The notes under the pieces: generated by a model
What the model was told of the DNA's origin: nothing
Databases searched by the model: none
The model's input: only the letters and a program-made list of their open reading frames with translations
Made by a program: the position numbers and the translations under genes
Shown here: piece after piece, positions 1 through 64,000 of the stretch
Position numbering within the stretch: the first letter of the stretch is position 1
Layout: every line of letters starts with the position of its first letter
From: Nitrospira sp. MA-1
GTDB lineage: Bacteria > Nitrospirota > Nitrospiria > Nitrospirales > UBA8639
Assembly (NCBI GenBank): GCA_032139905.1
Contig: JAQJDB010000005.1
Span: forward strand, 107,001 to 171,000
DNA: 64,000 nucleotides
Reading direction: 5' to 3'

Positions 1-774
1 GTAGAGAACCGTGCACTGGCTCGAATCGTAGCCAGGAAGCTACAATTGGAGTGGTCACCCGAGCAGATTGCCGGTTGGCTTAAGCACACCTATCCGGACG
101 ATGAACGTTACCAGGTGTCCCACGAGACGATCTATAGGAGCCTATTCATCCAGGCACGTGGTGCCTTGAAGAAAGAGTTGATGCAGCATTTGAGGCGCAC
201 ACGAATGATGCGTCGTTCACGCCACCACACACAAAAAACGGAGGAGCACGGCCGGATTACCGACACCGTATCGATCCGTGAGCGGCCTGCCTCTGCGGCA
301 GACCGAGCCTTACCGGGACACTGGGAGGGTGATCTGCTATTCGGTAGTCATAACAGCCAGATGGCGACGCTGGTCGAACGTCATACACGCTACCTGATGC
401 TGGTCAAAGTCGACAGCAAAGACACCGAGACGGTGATCAATGCCTTGATCAAGCAAGCGCATAAGTTACCTCGGGAGCTTTACAAGTCACTCACCTGGGA
501 CCGAGGCAAAGAGATGGCCGACCATAAACGCTTCACGCTGGCGACCGACATAAAGGTATACTTTTGTGATCCACACAATCCCTGGCAGCGAGGGTCCAAC
601 GAAAATACCAATGGTCTGTTAAGGCAATACTTCCCGAAAGGAATGGATCTGTCGAGAGTTCCACAAGCCAAGCTAAACGCCGTTGCACGGCGTCTCAACG
701 AACGACCAAGAAAAACGTTAAACTTTGAAACACCTGCTGAACGATTTAACCCATGTGTTGCAGCGACCGGTTGA
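1..774 (+). CDS. IS30-family transposase, 5' end cut by window edge
   Basis: The reading frame is open from the first base, so the gene begins upstream of the window. The protein shows the IS30 pattern: a helix-turn-helix region with WSPEQIAGWL near the left edge, then an integrase-type DDE core. The likely catalytic residues are Asp in GHWEGDLLFG (codon 331-333), Asp in TWDRGKE (499-501) and Glu in SNENTNG (601-603). The C-terminal LNERPRKTLNFETPAE is the usual IS30 ending. All three catalytic residues are present, so the visible part looks intact. It borders a set of defence-type genes and probably marks the edge of an acquired island. Confidence 0.93.
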   Translation, partial: VENRALARIVARKLQLEWSPEQIAGWLKHTYPDDERYQVSHETIYRSLFIQARGALKKELMQHLRRTRMMRRSRHHTQKTEEHGRITDTVSIRERPASAADRALPGHWEGDLLFGSHNSQMATLVERHTRYLMLVKVDSKDTETVINALIKQAHKLPRELYKSLTWDRGKEMADHKRFTLATDIKVYFCDPHNPWQRGSNENTNGLLRQYFPKGMDLSRVPQAKLNAVARRLNERPRKTLNFETPAERFNPCVAATG

Positions 775-785
775 AACCGCAACCC

Positions 786-1291
786 AAAGCGGACATTGGC
801 GACAAATTGGGCAACGAGTCGAGTTTTAAATAAATTTCGGTCTGAGATATTTATGGACATTGATGCATCAAAACGACAGGAAGCTATCGACCTCGCCACC
901 TCAATAATCAAGGGTACTCTGCATCCATTAGAAGGCTGCCATCGGCTGGCAGGGCTCGCTCACTCTCTTGGATTGGAAGAGAATGAAAGCATTCAACAAA
1001 TTCTTGTGACTTCTAGTGAGATGGATCACTTGCCGTTTGGTTCTCTCAAAGAACAGTGTAGTGTTTCCTATTTGGAGAGAATCGAACGAGAAGAGCGCGA
1101 ATATCTAGAGTCGGCTCTTGATGATATTGTGCGAGCCTGTATGGCAATTATTAAAAAATTGAGTCCTCAGGAAGGTTGACCATCAAGTCTTCCAACCTTT
1201 TTCTTGTGCAATGTTCAAGCTTCGGCAGATGACCTTCGACCGCTTTTGGCCGTTTGCGGCCGAACCCCTGCGGTCTACGAATGTCCGCTTT
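786..1291. repeat. 12-bp inverted repeat flanking a small gene
   Basis: AAAGCGGACATT at 786-797 reappears in reverse complement as AATGTCCGCTTT at 1280-1291. The left copy lies just past the IS30 transposase stop and the right copy just before the HNH-like gene. Together they bracket the 108-residue hypothetical gene. They may be ends or scars of a mobile unit, but two 12-mers alone do not prove this. Confidence 0.4.
853..1179 (+). CDS. Hypothetical protein, DUF2489-like
   Basis: This gene encodes 108 residues. I chose the ATG at 853; an upstream ATG at 796 would start inside the transposon flank. The protein is soluble and mostly helical, with EGCHRLAGLAH near the N-terminus and SSEMDHLPFG in the middle. 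That layout resembles the DUF2489-type family of small acidic proteins often found in accessory regions. No catalytic motif is visible and no function is assigned. It lies between the IS30 transposase and an HNH-like gene and is enclosed by the short inverted repeat at 786/1280. Confidence 0.6.
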   Translation: MDIDASKRQEAIDLATSIIKGTLHPLEGCHRLAGLAHSLGLEENESIQQILVTSSEMDHLPFGSLKEQCSVSYLERIEREEREYLESALDDIVRACMAIIKKLSPQEG

Positions 1292-1311
1292 GTAGTGTGA
1301 TAATCGTCAGT

Positions 1312-1989
1312 ATGGAACCTGAATTAACATGTGCGTTTTGTGAGCAGCCAGCTACAACAAGAGATCATGTTCCTCCCAAAAGCCTTTTTAAAACATCTCC
1401 TCCAGATAATTTAATAACAGTCCCGGCCTGCTTTTCCTGTAATAATGAAGCTTCTACTGATGACCAATGGTTTCGCAATTATCTCGTATCTGACGATCGA
1501 ATAAAGAATCATCCGGAAGCAAAAGAATTGAATAATGCTTTAGCGCGATCGCTTCAAAGGCCTCAAGGTGTAGGCCTTCAAGAATATATGGATCGAAATT
1601 TAAAGCGTTTTTCTTTGATTACGGAAAGTGGTCTTTTTTACGGCGAAGGGACAGCTTTAGAAAATGATTTCAAGCGAGAGGGCAGGATTTTAACACGGAT
1701 TATGAAAGGCCTTTATTATCACGAGCTTAAAAAACATCATCCAACCCATAACATTAATTCAGTTTATTCGTCCAAAAAAGCCTTTTCACCAGACCCAAAA
1801 GTACGAGAGGAGCGCCAGAACGTAATTTTGGATTTGATTAATGATTTAAAAAATGAGCCTATTAAGAAAATAGGCAATGACGTATTTTCTTATAAATGGG
1901 GTATGGCTAAAGATAATCCTGACGCAAGTTTTTGGGTGTTAGTATTCTTTCATGCTATCCCCTTTTCGGTTATTTCGATACCTCCTTAA
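1312..1989 (+). CDS. HNH-endonuclease-like protein
   Basis: From the ATG at 1312 the protein has 225 residues. Its N-terminus carries CAFCEQPATTRDHVPPKSLF followed about 20 residues later by CFSCNNEAS. This is the CxxC...DHV...CxxCN layout of zinc-binding HNH nucleases. The rest is a charged, helical region with no recognised domain. The open frame extends upstream to 1204, but that stretch translates the repeat-like DNA around 1240-1290, so I prefer the later start. HNH proteins of this type occur in defence and prophage islands, which fits the AbiJ-like neighbour. The target is unknown. Confidence 0.75.
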   Translation: MEPELTCAFCEQPATTRDHVPPKSLFKTSPPDNLITVPACFSCNNEASTDDQWFRNYLVSDDRIKNHPEAKELNNALARSLQRPQGVGLQEYMDRNLKRFSLITESGLFYGEGTALENDFKREGRILTRIMKGLYYHELKKHHPTHNINSVYSSKKAFSPDPKVREERQNVILDLINDLKNEPIKKIGNDVFSYKWGMAKDNPDASFWVLVFFHAIPFSVISIPP

Positions 1990-2039
1990 ACATAACACTC
2001 TCTTATTTAGGTTATTTTTTTTAATTCACGAGGCTTCTG

Positions 2040-2909
2040 ATGTTTGACGATAGGAAAAGGAGAATTAATTCTATTACAGAGGTTACGCGGCGAGCCATCA
2101 TAGATTATTTAACATCGAATTGGTCTGGCCGTCTTTCAGAAGACGCCTTTCTGGCGCGTGTTTACGATCTTGCTAATCTACCATCGAATGATCGTAAATT
2201 TAAGAATGCTGCCGGCGACATTCAACAACATAGAGAATTAAACTCGGATTGGGAGGATGATTGGGTCTTTTACGATTCTCATTTTAACCTTCTTTATGCG
2301 TCGGATGAAGACTTCATAAAGTTTTTGTGTGAAAATGTTCATCCTGTCGTCAGGCCTGATACAGAGAAAGCTAAAGAGCTTGTAAATACATTTAATAGGG
2401 AACTTCAAAAAGATGGTTGGCATCTTGTCGAAATTAAACAAATGTCCGGAAAGCCTGTTTTTAGCGTGCAGAAAACAGACGGAAGGAGTGAAGTTTTTAT
2501 AGAACCAACAGGTTGGACCAAAGTGGACCGTCAGGTACAGGAGACACGCCTTCGCTTAGAAACGGCTGAAACGGAAGAGCATTACCAAACCGTAGGGCTT
2601 CTTTGCCGAGAGGTTCTTATAACAGTTGCTCAGCAGGTTTATAACTCTGAACGCCATAAAGCTTCAGATGGAATCCATCCTAGCGACACTGATGCCAAGA
2701 GAATGCTCGAATCTTATTTTGAAAGGGAATTATTAGGCGGAGCTAACGAAGAAGCCAGAAAACACGCAAAAGCTGCATTACAGCTTGCAGTAGCCCTCCA
2801 GCACAAAAGAACAGCTAATTTTCAAATGGCCGCGCTTTGTGCGGAAGGAACATTTTCAGTCATCAATATTCTGGCGGTCTTGGCTGGTAGGCGAAGCAGG
2901 ACAATCTAA
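2040..2909 (+). CDS. Abortive-infection-type protein, AbiJ-like N-terminal domain
   Basis: This gene encodes 289 residues. Residues of about 10-150 contain ITEVTRRAIIDYL, GRLSEDAFLARVYDL, NAAGDIQQHR, WEDDWVFYD and FLCENVHPVVRPD. I recognise this series as the AbiJ N-terminal domain type 3, found in putative phage-exclusion proteins. The C-terminal part is helical and resembles the generic C-terminal half of Abi-like proteins (QETRLRLETAETEEHYQTVG onward). It lies 50 bp after the HNH-like gene on the same strand, with HigBA next. A role in phage-triggered growth arrest is inferred from the domain and the neighbours and is not shown by the sequence. Confidence 0.72.
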   Translation: MFDDRKRRINSITEVTRRAIIDYLTSNWSGRLSEDAFLARVYDLANLPSNDRKFKNAAGDIQQHRELNSDWEDDWVFYDSHFNLLYASDEDFIKFLCENVHPVVRPDTEKAKELVNTFNRELQKDGWHLVEIKQMSGKPVFSVQKTDGRSEVFIEPTGWTKVDRQVQETRLRLETAETEEHYQTVGLLCREVLITVAQQVYNSERHKASDGIHPSDTDAKRMLESYFERELLGGANEEARKHAKAALQLAVALQHKRTANFQMAALCAEGTFSVINILAVLAGRRSRTI

Positions 2910-3006
2910 CCCCCAATAGCCCAAATAATGTGATAATATAGATTTTGACAAATCACCCCATCTTTTGCTAGCCATTTCAACGACTTACTCCTACCAAAAA
3001 CTTATT

Positions 3007-3033
3007 GTAACATGTCATGTTACGTGTTACAAT
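3007..3033. promoter_or_regulatory. Palindromic operator of the higBA operon
   Basis: The 17-bp palindrome with 8-bp arms GTAACATG/CATGTTAC (one-base spacer, 3007-3023) is followed at once by a further GTGTTAC half-site. The block ends 5 bp before the higB start. Toxin-antitoxin operons are usually repressed by the HTH antitoxin binding such sites, so this is the likely HigA operator. Confidence 0.7.
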
Positions 3034-3038
3034 AACCA

Positions 3039-3317
3039 ATGATTGAGAATTTTAGGCATCGCGGCTTAAAAAAACTCTACGAAAAAGGCGATCGGAGCGG
3101 CCTTCGCACGGATATTGCCGATAAAGCCGAGTTGTATCTCTCCATTTTAGATACCGCTCAGACTGTACAGGAACTCGACATTACAGGCTTTGGCTTTCAT
3201 CGGCTCACTGGCAACCTTCGTGGGTTTTACAGTGTGTTTGTGTCACGCAATCACCGGATGATTTTCCGGTTTAAAGATGGCAACGCCTTTGATGTGGATT
3301 TAGTGGACTATCATTGA
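3039..3317 (+). CDS. higB: HigB-type mRNA interferase toxin
   Basis: This 92-residue protein belongs to the RelE/HigB superfamily. It opens with IENFRHRGLKKLYEKGD and has the central GFGFHRLTGNLRGFYSV and terminal RMIFRFKDGNAFDVDLVDYH segments typical of the toxin-first HigB group. Such toxins cleave mRNA at the ribosome. The antitoxin gene begins 12 bp downstream on the same strand, which is the usual higBA order. The operator palindrome sits directly upstream, so autoregulation by HigA is likely. Length and conserved segments are normal, and the toxin is presumably active. Confidence 0.92.
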   Translation: MIENFRHRGLKKLYEKGDRSGLRTDIADKAELYLSILDTAQTVQELDITGFGFHRLTGNLRGFYSVFVSRNHRMIFRFKDGNAFDVDLVDYH

Positions 3318-3329
3318 GGAGAGAATGTT

Positions 3330-3629
3330 ATGGCGATGAAAAACCCTGTCCATCCAGGAAAAATCATTAAACATTCGATTGATGCGTCTGGCCTGAGTGT
3401 CACTGATGCCGCCGAACGCTTGGGCGTGACGCGGCAAACCTTGTCGCGGGTCATGCATGAAAAAACGTCCCTCTCGCCAGAAATGGCGGTCAGGGTATCA
3501 AAGGCGTTTGGTTCGACCGTCGAACATTGGATGCGGATGCAACTGGCCTATGATTTGGCTAATGTTGAGAAGACGGCCAAAAGCATCAAAGTGAAGCGGT
3601 TTCCCGAGGTGGAGCCGATCCTTGTCTAA
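3330..3629 (+). CDS. higA: HigA-type antitoxin, XRE helix-turn-helix
   Basis: This 99-residue protein starts with NPVHPGKIIKHSIDASGLSV, the characteristic HPGxxI opening of the HigA group. The helix-turn-helix DAAERLGVTRQTLSRVMHEK follows, then the usual SLSPEMAVRVSKAFGSTVEHW segment. It should neutralise HigB and repress the operon through the palindrome at 3007-3033. A GGAG-type ribosome site lies at 3317-3324. The C-terminus is of normal length. Confidence 0.93.
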   Translation: MAMKNPVHPGKIIKHSIDASGLSVTDAAERLGVTRQTLSRVMHEKTSLSPEMAVRVSKAFGSTVEHWMRMQLAYDLANVEKTAKSIKVKRFPEVEPILV

Positions 3630-3880
3630 AGAATCGGGCCGCCCTTCTACGAGTGACTATGGCCCGAAGAAAGGCAAAGAAAAATCCGCCTAAATCACTA
3701 GAATCTAAGCGGCTTTTAAAAAGAAACATTGAAGCATCACCGTCGGCGATCATAGGCGTCCCCGCCTGTACCGCATATCCACGATATCTTTTTGTTTATT
3801 TCGCAATCGTGCCCTTCCGGTAGAAGTTCTTGGATTTTCAAGGATTGAAGCGGTGCCCGGTTGTCTGTAACAGGTTGCGA

Positions 3881-4654
3881 TTACAAGGTAGATAGCTCAC
3901 ACCAGACAGGGGTGTGATCGGAAGGTTTGTCCATTCCGCGGGGTTCGCGATCAACATCTGCTGCAACTAACCGGTCTGCGGCTTGTGGAGAGAGCAGAAG
4001 ATGGTCGATGCGGAGCCCTTCGTCCCGATTCCATCGGCCGGACTGGTAATCCCAATAGGTGTAGAGACCCAATTCTGGGTGCAGGGCTCGAAGGGCATCC
4101 GTGTACCCGAGATGACAGAGGGCGCGAAAGCGGGCGCGGGATTCGGGACGGCAAAGGGCATCGTCGGCAAATCCCTTGGGATCGTAGACGTCATGGTCGG
4201 TGGGGCACACGTTAAAGTCTCCCCCTAACACCACTGCTTCTTCCAGGGCTAAGAGCGATTGCGCATGCGTGATCAGTCGATCCAACCAGGCAAGTTTATA
4301 TGTAAACTTCTCGGTTTCCACCGGATTCCCATTGGGTAAATAAATTGAAGCTACTCGAACGTTTCCCACGACCGCTTCCACGTAGCGGGCTTGTTCGTCA
4401 GAAGGGGCACCAGGCAGTGAGGTGTGTTCGATCTCGATTGGGGCTTTGGAGAGGATTGCGACTCCGTTGTAGGTTTTTTGTCCGACTATGGCCATATTGT
4501 AGCCAAGCTCCTCGATCGCCATTCTGGGGAACTGGTCCTCAGTGGTTTTGAGTTCCTGGAGCAAGACAATGTCCGGGTTGGCCTGTTTGACCCATTCCAT
4601 CAAGTGGGGGATCCTGACTTTAATCGAGTTGACGTTCCAGGTAGCAATTTTCAT
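3881..4654 (-). CDS. xthA: Exodeoxyribonuclease III
   Basis: This 257-residue protein spans the endonuclease/exonuclease/phosphatase fold. Visible signatures are MKIATWNVNSIKVR at the N-terminus, LLQELKT with the metal-binding Glu near residue 35, GGDFNVCPTD near 145, and the C-terminal SDHTPVW with the catalytic Asp-His. Exonuclease III removes 3' blocking groups and cuts at abasic sites in base-excision repair. The length matches the family. It is transcribed alone, next to the accessory region, and no mobile-gene features are seen in it. Confidence 0.96.
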   Translation of the reverse strand: MKIATWNVNSIKVRIPHLMEWVKQANPDIVLLQELKTTEDQFPRMAIEELGYNMAIVGQKTYNGVAILSKAPIEIEHTSLPGAPSDEQARYVEAVVGNVRVASIYLPNGNPVETEKFTYKLAWLDRLITHAQSLLALEEAVVLGGDFNVCPTDHDVYDPKGFADDALCRPESRARFRALCHLGYTDALRALHPELGLYTYWDYQSGRWNRDEGLRIDHLLLSPQAADRLVAADVDREPRGMDKPSDHTPVWCELSTL

Positions 4655-4748
4655 GATGAGTTTCAGAATGTGTATTGAGCCATAATGAGTATCATAGATA
4701 ATTTATGATTCTGGTTTTACGGTGTGTGCCGGATATCTATTTTTGGGT

Positions 4749-4857
4749 GTGTGGCCATGAACAAAATGTTGCCAGGTGAACCAATTCCACTTGTGCTCAA
4801 AAAAGGCCCGCCGGTTGATGAGTTCATCCGTCCCTCCGGCCAGACAGCAGGCGTCGG
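4749..4857 (+). repeat. Degenerate, internally deleted copy of the 195-bp dispersed repeat
   Basis: The stretch matches the repeat copies at 59248 and 61112: GTGGCCA near 4751, GAACCAA near 4778, then CTCAAAAAAGGCCCGCC (from 4796) and GCAGGCGTCGG at its end. The middle of the repeat is missing. A 75-codon open frame on the minus strand (4703-4930) runs through the repeat and is therefore probably not a gene. Confidence 0.65.
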
Positions 4858-4931
4858 ACCATGAGAGACTGAATATTTCAGTGACACACCTGAAGGAGAC
4901 CGGAACCATCATATGCTGAATAAACCCCATA

Positions 4932-5219
4932 TTATGATGAAGAAAGTGGTGGTGAGTCGGTTTCGCGTTGGAAGATGACCTGAAAGCCTTGGAATTGTTT
5001 TTGAAACAGGGTCTTTAAAATAAATGGGGTGATGCCAAAGAATAACACGGCATAAATACAAATTTCTAAAATATACTGCGAGTCTTCAGAGACCGTGCCA
5101 TTGAAGATCACAGGAACCGCCCATCCGATCGTCATACTCACAAACATCAGAATCACCACGTGGCGCCACACCAGGAACCACATAAGTTTCAACAGTTCTT
5201 TATATGTTGGTATTTCCAT
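4932..5219 (-). CDS. Small two-helix membrane protein, unknown function
   Basis: This 95-residue protein has two clear hydrophobic segments, at residues of about 17-37 (VVILMFVSMTIGWAVPVIF) and 50-68 (ICIYAVLFFGITPFIL). A basic, polar C-terminal tail follows (KTLFQKQFQGFQVIFQRE). The topology suggests an inner-membrane hairpin with both ends on the same side. An AAGGAG-type ribosome site precedes the ATG. No domain is recognised. The neighbouring toxin-antitoxin pair on the same strand is about 75 bp upstream, but nothing connects them functionally. Confidence 0.6.
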   Translation of the reverse strand: MEIPTYKELLKLMWFLVWRHVVILMFVSMTIGWAVPVIFNGTVSEDSQYILEICIYAVLFFGITPFILKTLFQKQFQGFQVIFQRETDSPPLSSS

Positions 5220-5294
5220 ACAACTCCTTCCTCAGTGCAGTGTTCCAGAGGGTAACAGATTTAATAGACCGCCTAACTTCGATAGGGACATGCC

Positions 5295-5669
5295 TCAGGT
5301 GGGCGGTGCCAAGGAGAGACTTTCTTCGACAAAGTCCAAGATTTGCAATATTTTTTTTCGAAGCTCTGCAAGGTAGGGATCAGGTAACGCACCGAGTTCT
5401 TTGCGAAAGCGTTGATTGTCAATGGCCTTGATTTGATCCACTAAAATGTCAGAGATGGAGGTCAGCCCTGAGACCCCCTGAGGAGTTGATACTCGAAGGG
5501 GAGTTTGAACATCAACCACTTGAGTCGTTAATGGACAAATAAGGGTGGAAAGGTGATAGGGATTCAAGGCATCAGTTTGCACGACGACAACCGGTCGAAC
5601 CTTTCCCGGTTCGGTTCCAATTCGTGGATTCAGGTCCGCCAAATACACATGGCCGTACTGGGGGGTCAT
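5295..5669 (-). CDS. mazF: MazF/PemK-type mRNA interferase toxin
   Basis: This 124-residue protein shows the PemK-like SH3 barrel of MazF: YGHVYLADLNPRIGTEPGKV at the start, then the conserved RPVVVVQTDALN, HLSTLICPLTT and DQIKAIDNQRF segments. MazF enzymes cut single-stranded mRNA at short sequence motifs, using the Arg of the first GxxRPVVV-like block and a Thr in the barrel. The start codon overlaps the antitoxin stop by 4 bp, so the two are translationally coupled. Confidence 0.93.
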   Translation of the reverse strand: MTPQYGHVYLADLNPRIGTEPGKVRPVVVVQTDALNPYHLSTLICPLTTQVVDVQTPLRVSTPQGVSGLTSISDILVDQIKAIDNQRFRKELGALPDPYLAELRKKILQILDFVEESLSLAPPT

Positions 5670-5908
5670 AGATCGCCAGGAAGATCCTCTAGCAGTTCAG
5701 TTTCTTTTAAATAGGCAAGATGTGCGGCGGATACCTGCTGGGAGGCTTTTTGATATTCCTGGGCCAACGCTTTTCTCGCGTAGAGGGCGTTGAAGTGAGC
5801 CAGAGCTTTTCTGATATACAGGTTTCGAGGCATGTTCAAACGTTTTCGAATGGCTTCAGTTTCTTGGTAGGCATGTTCGTCGAGTTTTAGGGATAACACT
5901 TTACTCAT
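5666..5908 (-). CDS. MazF-partner antitoxin, ribbon-helix-helix-like
   Basis: This 80-residue protein precedes and overlaps the mazF-type gene by 4 bp. The N-terminal KVLSLKLDEHAYQETEAIRKRL resembles a ribbon-helix-helix strand and first helix, and MPRNLYIRKALAHFN a second helix. The remainder is a charged helix that would wrap the toxin. A GGGGGGAGA-like ribosome site precedes the ATG. It should neutralise the downstream toxin and repress the operon. The exact antitoxin class is inferred from context. Confidence 0.8.
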   Translation of the reverse strand: MSKVLSLKLDEHAYQETEAIRKRLNMPRNLYIRKALAHFNALYARKALAQEYQKASQQVSAAHLAYLKETELLEDLPGDL

Positions 5909-6022
5909 TTCTCTCCCCCCTTTCAGGTATTACTAAAAGTATATGCCGCCGTTCCTGAAAAGTGAACCTGTACAGAAGAAGGGAACAAATCTTTTCTTGT
6001 TGTCATCCTCGAGGTATTTAGG

Positions 6023-6065
6023 GGGATCCATCTTTTCTTTTGGCAAGACCAGCCAGATGGATCCC
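6023..6065. repeat. 11-bp perfect inverted repeat downstream of polA
   Basis: GGGATCCATCT (6023-6033) and AGATGGATCCC (6055-6065) can form an 11-bp stem with a 21-nt loop. It lies between the polA stop and the toxin-antitoxin operon, both on the minus strand. No T-run follows, so a simple intrinsic terminator is not supported. It may be a 3'-end processing structure. Confidence 0.5.
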
Positions 6066-6157
6066 TGATGAGAAATGGGGGGACTGAGAAAGAGGAGAGG
6101 GGAGGTGGAAAATCCTCCGGTCGCCTTACCCTTTTACGTTTCGCAGTGCCCTTCTCC

Positions 6158-9016
6158 TCAATGCGCTTCGTCCCAGGATGGGCCATGTCCGGCTTCCACC
6201 GTCAGCGGGATCGACAATTGTAGGGCAGGCAGTGTGGCCCTTTCCATGACCTGCTTGATGACCTCAGTGGTTTGGGAGACAGCCGCCTCTTCTACCTCGA
6301 ATAATAATTCATCGTGGACGGTTAACAACATTTTCGCCTGTTTGGTTAAGCCATGCTCTGCCAAGGCTGTAGGTACGCGGATCATGGCACGCTTTAAAAT
6401 GTCGGCGGCCGTGCCTTGCAGTGGTGCATTGATGGCGGCACGCTCAGAAAAATTTCGTCGGGCGGGATTTTTATCATGAATACCCGGGACGTGGCACCGA
6501 CGTCCAAACAATGTCTGGACATATCCGTGCTGTCGACAAAACTGTTTGGTGCGTTCCATGTAATCCTGGATGCCGGGGTACTGTTCAAAATAGGTTTTGA
6601 TATAGGCAGAGGCCTCGCTCGGTTCCACGCTCAATTGGCGGGCTAATCCAAAGGCGCTGATCCCATAAATGATGCCGAAATTGATGGCCTTGGCTTTTCG
6701 TCGAATTCCCGGATCCATCTGTTCCAGGGGGATGCCGAAGACCTGGCTGGCGGTGAGCGCATGAATATCCTGGCCTTCCCAAAAGGCTTTCTTGAGAACG
6801 GGAATATCTGCGACGTGGGCGAGCAGCCGAAGTTCAATCTGGGAGTAATCGAGCGAAAGCAATGTCCAGCCAGGCTCCGCGACAAATGCGCGCCGGATTC
6901 TTCGACCTTCTTCAGTGCGAATGGGAATGTTCTGGAGATTGGGGTCTGTGGATGAGAGTCTTCCCGTCGCGGCGGACGCCATGGCATAGGAGGTATGCAC
7001 CCGGTTTGTGTCGGGATTGATTTGGCGGATGAGCGCATCGGCATAGGTGCTGCGGAGTTTTTCTAAATGCCGCCATTCCAAGACACGTGACGGGAGTTCA
7101 TGGCCTTGAGCGGCTAAGGATTCGAGCACATCGACCCCGGTGCCATAGCTGCCGGCTTTGCTTTTTTGCCCCCCCCCTAATGCGAGGTCGTCAAACATGA
7201 CTTCGCCGAGTTGTTTAGGGGAACCGACATTGAAGGTTTTCCCGGCCAGGCGATAGATCTCTTGTTCCAGATCCCGAAGGCGGAGAGAAAACTCCTGGCT
7301 GACCTGCTTCAATTGGGAGACATCGACTTTGATACCTGTTTGCTCCATGGTCGCCAGCACGGGAATGAGGTGACGCTCGAGCGTTTCGTAGACTGTGGTC
7401 ATGCGTTCACTGATGAGACGGGGTTTGAGGACCTGATGGAGCCTCAAGGTCACTTCGGCATCTTCCGCAGCGTATTCCAAAGCCTTTTCCAGGGGAACCT
7501 GATCGAAGGTCACTTGAGATTTCCCGGTACCCGTGACGTCTTTAAATTTGATCGTTGTATGGCCCAAAAAGTGTTCGGCCAGTTCGTCCATGCCATGGCC
7601 ATGCATGCCTCCTTCTAGGACGTATGAGAGCAGCATGGTATCGTCCACGGGAGCCACGTTGAGGCCATACCGGCGAAACACCACCATGTCGTATTTGATA
7701 TTGTGCCCGATCTTAAGCACACCTGGGTCTGTTAGCAGTGGTCCCAGGATGTCGAGCGCCTGTTGGAGTGGAATTTGTTCCGGTTTTTCCGGCAAGGCAG
7801 CAGACGTATCGTGTGAGAGCAAATCCTGATAGGACGTGGATCCCGGGGCCACATGACCGACGGGTACATAACAGGCCTGGCCGGGTTCCAGGCTTAATGA
7901 GAATCCAACCAACTCCGCTCTGGTTTGATCGAGAGAGGTGGTTTCGCAGTCGACGGCCACTTTCCCGCGACGAGTCGCTTCCTCCACCCATCCTTGGAGG
8001 GCCGACACCGTTTGAATTAACTCGTACTGGGCTTTGGGAGGCAGTGGCTTTATTTCGGGATCTTTCGTTGCTGGTGCATCGGTGTCCGGTGTGGAAGAAA
8101 GAGTGGTACTGGGTTCCTGTCCGCCCTTTATGCGGCTTTGTAGGCGAGCCAAAATCGATTTGAAGCCCTGTTCGTTGAGGAAGGAAGCTAATAAATCCAT
8201 ATTGGGCTGGCGCCGCTCCAATTGTTCAAGCGGAAATGGCAGCGGGACATCGGAACGAAGCCGGACTAATTCACGGGAGAGTCGGGCCTTATCGGCATGT
8301 TCAATGAGGCTTTCCCGTCGCTTGTTCTGCTTGATTTCTGAGGCGCGGGCAAGGAGGGTGTCCAGGTCACCATATTCCTGAATGAGTTGTGCGGCCGTTT
8401 TGATGCCGATACCCGGGACCCCGGGCACATTGTCCGTGGAGTCTCCCGCCAATGACTGCACGTCGACCACTTTCACGGGCGGCACACCAAATTTTTCCAG
8501 AACTTGCTCGGGACCGATCTTTCGGCTTTTGATGGGATCGAACATACTGACCTGTTCTGATACTAACTGCATAAGATCTTTGTCCGAGGACACGATGGTC
8601 ACATTCGCGCCGGCTTCCATGGCATGTTTGGCGTAGGTCGCGATCAGATCGTCGGCTTCGAAACCGTTCAGTTCAATGCAATCAAAATTAAAAGCCCGTG
8701 TCGCCTCCCGGACGAGAGCAAATTGAGGCACCAACTCCTCCGGTGGTTCGCTGCGATTGGCCTTGTAGCTGGGGGCAAGATCGTTTCGAAAGGTTTTTCG
8801 TGCGGAATCAAAGATGACGGCAATATGATCGGGTTTCATATCGTCCAGTAGTTTCATCAGCATGGTGATGTATCCATAGACGGCATTGACGGGGGTACCA
8901 TTCGGACTGTTTAAAATCTTGATGGCATGAAAGGCCCTGAAAATGTAGCCTGAGGCGTCGACTAACACGACATGACGAATGGGAAGAGGGGAAGACGGTT
9001 CACTCACAGTGGTCAC
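6158..9016 (-). CDS. polA: DNA polymerase I with both exonuclease domains
   Basis: With the GTG at 9016 the enzyme has 952 residues. An AGAGGA ribosome site lies 9 bases before it. A longer open frame reaches 9202 but would overlap the divergent AsmA gene. The order is a 5'-3' exonuclease (LVDASGYIFRAFH at the start), a 3'-5' proofreading domain with Asp356 and Glu358 in VDCETTSLD and the YAAEDAEVTLRL motif, then the family A polymerase. The polymerase shows DYSQIE (Asp723), KAINFGIIYG and VHDELLFE (Asp902). Unlike the Taq-type enzymes, proofreading residues are present. It fills gaps in repair and replaces RNA primers. Confidence 0.96.
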   Translation of the reverse strand: MTTVSEPSSPLPIRHVVLVDASGYIFRAFHAIKILNSPNGTPVNAVYGYITMLMKLLDDMKPDHIAVIFDSARKTFRNDLAPSYKANRSEPPEELVPQFALVREATRAFNFDCIELNGFEADDLIATYAKHAMEAGANVTIVSSDKDLMQLVSEQVSMFDPIKSRKIGPEQVLEKFGVPPVKVVDVQSLAGDSTDNVPGVPGIGIKTAAQLIQEYGDLDTLLARASEIKQNKRRESLIEHADKARLSRELVRLRSDVPLPFPLEQLERRQPNMDLLASFLNEQGFKSILARLQSRIKGGQEPSTTLSSTPDTDAPATKDPEIKPLPPKAQYELIQTVSALQGWVEEATRRGKVAVDCETTSLDQTRAELVGFSLSLEPGQACYVPVGHVAPGSTSYQDLLSHDTSAALPEKPEQIPLQQALDILGPLLTDPGVLKIGHNIKYDMVVFRRYGLNVAPVDDTMLLSYVLEGGMHGHGMDELAEHFLGHTTIKFKDVTGTGKSQVTFDQVPLEKALEYAAEDAEVTLRLHQVLKPRLISERMTTVYETLERHLIPVLATMEQTGIKVDVSQLKQVSQEFSLRLRDLEQEIYRLAGKTFNVGSPKQLGEVMFDDLALGGGQKSKAGSYGTGVDVLESLAAQGHELPSRVLEWRHLEKLRSTYADALIRQINPDTNRVHTSYAMASAATGRLSSTDPNLQNIPIRTEEGRRIRRAFVAEPGWTLLSLDYSQIELRLLAHVADIPVLKKAFWEGQDIHALTASQVFGIPLEQMDPGIRRKAKAINFGIIYGISAFGLARQLSVEPSEASAYIKTYFEQYPGIQDYMERTKQFCRQHGYVQTLFGRRCHVPGIHDKNPARRNFSERAAINAPLQGTAADILKRAMIRVPTALAEHGLTKQAKMLLTVHDELLFEVEEAAVSQTTEVIKQVMERATLPALQLSIPLTVEAGHGPSWDEAH

Positions 9017-9164
9017 AGGAAAATATCCTCTTTGTGTGATTGTTGGCCCTAGAAGATACCTGATAGCTCTTGAGGTGTCGATATCCCAGGATTGTTTGTC
9101 AACCGAGAAAAATGGAACATGGTAAACTACCGAATTCTTTGGTTCATGACGGGAGCATGTCTTC

Positions 9165-11027
9165 GTGAAGAGTAATATCATGGTTAGTCTCGCTATCCTC
9201 ATTGGGCTGGTTCTTGTGGTCTACCTGCTCCTTCCGCTTCTGTTGGATTTGAATCGGTACCGGGATCGGTATCTCCCGGTTCTGGAGCAGGCCCTTAATC
9301 GAACCGTGGATGTTCAGGATGTCCGCTTAACGCTCTTTCCTAACCTCGGGTTTCGGGTGCAGGATCTGACAATAGGGGATGACCCGGCGTTCAGTCCTAA
9401 GGCGTTTGTCACAATTCCTTCCGCTGAGGTGGAGATTCAGTGGCTCCCCCTGTTGCGCCGGCACATTCAGGTTGAACAGGTGCGTCTTCAGGATCCGACG
9501 GTCTACGTCATCCGCACTCCTGATGGGTTGTTGAATATGGCCACCATCGGAAAAGATCCTGCTCTTCACCACCCTGAGGCCGCCGAAGCAAATCCCGCCA
9601 ATGCGCTCAAACCCTTATTCGGGATGTTTGCGGTTGAGCGTTTCTTGATGACTGGAGGCTCTCTACAGTATGAGGATCGTTCCAAAGAATCTTCCCGTTC
9701 ATACCACCTCGAACAACTGGAGTTGGTTACAAATTCCGTTCAGTTGGGACAGATGGCGAGTCTGCTCATGAAGGGCATGGTGATGCCCTATCAGCTCCCC
9801 ATGGAGATGGATGGGCGTTTTGGCCCTCTTCAACCCACTTTTGATCTTCCGATGATCAATCTTGCGGGTCGCGTAGGCAAAATAGGGGGAACGGCACAGG
9901 GCAAAGTGATCGATGGAAGGCTGGAGTTGGACGTGCAAATCCCAAACATATCGTCGAATGACCTGCCTGTGAATGTATCGTTGGATAAGCCTGTGGTCTT
10001 CAGCCGCTTTCAGGCTCATGTGATGGCACCCCTGTTTTCCGAGCCATCGCAACCCTCCACAGGAATGAGGATTGATCCGTTGACCGTAGATCTCCAATTG
10101 GGTGGAGCGACCATTCACCTTTCGGGTCAGGGTACGCCTGGACGTCTGAATTTGTCCGGGGAGGCTCCTGCCCTGTCCTCAGAGGATTTTCCCTTGGCTC
10201 TTTCCGTTCAACGCCCGTTTTCACTCGAACAGATCCGTTTTGAAACGGTGATCCAAGCAACAAGGGTGGATCTGGTGTCTCTCAAGGCCAAAGCGTTTAG
10301 GGGAAATCTTGAGGCGCATGGAAGATGGGATGGGACTCACGCTGTTCCCCTGCTCTCACTCCAAGGAAAATTCACGAATTTTTCCGTCGAATCAATGATG
10401 CAAGTGGTGAGATCTTCTTCTTTCCGTTTGACTGGTAGGGGAGAGTTGGATTGGAGCGTCACGGGAGCAGCACAGTCTTCCTCCAGGCAACCACATATGA
10501 CCGGACCAGTCCGATTGATGATCCGCGATGGGCAATTAGGTGGCTTTGACCTCATGCAGGCGATTGAAGATGCCCTTCAGCTACCGGATCTCATGGACGA
10601 ATCCACCGGTGCGACGAAATTTTCTCTGATTGATACTCAAATGGAATTGGAAGATAGGGGAGTGGTTATTCGGCAATTAACAGTTGAGGCCCCAGATTTC
10701 TCGATGACAGGGGTGGGAACTCTCGGGTTTGATGAATCGTTGAACCTTCAAGGCAATCTGGCCGTTTCACGGATGATCGGGGACCGGATTATTCAACGGT
10801 TTCCGATGGCCAAAGTTGCGTGGCATGAGGGAAAGTTGGTGCTGCCCTTTGCTGTTATGGGAACCGTTCAGAAACCGCTCTTGCAATTAGATACGCAATC
10901 CTTTGGGCAACAGGTCCAAAGGAATGTGGAGCGGAGGATTGAGAAAGCCTTACAGGGAGATGAACAGGAATTACAGCAACTCTTACAAGACGGAGCGGAT
11001 ATTCTCAAACAGTTATTTGGACAATAG
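9165..11027 (+). CDS. AsmA-family envelope protein
   Basis: This 620-residue protein begins with a hydrophobic anchor (residues 5-27) followed by LDLNRYRDRYLPVLEQALNRTV and VRLTLFPNLGFRVQDLTIG, the standard AsmA N-terminal pattern. A long beta-rich body follows, ending in an AsmA-type C-terminal region (GDRIIQRFPMAKVAWHEGK) and a helical tail. AsmA-like proteins sit in the inner membrane, span the periplasm as beta-groove bridges and are linked to lipid transport to the outer membrane. The GTG at 9165 has a GGGAG site upstream; an ATG at 9180 is possible. It is divergent from polA, with the promoter region in 9017-9164. Confidence 0.88.
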   Translation: MKSNIMVSLAILIGLVLVVYLLLPLLLDLNRYRDRYLPVLEQALNRTVDVQDVRLTLFPNLGFRVQDLTIGDDPAFSPKAFVTIPSAEVEIQWLPLLRRHIQVEQVRLQDPTVYVIRTPDGLLNMATIGKDPALHHPEAAEANPANALKPLFGMFAVERFLMTGGSLQYEDRSKESSRSYHLEQLELVTNSVQLGQMASLLMKGMVMPYQLPMEMDGRFGPLQPTFDLPMINLAGRVGKIGGTAQGKVIDGRLELDVQIPNISSNDLPVNVSLDKPVVFSRFQAHVMAPLFSEPSQPSTGMRIDPLTVDLQLGGATIHLSGQGTPGRLNLSGEAPALSSEDFPLALSVQRPFSLEQIRFETVIQATRVDLVSLKAKAFRGNLEAHGRWDGTHAVPLLSLQGKFTNFSVESMMQVVRSSSFRLTGRGELDWSVTGAAQSSSRQPHMTGPVRLMIRDGQLGGFDLMQAIEDALQLPDLMDESTGATKFSLIDTQMELEDRGVVIRQLTVEAPDFSMTGVGTLGFDESLNLQGNLAVSRMIGDRIIQRFPMAKVAWHEGKLVLPFAVMGTVQKPLLQLDTQSFGQQVQRNVERRIEKALQGDEQELQQLLQDGADILKQLFGQ

Positions 11028-11074
11028 AGGAGGAGATGTCCTGTTTGGGACTGGATGATTCCTTCATCCCGGTC

Positions 11075-11512
11075 TCAACCCGGAGGGGGACTATAGGTTT
11101 GGGACATGTTGGCAACGATGAAGGAATGGGACCGCCTTGGAGCGGCTGACGGACACAGTTGAGCGACTATGGCCCGTAACTCCCCAAAATCATAGGGTTT
11201 GCCGATAATGGCATAGGCTCCTAAGCGGGTGGCGTTTTCTCGTGTTACGGCATTGAGGTACCCGGTTATCATTATAATTGGGATGTCGGACTTGTGGGGT
11301 ATATGCTGTAACCGGTCCAAAAACTCCATTCCGGTCATGACGGGCATCGCATTATCCAGGATCACCACGTCAAAGGATTTTGATTCAAGAAGTGTTAACC
11401 CGCTGGCTCCATTTTCGGCTTCTACACACTCACATCCGTCATATTCCAGGACCATCCTGAGCAATCCTCGACTCATTTCATCATCATCAATAATCAGAAT
11501 ATTTTTAGCCAT
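11075..11512 (-). CDS. Single-domain response regulator
   Basis: This 145-residue protein is a stand-alone receiver domain. Asp9-Asp11 (IIDDDE) form the acidic pocket, Asp53 in VVILDNAMP is the phosphorylation site, Thr83 sits in MITG, and Lys105 in IIGKPYDF completes the active site. About 25 extra residues follow the domain. No output domain and no histidine kinase gene are nearby, so it is an orphan that could relay phosphate or bind a partner. Two similar palindromes lie 32 and 70 bp upstream of its start. The GKPYDF motif resembles EKPYDF of the receiver at 56371. Confidence 0.93.
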   Translation of the reverse strand: MAKNILIIDDDEMSRGLLRMVLEYDGCECVEAENGASGLTLLESKSFDVVILDNAMPVMTGMEFLDRLQHIPHKSDIPIIMITGYLNAVTRENATRLGAYAIIGKPYDFGELRAIVAQLCPSAAPRRSHSFIVANMSQTYSPPPG

Positions 11513-11543
11513 GAGGATCTCCTTTCCTAACCTATGAGCGAAT

Positions 11544-11595
11544 TCACCATCTTGGTGGATTCGAGTCGATAGATGGCCGACTCACCATTTGGTGA
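11544..11595. promoter_or_regulatory. Two tandem TCACCA-n(2-3)-TGGTGA palindromes
   Basis: TCACCA-TCT-TGGTGG is at 11544-11558 and the perfect TCACCA-TT-TGGTGA at 11582-11595. Both lie upstream of the response regulator gene (start 11512, minus strand), with 38 bp between their left ends. The repeated half-site suggests a dimeric transcription factor. The factor is unknown. Confidence 0.55.
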
Positions 11596-12112
11596 AATCA
11601 CCTAAAGATGGCTCCTGAACAAATGTCATGCAGGCACAGGCCTGTGTTGTTTTGGTCATCATTTTACCGTGAGCCTGACCTGTCGGGTGCCTTTAATGGT
11701 ATAGGATTCTGCCCATTCCATATGAGGGACATTCCTCCGAAGATTCCAAAGCCTGTGATACAGATGGCGAAAATAATTTCCATAGCTCCCCTTAATATCC
11801 CCTACTTGCCATATTACAAAGCAAAGAATGTACCTAAATAGTAGGGGAGCGGTTCTTTAAGGCTTTCATGGTTATAACTCATTGATAATCTGATGAATGG
11901 AGAAGCAAATTTTTAAAATTGGTTTGGGAATTTTTTAAAGGATGCAAAGAAGATGAGGCATAAGGGCATCAGTTGTGGGACAGGTTGTTATTCAACAGCA
12001 TACAGTTTGTATCTAAATGGATAACTCCTGCGAGTGTTCATCGAAGAAAGAGGCCGGCCTCAGTCACGGATGTTGTGTTGGGAGAAGAACCCGGCAATCT
12101 GATGGACGGGGT
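11596..12112. other. Intergenic stretch with no supported gene
   Basis: A 77-codon open frame on the plus strand (11608-11841) lacks a ribosome site and has no recognisable sequence. No tRNA, terminator or repeat was identified. The stretch is somewhat AT-rich from 11800 to 12000. Confidence 0.5.
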
Positions 12113-14755
12113 TTATTCTTGACGGAGGACGGATAGAGGAGGGAAGCCCAGCAACCGGTACGTCCCGAGAAAGCCGGTCATGAGGCTTAGCAGAATTGTC
12201 AAAAGCAAACCTGTGCTTAGCACGATGAGATCGAAGTTCCAGGTCAGGTCAAAAAAGAGGTACAAGAGAGACCAGGAGAGGAGAGACCCCAATCCAAGTC
12301 CAACCAGCCCTGCAAAGGCCCCAATGACACCGAATTCCACTCCGAGCGAAAATACGAGTAGTCTGCGACTTGCTCCCAGGGCTTTCACAATTGCCAATTC
12401 ATTCAGGCGCCGATACCGGTTGATTGAAATCGCCGCAACCATGACCACGGCTCCGGTGACCAGACATAACAGGGCCAAGGCTTGAATTCCCATGGCCAAC
12501 TGGTGAAAGATTCGACCAATATTCTGCAGCACATCTCCCACGTTGATGGCTGTCACATTGGGCATAACGGCGACGATGGCTTGCTGTAAGGGGACTTCGA
12601 GATTAGTCGGCACTCTGGTTGTGGCGATGTAGGTGAAAGGTGCGCCGTCAAAGGAGCCAGGCTGAAGGATCATGAAAAAATTCATGGAAAAACTGCCCCA
12701 ATCGACCTGTCGCAGACTGCCTACTTTCGTGACAATTGGCACCCCTTGAATATCCAGGGTCAGGGTTGAGCCCAGGGTCAGTCCCAGGTTTTTTGCGGCG
12801 TCTTCCTCCACGGAGACCAACGGGATATCTAAAGGCCTCCCGGGCGCTCCGTCCGAGTCTGATTCCTTGGTGTGATCCCACCATTGTCCCTGAGTGAGGA
12901 CGTTATCTTTTGGAAGGTCCTGGGATGTGGTCAATGCGTATTCCCTGGTGAAATACCATCCATTTCGTTGGCCTTTATGCTCTTCAGGGTCGATGGGTTG
13001 TCCGTTGATGGCTGTGAGGCGAGACCGCACGACTGGAACTAATTTATAGGGTGAATCGGGGAATTTCTGTTGTAGCACATCCACAAATTGGGGATATTGG
13101 TCTGGTTGGATGTCTATGAAAAAAAATGAGGGAGCCTGAGAGGGTATCTGGTTTCCTATCAGGTCAAGTAAGGACCGTTGCACAATAGTCAGCGTTGTCA
13201 TGAGCATGACACCAATCCCTATGGCCAACGTCATGGCTTTGGTAAAGTTTCCAGGCCGTTGAAGATTCTTCACCGCATGAGGCAATAAATACCACTGAGG
13301 AATCGGGACATGCCCAAGAATTCTATACAGTGCTCCAGTGCCGACTAATAAGAGGAGAACCGCGATCGCACAAGCACCGGAAAAAAATAAACCGAGGGTC
13401 AGTGAGTGGGCCTGCCACATGGCCAGGCCGGTCACGCCCACCATCATACTGATGCTGACCATGACCTGTGCCCGGTCATTCCACCAACGCTTCAGGATGG
13501 TCCGCCATCGGGTTAGTATGGATTGGCTATTGGCCATGTCCTGGGAGTGATCCACCGCTTGTCGATAGACCAATGCCGGAGAGACATGACGGATAGCCAG
13601 CAACGGCCAAAGTGAGAAGGCAAGAGTGGCTAGGGTGCCAAGAAAGATTCCACGCAGGACGGGTGCGAGAGAGGTATTCAGTGGCATGGTTTCAGGAATA
13701 ATGCCTTGAAGCAATAGGGGTAAGCCCCGGTGGAGAATGACGCCGACTATGACCCCAATAAGACTGCCGATCCCTCCCAGGATGAGACTTTGTGTGAGGT
13801 AGAGACGGATGATTTGTGAAGAATCCGCTCCCAGAGTTTTGAGTGTGGCAATAATCGGAATTTTTTGTGTGAGGAATCCTTGAATCGTGCATGCCACTCC
13901 AATCCCACCGACCAATAAGATCGTAAAACCAATCAGCCCAAGATAGAGGTTTAATTGGTCAAGGAACCGGCGGAGTCGTGGTTGGGCATCGCGAAATGAG
14001 CTGACCCGAACTCCTTCCTGGCTGAGGCGCCCGCGTAACTCACCCATTAAAGGCTCAAGAGAGGTAGAGTCGGATAGGGACAGGCGATATCGTTCCTGAA
14101 TCCGGGTTCCGGTTTGGATCAAGGTGGTGGCTTTGAGCGCATCTCGGGAAATCATGACCCTGGGACCCAAACTAAATCCATTGGCAATCCTGTCCGGTTC
14201 TTTTTTCAGCACGGCGGTAATGAGGAAGCTCGCTTTGCCAATCTGTAGCTCGCTGCCAACGGTAAGATTGAGCCGGATCAGTAAGGATTCCTGGACAAGT
14301 GCACCAAAACACGGCGAGCGACCGCAACCGGATTGAAGGGGATCTAGGAGTTGCTTCATCGGGAGATCCGGCTCCACTACCAATTGACCATAGAGGGGAT
14401 AGGCCGAATCTATGGCCTTGAGTTCCACCAATTGAGAAGCCGTTTGTGAGTGAGGGTTCTCCACTGTCGCCATTGCGGCGATTTCAGTCACGTGTGAAAG
14501 GATCATGTCACGGTCAGCGAGGGAGTCCAGTACGTTACGGCCCTTATCGGAAATTGCCCGCCGCCATGATAGTTCGACGTCACCCCCTAACAGGGCCCGG
14601 GTATCTCCCAGAATGACCTGTTCGACATTGACGGCAAACAGATCTACGGCCACAATGGCACCGACACCGAGTGCAATGCAGAGAAATAAAAAGAGGAAAC
14701 GGGACCAGGCGCTGTGGATTTCCCGCCAGGCGAGTTTGACGGATACTGGGGTCAT
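12113..14755 (-). CDS. ybbP: ABC transporter permease, YbbP/FtsX-like
   Basis: This 880-residue membrane protein starts at the ATG at 14755, which overlaps the stop of the upstream ATPase gene by 4 bp. It has an N-terminal helix after KLAWREIHSAWSRFLF, a large extracytoplasmic region, a first FtsX-type group of helices around residues 280-400, a middle pair near 460-510, another periplasmic domain, and a last group of three helices at the C-terminus. This duplicated MacB/FtsX layout matches YbbP. The complex with the ATPase at 14752 probably acts on envelope lipids or lipoproteins; the substrate is not established. With divergent tesA it reproduces the E. coli tesA/ybbAP locus. Confidence 0.9.
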   Translation of the reverse strand: MTPVSVKLAWREIHSAWSRFLFLFLCIALGVGAIVAVDLFAVNVEQVILGDTRALLGGDVELSWRRAISDKGRNVLDSLADRDMILSHVTEIAAMATVENPHSQTASQLVELKAIDSAYPLYGQLVVEPDLPMKQLLDPLQSGCGRSPCFGALVQESLLIRLNLTVGSELQIGKASFLITAVLKKEPDRIANGFSLGPRVMISRDALKATTLIQTGTRIQERYRLSLSDSTSLEPLMGELRGRLSQEGVRVSSFRDAQPRLRRFLDQLNLYLGLIGFTILLVGGIGVACTIQGFLTQKIPIIATLKTLGADSSQIIRLYLTQSLILGGIGSLIGVIVGVILHRGLPLLLQGIIPETMPLNTSLAPVLRGIFLGTLATLAFSLWPLLAIRHVSPALVYRQAVDHSQDMANSQSILTRWRTILKRWWNDRAQVMVSISMMVGVTGLAMWQAHSLTLGLFFSGACAIAVLLLLVGTGALYRILGHVPIPQWYLLPHAVKNLQRPGNFTKAMTLAIGIGVMLMTTLTIVQRSLLDLIGNQIPSQAPSFFFIDIQPDQYPQFVDVLQQKFPDSPYKLVPVVRSRLTAINGQPIDPEEHKGQRNGWYFTREYALTTSQDLPKDNVLTQGQWWDHTKESDSDGAPGRPLDIPLVSVEEDAAKNLGLTLGSTLTLDIQGVPIVTKVGSLRQVDWGSFSMNFFMILQPGSFDGAPFTYIATTRVPTNLEVPLQQAIVAVMPNVTAINVGDVLQNIGRIFHQLAMGIQALALLCLVTGAVVMVAAISINRYRRLNELAIVKALGASRRLLVFSLGVEFGVIGAFAGLVGLGLGSLLSWSLLYLFFDLTWNFDLIVLSTGLLLTILLSLMTGFLGTYRLLGFPPLSVLRQE

Positions 14756-15510
14756 GCCTCTGAGCCGGATGATAATATAGGGGGTCTCGTCTCGTTCACC
14801 ATTGCTCCATCCTGCAGAGCCAGGATTCGTTGTGCCCGAGCGGCCAATGACATATCGTGAGTGACGAGGATGAGAGTACTGCCGTGTTGCTGATGAAGTT
14901 CCCACAGAAGATCAATGACCATTGCGCCGGTTGAGCTATCCAGGTTGCCGGTGGGTTCGTCGGCCAGCAGGAGGGGAGGCCGGACAATAAAGGCTCGGGC
15001 CAAGGCCACTCGTTGCTGCTCGCCACCCGAGAGTTGAACCGGATAATGGTGGAGACGGTGTTCCAGGCCTACGGATTGTAAAAGTGCTTTGGCCCGTACT
15101 GTGCCCGTGGATATGCCTTGCAATTCCAATGGGAGAGCCACATTTTCCAGAGCCGTCAATGTGGGAAGGAGATGAAAGGCTTGAAATACATAGCCAATGT
15201 GTTTGCGGCGAAAGTGTGCCATTTCGGTCTCGGTTAAGGTCGTGATATCGGTCTGGTTGATGCGGATAGACCCCTGTGTTGGCCTGTCGAGGCCTGCAAG
15301 TAACCCCAGAAGTGTTGATTTCCCGCTTCCCGATGGACCGACAATAGCGACGACCTCATTAGTGAGGACCTCAAAGGATATGTTCTGTAAAATCTTGACG
15401 GACTGATTGGCTGCCTGAAGCTCCATTTCAAGGTGATTGACAGAAATGAGGACCTGAGATGATGGAGTGAGGGGGTGCAAAGGGGGTACAGACGATGCAG
15501 GAACGTTCAC
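14752..15510 (-). CDS. ybbA: ABC transporter ATP-binding protein, YbbA/LolD-like
   Basis: This 252-residue protein has Walker [10 protein letters not shown] (58-66), the Q-loop in [10 protein letters not shown], the signature LSGGEQQ (160-166), Walker [13 protein letters not shown] and the switch His in LVTHD. All catalytic elements are intact. Sequence class and neighbours place it with the MacB/LolD/YbbA group that powers FtsX-type permeases. The first codon used is GTG at 15510; the first 20 residues are poorly conserved, so a slightly later start is possible. It overlaps the permease gene by 4 bp and is divergent from the esterase gene. Confidence 0.92.
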
Positions 15511-15572
15511 GTTGATTACACAAATGGGTCCAAATGGTGAATAATAGAGATGAGAGTTATTACCCGGCTATT

Positions 15573-16331
15573 ATGCATACATGTATCCTATCAGTCCTTG
15601 TGCTCCTCTGTCTGGGAATCTGGGGGTGTGACCCTCAGGAAAGTCCGTCTACCGGTATACCAGAGCCCATGAAGCATAGTTCAGACACGGAAATTTCTGG
15701 GACTCAATTTCCTCCCGATCGATCCTTATCCAAACCTTCGGTGCGAAAGAACGAATCTCTGCCTAAAATTGTGGCCTTTGGCGATAGCTTAACGGCTGGA
15801 TTTGGCGTGTCATCAGACGAATCCTATCCGGCTCAGTTGGAAAAACAGTTGCGTGAGGGTGGATTTCATTATGAGGTGGTCAATGCTGGAGTCAGCGGAG
15901 AAACCTCAGCGGGGGGAGTGCGACGGGTAGAGTGGATATTAAAAAGTCGGCCGACGGTTGTCATATTGGAATTGGGCGTCAATGATGGACTTCGGGGGCT
16001 CTCTTTAGAACAGACCTATCTCAACCTTCACAGCATAATTGACCGGTTGCAGGAGGAAGGAGTAGCGGTCATTTTGGCGGGCATGCGCATTCCGCCAAAT
16101 TATGGCGAAGCCTATACTGGAGAATTTTTTGGAAAGTATGAACGGCTAGCCCAGAAATTGACGCTTCCACTCATTCCATTTTTCCTGGAAGGTGTGGCGG
16201 CCCAACCTGGCTTAAATCAGGCGGATGGAATCCATCCCACGGCGGAAGGCTATACCATTGTAGCTCAGAATGTTTTTCGCACCTTGGAGCCTTTACTCAA
16301 AGCTCGGCGGAATCATCAGGCCCAAGAGTAG
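15573..16331 (+). CDS. tesA: TesA-like GDSL esterase, probable lipoprotein
   Basis: From the ATG at 15573 the protein has 252 residues. A hydrophobic signal with Cys19 in IWGC looks like a lipobox, so it may be lipid-anchored in the periplasm, unlike soluble E. coli TesA. The SGNH hydrolase blocks are intact: AFGDSLTAG with nucleophile Ser72, the Gly of GVSGET, ELGVND and DGIHPTAEG with the catalytic Asp and His. It should hydrolyse acyl thioesters, lysophospholipids or aryl esters. An in-frame ATG at 15534 would add 13 polar residues before the signal. Divergence from ybbA is the conserved arrangement. Confidence 0.9.
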   Translation: MHTCILSVLVLLCLGIWGCDPQESPSTGIPEPMKHSSDTEISGTQFPPDRSLSKPSVRKNESLPKIVAFGDSLTAGFGVSSDESYPAQLEKQLREGGFHYEVVNAGVSGETSAGGVRRVEWILKSRPTVVILELGVNDGLRGLSLEQTYLNLHSIIDRLQEEGVAVILAGMRIPPNYGEAYTGEFFGKYERLAQKLTLPLIPFFLEGVAAQPGLNQADGIHPTAEGYTIVAQNVFRTLEPLLKARRNHQAQE

Positions 16332-16399
16332 TCTGCACCCCTCCCCCTTTAATGGGAAGGGGAATCCTCTAAATGGCATGTTAGGTAATGCGGGAGACG

Positions 16400-16567
16400 T
16401 TATGACTTTTTGAAGAAAATGTCATAGACCCCATAGGCCAAAATAAGGGCTATGGTTCCATAGTACAAGCCCGTGATCCCTTCATAGCCTCCGCCTGGCT
16501 CATTGGCAAATGCAGGGTTTGCGGCTAATAGGAGAAAAGCACTGAGAAGGGAAGTAATCCGATTCAT
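16400..16567 (-). CDS. Small exported or membrane protein
   Basis: The gene encodes 55 residues from the ATG at 16567, which has GAGGA 8 bases upstream. An earlier ATG at 16591 is less well placed. The N-terminus looks like a signal peptide ending in NPAFA-NE, followed by a glycine-rich GGGYEG, a second hydrophobic helix (YYGTIALILAYGVYDI) and a lysine end. The mature product would be a tiny single-helix protein facing the periplasm. No family is recognised and no function is inferred. It stands alone between tesA and the CDGSH gene. Confidence 0.6.
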   Translation of the reverse strand: MNRITSLLSAFLLLAANPAFANEPGGGYEGITGLYYGTIALILAYGVYDIFFKKS

Positions 16568-16806
16568 ACGAAAATCCTCACTTTCGGACATTATAAAAAA
16601 ATCTCACACAATTTATGTTTGGGGATAGCTTCGAAATAAAAATCAACTATCCACAATCGTGGAGGATTGTAGTAAATTTTATTTCATGGATGCAAGCTTC
16701 TAACTAGTATAATTTAATTAAAGTATTCATGTTAGTTTATGATACGTAATCATGATCACGAAGGATTCTGAAAAGACGAGCTGGTTTAATGAGTCGAGAG
16801 CAGATT

Positions 16807-17052
16807 TTACGATTCCAGTCTGGAATGAGTACCGTCACAGAATGGGGGCTTTTTGCTGTATTTGCATCCACACCAAGCTACCTTTTGTTTTTCTTTGAGT
16901 TCCACCTCGATGGGGGAAATATCAGTTCCCGTGTGGGACCCATCACAAAATGGCTGGGTTTTTGATCGGCCACATCGACACCAATAATAGGTTCCTGCTT
17001 CCATGTCCAGAACGTAAGGTGTTCGTTGTGCAATGATAATCGGGTCGCCCAT
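16807..17052 (-). CDS. Tandem CDGSH iron-sulfur protein
   Basis: This 81-residue protein has two complete CDGSH motifs. The first uses Cys25, Cys27, Cys36 and His40 (CRCGRSKTQPFCDGSH); the second uses Cys61, Cys63, Cys72 and His76 (CGCKYSKKPPFCDGTH). Each should bind a [2Fe-2S] cluster with three Cys and one His, as in mitoNEET. Eukaryotic mitoNEET has one motif per chain, whereas this form carries two. A role in electron transfer or cluster delivery is plausible, but the partner is unknown. The AAGGAGG site before the start supports the ATG at 17052. Confidence 0.92.
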   Translation of the reverse strand: MGDPIIIAQRTPYVLDMEAGTYYWCRCGRSKTQPFCDGSHTGTDISPIEVELKEKQKVAWCGCKYSKKPPFCDGTHSRLES

Positions 17053-17096
17053 GTGGTTAGACCTCCTTCCTTCGTTAAGAAAATTGGTGTTATTAG

Positions 17097-18062
17097 TTAG
17101 CCGCAGCGGGGTTGAAGGCCTTTAGGGCCCAAAGGGGTAAGCCAGAGGAAATCAGCAATGCCGGCTTGCAACTCCGAACGAACATTCTCTTCTTTGGAGG
17201 GATCCCATGCTTCGAGATAAATGGTAATAGATTTGACACCGGGGTGCTTTCGTTTAACTCGCTTGGGGACGGGGGTCTTATACTGAATATGACCGCCGCC
17301 CGTGTAGCTCACCAACGGTCCGGCGGTCCGGGATCGCCTGTTGAGGTAATTGGTAATAATCTGTGCCATGCCCTCATCCCGGAAGATGGATGCTTCGAAG
17401 ATTCGGCGGTACACGTGGTCTGGTAAGCCAGGATGGCAGGCTTCAATTTGTTCAAAAATCAATTGTTCGTACGCGTGATCATCGGTCACGATTTCTTGAA
17501 TAGGCCATTTTCGCATTTCCGGGTCTTGCAAGGCTTCGGATAGTCCCTTCGTGGCGACTAATCGAACAAGTGGGCGTGGCGGGTTAAGGCCAAAAATTTT
17601 GAGTTGATGTGATTTGGCAAAGGTCACTAATGGTTGATAATCGGCAAACTCTCCCCCCCAATTCGTGTTCCACTCTGAATCCTTAACCAATTGTTCTGTC
17701 GTATATTCGGATTCTTGGCTATACCGGTCTAGCCCGGATTGTCCATCCCAACTAAACATTTCCATGGCTAGCGCTGGATGGCGGTCATGGGCAAGGAGGG
17801 CAGTCAGTATTTTCTGGGCTGCCTCAAGGTGTGAAGGGGTGTAATGTTCTTCGCCGATATAAATCACGTCGGCGGCTAAAAGTTGTGGGAGGACATCGTC
17901 GAATGTGGTTGCTTGCTGCCTGTCGACATCGTAGATGTGGTTGACTCCAAAGGTCGGGTTGGCTTGAGATGTCGCACACCCGGCGGTGGCGCTCATCACA
18001 ATGATGCCCAGAAAGAGGAAGAGAACGTGTTGTTTCGCACGTAGAAAATAATGCGTGACCAT
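17097..18062 (-). CDS. ChaN-like (Tiki superfamily) lipoprotein
   Basis: From the ATG at 18062 the protein has 321 residues. Its signal ends in SATAGC, a good lipobox, so it is probably an outer- or inner-membrane lipoprotein. The body shows the ChaN pattern: DVIYIGEEHYTPSHLEAA, HPALAMEMF and a late GGGHIQYKTPVPKR segment. ChaN proteins bind haem and are linked to iron uptake, and the fold is related to Tiki and erythromycin esterase domains. The GEEH acidic/His pair is retained. It is 45 bp downstream of nothing on its strand except the CDGSH gene, which follows it, so the two may be co-transcribed. Confidence 0.82.
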   Translation of the reverse strand: MVTHYFLRAKQHVLFLFLGIIVMSATAGCATSQANPTFGVNHIYDVDRQQATTFDDVLPQLLAADVIYIGEEHYTPSHLEAAQKILTALLAHDRHPALAMEMFSWDGQSGLDRYSQESEYTTEQLVKDSEWNTNWGGEFADYQPLVTFAKSHQLKIFGLNPPRPLVRLVATKGLSEALQDPEMRKWPIQEIVTDDHAYEQLIFEQIEACHPGLPDHVYRRIFEASIFRDEGMAQIITNYLNRRSRTAGPLVSYTGGGHIQYKTPVPKRVKRKHPGVKSITIYLEAWDPSKEENVRSELQAGIADFLWLTPLGPKGLQPRCG

Positions 18063-18195
18063 GACGAAACAAGGTGTAGCATAGTTCTCCCTTGTGGGCA
18101 ATATTTTAGGAGCTATGCGGTTGTTTCAGGATATTCGGAGGGGCTAAGGTGGGTGAAGAATTTAGGTTAGCCATCAGTCAAAGGGATACACATCA

Positions 18196-19503
18196 ATGGA
18201 TGACCAGAGACTCGGATTAACGGCGTTTCGGGAGAGAATCAAAATAAGTCGGGAATCCTCCCCCCATCACTGGGAGGCGAGTAGGAAATTTATGGTTCCT
18301 GAAACCCTTCAGGCCAAGCTTCCCGCCCTCATTCAACATATTCAAGAGGCCTCTCTCGATCCAACAATTCAAGAACGATTAATTGCTGCCCTGCAAAAAT
18401 TCTCACAACCTATCGGGAGTAAGGAGGGAAATCAGATCCTCAAGGACCTCACCGGCTTTCCCCCTTCCAAGGCGGTTCGCGCGCTCATGGTATGGGGAAT
18501 CTTGAACGTGAATGAAGAAAGGGAAAGTCCGGAAGTGTATTCCGGGATACGATGGGAGGAAATTCTTCGGGATGCGTTTAATCCTTATGACGTGTTACGA
18601 CAGACGCCAACACCCTCCCTGTTAGATATCGGAGCTGGAGATTTGTCCTTTGAACAGGAATTGGTGGATCACTATGTCCCATACTTACGGACGCAACGTA
18701 CCCCGCTGACCTTGCATGCCTTTGATCGGTTGATGCCGGGGTCACGGGTGGGCGGCGTCTATCACAAAAACCTTGAGCGTGAACGTTACTTACAGAGGTT
18801 CACGTCAGAAGAATTACGATTTAAATTTTGGGGGGGCATGGGTCTGGAGACATTTTCGAAGAGCAAAGGGAAGTTGTTCCGTTACACCGTTAGTACCTGC
18901 CATGCTCCGGCAAATCCCACCTTTGCCTATGAACCCAGTCGTTTGGCACCTGAAATTATTCATGCGCATCTTCAATCCAGCCGGGGAAATTATCGGAAAA
19001 GCCGATATGAAGGGGAGCCCATATTAGAAGTCTCTCACCGAGGACGGACATTAACCTTCCCCGATTGGAAGTTTGACATTTTGGGCCCTTTGGCATTGTT
19101 GAAATTTATGGCTCAACGAAGTCGTGTGGGTATTCTTTCAGCAATCGATGATGGGGTCTTTTGGGAGGTGCTCAGCCAATTGTTAGCGGATGATCGATTC
19201 CGTCCAAGAAATGAGATTTTTACGAATTCAGTTCTGCCTGCAATATTTGGAAGCGTGTATGAGGAATTAACCTCAATGACTGTCGGACAGAGAAAAGACC
19301 TTTCCGTCTTAGCTGACCTGCGAGATTCTATGCCTTTTGGGGTCGTGAAGAATGAGGGTACTCAGAGGCCTCCCAGGTTTCGTTATGTGGAAATTCGGCG
19401 GGGAGCGGTGCTTGGGGGAGTCCCCAGCAGTTTTACCGCGAGGCAGTTTTCCGAGATGAAAGAAGAATCCACCCCATGGTGGGTGATAATGGTGACCGAT
19501 TGA
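18196..19503 (+). CDS. Unknown protein with methyltransferase-like motif
   Basis: This 435-residue protein has an N-terminal helical region (1-120) and a central segment starting SLLDIGAGDLSFEQEL at about residue 140. That matches motif I of class I SAM-dependent methyltransferases. LTLHAFDRL about 35 residues later would be the acidic motif II. The C-terminal half (TFPDWKFDILGPLALLKF) is not recognised. A methyltransferase role is an inference from one motif pair, and the substrate is unknown. The ATG at 18196 is preceded by AAAGGGA. It is soluble, with no signal peptide. Confidence 0.6.
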   Translation: MDDQRLGLTAFRERIKISRESSPHHWEASRKFMVPETLQAKLPALIQHIQEASLDPTIQERLIAALQKFSQPIGSKEGNQILKDLTGFPPSKAVRALMVWGILNVNEERESPEVYSGIRWEEILRDAFNPYDVLRQTPTPSLLDIGAGDLSFEQELVDHYVPYLRTQRTPLTLHAFDRLMPGSRVGGVYHKNLERERYLQRFTSEELRFKFWGGMGLETFSKSKGKLFRYTVSTCHAPANPTFAYEPSRLAPEIIHAHLQSSRGNYRKSRYEGEPILEVSHRGRTLTFPDWKFDILGPLALLKFMAQRSRVGILSAIDDGVFWEVLSQLLADDRFRPRNEIFTNSVLPAIFGSVYEELTSMTVGQRKDLSVLADLRDSMPFGVVKNEGTQRPPRFRYVEIRRGAVLGGVPSSFTARQFSEMKEESTPWWVIMVTD

Positions 19504-19519
19504 ACGGAAGAAATACTCA

Positions 19520-19538
19520 CTTCCCTGGGTGTGGGAAG
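19520..19538 (+). terminator. Possible weak terminator hairpin
   Basis: CTTCCC (19520-19525) pairs with GGGAAG (19533-19538), 17 bp after the stop of the preceding gene. The downstream run is GGGAAAAATTT and not a clean T-tract, so termination is uncertain. Confidence 0.35.
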
Positions 19539-19660
19539 CTGGGAAAAATTTCGTTAATGAGACCCGTCAGGGCCCACCTATTCTTTGAAGTAGTATAGGA
19601 AAGAATTGAGGTGCCAGCAGGGTAGGAGTAGTTAACAATTTTTATAGAAAGGCACGATCC

Positions 19661-19813
19661 ATGACAGTCGGGCAAATGAAAGATTTTCTCAAAGATTTGA
19701 ATGAGGACTTAGAGATATTGGTCAAAATTCCAGGGCCGACCAAGGAGGAAGGTCTGTGGGAACCCCTAGACGGAATGAATATAAAAGTTGAGCCTCGGCA
19801 GCCCGAGAAATAG
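19661..19813 (+). CDS. Small hypothetical protein, 50 residues
   Basis: ATG at 19661 to TAG at 19813 encodes a 50-residue hydrophilic, acidic peptide (MTVGQMKDFLKDLNEDLEIL...). A GAAAGG element 9 bases upstream could be a ribosome site. The composition is protein-like, with an amphipathic N-terminal helix that has heptad-like leucines, and no cysteine or membrane segment. It sits just upstream of the convergent tRNA-Gly gene. Function unknown. Confidence 0.5.
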   Translation: MTVGQMKDFLKDLNEDLEILVKIPGPTKEEGLWEPLDGMNIKVEPRQPEK

Positions 19814-19859
19814 GGCGAAGGAGAGAGAAGTTGTAATTCGGAAAGGACACGGTTGAAGT

Positions 19860-19934
19860 TGGAGCGGGAAAGGGGATTTGAACCCCCGACCCTCGCCTTG
19901 GCAAGGCGATGCTCTACCACTGAGCTATTCCCGC
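19860..19934 (-). tRNA. tRNA-Gly (anticodon GCC)
   Basis: On the minus strand the sequence begins GCGGGAATAGCTCAGTGGT and folds into a full cloverleaf. The 7-bp acceptor stem is GCGGGAA/TTCCCGC, the anticodon loop is in CTTGCCAAG, and the T-arm contains GGTTCAAATCC. The discriminator T and a genomically encoded CCA follow. The GCC anticodon reads GGC and GGU. Confidence 0.97.
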
Positions 19935-20086
19935 TCTGTAGGAAAATTTGAACTGATTCTAGTTGGCACCCTGGAGGCTGTCAAGCAACATCGAATAGGG
20001 TATACTAATTCGTTCTTTTTAAAGTGCAATAAGACTTTAGCCGAGTAAAATGGAAATATCATATTGAGATCAAGGAGGATAAATTC

Positions 20087-21418
20087 ATGTATGTCAGCGT
20101 GATAGGAACCGGGTACGTTGGATTGGTCACAGGGGCTTGTTTTGCGGAATTTGGCTTGAATGTGTTGTGTATGGACACGGATGCCAGCCGGATTGCGGCT
20201 TTGGAAAAGGGCAAGGTGCCCTTCTATGAGCCAGGGCTTTCCGAACTCGTAACCAAAAATCTGACGGCCGGCCGCCTTCGATTCACCACTGATTTACATA
20301 AAGCCGTTGATGAAGCCCTTGTTATTTTTATTGCCGTAGGCACTCCATCCCGTGAGGATGGGTCAGCCGATCTGTCCTTTATCGATCAGGTGGCGAAAGA
20401 TGTGGGAAGTCGGATGACGGGATATAAGGTGGTGGTGACCAAATCCACCGTGCCGGTCGGAACGGCAAAACGCATTCGGTCGATTATTCAGGCGAACCAA
20501 ACAACGACGTGTAGTTTTGGCGTGGTCTCGAATCCTGAATTCCTTCGCGAAGGATCGGCTATTGAGGATTTTTTGCGGCCCAATCGTGTGGTTATTGGAG
20601 CTGACAGTCCAGAATCGGTGGCGATTATGAAAGATTTGTACCGCCCCTTGTATATCCTTGAAACGCCAATTGTGATTACTAATATTCCAACCGCTGAAAT
20701 GATCAAATATGCTTCAAATGTTTTCTTGGCCACGAAAATCTCCTTTATCAATGAAATGGCCAATCTCTGTGAAGGGGTTGGGGCCGATGTGCAACTGGTG
20801 GCCAAAGGGATGGGTTTAGACAAACGAATCGGGTCGAAATTTCTGCATGCGGGTCCAGGGTATGGAGGATCGTGTTTTGGAAAAGATACCGCCGCGTTGA
20901 TCAATATCGGAAATGAAAATAATTATGAGATGACTATCGCCAAAGCGACCAAACGGGTGAACGACCAGCAGCGAGTCCGGATGATGGAGAAAATTCGAGA
21001 AGCGGTCGGGGAGTTGCGGGGGAAAACCATTGCTTTACTCGGGTTAGCCTTTAAACCCAACACCGACGATATTCGGGATTCACCGGCTTTGTACCTCGCA
21101 GAGCAGATCATGAAAGCGGGTGGGACCGTGCGGACCTATGATCCGGAGGCGTTGGAGATATCGATGAAGGTGTTGCCCACCATGATCCCCTGTCAGGATG
21201 CCTACCACACGATGGAAGGGGCGGATGTCGTGGTGTTGGTTACGGAGTGGAACCAGTTTAGAAGTTTGGATTTTGACCGGGTTCGGGCCGCAGTAACCTC
21301 TCCGATTTTTATCGATCTTCGCAATGTTTATGAACCCCAAAGGATGGAAGATCTGGGGTTTCATTATGTTTCGGTGGGACGAAAAACCGTGGGAGCCCCT
21401 CCTTCCCAAAAAAGCTAA
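20087..21418 (+). CDS. ugd: UDP-glucose 6-dehydrogenase
   Basis: This 443-residue enzyme of the UDP-glucose/GDP-mannose dehydrogenase family oxidises UDP-glucose to UDP-glucuronate with two NAD+. It shows the N-terminal Rossmann motif GTGYVGLVTGACFAE (7-21), the VTKSTVPVGTAKR block, the NPEFLREGSAIEDF signature and the catalytic Cys263 in GYGGSCFGKD. The C-terminal domain starts near ALLGLAFKPNTDDIRDSPA. The ATG has AAGGAGG 8 bases upstream. UDP-glucuronate feeds exopolysaccharide or lipopolysaccharide synthesis. It appears monocistronic, since the next genes run the other way. Confidence 0.96.
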   Translation: MYVSVIGTGYVGLVTGACFAEFGLNVLCMDTDASRIAALEKGKVPFYEPGLSELVTKNLTAGRLRFTTDLHKAVDEALVIFIAVGTPSREDGSADLSFIDQVAKDVGSRMTGYKVVVTKSTVPVGTAKRIRSIIQANQTTTCSFGVVSNPEFLREGSAIEDFLRPNRVVIGADSPESVAIMKDLYRPLYILETPIVITNIPTAEMIKYASNVFLATKISFINEMANLCEGVGADVQLVAKGMGLDKRIGSKFLHAGPGYGGSCFGKDTAALINIGNENNYEMTIAKATKRVNDQQRVRMMEKIREAVGELRGKTIALLGLAFKPNTDDIRDSPALYLAEQIMKAGGTVRTYDPEALEISMKVLPTMIPCQDAYHTMEGADVVVLVTEWNQFRSLDFDRVRAAVTSPIFIDLRNVYEPQRMEDLGFHYVSVGRKTVGAPPSQKS

Positions 21419-21572
21419 AAGATCGCAACACACGTTTCGTGCTTGAAGACTAGCTTAGTTGGGAAGCCTGTTTCGAGAAAAGCCAGGATTCGGGCACAAG
21501 ACGTTTTCGGTTGCCTTTCGGGGCTTGTAGAGCAAGTGATGGGATGGCTTTGGGTGTATCCTGCCGATTGCG

Positions 21573-22241
21573 CTATTTTCGTTTATAGCCCATGCGGTCT
21601 AACACCTTCATGATGCGTTTTTGAAGTTTTTCATCAGCCTCGCCTAATGCCAGAGCTAAAGGCTCGACTGCGGGCTTTCCAATCTTTCGAAGAATTTCGG
21701 TTGCCGATTGCCGAAGATCGTCTTCTTCGGACACCAAAAAGGGAATGACATCGGGAACACAGGGCGCGCCTATTTTGATCAAGGCCTCATAGGCACGCTG
21801 TCTGACATCACCCACCTCATCGCTGAGCATTTCTACTAACGGTTTCACGGCTGCTTCCACCCGGAGTTCACCAAGCACTTCAATGGCATGCTTGCGATTG
21901 AGCCAGTGAGAATCGGTAAGATCTTGCAGTGCAGCATCGGCTCGTTGAATATTGGGGTCCTTGGAGCGGATGCGAAAACTTTTGACGATTCGTTTGCCGT
22001 CTTCTTCAACGACGCGAAGAGTCGCCCCGTCACCGATTTTGATCTTTTGTAAGTCTTCGACCGCCTCTTCACTGACATCCATTAGGACGGTCTTCCCATC
22101 GTACGCCAAGAGTTCGACCTCGATTTGTCTTTCATCAAGATTGATCGCAGTGACGTTTTCAGTCACAAGATTAAACCCGTCTTTTTTCGTGCCACTTTTG
22201 GGGCCGATTGAAATGAGTTTTGCGGGTGCTTCATTTGCCAT
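21573..22241 (-). CDS. HEAT-repeat protein with N-terminal beta domain
   Basis: This 222-residue protein is the last of four consecutive HEAT genes. Residues 1-95 are beta-rich (KLISIGPKSG, VTAINLDERQIEVELLAYD, GATLRVVEEDGKRIVKSF) and are not seen in the other members. Residues of about 96-220 hold four PBS-lyase-type HEAT repeats (HWLNRKHAIEVLGELRVEAA, DEVGDVRQRAYEALIKIGAP, EDDLRQSATEILRKIGKPA). The chain ends LDRMGYKRK, where its relatives have LGW-x-P. The N-terminal part could be a ligand or signal module and the repeats a protein-docking surface; both are inferences. It lies 52 bp after the preceding HEAT gene. Confidence 0.85.
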   Translation of the reverse strand: MANEAPAKLISIGPKSGTKKDGFNLVTENVTAINLDERQIEVELLAYDGKTVLMDVSEEAVEDLQKIKIGDGATLRVVEEDGKRIVKSFRIRSKDPNIQRADAALQDLTDSHWLNRKHAIEVLGELRVEAAVKPLVEMLSDEVGDVRQRAYEALIKIGAPCVPDVIPFLVSEEDDLRQSATEILRKIGKPAVEPLALALGEADEKLQKRIMKVLDRMGYKRK

Positions 22242-22293
22242 GATTGTTCAGTGTCCTTATTTGTAGTTAAAAAAACGAAAAGAGCTTTTGTTG

Positions 22294-23064
22294 TTATGAT
22301 CGGGAAGAACCGGGTGTCCATCCCAAGCTTGCCAGGGCACCTTCGGCGGTGTCCCGAACCATTTCATTTTCATCTTCGAGTAAAGGGACCAGGGGATCGA
22401 TGGCTCGACTATCCTTAAAACGAGCTAGGGATTCGGCTGCATTGCGGCGAACCAACCAGTCCTCATCAGCCAGAGCATGAATTAAAGGATCCAAACTGCG
22501 GGGATCGCCAATTTTCCCCAACGCCTCGGCCGCGTGTCGGCGCACAATCCAATTCGAGGCCTGTAACCCTTCCACCAGGGCATCAGTCGCGCGCGAATCC
22601 CCCAATTTCTTTAAGACTCTTGCGGCATCCTCACGGAGGGTCGCGTCCATCAAGGCATCAACTAAGGCGGGAACCGCATCAGGATGCCCAATCCGTTCTA
22701 ACGCCCAAATGGCAGCAGTGCGCACACCTCCATCCTTGTCGTGCCGGAGGGCCTGGACCAATGGTTCCACCGATTTAATCGCACGGAGTTTCCCGAGAGC
22801 GGTAGCTGCCTGTTCCCGAACAGACCATTCCTCATCATCTTTCAACGCCTCAATCAGGGGATCAACGGCAGATTCCCCAATTTGAACCAAGGCGCTTGTG
22901 GCTGCTTCACGAACCACACAATCGTCTTCCAAGAACATATTGATCAGCTTTGGAATCGCTTCAGAGCCAGCTTCTCCGAGCCGAGAGGCGGCATGATTCC
23001 GAAGGGCTTCATTGTCATCACGAAGCGCTGACAATAAGGGATCTACGTGGTTACCTTCCGTCAT
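22294..23064 (-). CDS. HEAT-repeat protein (PBS-lyase-like repeats)
   Basis: This 256-residue protein is built almost entirely of about eight 31-residue HEAT repeats with the consensus D-x-D-W-x-VR-x-A-A-x-ALGKIGD-x-R-A-x-x-PLI-x-AL. Examples are DEEWSVREQAATALGKL and DEDWLVRRNAAESLARF. It ends with ASLGWTPG, the C-terminal cap shared by most members of the cluster. No signal peptide or catalytic motif is present. Such solenoids bind proteins; bacterial relatives include bilin lyases and assembly chaperones. The gene begins 15 bp after the preceding HEAT gene, so co-transcription is very likely. Confidence 0.88.
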   Translation of the reverse strand: MTEGNHVDPLLSALRDDNEALRNHAASRLGEAGSEAIPKLINMFLEDDCVVREAATSALVQIGESAVDPLIEALKDDEEWSVREQAATALGKLRAIKSVEPLVQALRHDKDGGVRTAAIWALERIGHPDAVPALVDALMDATLREDAARVLKKLGDSRATDALVEGLQASNWIVRRHAAEALGKIGDPRSLDPLIHALADEDWLVRRNAAESLARFKDSRAIDPLVPLLEDENEMVRDTAEGALASLGWTPGSSRS

Positions 23065-23079
23065 GGGTCAACACTCCTT

Positions 23080-24171
23080 TTATTCCTTTTCGGCCCAGGC
23101 TTCTTCATCCATACTCATTTGTGCAGTGGCAGCCTCGAGTTTGTCAAGGATGACCCCTGAATTATAGGAAATCAGGCCATCCCGGTCCGTTTTTAATCTG
23201 GCAAATAATTCCATATGGGGTCGTAGGACTTCGATTTCTTTCACTTTCTCCAGGGCTTCGACCGCGAGTATACGAAGGGGGCGAATGGGAATGGATTCAA
23301 TGAATAACTCAACCGGCCGGGGATCGCCGATGAGTCCAAGGGATTTAAGAGCATGCTCTTTTACACCCGTATCGCTGTCCGACCGGAGCCTGACCATGAG
23401 TGGTTCCACCGCCCGAATATCGCCAATTTTGCCAAGGGTATCAGCGGCAGCTTCCCGAACGATCCAATCATCGTCCTCCAGGTATTCAATGAGAATTTCA
23501 ACGATTGGGCGGCCAATACGATGCAGTTGAATGACCGCTTCCTGCCGCACGCCTTCTTTTAACTCGGATTCGTCCACCGCTCGCAGATCATCCATTGTTT
23601 GATCGACACGGTCTCGAATCGCACCTAATTTGCGCAAGGTATCGGTGGCCACGTCACGAAGATCGGGGTCGGACATGGCATCAACAAATGCATTTGCCGA
23701 TCGAGGATCAAGGAGGTGTGCGAGAATCTCTGCGGCCCGGAGGCGGATGGCTGGGTCGGGATCCTTGAGCCGTTCCGACAGAGGACCGATAGAGGTGGGA
23801 ATCACACCGAGGAGTTCCGTGACTTTTTCCTGGAGAGTTTCGTCGCGTAAATGTTCTAAGAGTGCAGCCGCGGTGGCTTCATCCAAAATGCCAGCCATAT
23901 GTTCCAAGGCATCCACGGCAGACTGTCTCACCTGTTCATCTTCATCCTTCAGGACATGAGCGAGGGCCTGGCCGGCTCGGGGATCTCGTAGGCGGGCCAA
24001 CATTTTTGCGGCTTCCACCTTGTAGTGGGTAGAACCGGTCGCCATGGCTTGAATAATGGCTTCGACGGCCTTGGGTCCCCCCTTCATGCAGGTGGAGGTG
24101 GCCCGCATTCGGCGCCAATCTTCCTCGTGATCCAGTTCAGAGATGATGGTTTCGAAAGTTTCTTTCGGCAT
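23080..24171 (-). CDS. HEAT-repeat protein (PBS-lyase-like repeats)
   Basis: This 363-residue protein contains about ten HEAT repeats, for example DEDEQVRQSAVDALEHM, DPAIRLRAAEILAHLLDPRSA and DDDWIVREAAADTLGKIGD. The repeat series is interrupted near residues 195-215 by an acidic linker (MDDLRAVDESELKEGVRQEA). The chain ends in acidic residues (MSMDEEAWAEKE) and lacks the LGW-x-P cap of its neighbours. No enzyme motif is seen. It lies 15 bp downstream of the first HEAT gene and 15 bp upstream of the next. The overlap in composition suggests duplication from one ancestor. Confidence 0.87.
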   Translation of the reverse strand: MPKETFETIISELDHEEDWRRMRATSTCMKGGPKAVEAIIQAMATGSTHYKVEAAKMLARLRDPRAGQALAHVLKDEDEQVRQSAVDALEHMAGILDEATAAALLEHLRDETLQEKVTELLGVIPTSIGPLSERLKDPDPAIRLRAAEILAHLLDPRSANAFVDAMSDPDLRDVATDTLRKLGAIRDRVDQTMDDLRAVDESELKEGVRQEAVIQLHRIGRPIVEILIEYLEDDDWIVREAAADTLGKIGDIRAVEPLMVRLRSDSDTGVKEHALKSLGLIGDPRPVELFIESIPIRPLRILAVEALEKVKEIEVLRPHMELFARLKTDRDGLISYNSGVILDKLEAATAQMSMDEEAWAEKE

Positions 24172-24186
24172 CGTCAGGTCTTTCGG

Positions 24187-25284
24187 TTAGATGCGTATCT
24201 GTCCCGGCCTCCAGCCGAGGTGAGAAAGGGATTCCAACACATGACGACGGAGATTGTCATTTTTAGTGGTTTTTAAGAGCTTTAACAACGGATTCACGGC
24301 TTTTTGGCCAAATTGCGTCAGGGCTTCGGCGGCTTCTGTCCGCAGGAGCGTACTTTGCAGGGCTTGTATAAGAGCGGGAATAGCCTGTGGGTCGCGTATC
24401 TTTCCCAAGGCCCTGATGGCAGCTTCCAGGGGAGGAAGATCTTCTTTATATTGCGGGTCGGTGCATCCTTCCATGCGATCTTCGTAGGTTTCCTTGGGTA
24501 GCGAATTGACCAACGCGATTAACATGGGAATGGCTTCGGTGGATCCGATTTGGCCAAGTGCTTCAATCGAGGGCAATTTCAGCGAAGGCGTGTCGAGGGC
24601 AAGGGACGAGAGTAAAAGAGGAATGGCTCGGGGATCGCCAATCTGGCCAAGTGCTCGCACGGCGTCCTGGCGCACGGCAGTATCGGAATCTTCGAGGACC
24701 AGAATCATCAAATGTCCTACCGCTTCCAGGGGCTTCAACAGGGCCAATGCTTCCACTGCACGCAACCGGATTTTCCAGTTTTCATCCTTTAATTTTTCCA
24801 ATAATTTTGGAATGCTGGTGTTGCCGATGGCTTGAATGGCCCGCCCTGCTTCCTCTCGCACGGCTGGCACTTTATCCTGTAGGAGCAAAATCAACGTATC
24901 TATGGCTTGGGGGTTCTGGATGCGACTGAGGCCTTTGGCTGCCGACATTCGCACAATCCAGTTAGGACTTAATGCCGCGGACAACAAGGGATCTAAGACT
25001 TGTTCGTTAGCGATATCAGCCAGGATGCATGCAGCCGATTCCTGAACTTGAAGATTTGCATCCTGAAGGCAAAACCCTAACGAGAGAATGGCCGGTTCCC
25101 CAAGCGCTTTTAATGCTGAGGTTGCAGCTTCCCGTACGGCCCGATCTGAGTCACGAAGCGCCCGAATCAATGGTTGAACGCTACGGGGATCGCCAAGACG
25201 TCCGAGGGCTACCGCTGCGTCTTCACGCACCCCCCAATCCTCGTCGTCAAGCGCAGATATATGTTCAGCGACGGAGTCGACCAT
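24187..25284 (-). CDS. HEAT-repeat protein, first gene of the HEAT operon
   Basis: From the ATG at 25284 the protein has 365 residues; the frame extends 10 codons further, without better support. About eleven HEAT repeats fill the chain, starting DEDWGVREDAAVALGRLGDP. A 25-residue acidic insertion (SLPKETYEDRMEGCTDPQ region) lies between repeats 8 and 9. The end reads SHLGWRPGQIRI. As the promoter-proximal gene of four, it probably sets transcription of the cluster; the upstream 25285-25426 is the likely promoter region. No function can be given beyond a protein-binding solenoid. Confidence 0.87.
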   Translation of the reverse strand: MVDSVAEHISALDDEDWGVREDAAVALGRLGDPRSVQPLIRALRDSDRAVREAATSALKALGEPAILSLGFCLQDANLQVQESAACILADIANEQVLDPLLSAALSPNWIVRMSAAKGLSRIQNPQAIDTLILLLQDKVPAVREEAGRAIQAIGNTSIPKLLEKLKDENWKIRLRAVEALALLKPLEAVGHLMILVLEDSDTAVRQDAVRALGQIGDPRAIPLLLSSLALDTPSLKLPSIEALGQIGSTEAIPMLIALVNSLPKETYEDRMEGCTDPQYKEDLPPLEAAIRALGKIRDPQAIPALIQALQSTLLRTEAAEALTQFGQKAVNPLLKLLKTTKNDNLRRHVLESLSHLGWRPGQIRI

Positions 25285-25426
25285 GTTTGTGCCAAGTGGT
25301 GGAATATAGACCACACCCCTTTCCCTACCATTAGGGAAAACCCGAAGGTCGACGTTACCACACGATTTTTTGAGGGGTCAATGAGGGAGAAGAGAGGTTG
25401 CCTGTGAAGGCGGTTGAATACCTACC

Positions 25427-25792
25427 CTATACCGACCGAAACACCGCTAAGAGGTCGCTCAACGCTAACATTTTTATTCTCAGAACGTCATGCTCGTGGT
25501 TCAGGTTGTCTTTAATGACCTGATCGGTTGGGGATTTCAAAAATTGTTCACACAGCGTGGTGATCCGTTGAAATTCTGTCTCCGCCTTATTTTTGACAAC
25601 CCGGTTTGTCGCGAGAAGTTCCGTCACCTGGGTGTGAGTCTCGGCCAGGTGTTTTTGAAATTCTCCTTCCGGGAGTGAGCGCTTGGTGGCCTCATCCAGG
25701 CATCGATCGATGTATTGGGAGAGAAGGACATAAAATCTCACTAAGGTTTCGGTGGTGGTGATATGTGGGAGGGGCGTTTCAAGGTCAGTCAT
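25427..25792 (-). CDS. Hypothetical helical protein
   Basis: This 121-residue soluble protein is predicted largely helical, with charged segments such as YIDRCLDEATKRSLPEGEFQKH and VKNKAETEFQRITTLCEQFLK. No domain or catalytic motif is recognised. An AAGGAACGATC element precedes the ATG at 25792. It lies upstream of the HEAT operon on the same strand with about 140 bp between, so it could share regulation, but no link is visible. Confidence 0.6.
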   Translation of the reverse strand: MTDLETPLPHITTTETLVRFYVLLSQYIDRCLDEATKRSLPEGEFQKHLAETHTQVTELLATNRVVKNKAETEFQRITTLCEQFLKSPTDQVIKDNLNHEHDVLRIKMLALSDLLAVFRSV

Positions 25793-26087
25793 GATCGTTC
25801 CTTTCGGGTTCTGCCGTTTACTCGAGTCAAGTAGGAATCATTGACCTCCTTCAGGGAGGCCTTCTATCGCCATTCTGACAATAAAGATGAAATGGCGCAA
25901 GTCCGGAATGAGAAGTGCTTGGATCATTCAGAGTTCAAATTTCTGGCCTTCCAGATTTACGGTGTGGATCGGGATCCATCTCGAGAATTTCCTGTAAAAA
26001 GCGCTGGATCGAGAATGCATTTCATTTGTGTCCCCGACTTCCGTGTCACACGTGATTTTCTGTGTTGCCGTCTTTTGCCACGACAGT

Positions 26088-26165
26088 TGAGGGATTTGAG
26101 AAAGGAGATAGGTGAGGGTGATGATGACAAAGACTAGTGGAAAGGCAACCTGGTTGGCCTCAGAC
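26088..26165 (-). pseudogene. Remnant of a second BCCT transporter, C-terminal end only
   Basis: Read on the minus strand this stretch encodes A-N-Q-V-A-F-P-L-V-F-V-I-I-T-L-T-Y-L-L-S-Q, closely matching the C-terminus of the intact BCCT gene at 26896 (A-I-L-A-A-F-P-F-V-F-V-I-I-I-L-I-I-S-L-L-K). The nucleotide match runs over about 70 bp against 26916-26985 with a few indels. No other transporter parts were found on either side, so only the tail of a former tandem copy survives. The rest of 25793-26323 holds no supported gene. Confidence 0.6.
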
Positions 26166-26323
26166 GGGCACGATAAAATGGCGTTCCTGACTCCCTTTGG
26201 AGTTTTCTGGGTGTGCGTCCTTTAATAGGGTGAAGCCCCCGCAATAAGTTGGGATTCACGATGATGGTTTACCATCAAGAAATATGCGGTTGGTCGAGCG
26301 CATTTCGACTGATCTTGCCGTGG

Positions 26324-26773
26324 TTATCCTTTCCCTACATCAATGAATATTTCTGCCTCGGTTATGGTGTTGCCTGAATAGCGGTTCGTCATGACTTTCA
26401 GACAGTCGTCCTCTAAAAACACATTAATGCCAAATGGCCGAAGGTTGCATTTCGTAATTTCGGCGTTTTCCCCGCTAATTTCTTTGACTTCCAGAACAAT
26501 CTCGTCGGCAAAGGCGACTTCGATCTTCTTTCCCAAGGCAGTGACGGTTATCACATCAAGCAAAGATGAATTTTTACTCACGATTGGACGCCATTCCTTC
26601 CCCTGTTGATCGGCAGGAATGGTCACCCATATTTCAGGAGTTTCTCCTCTTCCAATTAAAACCGGAATAAATCCATTGACCGATACTAATGCCACACCAT
26701 CGACCAGTTTATTCGTCGCAATCTCTAACTGCTTGTAAGGCGTAAATTCTGTTGGAAGTGAGTCTAACTTCAT
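26324..26773 (-). CDS. Hypothetical protein, beta-rich
   Basis: This 149-residue protein is dominated by short beta strands (GVALVSVNGFIPVLIGRG, EIWVTIPADQQGKEW, VITVTALGKKIEVAFADEI). It has no signal peptide and one cysteine pair far apart. No family is recognised. A GAGAGGAATC ribosome site precedes the ATG. It sits between the BCCT remnant and the intact BCCT gene, both on the same strand, so it might share in osmotic responses, but this is only positional. Confidence 0.6.
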   Translation of the reverse strand: MKLDSLPTEFTPYKQLEIATNKLVDGVALVSVNGFIPVLIGRGETPEIWVTIPADQQGKEWRPIVSKNSSLLDVITVTALGKKIEVAFADEIVLEVKEISGENAEITKCNLRPFGINVFLEDDCLKVMTNRYSGNTITEAEIFIDVGKG

Positions 26774-26895
26774 TGATTCCTCTCTAATATTTCTGTGACA
26801 GGTAAATTTTTGTAGGGTTGAAAGGACTAGCAGTAATAGCGATTTTTTTTGATCAAATCAACTATTGAGAGATTGTGTCCTTTGTCGCACCAGGC

Positions 26896-28383
26896 CTACC
26901 TGGTTTCCTCCTGAAAGGATTTGAGGAGAGAGATGATGAGGATGATGATGACGAAGACAAACGGAAAGGCAGCCAGGATGGCCCCGGTTTGCAGGCCTTT
27001 GAGTCCACCTGACCAAAGAAGGATGGCTGCCGACAGGGATTGAATGATGCCCCAGGTGAATTTGATCCGATTGGGGGGATTGAGGCTGCCATTCGTGGTT
27101 AAGGTTCCCAAGACGAAAGTAGCGGAATCCGCTGAGGTGATGAAAAAGGTGCCGATCAAGAAAATGGCGATGAGTGACATGACCGTACCCATTGGATATT
27201 CCTCCAATACCGTAAAGAGCAAAACCTCGATTCCCTGCTTTTCCATGACGGTTTTCAAGGGCACGTCCTGAAAGAGTTCTAATGCTATCCCGGTTCCTCC
27301 AAACACCGTAAACCAAAATGCGCAAAATATTGACGGAACAAGCAATACGCCCAACACAAATTGTCGCACCGTCCGGCCTTTGGAAATTCTGGCAATAAAG
27401 GTTCCCACAAAGGGCGCCCAGGCGATCCACCATGCCCAATAAAACAACGTCCAGTTGTGAATCCAGGTTGAATCTCGGAATGGTGCGAGGTTCAGGCTCA
27501 TCGTCGGAAGGTTTTGGATGTAGTTTCCGAAGGTCGAGGGAAACACGGTCATGATGAAATGCGTTGGGCCGAGAAACAGCAAGAACGACAAGAGAGTCAG
27601 TGCCAGCACCATATTCAGATTACTAAGGTATTTGATGCCTCGTTGGAGTCCGGTTTGAGCGGAGAGCATAAAGAGCACGGTGACAGTGGCGATGACGGCC
27701 AATTGAGTGGTGAGGGTATTGGGCAGGGCAAACACATAGGATAATCCTCCGCTGATCTGTACAGCCCCAAATCCAAGGGAGGTTGCTACGCCAAAGACCG
27801 TGGCAAAAACAGCGACCACATCTACCGCCGTTCCCATCGGCCCGGTGGCATGTCTGCCTAAAACCGGCTGGCATCCTGCACTAAATAGCCCTGGAGTGCC
27901 TTTTCGAAACTGAAAGTAGGCGAGGGCCATGCCCACCATGGTGTAGATGCCCCAGGGGTGTAGGCCCCAGTGGAAAAAAGAATATTGCAGCGCCAGGCGT
28001 GCGGCTTGGGGTGTTCCTCCTTCGTCGATGGGGGGATCATGGAAATGGGATATGGGTTCCGCCACGCCCCAAAACACCAGACCGATGCCCATGCCTGCGC
28101 AAAACAGCATGGCGAACCAGGTGAGGAGAGGAAATTCAGGTTTGGCCCCATCGGGTCCAAGTGGAATATCACCCCATCTGGAAAAAATCAGACAGAACGC
28201 GCAAATAAGAAAACCGGTTGCTGCCAGGACATATAACCAGCCAAAGGAATCAAGAAGGGCCGTTTGGAAGGTCCCGGTGATTTTTGCTAAATGTTTCGGG
28301 GCTAAGGCACCCCAGAGCAAAAAGAGAAAGGCGAAGGCGCAGGAGATATTGAAAACAAGGGTGGTAGATTTCAGTGGGTTCAT
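26896..28383 (-). CDS. BCCT-family betaine/choline/carnitine transporter
   Basis: From the ATG at 28383 the protein has 495 residues and twelve predicted helices; starts at 28422 or 28431 are also possible, since none has a clear ribosome site. Family signatures are FCAGMGIGLVFWGVAEPISH and the aromatic-rich WAWWIAWAPFVGTFIARISKGR in the helix 8 region. BCCT proteins import glycine betaine, choline or carnitine with Na+ or H+. The C-terminal tail is short, so the osmosensing extension of BetP is absent. It is divergent from the glycine-betaine biosynthetic gene at 28857, which supports a compatible-solute role. Confidence 0.93.
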   Translation of the reverse strand: MNPLKSTTLVFNISCAFAFLFLLWGALAPKHLAKITGTFQTALLDSFGWLYVLAATGFLICAFCLIFSRWGDIPLGPDGAKPEFPLLTWFAMLFCAGMGIGLVFWGVAEPISHFHDPPIDEGGTPQAARLALQYSFFHWGLHPWGIYTMVGMALAYFQFRKGTPGLFSAGCQPVLGRHATGPMGTAVDVVAVFATVFGVATSLGFGAVQISGGLSYVFALPNTLTTQLAVIATVTVLFMLSAQTGLQRGIKYLSNLNMVLALTLLSFLLFLGPTHFIMTVFPSTFGNYIQNLPTMSLNLAPFRDSTWIHNWTLFYWAWWIAWAPFVGTFIARISKGRTVRQFVLGVLLVPSIFCAFWFTVFGGTGIALELFQDVPLKTVMEKQGIEVLLFTVLEEYPMGTVMSLIAIFLIGTFFITSADSATFVLGTLTTNGSLNPPNRIKFTWGIIQSLSAAILLWSGGLKGLQTGAILAAFPFVFVIIILIISLLKSFQEETR

Positions 28384-28620
28384 GGGGCGATAGAAATGAA
28401 TGGGAAGGTTAGGCCTTACCATACTTGGCATTGTTGAACAAGGAAATCTTTGTTTATTGCCAAACCGAAAAGAATGGCAAGGAGTAGGCAAATTTTGTTT
28501 AGGTGGCGGAAAAGCAGCATTTTTTTCGTCCTAAAGTTTTAAGACTACCGACTGAATTTGGTACTTGGGAGTTGATGAAGGAATGAGAGCGTCATCAAAA
28601 AGGGGTTGCGAAGATGGGCC

Positions 28621-28647
28621 TAACGAGTTAGTGTGAGAATCTCACAC
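28621..28647. promoter_or_regulatory. Palindromic operator candidate between transporter and betaine synthase
   Basis: A 17-bp palindrome with 8-bp arms GTGTGAGA and TCTCACAC (one-base spacer) occupies 28631-28647, directly preceded by the smaller palindrome TAACGAGTTA at 28621-28630. They lie in the 470-bp divergent intergenic region between the BCCT and methyltransferase genes. This position suits a regulator controlling both. No other supported feature was seen in 28423-28856. Confidence 0.5.
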
Positions 28648-28856
28648 ACAACAGTGGGGCCTTTCTTACCCGCGTAGGAGAAGTGCGGAGCCCAATTTTA
28701 TTTCTGGTCCGTAGGGACAGACTACTGTTTTGCCCTTGAGGGTTTTTTCACTTGAATACTGTAATGCAATGTTTAAATCGCAAGCCTTTACTTAACCTTG
28801 TACCCATCATTCTCAAGCAGTGGTGAGGGCTGTAGCCATCCAGGAGGTTTCCCCTA

Positions 28857-30539
28857 ATGACTCAGAAAGCGACGATGCCAGTTAGTAAACAAAAATATGG
28901 GGATAATCCCATTGCTCAACGAAAAACGGATTTGTACAAACAGGAGTATGTTCATAGTTTTGTGCAAAAATGGGACGCCTTGATTGATTGGGATGCCCGG
29001 GCCTCGAGTGAAGGGGACTTTTTTATCAGAATTTTGAAGGAACGGGGCGTCAAACGCGTATTGGATGTCGCGACGGGAACGGGATTTCATTCTATTCGGC
29101 TCATGCGTGCCGGGTTCGAAGTGACGAGTGCGGACGGCAGTCCTGAAATGTTAGCACGGGCATTTGAAAATGCCAGACGAGCTGGGTTTATTATGCGAAC
29201 GGTTCATGCTGATTGGCGCTGGTTGAGCCGGGATATACACAATAAATACGATGCGGTGATTTGCCTGGGGAACTCTCTGACTCATCTCTTTTCCGAGCAG
29301 GATCGGCGAAAAGCCTTGGCCGAATTTTACACCGCGCTGAAGCACGATGGGGTGTTGATTCTGGACCAAAGAAATTATGATGGAATTTTAGATAATGGGT
29401 TTACCTCGAAGCATGTGTATTACTATTGCGGAGACAATGTGAGTGCGGAGCCGGAACATGTTGATGAAGGGCTTGCCAGATTCAAATATACTTTTCCCGA
29501 TGGCGAAGCGTTTCATTTGAATATGTTTCCGCTGCGGAAAGAATATACACGTCGGCTCATGAATGAGGTTGGCTTTCAGCAAGTAAAAACCTATGCGGAT
29601 TTTCAAGAAACGCATAAAGTTGAGGACCCCGATTTTTATGTTCATGTAGCTGAGAAACGCTATAAAAATGAGGAACGCCCCCCCACGATCATGGGCAAGA
29701 TTGGCAATCTGAATTATTCTCCCACCGTGGATACTGCTCGGGCCTATTACAACAGTTCGGATGCTGACCGGTTTTATGCCACAATCTGGGGCGGCGAAGA
29801 TATTCACATTGGATTGTACGCATCCGACAACGACTCGATTTTTGATGCCAGCCGACGAACCGTGGAGAAAATGGCGGCTTCTGTCAAAGGACTTGATTCA
29901 ACGACACGGGTATTGGATATTGGGTCAGGGTACGGAGGTTCCGCCCGTCATCTTGTGAGACGATATGGATGTCAGGTTGGATGCCTGAATTTGAGTGAAG
30001 TCCAAAATAAGCGGAATAGAGAACTCAATCAGAAGGAGAATATCAGTCTAGCCATTAATGTCATTGACGGGAATTTTGAGTCGATTCCCATGCCGGATGG
30101 GAGCGTGGATCTGGTGTGGTCGCAAGATGCCATTTTACATAGCGGAGATCGGGAGAAAGTTTTCCAGGAAGTCCACCGGGTGTTGGCTAAGGGCGGACAA
30201 TTTATTTTTACCGATCCGATGAAGAGTGCAACCTGTTCTCCCGATGTGCTTCAACCTATTTTAGATCGTATTCATTTGGATTCACTGGGATCGATTGAAT
30301 ACTATCGGAAGTTGGCTGCCAAAATTGGATTCAAAGAGGTTGGAGTTGAGGATCTTTCCGCGAACCTTGCTTCACATTACGAGCGAGTGCTTCAGGAACT
30401 TACCACCCAACATCATATGCTTATTCGGGTTTGTACGGAGGATTATCTGGCTAATATGAAGGTGGGTCTCCAGCATTGGGTAGAGGCTGGGAAAAGTGGC
30501 CACCTCAGCTGGGGAATTTTGCATTTCCGGCGAGACTAA
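28857..30539 (+). CDS. Fused glycine/sarcosine and sarcosine/dimethylglycine N-methyltransferase
   Basis: This 560-residue protein joins two methyltransferases. Residues 1-270 match glycine/sarcosine N-methyltransferase: SAM motif VLDVATGTGFHSI (68-80), then NSLTHLF and YVHVAEK. Residues of about 285-560 match sarcosine/dimethylglycine N-methyltransferase: VLDIGSGYGGSAR near 351, then VWSQDAILHSGDR and TDPMKSA. Together they convert glycine to glycine betaine using three SAM, making betaine de novo without choline. In most producers these are separate genes; a fusion is known from Actinopolyspora. The ATG has AGGAGG 9 bases upstream. The divergent neighbour is a betaine-type transporter, so a role in osmoadaptation is strongly supported. 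Confidence 0.93.
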   Translation: MTQKATMPVSKQKYGDNPIAQRKTDLYKQEYVHSFVQKWDALIDWDARASSEGDFFIRILKERGVKRVLDVATGTGFHSIRLMRAGFEVTSADGSPEMLARAFENARRAGFIMRTVHADWRWLSRDIHNKYDAVICLGNSLTHLFSEQDRRKALAEFYTALKHDGVLILDQRNYDGILDNGFTSKHVYYYCGDNVSAEPEHVDEGLARFKYTFPDGEAFHLNMFPLRKEYTRRLMNEVGFQQVKTYADFQETHKVEDPDFYVHVAEKRYKNEERPPTIMGKIGNLNYSPTVDTARAYYNSSDADRFYATIWGGEDIHIGLYASDNDSIFDASRRTVEKMAASVKGLDSTTRVLDIGSGYGGSARHLVRRYGCQVGCLNLSEVQNKRNRELNQKENISLAINVIDGNFESIPMPDGSVDLVWSQDAILHSGDREKVFQEVHRVLAKGGQFIFTDPMKSATCSPDVLQPILDRIHLDSLGSIEYYRKLAAKIGFKEVGVEDLSANLASHYERVLQELTTQHHMLIRVCTEDYLANMKVGLQHWVEAGKSGHLSWGILHFRRD

Positions 30540-30603
30540 TTGAGGAAGGGGCATCCGTCAGGAGCGGAGCCCCGTCACATTCCGACACGGGAATTGGAGT
30601 ATA

Positions 30604-31992
30604 TTACCGTTCGATTTTAGGTGGTTTGGCCGGCATGGCAAAGTCCCCGCTCTTGCCAAAGCGGCCCTCTCCTCCCTCACCTAACACATTGGAAGTATCG
30701 GTATATTCAATCTCTCTGGTCTCTTTGCTGATGCCTTCTGATGGTTTCCACCCGAGTTTATCCAGGGTATCTAGGATCGTTTTCTTGAGAGCACCTCCTG
30801 CTGTCATTCGAGAAGTAGCAAAGGCCAAAACCCTTTCGCTTTCTTGCTGGACCTTCGATAAATCCGGGTCATGGAAGAACCATACCAGGGGCTCAATGGC
30901 CGCATCTCCAATCAAGACCAAGGAATTGGCGGCATAATCACGAAGGACTAGGTCTTTGAGTAACAGCACTAAATCCGGAATGACTTTGGGATGTCGGAAA
31001 TGGCCAAGGGCTGTGGCAGCCGCTTCTTTAATTAAGAGGTCTTCGCTGATAATACAGCCAGGGGTTGGCTTCCCCTCCTGATGTATCCCTTTACCTTTTA
31101 AGGCGTCCAGGACGGGAGGGTAGGCGCGAGGATCACCGATCATGCCTAGGGAAGCGATTGCATGCCGTTTTACTGTCCCATCTTTCATGGCTTCTATGAG
31201 GGCATCCACCGCACGTGCATCTCCAATATTGCCCAAAGCAATTGTGGCATCTTCGCGAACGGCTCGGTCAGGGTCCTTGACCATATCGATCAAGGCATCG
31301 ACGACACGTGGTTCACGTACCCACACCCGTCCCATTTGGTAATCCGTGGTCATGCCTCCTAGCGCGCGAACGGCGTGACAGCGCACAACGAAATGGGGGT
31401 CTTTGAGGGATTCCAGAAGCGCATCGACTGATTCTTTTCCAACGTACATCAATGCGGTTCCGGCGGTTTCCCGCACGATTTTGGATGTATCTTTAAATAA
31501 TTTAATCAGAGTTGGTATGGCTTTGGGGTCTCCAATTTTTCCTAATGCTTCGGCTGCAGCACTCTTGACTGCACCATCTCGGTCACGACACACCAGGCTC
31601 AAGCCTTGGACGGCCTGAGGGTCACGCAATTCGCCTAACGTTTTCGCGGCTTGTTCGCGCACCCGCCATCGTTTGTCTTTTAAGCAAGTCAGTAATTGCG
31701 GAATGACGCTTTTTCCCATGGAGGCCATGGCATTTACTGCTTCAGCTTGTACTTCCATCATATTGTCATTGAAAAGTGTAATGAGACCTTCAACGGCTTT
31801 TTCTCCGCCGATTTTTGCCAAAGCCCACCCGACATGAGATCGAACCGACCAATAGTCATCTTCGAGGGCGGTCAGAAGGGGTTCTAGCGTCTTCGGGTCA
31901 CCCTTTTCCGCAAGGGCCTTGGCCGCTTCCTCTCGGGTGGCATCATCGGCATCTTCCAGGGCATCAATCCAGTCTTGCACAGAATTCGACAT
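30604..31992 (-). CDS. Long HEAT-repeat protein
   Basis: This 462-residue protein is the fifth HEAT protein in the window, 5 kb from the operon of four. Roughly twelve repeats follow the same consensus (DDYWSVRSHVGWALAKIGGEKA, DKRWRVREQAAKTLGELRDP, DPDRAVREDATIALGNIGDARA). The solenoid ends with LDKLGWKPSEG, followed by a 45-residue Gly-rich, probably disordered tail. No membrane or enzyme motif is visible. It lies downstream of the phosphatase-like and small exported genes on the same strand, 24 bp after them, and could be read with them. Function unknown. Confidence 0.87.
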   Translation of the reverse strand: MSNSVQDWIDALEDADDATREEAAKALAEKGDPKTLEPLLTALEDDYWSVRSHVGWALAKIGGEKAVEGLITLFNDNMMEVQAEAVNAMASMGKSVIPQLLTCLKDKRWRVREQAAKTLGELRDPQAVQGLSLVCRDRDGAVKSAAAEALGKIGDPKAIPTLIKLFKDTSKIVRETAGTALMYVGKESVDALLESLKDPHFVVRCHAVRALGGMTTDYQMGRVWVREPRVVDALIDMVKDPDRAVREDATIALGNIGDARAVDALIEAMKDGTVKRHAIASLGMIGDPRAYPPVLDALKGKGIHQEGKPTPGCIISEDLLIKEAAATALGHFRHPKVIPDLVLLLKDLVLRDYAANSLVLIGDAAIEPLVWFFHDPDLSKVQQESERVLAFATSRMTAGGALKKTILDTLDKLGWKPSEGISKETREIEYTDTSNVLGEGGEGRFGKSGDFAMPAKPPKIER

Positions 31993-32016
31993 TTTTTTCC
32001 TTCTTATCCCTTCCGA

Positions 32017-32490
32017 TTATTTCGGGTAGTCCGGTTCTTGGGGATAGGGTTGCGTATGGCTACAACGAATTGTCAGGACTTGTGTTCCTCGTCCGTCTAC
32101 ACATTGATCAAGTGTTGGAGAGAATTCCAAGGTCCCGGATAAGGTGACCTTGAATAAGAAATCAAACGTAAAAGTCCCAAAGCGATATTCTCCAGGCTTG
32201 AGGTTCAGTGTTCTGGTCTCGGATGTTTTGTAGGCGTCACTACTAATGGGATCTTTTGTCCAAATCAACGGCGTCATGCCGGGTACGTGCCACCATGTCG
32301 GAGGGGCGAGGGCGCTCGGATTCACGGTAATTGGAAATTGTCGCAACAAAGGGTTGTTAGAGTCTGCGGTGTGCCCGAGCTGAATAAGCAGTGGAGAAAT
32401 TCCCATGAGCAACAGGCAGAAAACGATATGTGTGAATTGACGCGGAAAATGTATTCGAATCATGGTTTTATTGTTTGTTTTATGGTTCAT
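32017..32490 (-). CDS. Secreted hypothetical protein
   Basis: From the ATG at 32490 the protein has 157 residues; a start at 32463 is also possible. A signal peptide (FTHIVFCLLLMGISPLLIQLGHT-A) precedes a beta-rich mature domain with LNLKPGEYRFGTFTFDFLFKVTLSG and two cysteines (LDQCVDG and TIRCSHT) that could form a disulfide. The start overlaps the stop of the upstream phosphatase-like gene by about 11 bp, implying translational coupling. The partner is probably exported too, so the two may work together outside the cytoplasm. No family is recognised. Confidence 0.7.
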   Translation of the reverse strand: MNHKTNNKTMIRIHFPRQFTHIVFCLLLMGISPLLIQLGHTADSNNPLLRQFPITVNPSALAPPTWWHVPGMTPLIWTKDPISSDAYKTSETRTLNLKPGEYRFGTFTFDFLFKVTLSGTLEFSPTLDQCVDGRGTQVLTIRCSHTQPYPQEPDYPK

Positions 32491-33523
32491 TGCCGGTGGT
32501 CCGTCGTTCTGGAACGGTTTGGAAAATTTCACCAATAGCGTGGCTGTCCCATTCTGTATACGTTTCAAGCCCGAGGGCATACATGATGGTTGCTCCCGTA
32601 TCTAACAAAGAGACTGATTGGGTGATGGGGTGATTTTTCTTAATATTCGCGCCCCAGGCAATCCATGGGACGGTGGCATCTAACTCAGGGGAAGTAGGAC
32701 TGGTAGAGACTGGTTTCACGCCTCCTCCTGGGGAGGAAAGGGGTCCGCTATTCAAGCCAGTAACAATCACCATGGTTTTGTCCAATACCCCAAGTTCTTT
32801 ATACGTTTGGATGATTTGTTCCACAGTAGTATCGATTGCCTTTAGGGCATCGGAGTATTTTTCGGAATCCCACCCGTATTTTTGTCCGACCTTCACCGCC
32901 GTAGGCAGGTGGACTAATAAGAGGTTTGGTACTCCAAAAAGTCGGAAGCCATAGCCTTTCTCACTGGTGACTTTTTTTAAAAAGTCTTTGATGTATGCCG
33001 ACGCTCTTTCAGGCGTGCATTGGGGTTTGGTGTAGCCACAGACTTGGGAATCGACGTAAATTTCAGGTCGAATCAATTGATAGAGGCGTTCATCCATAAG
33101 AAAGACGCCTGTGTCTTTTCCGCCAGCCAGATCCATGTAATCAAAGACTGTGGGTGAACGCATAAATGAACGTGCAAAATCGTATGTTTCCCATTCGGCG
33201 GTCACCCGATGCTTCTCGACTTGAAGTCCGGTGAGCAGAGAGGCCATCGCCGGAACAGTGAGAGGTGGAGCAATGGAGTGAGCGGCCCAGGTCACCACTC
33301 CCTCCTTAGCTAAACGAGCCAGGTTTGGGGTCGCACCGCTTTGGATGGATGATGATTTGATCCCTTCCAATACAACCAGAATAATGTGTTCGGCTTGTGT
33401 GGCAGAAGCAATCGAAGCTGTTCCTCCGATTAGCGGAAGCCAGACCAAACTCCATGCGAAGAAAAAACACCGCATGCGTTTACCACGACGATGTTGGGGG
33501 GTAGGTATTTGGGAAGTGCTCAT
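32480..33523 (-). CDS. Alkaline-phosphatase-superfamily protein, probably catalytically altered
   Basis: This 347-residue protein has a signal peptide (residues of about 17-45) and the core of the phosphodiesterase/nucleotide pyrophosphatase branch: TPNLARLAKEGV, a Thr in the nucleophile position (PLTVPAMASLLTG) and the C-terminal VPWIAWGANIKKN. Two usual metal-ligand sites differ: the first Asp reads as Glu (VVLEGIK), and the SDHG motif is replaced by TGLNSG in MVIVTGLNSG. The enzyme may therefore be inactive or use metal differently. It overlaps the small secreted protein gene, and the HEAT gene follows. Confidence 0.78.
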   Translation of the reverse strand: MSTSQIPTPQHRRGKRMRCFFFAWSLVWLPLIGGTASIASATQAEHIILVVLEGIKSSSIQSGATPNLARLAKEGVVTWAAHSIAPPLTVPAMASLLTGLQVEKHRVTAEWETYDFARSFMRSPTVFDYMDLAGGKDTGVFLMDERLYQLIRPEIYVDSQVCGYTKPQCTPERASAYIKDFLKKVTSEKGYGFRLFGVPNLLLVHLPTAVKVGQKYGWDSEKYSDALKAIDTTVEQIIQTYKELGVLDKTMVIVTGLNSGPLSSPGGGVKPVSTSPTSPELDATVPWIAWGANIKKNHPITQSVSLLDTGATIMYALGLETYTEWDSHAIGEIFQTVPERRTTGNEP

Positions 33524-33620
33524 AATTTCTGCCCTGCTCCAGGAAAAGAAAATATAGATGAAATTGGGAATGAACCTTACATTCTCTGAGTAGGAAACTT
33601 CTCCTCCACTGTCAGATGAG

Positions 33621-33677
33621 TGGTTGGATTTGAACTTATCATGCAGATTTTCAGGCGGTCAACCAACTGAGAAGCCC
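33621..33677 (-). pseudogene. tRNA-Phe-like remnant
   Basis: The minus strand contains CTCAGTTGGT, CTGAAAATC (with GAA in the anticodon position) and GTTCAAATCC in the order of tRNA-Phe. There are a 4-base and a 2-base deletion in the spacers, and the acceptor and T stems do not pair. It would be a decayed tRNA or attachment-site scar. The rest of 33524-33785 has no gene. Confidence 0.4.
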
Positions 33678-33785
33678 AGGCGTTTCTTTCCATAATAAAG
33701 GACCCCAAAAATTTTCAAGCTTCTCTTGCCCTCGGTCTGGGGTATCCATTATGAATGGGGGTATTCACAGTAGGGATGGTTCGCG

Positions 33786-35060
33786 ATGCCTCACGAAAAT
33801 AATTTCCAACATGCCAATTATTCAAAGTCGGACCCTGGTGCACGGGTGGGCTATCGAACCTTTCAGCCTGGAGCGGCTCCGGATTCTCCTGAGTGGGGCC
33901 AAGCCATGGCTGGCGTTGGCGAACACATGGCCCAATCCCGAGTGAAGGGGGTACTCTTTCTCCAGGGTCTTCCCTTTATGGATCTCTTTGGAGCTGCCAG
34001 GTTAGATGAGGTTGGAGGTTTAAAACGAGGGTATTCACGGGGAATATCTGGTTTAGAATCATTGCTGGCTCTTCTTCGCCCTGCCACAAATGGTATTTGT
34101 TTCCCAGGAGATTCCCTCCACCCCCCTGTGTCAGATGATGAAGCAACGCACAAAAGGTTGGACCTGCTCGCTCAGGAAATAGGGAATTTTTCTTCGTCGT
34201 ATGTAAGGAATATTGAACTCGCCCTGACTCCGGCGAGCGAGAAATCTATTCCTTGTAATCGCTACATTTGGTCCTCGGTAAATCATCATGTTGGCCGAGT
34301 CGAAGCCGCCATTCACCTCTTAATGTATCTTCAAAAATGGGGCTCTAGTCTTGACTTAACAAAAGATGATCGGGTTCTTCTCGTCGGTCATGGTCATGCT
34401 GGGCAGGTCCTGGCTTTATTGTCGAATATTCTCACCAAAGGGGAATCAGAGGCGAGGGCGCGCGTTTTCGAGATTTTGGCCAAATACTGGCAGTCGTGCC
34501 CTTCAGCGGATCGGTCCGTAGCCCAACTCGAATGTATGTATGGTCTTGTAATGGATCAAGTGGCGTTAAATGGAGCAGCGGTCGATGTTGTCACGCTAGG
34601 GACACCGATTCGCTATGGTTGGGATATCGATGGGGTTGGTCATCTACTTCATTTTGTGAATCATCGTGAAATTCGAACGGATGGCAAGCGTTGGTTGGCT
34701 AAAATGGAATTACCTCAAATTGCGTGGGAAGTGCCCTATCAAACTGGAGGTGATTATGTACAGCAATTGGCTGTAGCTGGAACTGACATGGTTCCGAATA
34801 ACCCTGAGGCCGAGCAGGCCAATGTTGATTTCCGGGAAATTTTTGAACCCTATGACGGCTTTGAACGGTGGCTGGAATGTACCAGGCGTGCCACACGATG
34901 TGCTAATGACGGACAATGTTTGTTGGTGGAATATGGGGTGCAAGCGGAGGAGTCTCCTCGACAACATTTATTCGGCCATGCATGCTATACCCATAGCCGT
35001 GCCATGCTATTTCTGGCGACTGAGATCGCGCAGGCATTCTATTCAAAGAAAAGTAGTTGA
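33786..35060 (+). CDS. Alpha/beta-hydrolase-like protein with altered nucleophile elbow
   Basis: This 424-residue soluble protein has a lipase-like arrangement: a beta strand leading to VLLVGHGHAG (nucleophile elbow G201-H-G203-H-A-G206), then VVTLGTPIRYGWD and LLHFVNHRE. A normal lipase would have GHSxGG, with Ser where Gly203 stands. The N-terminal 60 residues (FQPGAAPDSPEWG) are probably disordered. I infer an alpha/beta-hydrolase fold that has lost its nucleophile, with a binding role. Cys-rich CTRRATRCANDGQC near the end could bind metal. It is divergent from the phosphatase-like gene. The family is unnamed. Confidence 0.65.
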   Translation: MPHENNFQHANYSKSDPGARVGYRTFQPGAAPDSPEWGQAMAGVGEHMAQSRVKGVLFLQGLPFMDLFGAARLDEVGGLKRGYSRGISGLESLLALLRPATNGICFPGDSLHPPVSDDEATHKRLDLLAQEIGNFSSSYVRNIELALTPASEKSIPCNRYIWSSVNHHVGRVEAAIHLLMYLQKWGSSLDLTKDDRVLLVGHGHAGQVLALLSNILTKGESEARARVFEILAKYWQSCPSADRSVAQLECMYGLVMDQVALNGAAVDVVTLGTPIRYGWDIDGVGHLLHFVNHREIRTDGKRWLAKMELPQIAWEVPYQTGGDYVQQLAVAGTDMVPNNPEAEQANVDFREIFEPYDGFERWLECTRRATRCANDGQCLLVEYGVQAEESPRQHLFGHACYTHSRAMLFLATEIAQAFYSKKSS

Positions 35061-35321
35061 GTGAAAAGTTTCTTTTGGTCGCGGAACCCGTGGCTACCTC
35101 TCCTGTGATTTCTCTGTTGATTGGCTATGAGGCGTGTTGCCTCGGTCTTGCCTAACACGATGGGCCGTTAGTCTCATTCACCTTATAGATCCAAAGACAC
35201 ATTGATTCTCTTTGAATCCCTATGATATCAACACAGGGTTTGTTAAGGAGCATTAAAATTCCCGGCAGATTTAATAAATTTGTAAAATTTCTATAACCCT
35301 TATTTTTAGAGATATGCCCCT

Positions 35322-36488
35322 ATGATTGTTGGCGTCCTGAAAGAAACGTATCCTGGTGAACACCGTGTTGCTCTAGTTCCAGCCGTGCTTCCCTCACTGA
35401 AAAAAGGGGGAATGGATGTCATTGTGGAATCCGAGGCAGGTGAGCAAGCCGGTTACCCTGATTCCACCTATATCGAAAAAGGGGCAACTATAGCCTCCTC
35501 TCGCGCACAAGTGCTTGAAAAGGCTGATTGCGTGGTTCAGGTGCGTTTGCTGGGGGCTAACCCTACCGAAGGCCAATCAGACTTAGCCGGCTTTCGCAAA
35601 GGACAGATGCTAATTGGAATGGCCGAAGCCTTGACCGTCCCCCAATCGGTTCAAGACCTTGCCTCTCGTGAGGTCACGGCCTTTGCATTAGAATTGATGC
35701 CTCGCATTACCCGTGCCCAAAGCATGGACATCCTTTCCTCCATGGGCACAGTCGCTGGTTATAAAGCGGTACTGATTGCCGCCAGTTCTCTGCCCAAAAT
35801 GTTTCCAATGCTCATGACCGCAGCCGGAACGGTCACCCCTGCGAAGGTCTTGATCATTGGCGCTGGGGTTGCAGGATTGCAAGCCATTTCTGTGGCCAAG
35901 CGATTAGGGGCTGCTGTTGAGGCGTATGATATTCGGCCTGCCGTCAAGGAACAGATTTTAAGTTTAGGTGCCAAGTTTGTTGAGTTGCCATTGGAAACGG
36001 GCGCGGCGGAAGATAAAGGGGGGTATGCCAAAGCCCAAGATGAAACCTTTTACAAAAAGCAACGAGAGTTATTAGGAAAAGTCATTGCCGCCAGTGATGT
36101 AGTGATCTCCACGGCAGCCGTGCCTGGGAAAAAAGCACCGATTCTTATTACGACGGATATGGTTGGGGCTATGGCTCCAGGGTCAGTGATTGTTGATTTG
36201 GCTGCAGAGCGAGGCGGGAACTGCGAGCTGACCAAGCCTGGCCATACTATTGTAGTGGATGGTGTGACTATTCATGGTCCTGAAAACTTGTCCTCAACCG
36301 TTCCGTATCATGCTAGTCAAATGTATGCCAAAAATGTGGCGACCTTTCTCCTCCATTTAGTGAAAAAAGGGGAGATTCAACTTGATATGAACGACGAAAT
36401 TACAAAAGAAACCATGATGACGCGAAATGGGGAAGTTGTTCAGCCGCGCATTCGAGAGTTATTGGGGCTTCCAGCTCAATCGGCGTAA
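35322..36488 (+). CDS. pntAA: NAD(P) transhydrogenase alpha subunit part 1
   Basis: This 388-residue protein is the NAD-binding half of the split alpha subunit. It opens MIVGVLKETYPGEHRVALVP, has the Rossmann stretch VLIIGAGVAGLQAISVAKRLGA near 170-190, and GAMAPGSVIVDLAAERGGNCE. It binds NADH and passes hydride to NADP+ bound by PntB. The remainder of the alpha subunit follows as a separate small gene at 36505, and pntB at 36790; this three-gene split is common in bacteria. Driven by proton-motive force, the complex makes NADPH, which is plausible in a nitrite oxidiser because nitrite cannot reduce NADP directly. Confidence 0.95.
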   Translation: MIVGVLKETYPGEHRVALVPAVLPSLKKGGMDVIVESEAGEQAGYPDSTYIEKGATIASSRAQVLEKADCVVQVRLLGANPTEGQSDLAGFRKGQMLIGMAEALTVPQSVQDLASREVTAFALELMPRITRAQSMDILSSMGTVAGYKAVLIAASSLPKMFPMLMTAAGTVTPAKVLIIGAGVAGLQAISVAKRLGAAVEAYDIRPAVKEQILSLGAKFVELPLETGAAEDKGGYAKAQDETFYKKQRELLGKVIAASDVVISTAAVPGKKAPILITTDMVGAMAPGSVIVDLAAERGGNCELTKPGHTIVVDGVTIHGPENLSSTVPYHASQMYAKNVATFLLHLVKKGEIQLDMNDEITKETMMTRNGEVVQPRIRELLGLPAQSA

Positions 36489-36504
36489 GAACGAGGGAAT
36501 TGCT

Positions 36505-36783
36505 ATGGAAATGTTTCTCATGTCGTTTACAGTATTTGTTCTCGCGATCTTCGTGGGCTTCGAGGTCATCACGAAGATCCCACCCACTCTTCACACTCCT
36601 TTAATGTCAGGTTCTAATGCCATCTCAGGTATCACCTTAGTGGGAGCCATTGTTTCTACAGGAACCGAACTGTGGGTTACTACAGTTTTGGGTTTTCTGT
36701 CTGTGGTCTTGGCGAGCATCAATGTGATTGGTGGGTTTATGGTGACGAACCGAATGTTGGCCATGTTCAAAAAGAAGAATTAA
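36505..36783 (+). CDS. pntAB: NAD(P) transhydrogenase alpha subunit part 2 (membrane)
   Basis: This gene of 92 residues starts at the ATG at 36505, with an AGGGAATT element upstream; an in-frame start at 36427 would overlap pntAA. It has three predicted helices, including FTVFVLAIFVGFEVITKIPP, then TPLMSGSNAISGITLVGA, a signature of the alpha membrane part, and LWVTTVLGFLSVVLASINVI. It joins PntB in forming the proton channel. It lies 17 bp after pntAA and 6 bp before pntB, so all three are translated from one transcript. Confidence 0.93.
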   Translation: MEMFLMSFTVFVLAIFVGFEVITKIPPTLHTPLMSGSNAISGITLVGAIVSTGTELWVTTVLGFLSVVLASINVIGGFMVTNRMLAMFKKKN

Positions 36784-36789
36784 AACTAT

Positions 36790-38181
36790 ATGTACGATTT
36801 TATTATAAATTTTTCTTACCTCGTTGCGTCCGTCCTGTTTATTTTTGGTTTGAAAGGGCTTACCCATCCTCGAACGGCAGTTCGCGGGAATCTTCTGGGT
36901 GCCTGTGGAATGCTGCTGGCCGTGATAGTGACCCTTACTGATCGACACATTGTCAGTTATGAGTACATTATTTTGGGAATGGTAGTGGGTGGCGCTATTG
37001 GAGCGGTGTTAGCGCTGCGCATAGAGATGACCTCCATGCCCGAGATGGTCGCCCTTTTAAATGGGTTTGGTGGCGCTGCCTCGATTTTTGTGGCTGGGGC
37101 CGCATTGATTGAAGGTTCTTCCTTAACAGATTCACCCATTCTTCAATTAACCATTGCCACAGCTGCATCAGGTTTAATCGGGGCCGTGACGTTTTGGGGT
37201 AGTTTGGTAGCCTTTGGAAAGCTGAAGGGACTGATCTCCGAAAACGCGGTATTGTTTTCCGGTCAACAGGTTATTAATTCAATATTGGCTGTATTGGTGC
37301 TGGGATTAAGTATCGGGGTGGTCCTAAATCCTGAAAGCTTCTCGCTGTACTGGATGTTGGTTGGGGTGGCATCTATTCTAGGAATTTTGCTTGTGCTTCC
37401 TATTGGTGGTGCGGATATGCCTGTGGTGGTCGCATTATTGAATTCCTATTCGGGTTTAGCTGCCGCCGCAACAGGTTTTGTGCTTTCCAATAATGTCCTC
37501 ATTATTACCGGTTCATTAGTCGGTGCGTCCGGGATCATCCTGACCCATATTATGTGCAAGGCCATGAACCGCTCGTTGACCAATGTTTTGTTTGGGGTCA
37601 TGGGGCCTTCGGGCGAGGGCGGCCAAACTGCAGATGAAGTGTATGGCGGAAAAGTTAAGTCGGCATCTCCTGAGGAAGTTGCCTTGTTGTTTGATGCGGC
37701 GCGGCGAGTGGCCATTATTCCAGGTTACGGAATGGCTGTATCTCAAGCACAGCATCCGGTGGCAAGCCTTGCTGCGCTCCTTGAGAGCCGCGGAACAACC
37801 GTGGAATATGGCATTCACCCTGTGGCGGGAAGAATGCCAGGTCATATGAATGTGCTGATGGCAGAAGCCGATGTTCCTTATGATTCCCTAAAGGATATGG
37901 ATGACATCAACCAAACCATCGATCAGGTTGATGTAGTCCTGGTTATTGGTGCCAACGATGTGGTGAACCCATTAGCCAGGACTGATCCAAGCAGTCCCAT
38001 TGCGGGAATGCCTATCATTGATGTTGATAAGGCAAAGATTGTTGTGGTGATTAAGCGCAGCTTAAGCCCTGGTTTTGCTGGAATCCCTAATCCATTATTC
38101 GCCCTGGATAATTCTTTAATGTTATTTGGGGACGGCAAAAAAATGATATTGGATATTATTGCCGCCTTAAAAGACTCCTGA
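36790..38181 (+). CDS. pntB: NAD(P) transhydrogenase beta subunit
   Basis: This 463-residue protein has about nine N-terminal helices (residues 1-270) followed by the soluble NADP-binding domain. That domain has IIPGYGMAVSQAQH, GIHPVAGRMPGHMNVLMAEA and VVLVIGANDVVNPLARTDP. It forms the proton path and binds NADP(H). No clear ribosome site precedes the ATG, consistent with coupling to pntAB 6 bp upstream. All expected segments are present. Confidence 0.95.
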   Translation: MYDFIINFSYLVASVLFIFGLKGLTHPRTAVRGNLLGACGMLLAVIVTLTDRHIVSYEYIILGMVVGGAIGAVLALRIEMTSMPEMVALLNGFGGAASIFVAGAALIEGSSLTDSPILQLTIATAASGLIGAVTFWGSLVAFGKLKGLISENAVLFSGQQVINSILAVLVLGLSIGVVLNPESFSLYWMLVGVASILGILLVLPIGGADMPVVVALLNSYSGLAAAATGFVLSNNVLIITGSLVGASGIILTHIMCKAMNRSLTNVLFGVMGPSGEGGQTADEVYGGKVKSASPEEVALLFDAARRVAIIPGYGMAVSQAQHPVASLAALLESRGTTVEYGIHPVAGRMPGHMNVLMAEADVPYDSLKDMDDINQTIDQVDVVLVIGANDVVNPLARTDPSSPIAGMPIIDVDKAKIVVVIKRSLSPGFAGIPNPLFALDNSLMLFGDGKKMILDIIAALKDS

Positions 38182-38360
38182 GTGCAGTCTTTTTAGGCAA
38201 AGCTATTGAAAACGCATAGTCTCTTGATTTTAAAATAAAATGTCTGAATATTCGAATTATTTTCGTCTTGCATAGGATTCCAACTCGTGATAAAGTGCCA
38301 GACTCGGTAGCAGGCCATTGAACTGTAAAATGTTGATTTAATCTTTAGGTTGAGGGAAAC

Positions 38361-38555
38361 GTGGAAGTACGAGTTATCAATAACAACGTTGAAAAAGCAT
38401 TGAAAGTTGCTAAGAAAAAGTTAGCGGCAGAGGGTTTATTTCGTGAATTGAAACGGCGCAGATTTTATGAAAAACCCAGCGTTAAGAAAAAGGGTAAAGA
38501 GCGTGAAGCTGCACGTCGTCGCCAAAAATGGCTTTCAAAGAATAGAATGTTTTAG
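38361..38555 (+). CDS. rpsU: 30S ribosomal protein S21
   Basis: This 64-residue basic protein matches bS21: EVRVINNNVEKALKVAKKK and the RREFYEKP-like segment RRRFYEKPSVKKK, followed by an arginine-lysine tail. S21 binds near the 3' end of 16S rRNA and helps select mRNAs with Shine-Dalgarno sites. The start is GTG at 38361, preceded by TGAGGG. It lies alone, followed 75 bp later by nth; the usual dnaG/rpoD neighbours are absent. Confidence 0.96.
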   Translation: MEVRVINNNVEKALKVAKKKLAAEGLFRELKRRRFYEKPSVKKKGKEREAARRRQKWLSKNRMF

Positions 38556-38630
38556 CCTTCCAGTAACTATTTGCCTGCAACATCGCAATTTCTCCTCAAT
38601 TTTTCTCTCCAAGTCTAATTTAAGGAAAAT

Positions 38631-39287
38631 ATGAATGAGGATGACAATGTTGTCTTCCTCAGTCTGGTTAAGAAGGCCATAAGGCCACTTCCTACCCCAA
38701 TCCTTAGTCACCTTGCCGAACAAGGTAGTGACCCTTTTGAAATTTTGATTGCCTGTGTTTTGAGCTTGCGCACTCGTGATCAGGTGACCGCCGAGGCTAG
38801 CAAGAGGTTATTTGCTATTTCATCTGACCCATTTTCAATGGCTAAAATGCAGGTGAAAAAAATAGAAAATACCATTTTCCCGGTTGCGTTTTATCGCGTA
38901 AAAGCCAAGCAAATTAAGGACTTAAGCCAAAAGATTTGCAAGGATTTTCACGGGAAAACACCTGATACCATTGATGCCCTGTTATCATTGCCAGGAGTTG
39001 GTCGTAAAACGGCTAATCTGGTGGTTACTTTAGCCTATAAAATGCCAGGAATTTGTGTAGATACACATGTCCATCGGATTTGCAATCGATGGGGCTTTGT
39101 CTTTACCACTACCCCGGATGGAACAGAGCAAGCACTCCGTGGGAAGCTTCCTCGAAGGTGGTGGATTCCTCTCAATGGGATCTTGGTCCCATTCGGTCAA
39201 AACATATGCACACCAGTCTCGCCGCGGTGCAGTACTTGTAGTCTAAGCCATTATTGTCCAAAAATTGGTGTTTTATCCAGACGTTAA
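38631..39287 (+). CDS. nth: Endonuclease III
   Basis: This 218-residue glycosylase/AP lyase removes oxidised pyrimidines. The helix-hairpin-helix LPGVGRKTAN (120-129) holds the catalytic Lys126, and Asp144 lies in VDTHVHR. The [4Fe-4S] cluster ligands are Cys193, Cys200, Cys203 and Cys209 with the exact C-x6-C-x2-C-x5-C spacing. The ATG at 38631 has AAGGAAAAT just before it. The enzyme is of normal length and appears active. The AT-rich leader of nxrA follows. Confidence 0.95.
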   Translation: MNEDDNVVFLSLVKKAIRPLPTPILSHLAEQGSDPFEILIACVLSLRTRDQVTAEASKRLFAISSDPFSMAKMQVKKIENTIFPVAFYRVKAKQIKDLSQKICKDFHGKTPDTIDALLSLPGVGRKTANLVVTLAYKMPGICVDTHVHRICNRWGFVFTTTPDGTEQALRGKLPRRWWIPLNGILVPFGQNICTPVSPRCSTCSLSHYCPKIGVLSRR

Positions 39288-39945
39288 AATTGAGGAATAT
39301 GCCGGCTGTGCGTTTTTTTATTTGATTCAAGTCCTTTATAAACGACTCTTCATCCGCCTAATTGTGTTGTGCGACGATTGATCATAATGGAAGCGATTCA
39401 AAATGTTGGGAATTTAGAAAATTTAACCAAAAGAATTGGAGCGGATTTGCGTTAGGGGTTCAATTGCCTATGCATTGGGATATTTTTGAATGTTGCTGGT
39501 TAAAATTGTTTGAAATAAATTAATGTTACCTTTTAATTATTTGTTACCAATTGGTATCTCTATTTAAGGCAATGTAATTTTTAAATAATTTTATATATAA
39601 TTTTCAAGTGTTTATGATTTTTTGTAAGTAGGATTTTAAGAAAGGGAAATCATTTGAAGGAAATTGTGAATGTTACCATTTTGGATCAATTCATTTTACC
39701 CAAAAGTTAGTTTTTGTATTTTTTATAATTTAAACAAATACTTATGAAATTTTTATAATAATTAAAAAAGGTTCAAATCTTGCTTTTCCTGTTCTTAGTA
39801 TATTTTTAACAAATCATAATTAAGGTTAAGTATTTTAATTGGGCAAATTTCATTCATGTAAAGGAGGTGATAAAGAGTTTTGAATTTGGATTGATGAATT
39901 AAATCATGGACTTAATGTCCTGCACTCACTTAGGAGGTGTAAGCA
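39288..39945. other. AT-rich nxrA leader region, no protein gene seen
   Basis: The 658 bp before nxrA contain long A and T runs (especially 39530-39790), unlike the flanking genes. Several TATAAT-like hexamers occur, but no single promoter stands out. I found no open frame or tRNA. The region probably contains the nxrA promoter and a long 5' untranslated leader. Confidence 0.6.
39861..39896 (+). promoter_or_regulatory. Perfect Shine-Dalgarno site with no long frame, upstream of nxrA
   Basis: AAGGAGGTGA at 39861-39870 is complementary to the 3' end of 16S rRNA. It is followed only by a TTG-initiated frame of four codons (39880-39894) whose stop overlaps an ATG-AAT-TAA. The true nxrA site, AGGAGGTG at 39933-39940, lies 72 bp downstream. 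It may be a leader-peptide or standby ribosome site. Confidence 0.45.
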
Positions 39946-42900
39946 ATGTTTCTTTCTAGACGGCAATTCTTGAAAGTTTCAGCGGGAACGGTAGCTGCAG
40001 TCGCACTGGCCGATAAGGCGCTGGCCTTAACGGCGTTACAGCCAGTCATCGAAGTCGGGAATCCTCTCGGCGAATATCCTGACCGTTCATGGGAGCGGGT
40101 CTACCACGATCAATATCGCTATGACAGTTCGTTTACCTGGTGTTGTTCTCCCAATGACACGCATGCCTGTCGAATCCGGGCGTTTGTCCGAAACGGGGTC
40201 GTCATGCGCGTGGAGCAAAATTACGATCACCAGACCTATGAAGATCTCTATGGTAATCGTGGGACGTTCGCGCATAACCCCCGCATGTGCCTGAAGGGGT
40301 TTACGATGCATCGGCGGGTGTACGGACCGTACCGGCTCAAGGGGCCCTTGATGCGTCGGGGGTGGAAGCAATGGATGGATGACGGGAGCCCGGAGTTCAC
40401 GCCAGCCATTCAGACGAAATACAAATTTAATGCCCGTTATTTGGACGACATGTTGCGGGTGTCCTGGGATACGGCGTTTACCTATTTGGCGAAGGCCATG
40501 ATCATCATCGCCAACCGGTATAGCGGTGAGGCTGGGGCTCGACGGTTGCGGGAGCAAGGCTATCCGCCCGAGATGCTGGAGATGATGAAAGGCTCAGGAG
40601 TTCGAAGCATGAAATTCCGGGCTGGCATGCCTGTTTTGGGAATCATTGGGAAAATGGGCATCACCCGGATGAATGGCGGCTGCGGCGCCTTATTGGATAC
40701 CTACGTACGAAAAGTTACGCCTGAACATGCGCAAGGCGGACGCTACTGGAATAACTATACCTGGCACGGCGACCAGGATCCTTCCCAGCCCTGGTGGAAT
40801 GGGACCCAGAATTGTGACGTGGATTTGAGCGACATGCGCTTCACGAAGTTTAATACCAGTTGGGGCAAGAACTTCGTCGAAAACAAGATGCCGGAAGCCC
40901 ACTGGAAACTTGAATCCATTGAACGTGGTGCGCGTATTGCGGTCATTACCCCGGAATACAATCCGACGGCCTATCGAGCGGACTACTGGATTCCTGTGCG
41001 TCCAGAGTCTGATGCCTCTTTCTTTTTAGGGTCGTGTAAAATGCTTGTAGATGAGGGCTTGTTCGATGCGGATTTTTGTCGGTCCTACACCGATATGCCT
41101 CTCCTGGTCCGGACCGATACCCTGCAGTATTTAGATCCGCGTGATGTGATTAAAGATTATCAGTTCCCCGATTTTTCCAAATCCTATTCGGGCAAAGTGC
41201 AGACGCTGACACCGGCAGAAATCGCGCGGTTAGGTGGCCTCATGGTCTGGGATCTGAACAAGAATCAAGCGGTTCCCATTCATCGTGAATTGGTGGGGTG
41301 GCATTTCAAGAAGAGTGGCATTGACCCGGCCTTGACGGGGACGCACCGGGTGCGTTTGGTCAGTGGGCGGGAAGTGGACGTGATGCCGATTTTCCAAATG
41401 TATCAAGTCCATCTCCAAGACTATGATTTGGATACGGTGCATCAAATCTGTCGGTCTCCCAAAGATTTGATCGTGCGGTGGGCGCGTGATATCGGGACGG
41501 TCAAACCGGCTGCGATTCACAACGGGGAAGGCGTCTGTCATTATTTCCACATGACCCAAAATGGGCGGGCGGCGGCCTTGAACCTCATTTATACGGGGAA
41601 TATTGGGAAATTCGGCAGCGGGTGTCATACCTGGTCCGGGAATTATAAGGCGGGAACCTGGGCGGCGACCCCGTGGGCAGGATCCGGTCTTGGAGTGCAT
41701 ACCGGAGAGGATCCGTTCAAGATTACGACGGACCCCAATGCCCATGGAAAGGAAATTCACGTAAGAAGTTACTATTATGGGGAGGAGCCCGGCTATTGGA
41801 ACCACGGCGATACGGCGTTGATTGTGAATACGCCGAAGTATGGTCGTCGGGTGTTTACAGGCAAAACACACATGCCGACCCCGAGTAAATTCCGGTGGGT
41901 GGCCAATGTCAATATTCTCAATAATGCCAAGCACCATTATGACATGGTCAAGAATGTGGATCCGCATAATGAATGTCTGGTGAATCAAGAAGTCGAGATG
42001 ACGTCGGATGTCAACCATTTCGACGTGTCATTTGCGGTGAATACGTGGATGGAGTTTACCTATCCGGAACATACGGCGACGGTGTCGAATCCCTGGTTCC
42101 AGGTGTGGAAAGGCGGCATCCGGCCGTTGTATGACACACGGAACGATTTGGATACGGTCGCGGGCGTCGCGGCTAAACTCACCGAAATGACGGGGGATGG
42201 GCGGTTCCGCGATTACTTTAAGTTTGTCTATGACAATCGCGTGGACGTGTATCTGCAACGGTTGTTGGATGCGGGCAACTGCTCCTATGGCTATAACGCG
42301 GATACGATGTTGAAGTCGGAAAAGGGCTGGATGGTCATGACCCGGACCTATCCTCGCGTCCCATTGTGGGAAGAAGTCAACGAATCGAAACCGCAGTGGA
42401 CGCGTAGCGGACGCCTGGAAACCTACCGGGTGGAGCCGGAAGCCATTGAATATGGGGAAAACTTCATTGTCCATCGGGAAGGCCCGGAGGCAACCCCGTA
42501 TTTGCCGAATGCGATCATGTCCTCCAATCCGTATATCCGGCCGGATGACTATGGGGTGCCGATCACGGCGCAACATCATGACGACAAAACCATCCGCAAC
42601 ATCAAGTTGCCCTGGTCGGAAATTAAACGGTACGCCAATCCGCTTTGGGAGAAGGGGTATCAGTTCTATTGCGTCACTCCGAAGACCCGGCATCGGGTGC
42701 ATAGCCAATGGTCGGTGAATGACTGGGTGCAGATGTATGAATCCAACTTTGGGGATGCCTATCGGATGGATAAGCGGACGCCAGGAGTTGGCGAGCATCA
42801 AATCCATATCAACCCGGCCGCGGCCAAAGATCGGGGGATCAACGATGGGGACTATGTCTACATCGACGGCAACCCGGTGGACCGGCCGTATCGGGGCTGG

Positions 42901-43383
42901 AAGCCCAGTGACCCGTATTACAAGGTGGCGCGGTTAATGATCCGGGCGAAGTACAACCCGGCGTTCCCGTACCATGTCACGATGGCCAAGCATGCGCCGT
43001 ATGTGTCGACCGCGAAGTCGGTGAAAGGGCATGAAACCCGGCCGGATGGACGGGCGATTGCGCTGGACACGGGCTATCAATCGAACTTCCGGTATGGAGC
43101 GCAGCAGTCGTTTACCCGCAGTTGGCTGATGCCCATGCATCAAACCGACTCGTTGCCGGGCAAACATCCCGTGGGCTGGAAGTTTAAATGGGGCTTTGCG
43201 ATTGACCATCATGCGGTCAATACGACGCCGAAGGAATGTCTGATCCGCATAACCAAGGCGGAAGACGGCGGTATCGGCGGGCGTGGACCGTGGGAGCCGG
43301 TTCGGACCGGGTTTACCCCAGGCCAGGAGAATGAGTTCATGATCAAATGGCTGAAGGGTGATCATATTAAGATTAAAGTGTAA
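39946..43383 (+). CDS. nxrA: Nitrite oxidoreductase catalytic subunit (NxrA)
   Basis: This 1145-residue molybdo-bis(guanine dinucleotide) enzyme oxidises nitrite to nitrate. It begins SRRQFLKVSAG with a twin-arginine motif and a short hydrophobic stretch, so it is exported folded, matching the periplasmic Nitrospira enzyme. Near the N-terminus Cys67, Asp71, Cys75 and Cys115 are spaced like the cluster ligands of NarG-type enzymes, with Asp in one Cys place; this assignment is mine. The rest carries the type II DMSO-reductase-family core and a C-terminal cofactor domain. AGGAGGTG precedes the ATG. G+C and codon use are visibly higher than in the genes around it, as expected for a very highly expressed gene. 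Confidence 0.96.
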   Translation: MFLSRRQFLKVSAGTVAAVALADKALALTALQPVIEVGNPLGEYPDRSWERVYHDQYRYDSSFTWCCSPNDTHACRIRAFVRNGVVMRVEQNYDHQTYEDLYGNRGTFAHNPRMCLKGFTMHRRVYGPYRLKGPLMRRGWKQWMDDGSPEFTPAIQTKYKFNARYLDDMLRVSWDTAFTYLAKAMIIIANRYSGEAGARRLREQGYPPEMLEMMKGSGVRSMKFRAGMPVLGIIGKMGITRMNGGCGALLDTYVRKVTPEHAQGGRYWNNYTWHGDQDPSQPWWNGTQNCDVDLSDMRFTKFNTSWGKNFVENKMPEAHWKLESIERGARIAVITPEYNPTAYRADYWIPVRPESDASFFLGSCKMLVDEGLFDADFCRSYTDMPLLVRTDTLQYLDPRDVIKDYQFPDFSKSYSGKVQTLTPAEIARLGGLMVWDLNKNQAVPIHRELVGWHFKKSGIDPALTGTHRVRLVSGREVDVMPIFQMYQVHLQDYDLDTVHQICRSPKDLIVRWARDIGTVKPAAIHNGEGVCHYFHMTQNGRAAALNLIYTGNIGKFGSGCHTWSGNYKAGTWAATPWAGSGLGVHTGEDPFKITTDPNAHGKEIHVRSYYYGEEPGYWNHGDTALIVNTPKYGRRVFTGKTHMPTPSKFRWVANVNILNNAKHHYDMVKNVDPHNECLVNQEVEMTSDVNHFDVSFAVNTWMEFTYPEHTATVSNPWFQVWKGGIRPLYDTRNDLDTVAGVAAKLTEMTGDGRFRDYFKFVYDNRVDVYLQRLLDAGNCSYGYNADTMLKSEKGWMVMTRTYPRVPLWEEVNESKPQWTRSGRLETYRVEPEAIEYGENFIVHREGPEATPYLPNAIMSSNPYIRPDDYGVPITAQHHDDKTIRNIKLPWSEIKRYANPLWEKGYQFYCVTPKTRHRVHSQWSVNDWVQMYESNFGDAYRMDKRTPGVGEHQIHINPAAAKDRGINDGDYVYIDGNPVDRPYRGWKPSDPYYKVARLMIRAKYNPAFPYHVTMAKHAPYVSTAKSVKGHETRPDGRAIALDTGYQSNFRYGAQQSFTRSWLMPMHQTDSLPGKHPVGWKFKWGFAIDHHAVNTTPKECLIRITKAEDGGIGGRGPWEPVRTGFTPGQENEFMIKWLKGDHIKIKV

Positions 43384-43394
43384 GAACGTGTTCA

Positions 43395-43430
43395 GGGGAG
43401 CCTAAAGAAAGTAATTTCTTTGGGTTCCCC
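43395..43430 (+). promoter_or_regulatory. 16-bp hairpin with GUAA loop between nxrA and nxrB
   Basis: Bases 43395-43410 pair fully with 43415-43430 (two G-U pairs), closed by a GUAA tetraloop of the GNRA type. The stem starts 12 bp after the nxrA stop, and nxrB begins 45 bp later. No T-run follows, so it is not a terminator. It may stabilise or mark the 3' end of processed nxrA mRNA. Confidence 0.7.
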
Positions 43431-43474
43431 ACTCGTTCACTTGATATTTCAAACAACAGAAACGGAGGACGACA

Positions 43475-44764
43475 ATGCCTGAAGTGTATAACTGGCAGTT
43501 AGGACGAAAGATGCTGTATCCGTATGAGGAGCGGCATCCGAAATGGCAGTTTGCGTTTGTCTTTAACATCAACCGGTGTTTGGCATGTCAAACCTGCTCG
43601 ATGGCGGACAAGTCGACGTGGCTGTTCAGCAAAGGGCAGGAATACATGTGGTGGAACAACGTGGAAACGAAGCCGTATGGGGGCTATCCACAATTTTACG
43701 ACGTCAAGATTACGCAGCTCATCGAGCAAGTCAATCCGGGCGGCCAGGTGTGGAACGTGCGGGTGGGCCGCAAGCACCATGCACCGTACGGAGTGTTTGA
43801 AGGGATGACGATCTTTGATGCGGGGGCCAAGATCGGGCAGGCGGCCATTGGCTACATCCCGACCGACCAGGAATGGCGGTTTGTGAATATTTATGAAGAC
43901 ACGGCGACCTCGATGCGGGCGATCGTGGAAGGAGTGGATAAGACGGGGTTCACGAAAGAAGAGCCGTGGAAAATGCAAGGCAGCAGCTTGCCGGAGCATG
44001 AAACGTATTTCTTCTATCTGCAACGCATCTGTAACCACTGTACGTATCCAGGCTGTCTGGCGGCGTGTCCGCGGAAGGCCATCTACAAGCGGCCGGAAGA
44101 CGGGATTGTGTTGATCGACCAGAACCGGTGCCGGGGGTACAAGAAGTGTGTGGAACAATGCCCGTTTAAGAAGCCGATGTACCGGGGCACGACGCGGGTA
44201 AGTGAGAAGTGTATTGCGTGCTATCCGCGGGTCGAGGGCAAAGACCCCCTCACGGGGGGCGAGCCGATGGAAACCCGATGTATGGCGGCGTGCGTGGGTA
44301 AGATCCGGTTGCAAGGGCTGGTGAAGGTGGGCGATGACGGGTTATGGGCGGAAGATCGCTGGAATCCGTTGTACTATGCCATTCGGGTGGAACAAGTGGC
44401 GTTGCCGTTGTATCCGCAATGGGGCACGGAGCCCAATGGCTTCTACATTCCCCCACGCCAAGCCCCACGGGGCTACATCCGGCAGATGTTCGGGCCGGGA
44501 GTGGATAATGCGATAGAGAAGTATCTGGTGCCGAGCCGGGAATTGTTGGCGGTGCTGCAGTTGTGGCGGGCGAGCCAACAGATCATCTTCCGGTATGACG
44601 TGATTCCGGGACCGAAAGTGTTCGAAACCCAAATCCATGGGCGGAAGTTTGAGATGTACAACGACACGGTGTTGGGGTTCAACAAATCGGGCAAGGAAGC
44701 GGTGCGGCAGCAAGTGGAAGAGCCGATTTACATCCGCCCGGCGGAGCGGGTGAACTGGCTGTAA
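43475..44764 (+). CDS. nxrB: Nitrite oxidoreductase iron-sulfur subunit (NxrB)
   Basis: This 429-residue electron-transfer subunit takes electrons from NxrA. Cysteine groups are Cys35/38/41 (CLACQTC), Cys186/189/194/198 (CNHCTYPGCLAAC), Cys219/225/229, Cys246/249 and Cys269/273. Tyr222 stands where a Cys would complete one cluster, fitting a [3Fe-4S] centre, and Asp45 replaces the fourth Cys of the first group. No signal peptide is present, so it is presumably carried out with NxrA through the Tat system. GGAGG lies 7 bases before the ATG. nxrB is widely used as a marker gene for Nitrospira. Confidence 0.97.
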   Translation: MPEVYNWQLGRKMLYPYEERHPKWQFAFVFNINRCLACQTCSMADKSTWLFSKGQEYMWWNNVETKPYGGYPQFYDVKITQLIEQVNPGGQVWNVRVGRKHHAPYGVFEGMTIFDAGAKIGQAAIGYIPTDQEWRFVNIYEDTATSMRAIVEGVDKTGFTKEEPWKMQGSSLPEHETYFFYLQRICNHCTYPGCLAACPRKAIYKRPEDGIVLIDQNRCRGYKKCVEQCPFKKPMYRGTTRVSEKCIACYPRVEGKDPLTGGEPMETRCMAACVGKIRLQGLVKVGDDGLWAEDRWNPLYYAIRVEQVALPLYPQWGTEPNGFYIPPRQAPRGYIRQMFGPGVDNAIEKYLVPSRELLAVLQLWRASQQIIFRYDVIPGPKVFETQIHGRKFEMYNDTVLGFNKSGKEAVRQQVEEPIYIRPAERVNWL

Positions 44765-44790
44765 GCGGAAGCCCAGAGGGGAGACCGAAG

Positions 44791-44827
44791 AGCAGGGGGC
44801 GACAGATGTCGCCCCCTGCTTTTTTTA
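44791..44827 (+). terminator. Strong intrinsic terminator after nxrB
   Basis: AGCAGGGGGCGACA (44791-44804) pairs with TGTCGCCCCCTGCT (44807-44820), followed by a run of seven T. It lies 26 bp after the nxrB stop and should end the nxrAB transcript efficiently. Confidence 0.93.
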
Positions 44828-45230
44828 TGGGGGAAACTGATCCCTTTAATTTTTGGAAGACTATGTAAGTTGCGGACTAACAGAAATGGTTTGAATTTTA
44901 CATAGTTTCAGTCGAGATACCTGGTTTGGATTAAAGTGGGTTAAATTTTAGGTATGCATGAGGAATAAATTGAATATTATAATGTCAAGGATAAGGTTCG
45001 TACTTTAAAAACTACCAGGTTCGAAATTTTTTTCTTCCAAAGAGAATTACATTAAAAAAGGGAAATGCCAGTATATTCTGAAAGAATTAATTGATTCTGA
45101 ATTCCCCATCAACCTTCTTCCTATTATTTATAATAAACTTGTATTAATAGTGCCGGGTTCAATGCTCGATTCCAATTGAAGGGTTTTATTTTTTAGCCGT
45201 AGGTTGAAAAGATGTAATGCTTCCGCGAAA
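44828..45230. other. AT-rich intergenic stretch with no supported gene
   Basis: Between the nxrB terminator and the IS3 remnant I see no open frame of convincing length, no tRNA and no repeat shared with the rest of the window. It is AT-rich and may be the insertion flank of the remnant. Confidence 0.5.
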
Positions 45231-45916
45231 TCACGCCAACTGTAAGTCTTGTTGGTGCCGATATTCCTGAGGACTCAGGTACTGCAAAGCTTGATGAGGT
45301 CGCACCGGTTCCATCGCTATCCAGCAGTTGATCTTATGACGCGCTTCCTTAAATCTGCCAAAACGATGTTGCCAGCCGCCCTCTTCTTTGAGACTTTGAA
45401 AAAGCCGTTCAATGAGCCCATTCTGTTGCGGGGTGTATGGAGTAATAAACTCTTGAGCCAAGCCGGAGGCTCGACAGGCCTGTCGAAACCGCCAGATCTG
45501 AAAGATTAACCCTTTGGTCAGCCGATGCATCGCCGATCGGCTGACCTGGAGAAGACAACAGGCGGTTCGTTGCGAGATGTCCGGAATCGCGGCTCCCACG
45601 CGTCTGCCATCTCCCGCCCTAAAGGGTACGGTTGCAAGGTCTTCCGTCACACGTCATTCTCGAACACGAACTCCCCAATCTTATATTTCAGTGTTTTGAT
45701 CTGCTCTTCTTTCAGCACCTCCTCGTCCTTGGGCCGACGCCGCAAGCCATTTTCTGCCGCACGAATAAACTGGTTTTGCCAGCCTTTTACGTCCCTGACC
45801 GTCAGGCCATGTGGCCGGGCGGCTTCCGCCACCGATTCTTCCCATTTCAGTACGAGTAAGACGAGAGCGGTTCGTCAATTTGCTGTTCAGCGTTCAATTG
45901 GTTCCTAGTGGCCCAT
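45231..45916 (-). pseudogene. Broken IS3-family transposase (OrfA and OrfB fragments)
   Basis: An ATG at 45916 with AAAGGAGG upstream is followed by a stop after three codons, and frameshifts occur before the OrfA segment AEAARPHGLTVRDVKGWQNQF (45647-45832). OrfB survives as an N-terminal piece (ISQRTACCLLQVSRSAMHR) joined directly to the C-terminal part GLIFQIWRFRQACR...ITPYTPQQNGLIERLFQS. The middle of the integrase domain, with the first catalytic acids, is deleted. The element cannot transpose by itself. It sits 470 bp after nxrB. Confidence 0.85.
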
Positions 45917-46346
45917 GGCTTTCCTCCTTTAAGATCTGGGTGATGTCTTAAAGGTGGTCTCACTTTCAACGAGAGCAGTATAGAGATAAAGACTTTTGAT
46001 CAGGATTTTCATGTAATTGTAGAATATTTTCCCATTTTTTATTCTGTTTTAATTGAAATTTTAAGGAAGTATAGAGGTCAGTCAGAGGAATGACATGAAT
46101 ATTTTTAATTTTTGGCTGTTTGGCGCCCATTTCCTAGAAATAGACTCGGACAGGATTTGGTGGTTAGAGTGGGTCAGGACGAATGTGCAAACATTTTTGA
46201 CGTACAGGGAAATTTTGCAAATATTGTGGTAAGAAAGTTGGCAAAAAGGTTTTGATATACTGGGGACCCCTGATACAATTATATATTAACCACATGAAAA
46301 TGTTGATTTCTTTGCCGTTCACTTCAGTGAAGGGTTCTTAAAAAAC
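45917..46346. other. Intergenic stretch with no supported gene
   Basis: I find no coding frame, tRNA or clear terminator. The left edge (45917-45975) probably belongs to the IS3 remnant. Confidence 0.45.
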
Positions 46347-46682
46347 GTGACGAAACTTTCAAAAACCATAGAAGATCTCCCCTTTTCTGCCCAAGCTGTT
46401 TCTTTTGGTGAAATCATTAAAAATGGGGAAATTCCGAAACAATATTTGGACAGTGAGTATATTATGCATCAATTTGTGGAACGTCTGGTTCACTATGTCC
46501 TAAGTGTTCCGCAAGGCAAATTTTCAATGCCGGAATTGGGGAAACTTTTAGAGAAAATGGAGCCGACCCACCAGGTTTTCTTCTTTAAACGTCTCAAAGA
46601 AAATAGTCCCAACAGCCTGAAACAATTTGCTCCCTTATATTATGGGTTTATGGCCGAATTTCATCCTTTATTATTTACTTGA
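46347..46682 (+). CDS. Hypothetical protein
   Basis: This 111-residue protein (start GTG at 46347) is soluble and mostly helical, with EYIMHQFVERLVHYVLSVPQG and FFFKRLKENSPNSLKQFAPLYYG as the most structured parts. There are no cysteines and no signal peptide. No family is recognised. The small genes at 46808 and 47203 follow on the same strand with gaps of 125 and 26 bp. Codon use is more AT-rich than in nxrAB. Confidence 0.6.
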   Translation: MTKLSKTIEDLPFSAQAVSFGEIIKNGEIPKQYLDSEYIMHQFVERLVHYVLSVPQGKFSMPELGKLLEKMEPTHQVFFFKRLKENSPNSLKQFAPLYYGFMAEFHPLLFT

Positions 46683-46807
46683 GAGATACCGGGAACAATA
46701 AAAAGTATCCTCATTGCACAATTAAAATGAAAAAATCCTAGAAGGATTATGAATAGCAGTATATAATCGAAGAGAAAGTACAACAATTTTTTTGTGAGGA
46801 ACGGATA

Positions 46808-47176
46808 ATGAATTCAATTTTACATCGTGCCGTGGCGAGTTTTTACAATCTCATTTATGAAGGGCAAGCATTTGCCTCAACCATGGCCCGAATCGATGCA
46901 GCTGAACAAGAAAGGTATTTTGGTCGGGTAGAAGGGCTCAATTGGGTCCTGGACCGATGTCAAGAATTAGAGGATGTGGATATGAATCTGACTACGGCCT
47001 CTCTTCAGAAGCTTTTAGGGGACGTCAAGTCAGATCTGGAACACGAACTCTCCATACAACGCAGGGAAAAGGGGCGCCGTGCTGATGGGAGAGAAGAAGC
47101 ACTAATTTTTGTAACTGATTACCTGATCAGCTTGATCACTGCCACGGAAATCGAATCAACGAAAAGCCCTGTGTAA
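46808..47176 (+). CDS. Hypothetical helical protein
   Basis: This 122-residue protein is predicted helical and coiled-coil-like. It contains FYNLIYEGQAFASTMARIDAAEQ and a basic middle (SIQRREKGRRADGREEA). A GAGGAACGG ribosome site precedes the ATG. No domain is recognised and no function is assigned. It is 26 bp upstream of a small membrane-protein gene and may share its transcript. Confidence 0.62.
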   Translation: MNSILHRAVASFYNLIYEGQAFASTMARIDAAEQERYFGRVEGLNWVLDRCQELEDVDMNLTTASLQKLLGDVKSDLEHELSIQRREKGRRADGREEALIFVTDYLISLITATEIESTKSPV

Positions 47177-47202
47177 TTGCCTACCTACCAGTTGGGCCAT
47201 TA

Positions 47203-47472
47203 GTGGGATGGTCCAAACTGCTCTTTGTACTCGGAACTAGCATGGGGTTGTCCCGAAAAACAATGGTCCGTGAATGGATTATCTTAGCCCTATGTTTAGG
47301 GTTAGGAGCTCATGTGGCCTTGGGCTTTCTCTTGCATGGAGGACAGAATTGGCCGATTGAATCGTATGGATACTATGGGATTTTTTTTGGTGTGTTTATC
47401 TATGTTGTAGTCCAGATTGGTCGATCGCTATGGTGGGTTAGAAAAGGCGGTCGGAGCACTCAAGGTTCATAA
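47203..47472 (+). CDS. Small two-helix membrane protein
   Basis: The frame from GTG at 47203 encodes 89 residues; ATG codons at 47242 and 47263 are alternative starts, none with a strong ribosome site. Two transmembrane helices are evident (WIILALCLGLGAHVALGFLL and YGIFFGVFIYVVVQIG), separated by a short HGGQNWPIESYG loop. A basic tail (WWVRKGGRS) suggests the C-terminus is cytoplasmic. No family is recognised. Confidence 0.55.
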   Translation: MGWSKLLFVLGTSMGLSRKTMVREWIILALCLGLGAHVALGFLLHGGQNWPIESYGYYGIFFGVFIYVVVQIGRSLWWVRKGGRSTQGS

Positions 47473-47530
47473 AAAGTCCATTCCACAAAAACAGTTACGG
47501 CTTTTTTTCAGAATTTGTGGGGCCTTGGCC

Positions 47531-47860
47531 TTAGATGGATGAAAGATCAGATTTCTCTAAGATGATGCCTTCTTCAATAAGCATAATGGGAATTTGATCG
47601 CGGATAGGGTAGGCTACTGTTCTATCTGTTCGAAGGAGTCCTCCATCGATTTGTTCAGTGACGGGTCGCCCTCCCTTATTCTTTAATTCTCCTTTTGAAA
47701 TCCGTTTATTCAGTCGTTCCACAATCGTTTGGTCCAATAGACACACCTCCTGCTTGGTCTCTGGACAACAGAGAATGGCCAATAGGTCGGCAGGAATCTC
47801 GCCTTTTCCTGTGGATGTGTTTTCAGGTCGCACTCTATGGCTCCTTTCAATACGTACCAA
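47531..47860 (-). CDS. Trm112/UPF0434-like protein
   Basis: This 109-residue protein resembles the Trm112 family: ADLLAILCCPETKQEV at about residues 24-39 and TVAYPIRDQIPIMLIEEGI at 82-100, which correspond to the LACPxC and YPIxxGIPxLL elements. The second zinc-binding Cys pair is missing, as in many bacterial members. Trm112-like proteins act as methyltransferase activators; the role here is unknown. The N-terminal 20 residues are variable, and the start could be further downstream. Confidence 0.75.
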   Translation of the reverse strand: MVRIERSHRVRPENTSTGKGEIPADLLAILCCPETKQEVCLLDQTIVERLNKRISKGELKNKGGRPVTEQIDGGLLRTDRTVAYPIRDQIPIMLIEEGIILEKSDLSSI

Positions 47861-48032
47861 TAAATTGACTCACTTTTTTCATTAGAACAGTAGCACCCAC
47901 CTTCGTTTGTAGCAAGAAATCCTCAGGAAATTCGGAATTGTGAGCAATCCGCAGTCGCGCCGCTGGTGCTGCGGAGTGGGTAGGTTTTTGCTAGACTGCT
48001 CTCAATTTCAATGACCGCCCTATTTTCATTGT

Positions 48033-48671
48033 ATGAATGGACTTTCTGACCATACCTTCAAGCGGTATTTCCTTACCGGCTTATTTCTAATTATTCCGGC
48101 ATGGGGAACGTTATTAATCCTCTATACGCTACTCGAAGCCTTAGAACATATGACGGTAGACATTGTGTGGGCCTTATATGGAGTGAGGATTCCCGGGTCA
48201 GGTATTACCTTTTTTTGTCTTCTGGTCCTCTGGGTGGGCATGGGAACGACCCATTTACTTGGCCAGCGGATTCATCGAAAACTGGAAAATTCTTTAGAGC
48301 GGATTCCATTCGTGCGTAGTATTTACTATACCCTAAAAAGTATGGCGGATGTCATCAAGTTCCGTGATCGGTTTGGTCAAAGCAAAGTCGTCGCATTTCC
48401 GTTTCCTCGTGACGGGCTTTGGGCATTAGGTTTTGACATGGGATTACCCCCACATAAGCTGCAAGTTGCTCCCGAAGGACCTCTCATGATGGTCTTTGTT
48501 CCAACAGCAATCCATCCCTTTACCGGCTATCTGGCCTTTGTCCCAGAAGGAAGCGTAAATCGAATTCAGTTGCGCCCGGAAGAGGCAATGAAAATGGAGT
48601 TTTCTGCGGGACTCTATCGCCCCCAACCAGGATGGTTGTCAGCAGCAAACTTTGCGAAGAAGGACACTTAA
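48033..48671 (+). CDS. DUF502-family membrane protein
   Basis: This 212-residue protein has two N-terminal helices (YFLTGLFLIIPAWGTLLILY and GITFFCLLVLWVGMGTTHLL) and the DUF502 core IPFVRSIYYTLKSMADVI with the later GYLAFVPEG segment. The family is widespread in bacteria, located in the inner membrane, with unknown function. It begins a run of same-strand genes reaching 54026, most with short gaps or overlaps. The next gene begins 13 bp after its stop. Confidence 0.9.
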   Translation: MNGLSDHTFKRYFLTGLFLIIPAWGTLLILYTLLEALEHMTVDIVWALYGVRIPGSGITFFCLLVLWVGMGTTHLLGQRIHRKLENSLERIPFVRSIYYTLKSMADVIKFRDRFGQSKVVAFPFPRDGLWALGFDMGLPPHKLQVAPEGPLMMVFVPTAIHPFTGYLAFVPEGSVNRIQLRPEEAMKMEFSAGLYRPQPGWLSAANFAKKDT

Positions 48672-48684
48672 CCTGTCAACAGAT

Positions 48685-49203
48685 GTGAATAAACCATCCC
48701 CAGTCTTTATCAGGCGAGCAACGATGTCTGACCTGAATACTATTGTAAATTTCAATATGGCTTTAGCCAAAGAAACTGAAAATCGAACGTTGGATGTACA
48801 GGTTCTTGAGTCTGGTGTAAAGGCACTTCTTAAAGATGCTGGTAAGGGATGGTATGCGGTTGCAGAAAAGTCTTTTCAAAGTGGCCGACTCATTGTAGTT
48901 GGACAGATATTGATTACCTTTGAGTGGAGCGATTGGCGAAACGGGAATTTTTTGTGGCTTCAAAGTGTGTATGTGCATCCAGACCAGCGCCAACAGCATA
49001 TTTTTCGGCAACTTTATGAATACGTGGAAGGCCAAGCCCATTTGAACCGTGAGCCCATTTGCGGATATCGTCTTTATGTGGAAGAGAAAAATATTCAAGC
49101 CCACCAAACCTATGCCAAACTTGGATTTCAAGAAACTGCCTACCATATGTATGAGAAAGAATTTTCCTGGACGTCTCCGTCATTTCCTCAATCAATCGTG
49201 TAA
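48685..49203 (+). CDS. GNAT-family N-acetyltransferase
   Basis: From the GTG at 48685 the protein has 172 residues. A TTG at 48652 would overlap the previous gene, and the ATG at 48724 would remove the first strand PVFIRRAT. The GNAT fold is visible in LWLQSVYVHPDQRQQHIFRQLYEYVE, where the acetyl-CoA-binding R/Q-x-x-G/H-x-x-R/F motif lies, and in LYVEEKNIQAHQTYAKLGFQET. The usual Q-x-x-G-x-G/A is modified to QRQQHIF, but the YxxLGF end is normal. The substrate is unknown. Confidence 0.83.
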   Translation: MNKPSPVFIRRATMSDLNTIVNFNMALAKETENRTLDVQVLESGVKALLKDAGKGWYAVAEKSFQSGRLIVVGQILITFEWSDWRNGNFLWLQSVYVHPDQRQQHIFRQLYEYVEGQAHLNREPICGYRLYVEEKNIQAHQTYAKLGFQETAYHMYEKEFSWTSPSFPQSIV

Positions 49204-49257
49204 ATGCATTTTCATTGTTATGGGCAACTGGGCTTGAGAACAGGTAGGACTGGCAAT

Positions 49258-50544
49258 ATGCGTTTGTTCAGATGGCGTCAGGGCGTAAAGACCTGCCTTT
49301 TTTGCATAGTAGGGCTGAGCTGGGCATGGTTCCCCCCTGCGGTATTGGCCAACCCTTCGGCCGCCCTGATGGAGTTAGAACCCCGTCCACATGTGAGAGA
49401 TCTTGGGATTACCATCGGCCGGTATTCTCCTGGCGAAATGAATGCCATCACGGATGTCCAAGGGGTCAAGGTGGGGCATGTCACCATCTATGAAGGCAAT
49501 GGAGCCTTGCAGGTAGGTCAAGGCCCTGTTCGGACTGGTGTGACTGTTATTATCCCGCGTGAAGATGTCTGGCATCACAAAGTTCCAGCTGGAGCGTTTG
49601 TGTTAAATGGGACAGGGGAAATGACGGGGTTAGCATGGGTGACGGAATCAGGGTTTTTGGAATATCCCATTGCATTAACGAATACGTTGAATGTCCCTCG
49701 TGTGGCAGATGGTGTCATGAGCTGGATGATGCAACGTTATCCCGGTATTGGGATATCCGATGATACCCTCACTCCTGTTGTGGCTGAATGCGACGATAGT
49801 CGACTGAATGATAGCCAGGGAAGGCATGTGTCTTCGGAAGATGTGGTACGCGCCCTGGAGACTGCCTCGATAGGTCCTGTTCCAGAGGGGTCGGTCGGGG
49901 CAGGGACGGGAATGGTGTCCTATCAATTTAAAGGAGGGATTGGTACCGCCTCCCGAATACTTCCTTCCGAAGAAGGAGGATATCGTGTCGGGGTGTTGGT
50001 GAATGCCAACCATGGTCGTCGGCATGAATTCATGATCTCGGGAGTACCTGTGGGCCAAGTCTATGATACGGACCTGGCAACCGTTTCCCAACAAAACTCG
50101 CAAGAATCGACCATGGCGACTCCTGGCGAAATCCCAGCAGATTTCCCGCAAAAACGACAGGACAGCGGATCCATCATAATTATCATTGCGACGGATGCTC
50201 CCCTCGATGCACGTCAACTGTCCAGGCTCTCGCGCCGGGCTACCATAGGATTGGCACGAACCGGGTCAATCTCCCATCATGGCAGTGGAGATTTTGTTTT
50301 GGCGTTTTCCACCGGTAATGTCATTCCTCATTATCCGGAAGAACGGACATTTTTTATGGCCCATCTTGCTGATACGCATATAAACCCCTTGTTTCAAGCC
50401 ACCGTGGAGGCCACGGAGGAAGCCATTCTCAATGCCTTATTGCAAGCCACAACGGTTACCGGGAGAGATGGACGACGTTTTGAGGCGATCTCGATTGACC
50501 GACTCCGTTCGATTTTAAATGTTTATCGCCCCCCAACTCGGTAA
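49258..50544 (+). CDS. P1-family (DmpA-type) aminopeptidase
   Basis: From the ATG at 49258 the protein has 428 residues, with a signal peptide (VKTCLFCIVGLSWAWFPPAVLA). A start at 49204 directly after the previous stop would add 18 residues. The DmpA/S58 pattern is clear: ITDVQGVKVGH, GAFVLNGTGEMTG, VGAGTGMVSY, KGGIGTASR and the cleavage site DSGSIIIIIATDAP. Ser305 after the Gly should become the N-terminal nucleophile after self-cleavage. Such enzymes release N-terminal D- or L-amino acids or amides. The signal suggests a periplasmic enzyme. Confidence 0.92.
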   Translation: MRLFRWRQGVKTCLFCIVGLSWAWFPPAVLANPSAALMELEPRPHVRDLGITIGRYSPGEMNAITDVQGVKVGHVTIYEGNGALQVGQGPVRTGVTVIIPREDVWHHKVPAGAFVLNGTGEMTGLAWVTESGFLEYPIALTNTLNVPRVADGVMSWMMQRYPGIGISDDTLTPVVAECDDSRLNDSQGRHVSSEDVVRALETASIGPVPEGSVGAGTGMVSYQFKGGIGTASRILPSEEGGYRVGVLVNANHGRRHEFMISGVPVGQVYDTDLATVSQQNSQESTMATPGEIPADFPQKRQDSGSIIIIIATDAPLDARQLSRLSRRATIGLARTGSISHHGSGDFVLAFSTGNVIPHYPEERTFFMAHLADTHINPLFQATVEATEEAILNALLQATTVTGRDGRRFEAISIDRLRSILNVYRPPTR

Positions 50545-50674
50545 GCGACCAACCTCTAGGGTGGATTTTCTATGGTCTTATGGGAACTGCCTGAAATGAG
50601 GGCGAAATTCACCAACCTTTCTGCATGGACATCGTTTGGCGGGGATTGCTAGACTCAAATCCGATTTAATTACG

Positions 50675-51916
50675 ATGCAGTGTCATGTTGCCCTTTCCCA
50701 AGAATCTCATCCTGAATTGGCCGCTCATGCGGTGGCAGCATCAGTGCATGAGGCGTTAGGCGAAGCAGGGTGTCATCTCGCATTTGTCTTTTTTTCCCCC
50801 CACTTTTCCTCAGAAATCCAGCGCATGGTCGATATCATCCACGAGACCCTTCGTCCTCAGACATTGGTTGGGTGCATGGGGCAAGGGATAATTGGGGCCG
50901 ATCAAGAAATAGAAGAACATCCAGGTCTGGTGCTCTGGGGTCTTAGAAGCACCGACATGCGAGTGGTCCCATTCATGTTAACGCCGAAGATAGAGGGTGA
51001 GGTAGCTTCACTAGAGGGCTGGCCGGTTGGATTAGAATCCACGACTCATCCTTACACGTTTTTCCTCTTTGCTGATCCGTTTTCTACCCCCATTGATGAA
51101 TTATTGTCCCTGTTGGAGGAACAGGCCCCTGGCTCGTCCGCGATTGGAGGTATTGCCAGTGGGGGCATGGATGTCGGGGAAAGCCGCCTGGTCTTTAATC
51201 GGAATATTATTGGATCGGGGGTGGTCGGAGTGGCTGTTCAGGGTGGAGTGGAAATCCGGACAGTGGTGTCCCAAGGGTGTCAACCTATTGGAGAACGTTA
51301 CGTTGTGACCAAGGTCGATCAGAATGTCATTCAGGAGTTGGGAGGAATCCCCCCATTGGAACGGTTGGAATCCACTCTAAAATCGTTGGATGAACACGAA
51401 CAACAACAAGCGGCGCACGGGCTGCAAGTGGGCATTGCCATGGATGAACATAGACCCGAATTCGGCCAGGGGGACTTTTTGATTCGCGGCCTGTTAGGAG
51501 CCGATCGGCAATCCGGGAGTCTGGCCATCGCGGATTTTGTCCAGGAGGGCCAGACGATTCAGTTCCATGTTCGGGATGCTCATGCAGCGAGTGAAGACTT
51601 CCATTTACTCCTATCCAAGGAACGGGTGACTCATCCGGACAGTCCGCCTAAGGGCGCGTTGTTATTTAGTTGTAATGGGCGTGGTCGGCGATTTTTCGAA
51701 ACTCCCCACCATGACGTGGCCACTCTGCAACACCAGATGGGGGCCATTCCCATAGCGGGGTTTTTTGCAGGTGGAGAAATTGGCCCCGTGAGCGGGAAGA
51801 ATTTTTTGCATGGCTATACGGCCAGTCTGGCGCTGTTTTATGAAGAAGTGTCTCGCCCCTCAAAAATGGACATGACATCGGATACGTTCAACACTAGCAA
51901 AGAGAGAGGTTCATGA
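50675..51916 (+). CDS. FIST-domain sensor protein
   Basis: From the ATG at 50675 the protein has 413 residues. The N-terminal FIST domain shows [31 protein letters not shown] and [13 protein letters not shown]. The C-terminal FIST part shows ISQGCQPIG-like [27 protein letters not shown] and [26 protein letters not shown] proteins bind small ligands, often amino acids, and usually occur with signalling modules. None is adjacent here, but orphan receivers lie at 56-57 kb. The stop overlaps the FKBP start by 4 bp. Confidence 0.88.
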
Positions 51917-52374
51917 AAAACGGTATGACGTTACAATCAGGTCTTCGATTACCCGTATTCATTATAGGGTCTTGGATCATTCTCCTCATCATATTTGTTT
52001 TGAATCCCCTGTCCGGAAAAGCCGCGGAAGAAACGATGGTGACCACGACGTCTGGATTACAGTACGTCGATCTCGCTCCTGGCTCCGGGCGCGAAGCCCA
52101 TGCGGGAGAAACCGCAATAGTCCATTACACGGGGACGCTTACCGACGGAACAAAATTCGATAGTTCGAAAGATCGGAACGAACCATTTTCATTTCGTTTA
52201 GGAGCCGGCCGCGTGATTAAGGGTTGGGACGAAGGGGTCGAAGGTATGAAAATCGGTGGTATCCGCAAATTAGTTATTCCGCCTCAGTTGGGATACGGTT
52301 CCAGAGGAGCCGGATCAGCTGTTCCCCCCAATGCAACCCTCATTTTTGAAGTCGAACTGCTCGACCTGCGTTGA
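51913..52374 (+). CDS. FKBP-type peptidyl-prolyl isomerase, exported
   Basis: This 153-residue protein begins with a hydrophobic segment (residues of about 12-35) that serves as a signal or anchor, so it acts outside the cytoplasm. The FKBP domain is complete: [52 protein letters not shown] and [15 protein letters not shown]. Residues for proline binding (Tyr, Phe, Asp, Trp) are present. It helps fold exported proteins. It overlaps the previous gene by 4 bp and gcvT starts at its stop (TGATG). Confidence 0.93.
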
Positions 52375-53471
52375 TGGACGAAACACCGCTCGCTCACGCC
52401 CATCGGGCGCTCAATGCCAAGCTGGTGGATTTCGCCGGATGGCTCATGCCACTACAATATACCGGTGTCCTTGAGGAATACCACGCTGTCAGGAAAGCGG
52501 CCGGTTTCTTTGATGTCAGTCACATGGGACGCATCGAGATATCAGGAGATCAGGCCGAAGCCTTTCTGCAATGGATCAGTACCAATGACGTGAGCCGCCT
52601 CCAGATAGGGCAGGCGCAATATGGCATGTTTTGCCAATCTTCAGGGGGCATTCTCGATGATGTGTTTGTCTATAAAACCGGGTCATTCACCTTTTTGGTT
52701 TGTGTCAACGCTTCCAATCGGGAGAAGGTACTCCAGTGGTTCATAAAGCACCAGCCGGAAAAATTTCCTGGAGCAATTGTTCGTGATCGATCGGAAGAAC
52801 TGGCCCAAATTGCGATCCAAGGTCCCGCATCAAAAGCTATCATGCAAAAACTCCTTGGGGCACAAATCGACGGCCTGAAGCCCCGTAGGTGTTTGGCCCT
52901 GGAGGGAATGGAGTTTTCCGGTTTGCTGAGTCGGACGGGATATACCGGAGAGCTTGGATATGAGTGGTATGTGCCGGCGGCGCAAGCGTCCCTCGCGTGG
53001 GATCGATTACTGAAGGCCGGCGCAGAATTCGAAGCCAAACCCGCAGGATTAGGGGCGCGAGATCTTTTGCGGTTGGACGTGGGCTACTTGCTGTATGGCA
53101 ACGATATGGATGAGAACACCTCGCCACTGGAGGCCAATGCCGAATGGGTGGTGGCCTGGGATAAAGGTGAGTTTCAAGGACACCTCGCGTTAGGCAAGCA
53201 AAAAAAGGTTGGCCTCACCCGTCAGCTTGCTGCATTCGAAATGGTGGAACGCGGCATTCCCCGCCACGACATGGCTATTTTCAGCAATGGGCAGTCGGTG
53301 GGCAGGGTCACCAGTGGAAATTTTTCACCAATTTTACAAAAAGGGATTGGCTTAGGATATGTGCCCCCTGCGCTGTGCAAAGAAGGAATGTTGCTCGAAA
53401 TCGACATTCGTGGAAAACGGGTACAAGCCAAGATTGTCACACTCCCGTTTTACAAACGTCCAAAAACCTAA
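52374..53471 (+). CDS. gcvT: Aminomethyltransferase (glycine cleavage T protein)
   Basis: This 365-residue protein matches the T protein, which transfers the glycine methylene to tetrahydrofolate. It starts ETPLAHAHRALNAKLVDFAGWLMP. Typical segments are VRKAAGFFDVSHMGRIE, FLQWISTNDVSRLQIGQAQYGMF, the LSRTGYTGELGYEWYVP block and GLGARDLLRLDVGYLLYGNDM. The ATG overlaps the FKBP stop as TGATG. No gcvH or gcvP follows; gcvP is at the right edge on the other strand. Here gcvT sits with a NUDIX gene. Confidence 0.95.
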   Translation: MDETPLAHAHRALNAKLVDFAGWLMPLQYTGVLEEYHAVRKAAGFFDVSHMGRIEISGDQAEAFLQWISTNDVSRLQIGQAQYGMFCQSSGGILDDVFVYKTGSFTFLVCVNASNREKVLQWFIKHQPEKFPGAIVRDRSEELAQIAIQGPASKAIMQKLLGAQIDGLKPRRCLALEGMEFSGLLSRTGYTGELGYEWYVPAAQASLAWDRLLKAGAEFEAKPAGLGARDLLRLDVGYLLYGNDMDENTSPLEANAEWVVAWDKGEFQGHLALGKQKKVGLTRQLAAFEMVERGIPRHDMAIFSNGQSVGRVTSGNFSPILQKGIGLGYVPPALCKEGMLLEIDIRGKRVQAKIVTLPFYKRPKT

Positions 53472-53480
53472 AACCTCATA

Positions 53481-54026
53481 ATGAGTGAAACGGGAAACTC
53501 TTTGTCGACGGAACACATCTACGCCGGAAAAGTCTTAATACTCAATCGCGAAACCGTGATTTTGCCCAATGGGCAGTCCACCCAATTGGAAATCATCCGC
53601 CATCCTGGCGCCTCGGCCGTCGTGCCGATTAAAGGTGACGGTACCGTCATCCTCATTCGGCAATTCCGCCATGCGGCTGGGGGATTCATTTATGAAATCC
53701 CAGCAGGCAAACTTCATCCCCAGGAAGACCCCCGCCTCTGCGCTGCACGAGAGCTGGAGGAAGAGATTGGGTATCAGGCCGGTCAGTTGGAGTTGCTTAC
53801 CAGTATTTGGACCGCTCCAGGATTTACGGACGAAGTCATCCATATCTATCGCGGAACGGATCTGAAGCCGGGCCGTCAACATTTGGACGAGGATGAAGTG
53901 TTGGAAGTGGTGGAATGGCCGCTCAAAAAGGCGATGGCCGGCATTCAGGACGGCACCATTCGTGATGCCAAAACCATCATTGGTTTGCAGCTCGTATTTC
54001 TAGCCTCCCATTCTCAAGCGGGCTAG
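53481..54026 (+). CDS. nudF: NUDIX hydrolase, ADP-ribose pyrophosphatase type
   Basis: This 181-residue protein has an intact NUDIX box from Gly76 to Tyr98 (GKLHPQEDPRL...RELEEEIGY), preceded by YEIPAGK as in ADP-ribose pyrophosphatases. The C-terminal part (LTSIWTAPGFTDEVIHIYRG) also matches that group. It probably hydrolyses ADP-ribose or related sugar nucleotides. It starts 9 bp after gcvT and ends the same-strand run. The intergenic 54027-54253 holds no visible gene. Confidence 0.9.
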   Translation: MSETGNSLSTEHIYAGKVLILNRETVILPNGQSTQLEIIRHPGASAVVPIKGDGTVILIRQFRHAAGGFIYEIPAGKLHPQEDPRLCAARELEEEIGYQAGQLELLTSIWTAPGFTDEVIHIYRGTDLKPGRQHLDEDEVLEVVEWPLKKAMAGIQDGTIRDAKTIIGLQLVFLASHSQAG

Positions 54027-54253
54027 CCGATTTCAGATTGATGGGAGAAGTGCGAATTCCTCACGTTGGTTACACCTGCCTCACAAGAGTAAGAAATCTC
54101 CAGAACGCTGTTTAATCCCGCAGTTCAACTTTTAAAAAACCAGGCATCTGTGCTTTGGCTGAAAGTAAAAAATCAGGCCCGAGCAGTAGGAGTTCTAAGG
54201 GCTCAATTTGTAAGATATTCTAAAAGACTGCTTGGGTTTGGGGGTTGGATTGC

Positions 54254-55087
54254 TCATCCATCCATGACGCTGGCTAAGGGTTGAGAAAGGATATCTGCAT
54301 ATGCACTAGTTAATTCCACGCGGCCCAAATGTGGGGCGGGCCGTTGATGCCGGCTTTCGCACCTGAAAGCGGGAGGTTCACCCAAAATCGCCATCAGGTG
54401 ATTGGCTAATTCGACTCTCGAAACAGCCCGGGTGGCAGAGATATGTCGGATGCCTGTCTCATTGCTCTGTGCCAATGTCATGACGCGTCTGGCTAGGTCC
54501 GTCACCCAGACCACGGAGCGAGATTCATCTTCAACAATGGTAATAGGAAGGTTTTGTTGAGTGCGGTAACGAAGCCAATCCAGATGACCGGTTCGCCCGT
54601 TCGGTGAAGGGCCAATTGCGAGGCCTGTGCGAATCACTAGCGACTGATGTCGTCCCAAGGCCAGCTTTTCTGCGTTAACACGCGTGTGGCCGTACACGCT
54701 AATAGGGCACGGGAGCGAATGTTCATCATACTCCCCATCCCCACCAAAGACATGATCCGAAGACACATACACCAATCGGATATGGTCTGGTAGCTTCTCC
54801 ACCACCCGGCGGAGATGTTGGACGTTGATCTCATGAGCCCAATCGGGGTCCGCTTCACATTTCGGTACATCACACACCGCATGGCAATACAACAGGACAT
54901 TCGACTGATACTGGGCAAAGATGCGTTCCACCCAATCAGAATTTTCCAACTGGAGGACCGGCCATTCCCTGACTGATTCCGACGTATTACCGGGCGAGAT
55001 AAACGGCAAAATGGTTCCCGGAAATAATCTGGCCAGGTTGAACCCAAGAATGGAGGTCGCGCCAAAGAGGAGCATGGATTGGGTCAT
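54254..55087 (-). CDS. RmlD-like sugar nucleotide reductase family protein
   Basis: This 277-residue protein has a Rossmann start (LLFGATSILGFNLARLFPG), LVYVSSDHVFGGDGEYDE as in RmlD (VSTDYVFDG), and YGHTRVNAEK where RmlD has YGxTKxxGE. The catalytic Lys of the YxxxK pair is therefore Arg. Activity is uncertain; the substrate may be different, or the protein may only bind nucleotide sugars. It is a single gene with no polysaccharide cluster around it. Confidence 0.72.
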   Translation of the reverse strand: MTQSMLLFGATSILGFNLARLFPGTILPFISPGNTSESVREWPVLQLENSDWVERIFAQYQSNVLLYCHAVCDVPKCEADPDWAHEINVQHLRRVVEKLPDHIRLVYVSSDHVFGGDGEYDEHSLPCPISVYGHTRVNAEKLALGRHQSLVIRTGLAIGPSPNGRTGHLDWLRYRTQQNLPITIVEDESRSVVWVTDLARRVMTLAQSNETGIRHISATRAVSRVELANHLMAILGEPPAFRCESRHQRPAPHLGRVELTSAYADILSQPLASVMDG

Positions 55088-56370
55088 CTGAACCGAATTG
55101 TTGAGGCGATATAAATCATGAGGTGGTTATCTCCTTAATGAGTCAACATTTACAATACTCAGTCTAGTAAAATGCATCCCTCTCCTTTTGAGACTTTTTT
55201 GACTTCATGTGTATCCATTGAGTTAGAGGGAAGGATGAGCATAACTCCGGCTTTGAATCTCAGGTCATGATTGGATCAAAAGTAAAATTCACCACCCTCC
55301 TCAATCTCATTCAGCAGCCCTAATGAGGACAATATGGGGATGCTTTAATATTTTCTATCAAAGAAGGAGATTATCATGTTTCACATCATGGTTCCGATGG
55401 GGGACAGGTTAAATCGTATTGGGGTTAAGGTTCATCCTTGTCATGCCTAGAGATTATTTTTAGTTCCATCTCCTTACCTAGTCATGATCCAAAATTGAAA
55501 TTGATATGCCGAATTTTATGCTTGAAAGGATTCAACGAAGACGACATTGCGCGACATTCCAATCCGTTAGATGAAGTGGGTAGCATCAGAATGGCCAATG
55601 TCCGATTTCCGACGATTTTCCGCAATTGCGAAAGGCTTGGGCCATCGGTCGGATATCTGTGAAAGAAGTTCACTTTCATTGGGCCATCGCATCTTGAGTA
55701 ACCCTCCATTCTTCCCGACTCAAAAAAATCCTCCAGGAGAAAAACAGGATCCTCAGCAAAGAAATATCGGTTGGATGCAATTGGGAAAAATCTGTTTTCC
55801 TGCTTCAGGTACCATCAAAGTTAGGATTGGATGCAAAAACTTGGTGATTTCTTTTAGCAAGTTTCTCATGAGGTATCAAATGATAAATGAGAGGCGTGTT
55901 CGAAATAAGAACCCATTTGGGTTTCTCTAAGCAAAGGACCTGTACACCCTTCCTATCACTAGAGACGCTTTCTTCTTGCTTGAGAAAAACATGGGAGTTT
56001 TAGGAAGCAGGATAAATATTTCCTTAGGAGAACACAGGTATAAATAGTTTCCTGCACAACCAAAGGGATACGTCCCTTATCTCTTTAGATATCTGAATCA
56101 GGATAATCCTCGCTCTTAATGAAACATTTGAGAGAGCCCTAAGAAGATTTCACTTTTAATTTCAATGTACTACTTCAAAGGATTTTTTGAAAACGCTTCA
56201 CAGAGAGCTTGGCAGTACTTTTGCTTATATCGGAGGTTGAGCCGAACAGGGACTAATCGGTTCATGGCCTTCCTATCAGATAGCGCGTAATGAATCTGGA
56301 AACGAAAAGCGAGGTCGCAGGCCCGAGGTCTATCCTAAACACCTATGTGGCCATTTCTTGGGTATAGCAT
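55088..56370. other. 1.3-kb stretch with no convincing gene
   Basis: Open frames up to 119 codons exist (for example 55571-55930 plus) but lack ribosome sites and recognisable content. The only well-positioned candidate is the 24-codon frame at 55376. No tRNA, terminator or shared repeat was found. Confidence 0.5.
55376..55450 (+). CDS. Possible 24-residue small ORF
   Basis: ATG at 55376 has AAGGAGA 5-6 bases upstream and ends at TAG 55450. The peptide MFHIMVPMGDRLNRIGVKVH... has no recognised homolog. The ribosome site is the only argument for it. Confidence 0.3.
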   Translation: MFHIMVPMGDRLNRIGVKVHPCHA

Positions 56371-56745
56371 ATGAATAAACCAATTCTGTTAATCGATGAC
56401 GACCGACCCTACAGGCAGGCTTTGCGCCTGTATTTGGAGCATCACGGGTTTACCTGTAAGGAAGCCGAGGATGGCCGGGAGGCCCTGGTTCTTTTGGATG
56501 AAGGACTCAATGTGGACCTCGTCTTATCAGATTTTCATATGCCCGTTATCAATGGGCTCGAATTTCTCAAAGCTCTGTCCTATCGTGTGAAGGGGAAGGA
56601 TATTCGAGTCATACTCGTGAGTGGTAATATGACAAAGGAAATAGAAAAAGAAGCCAAGCAAGCAGGGGCTTTTGCGCTTCTGGAAAAACCGTACGATTTC
56701 CAGGAGCTTCTGGGGTTGGTGGTGTCCCGAGCCGACAAAACATAG
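56371..56745 (+). CDS. Single-domain response regulator
   Basis: This 124-residue stand-alone receiver has acidic residues Asp9-Asp11 (LIDDDR), phosphoacceptor Asp54 in VLSDFHMP, Ser84 in LVSGN and Lys106 in LLEKPYDF. No output domain is present. The C-terminal motif resembles that of the receiver at 11075. A second receiver gene starts 134 bp downstream; no kinase gene is adjacent, so both are orphans of this locus. Confidence 0.93.
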   Translation: MNKPILLIDDDRPYRQALRLYLEHHGFTCKEAEDGREALVLLDEGLNVDLVLSDFHMPVINGLEFLKALSYRVKGKDIRVILVSGNMTKEIEKEAKQAGAFALLEKPYDFQELLGLVVSRADKT

Positions 56746-56878
56746 GTCCTCATAGGCGTCCTCTGTAAAACGGGGGCATAAAGTTTTTGTCCCTGCAATT
56801 GGACAAAACCCTCAAAAGAAAATAAGCAATGTTGTGTGTTGGAAGGAAACGGTACCTAGACGATAGGGAGGTGAATAT

Positions 56879-57265
56879 TTGAAAGGGAGAATTTTACTCT
56901 TGGATGATGACCCCGAATTATGTTCAACCCTGCGTGTTCGGTTGGTGATGGAAGGCTATGATGTTCGGACCGCTTCCGATGGCCGATTGGGATTGAAGCT
57001 CTATCATGAGAGTCCCGTTGATCTGGTTATTACGGATGTACTCATGCCTGAAATGGACGGTCTAGAAGTGATACGCGTCCTTGCTGGAACACCATCTCCT
57101 CCCTTAATTATTGCCATGTCGGGAGGTGGGGACCGTGATTTGGGATTTTTGGTAGAGGCGGCTGAGTTTGGTGCCACCCGTACACTCCCCAAACCCTTTC
57201 TCCTGGAAGATCTGGTGAGTCTTGTGAAAGAACTGCTGAGTACCCTGCCCCATTCATCGGCATGA
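56879..57265 (+). CDS. Single-domain response regulator
   Basis: This 128-residue receiver starts at TTG 56879, supported by AGGGAGGTG at 56866-56874 with the right spacing. It has Asp9-Asp11 (LLDDDPE), phosphoacceptor Asp53 in VITDVLMP, Ser81 in AMSGGG and Lys105 in TLPKPFLL. The receiver is complete and no output domain follows. The neighbours are another receiver and a CBS-domain protein. Use of TTG suggests low translation. Confidence 0.9.
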   Translation: MKGRILLLDDDPELCSTLRVRLVMEGYDVRTASDGRLGLKLYHESPVDLVITDVLMPEMDGLEVIRVLAGTPSPPLIIAMSGGGDRDLGFLVEAAEFGATRTLPKPFLLEDLVSLVKELLSTLPHSSA

Positions 57266-57663
57266 AATTTTTGTTCAATTCCGATTAGCGATGTTTCCAA
57301 AGATCCAAAGAATCTGAAACATGGTACCCCACGGACAGTGGTGGGAAAATCCGAAAGACGAATGTTCCTCTACCTGAGGTGAAGGAGATGTGTAGTTGGA
57401 TTGCTGAAATGTGGGTGGCAAGTTAACAGTCCTGGACCGTGATTTTACCGTTACTGCTCTGTGGAATCCTGCAGATAGAAGAGCTTTCCACATGACTGCC
57501 GGCCCTTCTCCTGGTACTGTTGATAGAATGAAGTATGACCAAACCCCTGTAAACTTTTAATTCCAGGATGCCGAATAGGAGGGTTGACGGTCACAGCAGA
57601 TGACGGGAAAGGTATGTGGAAAGGAATGACTTCAGTCATCATATAACATGAGGACCTCCTAAG
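57266..57663. other. Intergenic stretch with no supported gene
   Basis: Between the second receiver and the CBS gene no frame with a ribosome site or recognisable sequence was found on either strand. Confidence 0.5.
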
Positions 57664-58110
57664 GTGGAGTCAGAGACGAGAGCCCAGGTGATCGGTAGAA
57701 TTATGGCGACCAGAGTCGTCACCATTGAAATGGATGATTCACTTGAGGTGGTTCGAGATATTTTCAAGAAAGTCCGATTTCATCATCTACTGGTCGTTGA
57801 TAACCAACAGCTAGTGGGAATCATTTCCGACCGTGATATGTTGAAAGCCGTCAGCCCGTTTGTCGGCACGATGTCGGAAACCACTCGGGATCGAGCGACC
57901 CTCAATAAACGTGCTCATCAAATTATGTCGCATCATCCGGTGACGGTTTGTTCATTCTGTTCTTTGCAGGAAGCGGCTCAACTGATGTTAGCTCGAGGGG
58001 TCTCTTGCCTCCCGGTGACCACCAAGAATGGAGAGGTTCTGGGGATAGTGACTTGGAAGGATGTGTTGAGAGCCGTTCTGGGTTTCGATGGATTCACGGA
58101 TGTTTCATAA
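57664..58110 (+). CDS. Tandem CBS-domain protein
   Basis: This 148-residue protein (start GTG at 57664) carries two CBS motifs: VRFHHLLVVDNQQLVGIISDRDMLKA at about 35-62 and GVSCLPVTTKNGEVLGIVTWKDVLRA near 112-137. CBS pairs bind adenosine nucleotides and sense energy status. No enzyme domain is fused. It lies downstream of two orphan receivers and upstream of the TerB-type protein, all on the same strand, which suggests a small signalling locus. Confidence 0.92.
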   Translation: MESETRAQVIGRIMATRVVTIEMDDSLEVVRDIFKKVRFHHLLVVDNQQLVGIISDRDMLKAVSPFVGTMSETTRDRATLNKRAHQIMSHHPVTVCSFCSLQEAAQLMLARGVSCLPVTTKNGEVLGIVTWKDVLRAVLGFDGFTDVS

Positions 58111-58229
58111 GTATTTTCATGCCGGTTCCGGTTTCGGGGCATGCCGCTTGTTTCTGCCTTGCCGGGTTTTTTAGACTTTCCACCTTCGGTATACTGCCCT
58201 TAGAATTTCCCTCTTCATTTTGAATGTTG

Positions 58230-58235
58230 TTGACA
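58230..58235 (+). promoter_or_regulatory. Possible -35 element of the TerB gene
   Basis: TTGACA is at 58230-58235, 58 bp before the start at 58294. A 17-bp spacer leads to AATTAC, which is a poor -10 match, so the promoter is tentative. Confidence 0.3.
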
Positions 58236-58293
58236 AGGCAGGCAAGCCTGGGAATTACAGGTATGCCACCTCATGCTGAAAGGGAGGATAGGA

Positions 58294-59220
58294 ATGGTCG
58301 ATAAAAGCTTTATTCTTGAACTTGGCAAACTGTTGATCGGTGCCGCATGGGCTGACGGGACACTGTCACCCACCGAAGTGAACGGGCTAAAAGAACTGTT
58401 GTTTCAATTGCCGGATATTTCCGGAGAGGAATGGATGGAATTGGAACTGTATATGGTTTCTCCAGTGAGCGAGGAAGAACGACAACGTCTCCTGAATCGT
58501 GTCCTAGGACGTATGGGATCGGCAGAGGATAAAGCCCTGGCTTTGGCGACACTTGGGAAGCTCGTGTCCTCTGATCCATCAGGAGGGGATCAACAAACAG
58601 AAGTGGTCCAACAGCTTAGGGCTGATCTTGAGAAGGGCAGTAGTGGGTTTTTAGAACATCTTCGACGACCATTTCGTCAAATCCTGAATCTGCGGGGGCA
58701 GCACTATACCGAAGAGCATGATCGTGAAAGTCGATTGGAAGATTTCATTAAGAACACCATATATTTCCAGGTCACGATGGAATTACGAGACCGGGGCATT
58801 ACCTTTGATCTTCCTGATGCTGAGATTCGCAAGCTGTGTCTTGCGGCGGGATTGATGGCACGAGTGGCCGGGGTTGATCATGTGGTGGATTCAGTAGAAA
58901 CCACGGTCATGGGTGCCGTACTCAAACGTCACTGGGCATTAACAGACGAACAGGCCCAACTGGTGGCGGAAATCAGTCATCACCGGATATTCCGAGGGCT
59001 GGATAGTGTCCGATTGGTGAAACGTTTTAAGGAGTTAACGACGAGAATTGAACGGAAAGAGTTTCTCCATTGTTTATTTGAAGTGGCCAATGCGGCCGAA
59101 CAGACTTCGTTTGAGGAAATTGAGGAAATTCGAATTATTGCCAAAGGCATGGACCTCAGTCACCAGGATTTTCTTGATGCCAAGTTGGCTGTTCCGCGAG
59201 AAGATCGCAAGGGGCTTTAG
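58294..59220 (+). CDS. TerB-like protein with two TerB regions
   Basis: From the ATG at 58294 (GGGAGG 8 bases upstream) the protein has 308 residues. The N-terminal part ILELGKLLIGAAWADGTLSPTEVNGL is TerB-like, and the C-terminal half repeats the pattern (KLCLAAGLMARVAGVDHVVDSVE, FLHCLFEVANAAEQTSFEEIEEIRIIAKGMDLS). TerB modules have helical acidic folds and are linked to stress and metal responses. The middle is a helical linker with LRRPFRQILNLRGQHYTEEH. No other ter genes are nearby. Confidence 0.78.
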   Translation: MVDKSFILELGKLLIGAAWADGTLSPTEVNGLKELLFQLPDISGEEWMELELYMVSPVSEEERQRLLNRVLGRMGSAEDKALALATLGKLVSSDPSGGDQQTEVVQQLRADLEKGSSGFLEHLRRPFRQILNLRGQHYTEEHDRESRLEDFIKNTIYFQVTMELRDRGITFDLPDAEIRKLCLAAGLMARVAGVDHVVDSVETTVMGAVLKRHWALTDEQAQLVAEISHHRIFRGLDSVRLVKRFKELTTRIERKEFLHCLFEVANAAEQTSFEEIEEIRIIAKGMDLSHQDFLDAKLAVPREDRKGL

Positions 59221-59247
59221 AAATTTTAGCCTACACGGTTCGTAAAG

Positions 59248-59442
59248 TTGAGAATGCCGGGTTTCGTCCCGGCAGCCGAGCCACTTTTGTTTCGGCAAAA
59301 GTGGCCAAAACCAGTGACGCCCCGTCCGGCCATATTGGAGGGTCGGACGCAGGATTGAAGAGCGGACCAACTCGCTGCGCTCAAACAAGGCCCGCCAGTT
59401 GATTAGAGCGTCCGACCCGAGGGCCGGAACGGCAGGCGTCGG
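59248..59442 (+). repeat. Dispersed repeat, copy A
   Basis: This 195-bp unit contains a GCCGGG/CCCGGC hairpin and a CACTTTTG/CAAAAGTG hairpin, then CGGACCAACTCG and CTCAAACAAGGCCCGCC. It is found inverted at 61112-61306 and as a degraded copy at 4749-4857, so it is a multi-copy element in this genome. Confidence 0.85.
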
Positions 59443-59552
59443 ATATGGGGGAGAATGGATGCAGTTGAAGGGGTTCGGAACATTTAAGCTACGCGCGTCT
59501 TGACTCCAATGTCAGCTGTACGACTTGGTCTTGCCACAGACCAACTTTCTTT

Positions 59553-59592
59553 TGCCCCTCGCCCATTTGGGGGAGAGGGAAGGGTGAGGGGG
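59553..59592. repeat. CCCTC/GAGGG-type palindromic repeat
   Basis: This short repeat has CCCCTCGCCCATTTGGGGGA followed by GAGGGAAGGGTGAGGGGG. It resembles the widespread intergenic palindromes of many bacteria. The rest of 59443-59778 shows no gene. Confidence 0.45.
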
Positions 59593-59778
59593 GAGACGGA
59601 CAATGTTGAATGGGCGTGGCGGGGAGCCGTAAGTGATTCCTCTCAACGGCTGACCGAAATAAAAAATGTTAATAGATCAATCCAACACTTGTCTCCAAGT
59701 GTTTCTGTCAGGAATTAGGCTATTTCTATATACAAATTTTGGATAGTTTAGCTCTTGGTATATTGGGAAGGGATTAGG

Positions 59779-60886
59779 TCAGGTTGATTGATTTTCAGAG
59801 TTGGAAGAAAAAGTTGAATTTATTTCCGTGATTTCCCAATCCAGGTACCTATTCCCTGTCCATGCTTGTAGTTTGCCATATGGAACCAATAGCCCAGCCA
59901 GTTCGTTCAAGTGATCCCTCTGAAAATGCGTTAGGGAATTCCACCAAGTTTCTGAAAAAAAAGTATTTTCAACATAGGCAAAAATAAATTCAAGAAGAAT
60001 ACTTGGAATGTTCTGTTTGTCGATAGCGAGAAGTGCTCTAAAGAAATCCTTACATTTGGAAAAGCGCCTTGGCCAGGTTGCAATAAATACTCCTCCTTGT
60101 TCCGTAGATACAATACTAATTGAAAATGTTTGGGCTGGAACAGGGGCCGACAAAAGGTCCTGTAATAATTTGCCATTAACATCAAATTCCACATGGATCA
60201 CTCCTGTGCTTGTGAATGCCAGGGTTCCCTTAAAGTCAATGACAACCTGATGGATCGAATTGTAAGAGTTTTCCATAATGGCCTTGTCATATTCCTGCTT
60301 GATTGGCGTCAAGTCTTCAAGGCCTTTACTTAAGCCTTCATTACTTGTTGCTATAAGATCCTGTATAAAGAATTGCTCATAAAGAATTCTTCCCTTATCC
60401 AAAGAACTTTTCAGAAAGGGCACTGAATCCTTTACTGTGATTTTTTGGTAGAGTGCATGGCAAAGAGCTCTATACCCGACAAGAAAGCACTGCTTATCTG
60501 TACCAATAAATCCCTCATCTTCAAGATTTGAGAAAAGGGAGTTGTCGTGATGGCTACAAAAACCTCGAAAGGTTGAGGCTTTTTTCCAACCAACACGATG
60601 TAATTTTAATTTATTGTGTTGATCTTTCTCTGGCGGATAAAAACTGAGAACGTGATTATCGGATGAGGTAATCCTCTCTATTGCTCCACGTCTTTGAATA
60701 GTATGAGCTTGAATAATCTTAGTACATTGTTCTTTTGATGCTTCCGGGTGGAGGCAAACTTTTTTGGTAAATTTTCCTCAGGACGTCATTGATTTTCCCA
60801 GGCGGAAGGGGGAAATCTTGAATTCTATCGATGTGGCATTCCTGGAAAGTTTTTCCTGAACCACACCAGCAGGGAGCATTGTCCAT
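59779..60886 (-). pseudogene. SEC-C domain protein, frameshifted
   Basis: An ATG at 60886 starts MDNAPCWCGSGKTFQECH, a SEC-C zinc-binding motif. The frame closes after about 45 codons. From about 60775 the next frame is open to the stop at 59779 and continues KKVCLHPEASKEQC, IIQAHTIQRRGAIERI and DNHVLSFYPP, the usual content after SEC-C in a known family of hypothetical proteins. Removing one base from the AAAA run (plus-strand TTTT at 60772-60775) would join both parts. The total is then about 368 residues. The gene is AT-rich and flanked by inverted repeats, which suggests transfer. It could also be a sequencing error. Confidence 0.8.
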
Positions 60887-61111
60887 TTTCTTTAGATTCC
60901 TCTATGTCAAATCGCAGATAGCATTCTCTATGGTTGAATTGGAGGTAAAATAATGAGGGTATATCATAACTTATGCCTTGAGTCCCGATAGGCCGTTTAC
61001 TGCGGTTTTAGTTCTCACGTGCTCTTCAAGCGAAGGCCTTTCGTCGCCCTTGCTCATCAAGCTGGTGAATCCATTTCATACATCCTTATTTTACTCCCTT
61101 TTCCAAAAGTT

Positions 61112-61306
61112 CGACGCCTGCAGTCAGGCCTTGGGGGCGGACGCTCTTGCTCATCCTGCGGGCCTTGTTTGAGCCTGGCGAGTTGGTCCGCTCTCCCTCT
61201 GGCGTCCGTCCCATCTGATTTAACCTGACTGGGCGTCAATGGTTTTGGCTACTTTTGCCGAAACAAAAGTGGCTCGGCTGCCGGGCCGAAACCCGGCTTT
61301 TCTCAA
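61112..61306 (-). repeat. Dispersed repeat, copy B (inverted relative to copy A)
   Basis: The reverse complement aligns with 59248-59442 along its whole length, with scattered differences: GCCGGGTTTCG, the CACTTTTGTTTCGG hairpin, GAGCGGACCAACTCG and CTCAAACAAGGCCCGC are shared. Together with copy A it brackets the SEC-C gene. 60887-61111 and 61307-61375 have no other visible features. Confidence 0.85.
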
Positions 61307-61375
61307 TGGAGATGGAGTTCTGAATTTATTTGTTGAAGGTTCAAAGTCGAAGTCTAGGCGGGCAAATAGAAAAAA

Positions 61376-62635
61376 TTATGTCTTAGTACCAGATTCCCAG
61401 CGGTCGATGACGGCGGCGCCGACGGCATCACCCCAGACATTCACGGCGGTTCGGCAGCGATCCAGAAACCAGTCTACCACCAAAATCAGTGAAATCCCTT
61501 CAATGGGCAGATCCACGGCTTTCAAAACGATAACCATCGTGACCAGACCCGCTTCCGGGATTCCAGCTGCGCCAATGGCGGAGAGTGTCGCGGTGACCAG
61601 GACGATAAGCGTTTCACCCAATCCCAACTCGATGCCATAGGTCTGTGCGATAAACATGGCTGCGACTGCTTCATAGAGGGCGGTCCCATTCATGTTGATC
61701 GTGGCGCCCAGTGGGACCACAAAACTTACCACACGTCGGGACACCCCGGCTTCTTCGATCAGACTTTCCATCGTCAAAGGGAGGGTGGCCGAACTCGAAC
61801 TTGTCGAGAAGGCGGTCATGAGCGGCGTGGTCATCGCTTTCGCATAGGAAGGAACCGATTGCTTTCCCAATATTCGTAATGCCAAGGGAAGGATCAAGAA
61901 CCCATGAATGCCGAGGGCGATAAGTACCGTAGCGACATAGGTGCCCAGGCTGGAGAGCTGGGGCCAAAAACCTGAAAATCCACCTGCCTCTCCCAATCGC
62001 CCTGCAATCAAGGCTCCGATTCCCACCGGTGCCACCCACATCAGTAGATGGACGATGGCCATCATGGCATCGTTTATTCCTTCGAATAAGCGAATGACCA
62101 GGATGCCTTTTTCTCCGATGGTGGTAAGGACGCCACCAAAAATTAGCGCGAAGACAATCAACGGTAAGATTTGCGTTTCCGCCATAGCGGCAAACAGGTT
62201 TTTTGGCACTAAGCTGGTCAGAATAGTTTCGAACAGCTCAACGAGGGAGGTCGGTTGGTCCTTCATCTGTAAGGAAACTTCCGATGGCGGAGCCGGGGCG
62301 GTTCCGTTGGGTAGTTGCTCGAGTGGCACCCCGGGATGAAGAACAATCACCAGGATCAATCCGACCAAGACGGCCAGGCCCGTGGTGGTCATGAAGAACA
62401 GCACGGTTCGAATGCCGAGAGGTCCCAATTGTCGAACATCACCCAAACTGGCGATTCCCACAATCATGGAACTCACTACCAATGGCACGACAAGCGCAAA
62501 TAACGCCTGAAGAAATAGATCACCCAGGAATTGGATGCCCAATCCAAAGGACGGGAAAAGACCTCCCAGCAGGATACCTGTGAAAATCCCAAGCAGCATG
62601 CCGATCAACAGGTTGTGGGGGCCGGAGGTCTTCAA
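61376..62635 (-). CDS. Dicarboxylate/amino acid:cation symporter
   Basis: This 419-residue membrane protein of the DAACS family has the serine-rich loop AFSTSSSSATLPLTMES, the GATINMNGTALYEAVAAMF motif and a following helix with GIPEAGLVTMVIVLKAVDLP. These line the Na+/H+-coupled substrate site for glutamate, aspartate or C4-dicarboxylates. The substrate cannot be decided from sequence. It has about eight helices and two re-entrant loops. It lies downstream of gcvP on the same strand. Confidence 0.92.
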   Translation of the reverse strand: MKTSGPHNLLIGMLLGIFTGILLGGLFPSFGLGIQFLGDLFLQALFALVVPLVVSSMIVGIASLGDVRQLGPLGIRTVLFFMTTTGLAVLVGLILVIVLHPGVPLEQLPNGTAPAPPSEVSLQMKDQPTSLVELFETILTSLVPKNLFAAMAETQILPLIVFALIFGGVLTTIGEKGILVIRLFEGINDAMMAIVHLLMWVAPVGIGALIAGRLGEAGGFSGFWPQLSSLGTYVATVLIALGIHGFLILPLALRILGKQSVPSYAKAMTTPLMTAFSTSSSSATLPLTMESLIEEAGVSRRVVSFVVPLGATINMNGTALYEAVAAMFIAQTYGIELGLGETLIVLVTATLSAIGAAGIPEAGLVTMVIVLKAVDLPIEGISLILVVDWFLDRCRTAVNVWGDAVGAAVIDRWESGTKT

Positions 62636-62701
62636 ATGACTAGGCCTGGTTAGTTATAGGGAGAGAGACTAGATGGAGTTCTCGTATGGCAAGCCAGTGA
62701 T

Positions 62702-64000
62702 TTAGGAAGGATAGGATTCCATGGGTGGACAGGTACAGACCAAATTTCGATCTCCATAAACGTTATCGATTCTGGATACGGATGGCCAAAATTTATGCTG
62801 CCGTAACCAGGGAGCTGGAAATGCAGCGGTTTCGCGGGTATAGGGGTGTGGCCATTCGGATTGGGCGATGACCTCAATAGTATGAGGCGCATGTTTTAAG
62901 GGATTATTGTCGCGAGGGAGGTGTCCCTCCTCAATCTCGGCAATTTCCTGGCGGATCAGGATGAGTGCGTCGCAATACCGGTCTAATTCCACCTTGGATT
63001 CACTTTCGGTCGGCTCGATCATCAGGGTTCCGGGGACCGGCCACGAAATCGTGGGAGCATGGAATCCAAAGTCCATGAGCCGTTTGGCCACATCTTCGAC
63101 TTCTACCTCTGCGGATTTTTTGAAAGGTCGCAGGTCTAAGATAAATTCGTGAGCCGCCATGCCGTTTTTCCCGGTAAAAAGCACAGGATAATATTTAATC
63201 AATCGGCTGGCCATATAGTTGGCATTTAAGATGGCCACTTGCGTGGCTTTTGTCAGTCCCTCACTGCCCATGAGTTTGATAAAGACCCACGAGATAGGAA
63301 GAATATTCGGGCTGCCATACGGAGCAGCGGCGATGGGACCAATGCCTTTTGATCCTCCCACCTTGGCCAAGGGATGACCTGGTAGAAAAGGAGCCAAGTG
63401 GGGTGCGACGGCAATGGGGCCCATCCCTGGGCCTCCTCCACCGTGGGGGATGCAGAAGGTTTTATGCAGGTTGAGATGACACACATCGGCGCCAATCGCA
63501 CCTGGGCGGACCAGGCCAACCATGGCATTCATATTGGCACCATCCAAATAGACTTGGCCTCCGTGCGTATGGAGGATTTCACAGACCTTGCGAATGCCTT
63601 CTTCAAACACGCCATGGGTGGAAGGGTAGGTGACCATCAAGCAGGCCAGGGTGTCATGGTATTGGGCTGACTTGGCTTCTAAATCAGGAATGTCGATGTT
63701 TCCATGGTTATCACAGGCGACAGGGACGACCTTCAGTCCGGCGATGACCGCACTCGCAGGGTTGGTCCCATGCGCCGATACCGGAATGAGGCAGATATTC
63801 CGTTGTCCTTGCCCCCGCTCCTCCTGATAGGCCCGGATAACCATCAACCCGGCATATTCCCCCTGCGAACCGGCGTTGGGTTGCAGTGAAACAGCCTCAA
63901 ATCCGGTGATCTCGGCGAGCCATGCTTCCAAGTGTTGAAACAACAACTGATACCCTTGCGCCTGATCGCTGGGGGCAAAAGGGTGTAGCCGACTGAATTC
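62702..64000 (-). CDS. gcvP: Glycine dehydrogenase (decarboxylating), C-terminal part, cut by window edge
   Basis: The 432 codons visible run off the right edge in frame, so this is the C-terminal portion of the P protein. It carries the pyridoxal-phosphate lysine segment [23 protein letters not shown], preceded by [14 protein letters not shown] and [14 protein letters not shown]. The end [16 protein letters not shown] is the normal terminus. It decarboxylates glycine and loads the aminomethyl group onto GcvH. The gene cannot be judged complete from this window. A split gcvPA/gcvPB arrangement is possible. Confidence 0.95.

What the first reader, a model, noticed from the sequence alone, without database searches (positions are those of the whole stretch)
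43395..43430. Perfect 16-bp hairpin with GUAA tetraloop between nxrA and nxrB
The nxrA-nxrB gap of about 90 bp holds a stem of 16 consecutive pairs (two G-U) capped by a GNRA-type loop, with no T-run. It could protect the 3' end of processed nxrA mRNA or set the NxrA:NxrB ratio in one of the most abundant proteins of the cell.
Basis: seen in the sequence. Interest (0 to 1): 0.6.

Follow-up and report, generated by a model that had tools for sequence, protein, structure and literature searches.

The report
nxrA hairpins; sister copies carry antisense
The hairpin between the two main nitrite-oxidation genes is real and is probably an ordinary RNA-protecting structure, but the matching hairpins in the sister copies of the operon carry a sequence that fits, base for base, over the translation start of this copy, so one copy of this key nitrogen-cycle enzyme may silence another by RNA pairing.

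Summary
The 16-bp stem with a GUAA loop at 43395-43430 is real, and an outer helix extends it to 43384-43438. It is not a terminator: there is no T-run, and the operon's terminator follows nxrB. The spacer folds best of 53 co-directional gaps in 464 kb of this genome. Pairing is kept in five orthologues, but the GUAA loop is not. Unrelated strong hairpins occupy the same place in 33 of 53 spacer clusters of Nitrospirales. The best reading is a 3'-end/processing hairpin of nxrA mRNA. A higher nxrA:nxrB ratio is not supported by published N. moscoviensis RNA-seq.

The larger result came from the sister operons. The same genome has two more nxrAB copies, with ~650-nt spacers that hold a receiver-domain gene. 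The hairpin straight after nxrA in one of them is complementary to the Shine-Dalgarno and start codon of the window's nxrA (39933-39968): 33 Watson-Crick and 2 G-U of 36, 26 consecutive. The other copy's hairpin best fits the second copy's start. Two further genera show the same arrangement (39+1 of 44; 23+4 of 28), with their own Shine-Dalgarno-to-AUG sequences matched. Controls show nothing. I propose cross-paralogue antisense control of nxrA translation; there is no RNA evidence yet.

The parts
39946..43383 (+). nxrA, class I copy (TAT signal MFLSRRQFLK; molybdopterin oxidoreductase)
39933..39968 (+). Shine-Dalgarno (GGAGG 39933-39937), start codon (39946) and first codons of nxrA: proposed target of the hairpin of sister operon IIa (33 WC + 2 GU of 36; 39942-39967 perfect, 26 nt)
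43384..43438 (+). whole stem-loop: outer helix 43384-43390 with 43432-43438 (one mismatch in this copy) plus the core
43395..43430 (+). core hairpin, 16 pairs (14 WC + 2 GU), GUAA loop, no U-run
43439..43474 (+). nxrB leader with Shine-Dalgarno GGAGG (43464-43468), left free by the hairpin; nearly invariant in orthologues
43475..44764 (+). nxrB (iron-sulfur beta subunit)
44787..44824 (+). 17-pair hairpin ending in a T-run: intrinsic terminator of the operon

Best explanation
The hairpin belongs to a family of strong stem-loops that Nitrospirales place directly after the nxrA stop codon. In the window's copy (class I) the stem-loop is compact and pairs with no nxrA start. It most likely works as an RNA 3'-end barrier: after cleavage in the spacer it blocks 3'-to-5' exonucleases and so protects nxrA mRNA, without stopping transcription and without covering the nxrB ribosome site. 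In the two sister operons of the same genome the hairpin at the same place has an enlarged loop antisense to nxrA starts. Copy IIa's loop and 3' arm pair with the Shine-Dalgarno and start codon of the window's nxrA. Copy IIb's loop pairs best with the start of IIa. When a sister operon is transcribed, its hairpin, still in the mRNA or released by cleavage, would block ribosome binding on the target nxrA, giving the order IIb over IIa over I. Shown: the structures, the complementarity, its specificity and its recurrence in three genera. Inferred: transcription of the loop as RNA, its release, the repression, and the protective role of the class I stem.
For: Recurrence: 33 of 53 spacer clusters have MFE <= -25 and z < -2, against 4 of 53 control gaps at z < -2, one of which is the window spacer itself. 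No U-run in 36 of 38 stems, while a real terminator follows nxrB. Orthologues keep the stem with two double-sided changes, and one-sided changes give only G-U. The core is unique in the genome. RNase E/G and PNPase homologues are present. Antisense: IIa hairpin to class I start 36 nt (33 WC + 2 GU), target -13..+22; G041 44 nt (39 + 1), -13..+30; G048 28 nt (23 + 4), -13..+14. Shuffle z is 17.4, 21.9 and 10.9. The genus-specific SD-AUG 8-mers TGTAAGCA, TGCATGCA and TATCTGCA are matched at 6 WC + 1 GU, 8 and 8 of 8. Net cofold gain is -22.0 (IIa to I) and -16.6 (IIb to IIa), against -4 to -6 for own starts and -0.6 for the class I hairpin. The class I start is the best target in about 480 kb of own DNA, 32.2 against 17.2 for the next non-nxr place.
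Against: No RNA data: neither 3' ends at the stem nor a released antisense species has been seen. Covariation within the class I orthologues is modest (5 sequences; 23 of 500 shuffles reach the score). Two long-spacer hairpins (G020 L171, G048 L149) have no nxrA-start target. Short-spacer Nitrospirales do without the hairpin. In G048 the loop does not prefer its own genus's start by energy. Own-start pairing of IIa is weaker but not nil.
Confidence: 0.55

Rival explanations
1. The class I hairpin makes nxrA mRNA more abundant than nxrB mRNA and so sets the subunit ratio.
For: Position at the 3' end of the upstream gene without a U-run matches the Clostridium cellulolyticum stem-loops (PMC4423207) and malEFG (PMC5927463).
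Against: In N. moscoviensis the hairpin-bearing locus has nxrA/nxrB RPKM 13,027/18,744 while the hairpin-less copies have 486/311, 179/59 and 19/9 (spacers). Correcting for uniquely mappable length does not reverse this. The copy differs in sequence and species from the window.
Confidence: 0.2
2. An intrinsic terminator or attenuator between nxrA and nxrB.
For: Long G+C-rich stem; some sister-operon hairpins are followed by U-runs (G002 IIb, G048 x2826).
Against: No U-run in the window (ACTCGTTC follows); the scan finds no terminator there; a full terminator lies after nxrB; nxrB transcripts are not below nxrA at the N. moscoviensis hairpin locus.
Confidence: 0.05
3. A mobile or REP-like palindrome without a role at this place.
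For: Several Nitrospiraceae spacers are built of CGTGA(A/C)G-type heptamers that look like dispersed repeats.
Against: The window core occurs once in 4.76 Mb; the orthologous stem is maintained; strong stems recur at this place in clusters of unrelated sequence.
Confidence: 0.1
4. The antisense loops of the sister operons are relics of an inverted duplication of the nxrA 5' end, kept by chance or gene conversion, without function.
For: nxr paralogues recombine (N. moscoviensis lost a copy, PMC6606698); own-start matches also exist.
Against: Three genera with very different spacers keep only this stretch; the non-coding SD-AUG segment is matched genus by genus; pairing always begins at the Shine-Dalgarno, -13; the better match is to another paralogue, not to the cis gene.
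Confidence: 0.12
5. The class I hairpin is itself the body of a small RNA acting on a target outside nxr.
For: Sister hairpins look like antisense RNAs, and 3'-UTR-derived small RNAs are common (PMC9438474).
Against: Short loops without conserved sequence; no outstanding complementary site in about 480 kb of own DNA apart from itself (best 17.2).
Confidence: 0.08

Closest known systems
Intercistronic stabilizing stem-loops / selective RNA processing and stabilization (cip-cel operon of Clostridium cellulolyticum, PMC4423207; malEFG and pufBALMX cited in PMC5927463)
   Same: Strong stem-loop right after the upstream gene of an operon for a multi-subunit complex; mostly no U-run; positions recur in relatives with changing sequence.
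   Different: No processing site or half-life is known for nxr; N. moscoviensis data do not show excess of the upstream transcript.
NarS and other 3'-UTR-derived base-pairing small RNAs (PMC9438474)
   Same: An RNA segment after the stop codon of one nitrogen-metabolism gene pairs with the start region of another mRNA.
   Different: Here the segment lies inside an operon, between nxrA and a receiver gene plus nxrB; the target is a paralogue of the gene it follows; the match is 28-44 nt. Release and any chaperone need are unknown.
Intrinsic terminator
   Same: G+C-rich hairpin after a gene.
   Different: No U-run; transcription evidently continues to nxrB.

Membership tests
intercistronic stabilizing stem-loop (SRPS type) | stable stem-loop at the 3' end of the upstream cistron within one operon | tested here: met
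intercistronic stabilizing stem-loop (SRPS type) | not a rho-independent terminator (no U-run) | tested here: met
intercistronic stabilizing stem-loop (SRPS type) | processing site next to the stem and longer half-life of the upstream segment | not testable with these tools
   no RNA-end or decay data for this organism
intercistronic stabilizing stem-loop (SRPS type) | upstream transcript exceeds downstream transcript | tested here: inconclusive
   only a relative's published RPKM, which points the other way
trans-acting antisense RNA derived from a 3' UTR (NarS type), for the sister-operon hairpins | specific complementarity to the ribosome-binding region of a target mRNA, conserved in relatives | tested here: met
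trans-acting antisense RNA derived from a 3' UTR (NarS type), for the sister-operon hairpins | accumulates as a separate short RNA and represses the target | not testable with these tools
   needs RNA-seq, Northern blot or reporters
trans-acting antisense RNA (NarS type), for the window's own hairpin | complementarity to a target start region | tested here: not met
   class I spacers: z 0.5 or lower against all nxrA starts tested (one search agrees)
intrinsic terminator | hairpin followed by a U-run | tested here: not met
REP-like dispersed palindrome | many copies in the genome | tested here: not met

The most novel reading that the evidence does not exclude
The nxrAB paralogues of marine-type Nitrospira (genus g1 and two further genera of the family) are ordered by a riboregulatory chain: the hairpin after nxrA of copy IIb silences nxrA of IIa, and that of IIa silences nxrA of the class I copy (the window), by antisense pairing over the Shine-Dalgarno and start codon, so that switching on one nitrite oxidoreductase switches another off at translation.
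Probability: 0.5. Interest if true: 0.85.

Novelty: new variant of a known kind. Interest (0 to 1): 0.72.

Why it matters
Nitrospira carry several nearly identical copies of the enzyme that makes most nitrate in many habitats. Their different use is documented (N. moscoviensis expresses one copy strongly, PMC6606698; N. marina changes NxrA copies with oxygen, PMC8115632), but the mechanism of choice is open. A sequence-encoded antisense between copies would give a direct, testable answer in organisms with few genetic tools. I know of no described case in which an intra-operon hairpin is aimed at a paralogue of the gene it follows; the two literature searches made for nxr found none.

Tried and rejected
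Rfam scan of the window: only a tRNA. Terminator reading of the window hairpin: no T-run. REP-like repeat: the core is unique. Importance of the GUAA/GNRA loop: not conserved. Autoregulation of each copy by its own hairpin: weaker pairing than to the other paralogue. Window hairpin as antisense to any nxrA start: z 0.5 or lower. Antisense in Nitrospiraceae proper and N. moscoviensis: none. G020's long hairpin: my guess at a start-codon target found only the hairpin itself. Plasmid collection: no match. First alignment of orthologues used wrong coordinates and was redone; one orthologue (G001) was left out of the pair count because its 5' arm is shifted by one base. A sigma-70 promoter for nxrB in the spacer: none found.

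Full report
OBSERVATION. The window carries nxrA (39946-43383) and nxrB (43475-44764), separated by 91 nt. At 43395-43430 there are 16 consecutive pairs, 14 Watson-Crick and two G-U, around GUAA, and no T-run follows. The spacer folds at -35.5 kcal/mol against -18.4 for shuffles, z -5.5, and an outer helix GAACG/CGUUC extends the structure to 43384-43438. In the whole window only one perfect stem (loops 3-8) is longer: the 17-pair hairpin with a T-run at 44787-44824 right after nxrB, the operon's terminator. In 464 kb of the same genome the spacer has the best folding z of 53 co-directional gaps of 60-200 nt.

CONSERVATION OF THE WINDOW HAIRPIN. Six distinct 91-nt orthologous spacers were found in the genus. 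Five align without gaps. On the extended structure 95% of cells pair; two pairs changed on both sides (G-C to A-U at columns 15/44; C-G to U-A at 20/39); seven one-sided changes all give G-U on the + strand and none gives A-C. The shuffle control is only modestly exceeded (23 of 500), so covariation alone is suggestive. The direction of the wobbles points to the + strand RNA as the selected molecule. Over unrelated clusters G-U again exceeds A-C, 43 to 23 at one threshold (one-sided p 0.009; 0.03-0.06 at other thresholds). The loop varies in length and sequence, so the GNRA loop is incidental. The last 36 nt before nxrB are nearly invariant, and the nxrB Shine-Dalgarno stays outside the stem.

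RECURRENCE. I extracted 141 distinct nxrA-nxrB spacers of Nitrospirales and clustered those of 20 nt or more at 70% identity into 53 groups. Thirty-three groups have a strong structure (MFE at most -25 and z below -2): 1 of 11 with spacers under 80 nt, and 32 of 42 above. The stems mostly begin a few nt to about 20 nt after the nxrA stop, have mostly unrelated sequences, and only 2 of 38 are followed by a U-run. Short spacers, as in genus g2 and N. moscoviensis copies 1-3, have none. A hairpin at this place is thus favoured but dispensable. The window's core occurs once in the genome, so it is not a dispersed repeat. The genome has RNase E/G and PNPase homologues, the enzymes such a stem would face.

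DOES IT SET THE SUBUNIT RATIO? N. moscoviensis gives a natural comparison. Its copies 1-3 share a hairpin-less 38-nt spacer; copies 4 and 5 share an 86-nt hairpin spacer. Published RPKM (PMC6606698 Table 2) are nxrA/nxrB 486/311, 179/59 and 19/9 for copies 1-3, and 13,027/18,744 for the fused 4/5 locus. The reads were unambiguous ones only. The uniquely mappable fractions change the ratios by my arithmetic to about 1.4, 2.1 and 1.5 against 0.5-0.7, not the order. The hairpin locus is the highly expressed one, but nxrA does not exceed nxrB there. This is one culture of another species, with large standard deviations, so it only lowers the ratio hypothesis. It also argues against termination at the hairpin.

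SISTER OPERONS. The genome has three nxrAB copies. The window's I call class I. Copy IIb lies at G000:C5:653.6-659 kb. Copy IIa starts at C5:672,755 and continues on C7, an assembly break inferred from complete relatives G001 and G002. IIa and IIb have spacers of about 650 nt with a response-regulator receiver gene (PF00072; the domain search was run on the IIa copy and on copies of two other genera) and a long hairpin directly after nxrA. While testing a conserved stretch in that hairpin's loop I found that it is the reverse complement of the start of the window's nxrA.

THE ANTISENSE MATCH. The IIa hairpin pairs with the class I nxrA start over 36 nt without gaps, 33 Watson-Crick and 2 G-U, from the Shine-Dalgarno (-13) to +22, with 26 consecutive pairs. 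Its own start matches less well: 22 + 2 of 25, without the Shine-Dalgarno segment, and with a mismatch where IIa reads GACGTC and class I GACGGC. The IIb loop carries the complement of GACGTC and best fits the IIa start by cofold. It does not fit its own start, which differs (ATGTTTGTAACAAAAAGG). Net cofold energies after paying for unfolding are -22.0 for IIa to I, -16.6 for IIb to IIa, -9.0 for IIb to I, -4 to -6 for own starts, and -0.6 for the class I hairpin. G001 and G002 repeat the pattern.

OTHER GENERA. In G041 (genus g9) the copy with a 157-nt spacer pairs with the class I-like start over 44 nt (39 + 1). In G048 (genus g10) one copy with a 512-nt spacer pairs over 28 nt (23 + 4). Both begin at -13. 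Against shuffled spacers the scores are z 21.9 and 10.9, and 17.4 for the own genome. Class I spacers, eight Nitrospiraceae genomes and N. moscoviensis all give z at or below 1.9. The SD-to-AUG 8-mers, which code for nothing, are TGTAAGCA, TGCATGCA and TATCTGCA, and each is matched by the loop of its own genome (6 + 1 G-U, 8 and 8 of 8). In about 480 kb of own DNA the class I nxrA start is the best target of the IIa loop, 32.2 against 17.2 for the next place outside nxr. Two long-spacer hairpins, G020 and the second long one of G048, have no such target.

MECHANISM. The simplest account is a two-part module. The stem after nxrA is a 3'-end handle that protects or delimits nxrA mRNA. In class II copies the handle has been enlarged to carry an antisense segment that can cover the ribosome-binding site of another paralogue. 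Transcription of IIb would then lower NxrA from IIa, and transcription of IIa would lower NxrA from class I. The class I hairpin is the plain handle. Steps shown: sequence, structure, specificity, recurrence. Steps inferred: RNA presence, release, repression, protection.

COMPARISON. For the class I hairpin the nearest kind is the intercistronic stabilizing stem-loop (PMC4423207; PMC5927463). For the class II hairpins it is the 3'-UTR-derived base-pairing RNA such as NarS (PMC9438474). What differs is the place inside an operon and the aim at a paralogue of the gene it follows. Literature searches combining nitrite oxidoreductase and Nitrospira with stem-loop or antisense RNA gave no report of either; the single hit of the second search, by title and abstract, is about metabolite release. 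Three-copy use in N. marina changes with oxygen (PMC8115632), which gives the proposal a physiological setting.

VERDICT. The finding as written is a correct observation of a new member of a known kind, of moderate interest. What it led to, a conserved cross-paralogue antisense match on the start of the window's nxrA, is a new variant of a known kind and of high interest if confirmed.

Noticed in passing
L007:244-630, L006 about 5250-5672, L152:2062-2511, L148:1894-2289: A small stand-alone response-regulator receiver protein (PF00072) is encoded between nxrA and nxrB in class II operons of three genera; it has no output domain.
   Followed up: partly
L012/L159 and L176 spacers, L148 spacer: Some class II hairpins are followed by long U-runs and could also act as partial terminators before the receiver gene and nxrB.
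   Followed up: no
L086, L113, L121, L271, L284 and other Nitrospiraceae spacers: Spacers built of CGTGA(A/C)G-type heptamers in both orientations form very stable stems; they look like a dispersed palindromic repeat of Nitrospira.
   Followed up: no
window 44787-44824: 17-pair terminator hairpin with T-run directly after nxrB, the longest perfect stem of the window.
   Followed up: yes
window 3002-3035; L197:18161-18193; L188:17136-17229: Other co-directional gaps of this genome with unusually strong hairpins, possible further intercistronic elements.
   Followed up: no
L171 (G020:C43) spacer, first 75 nt: Long hairpin after nxrA whose loop differs from all others (contains the complement of AATTTATGATAATTCCTGCC); no target found in that genome.
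   Followed up: partly
G000:C5 end and C7 start: The assembly breaks inside the nxrA of copy IIa: its first 764 codons or so end contig C5 and its tail begins contig C7.
   Followed up: partly
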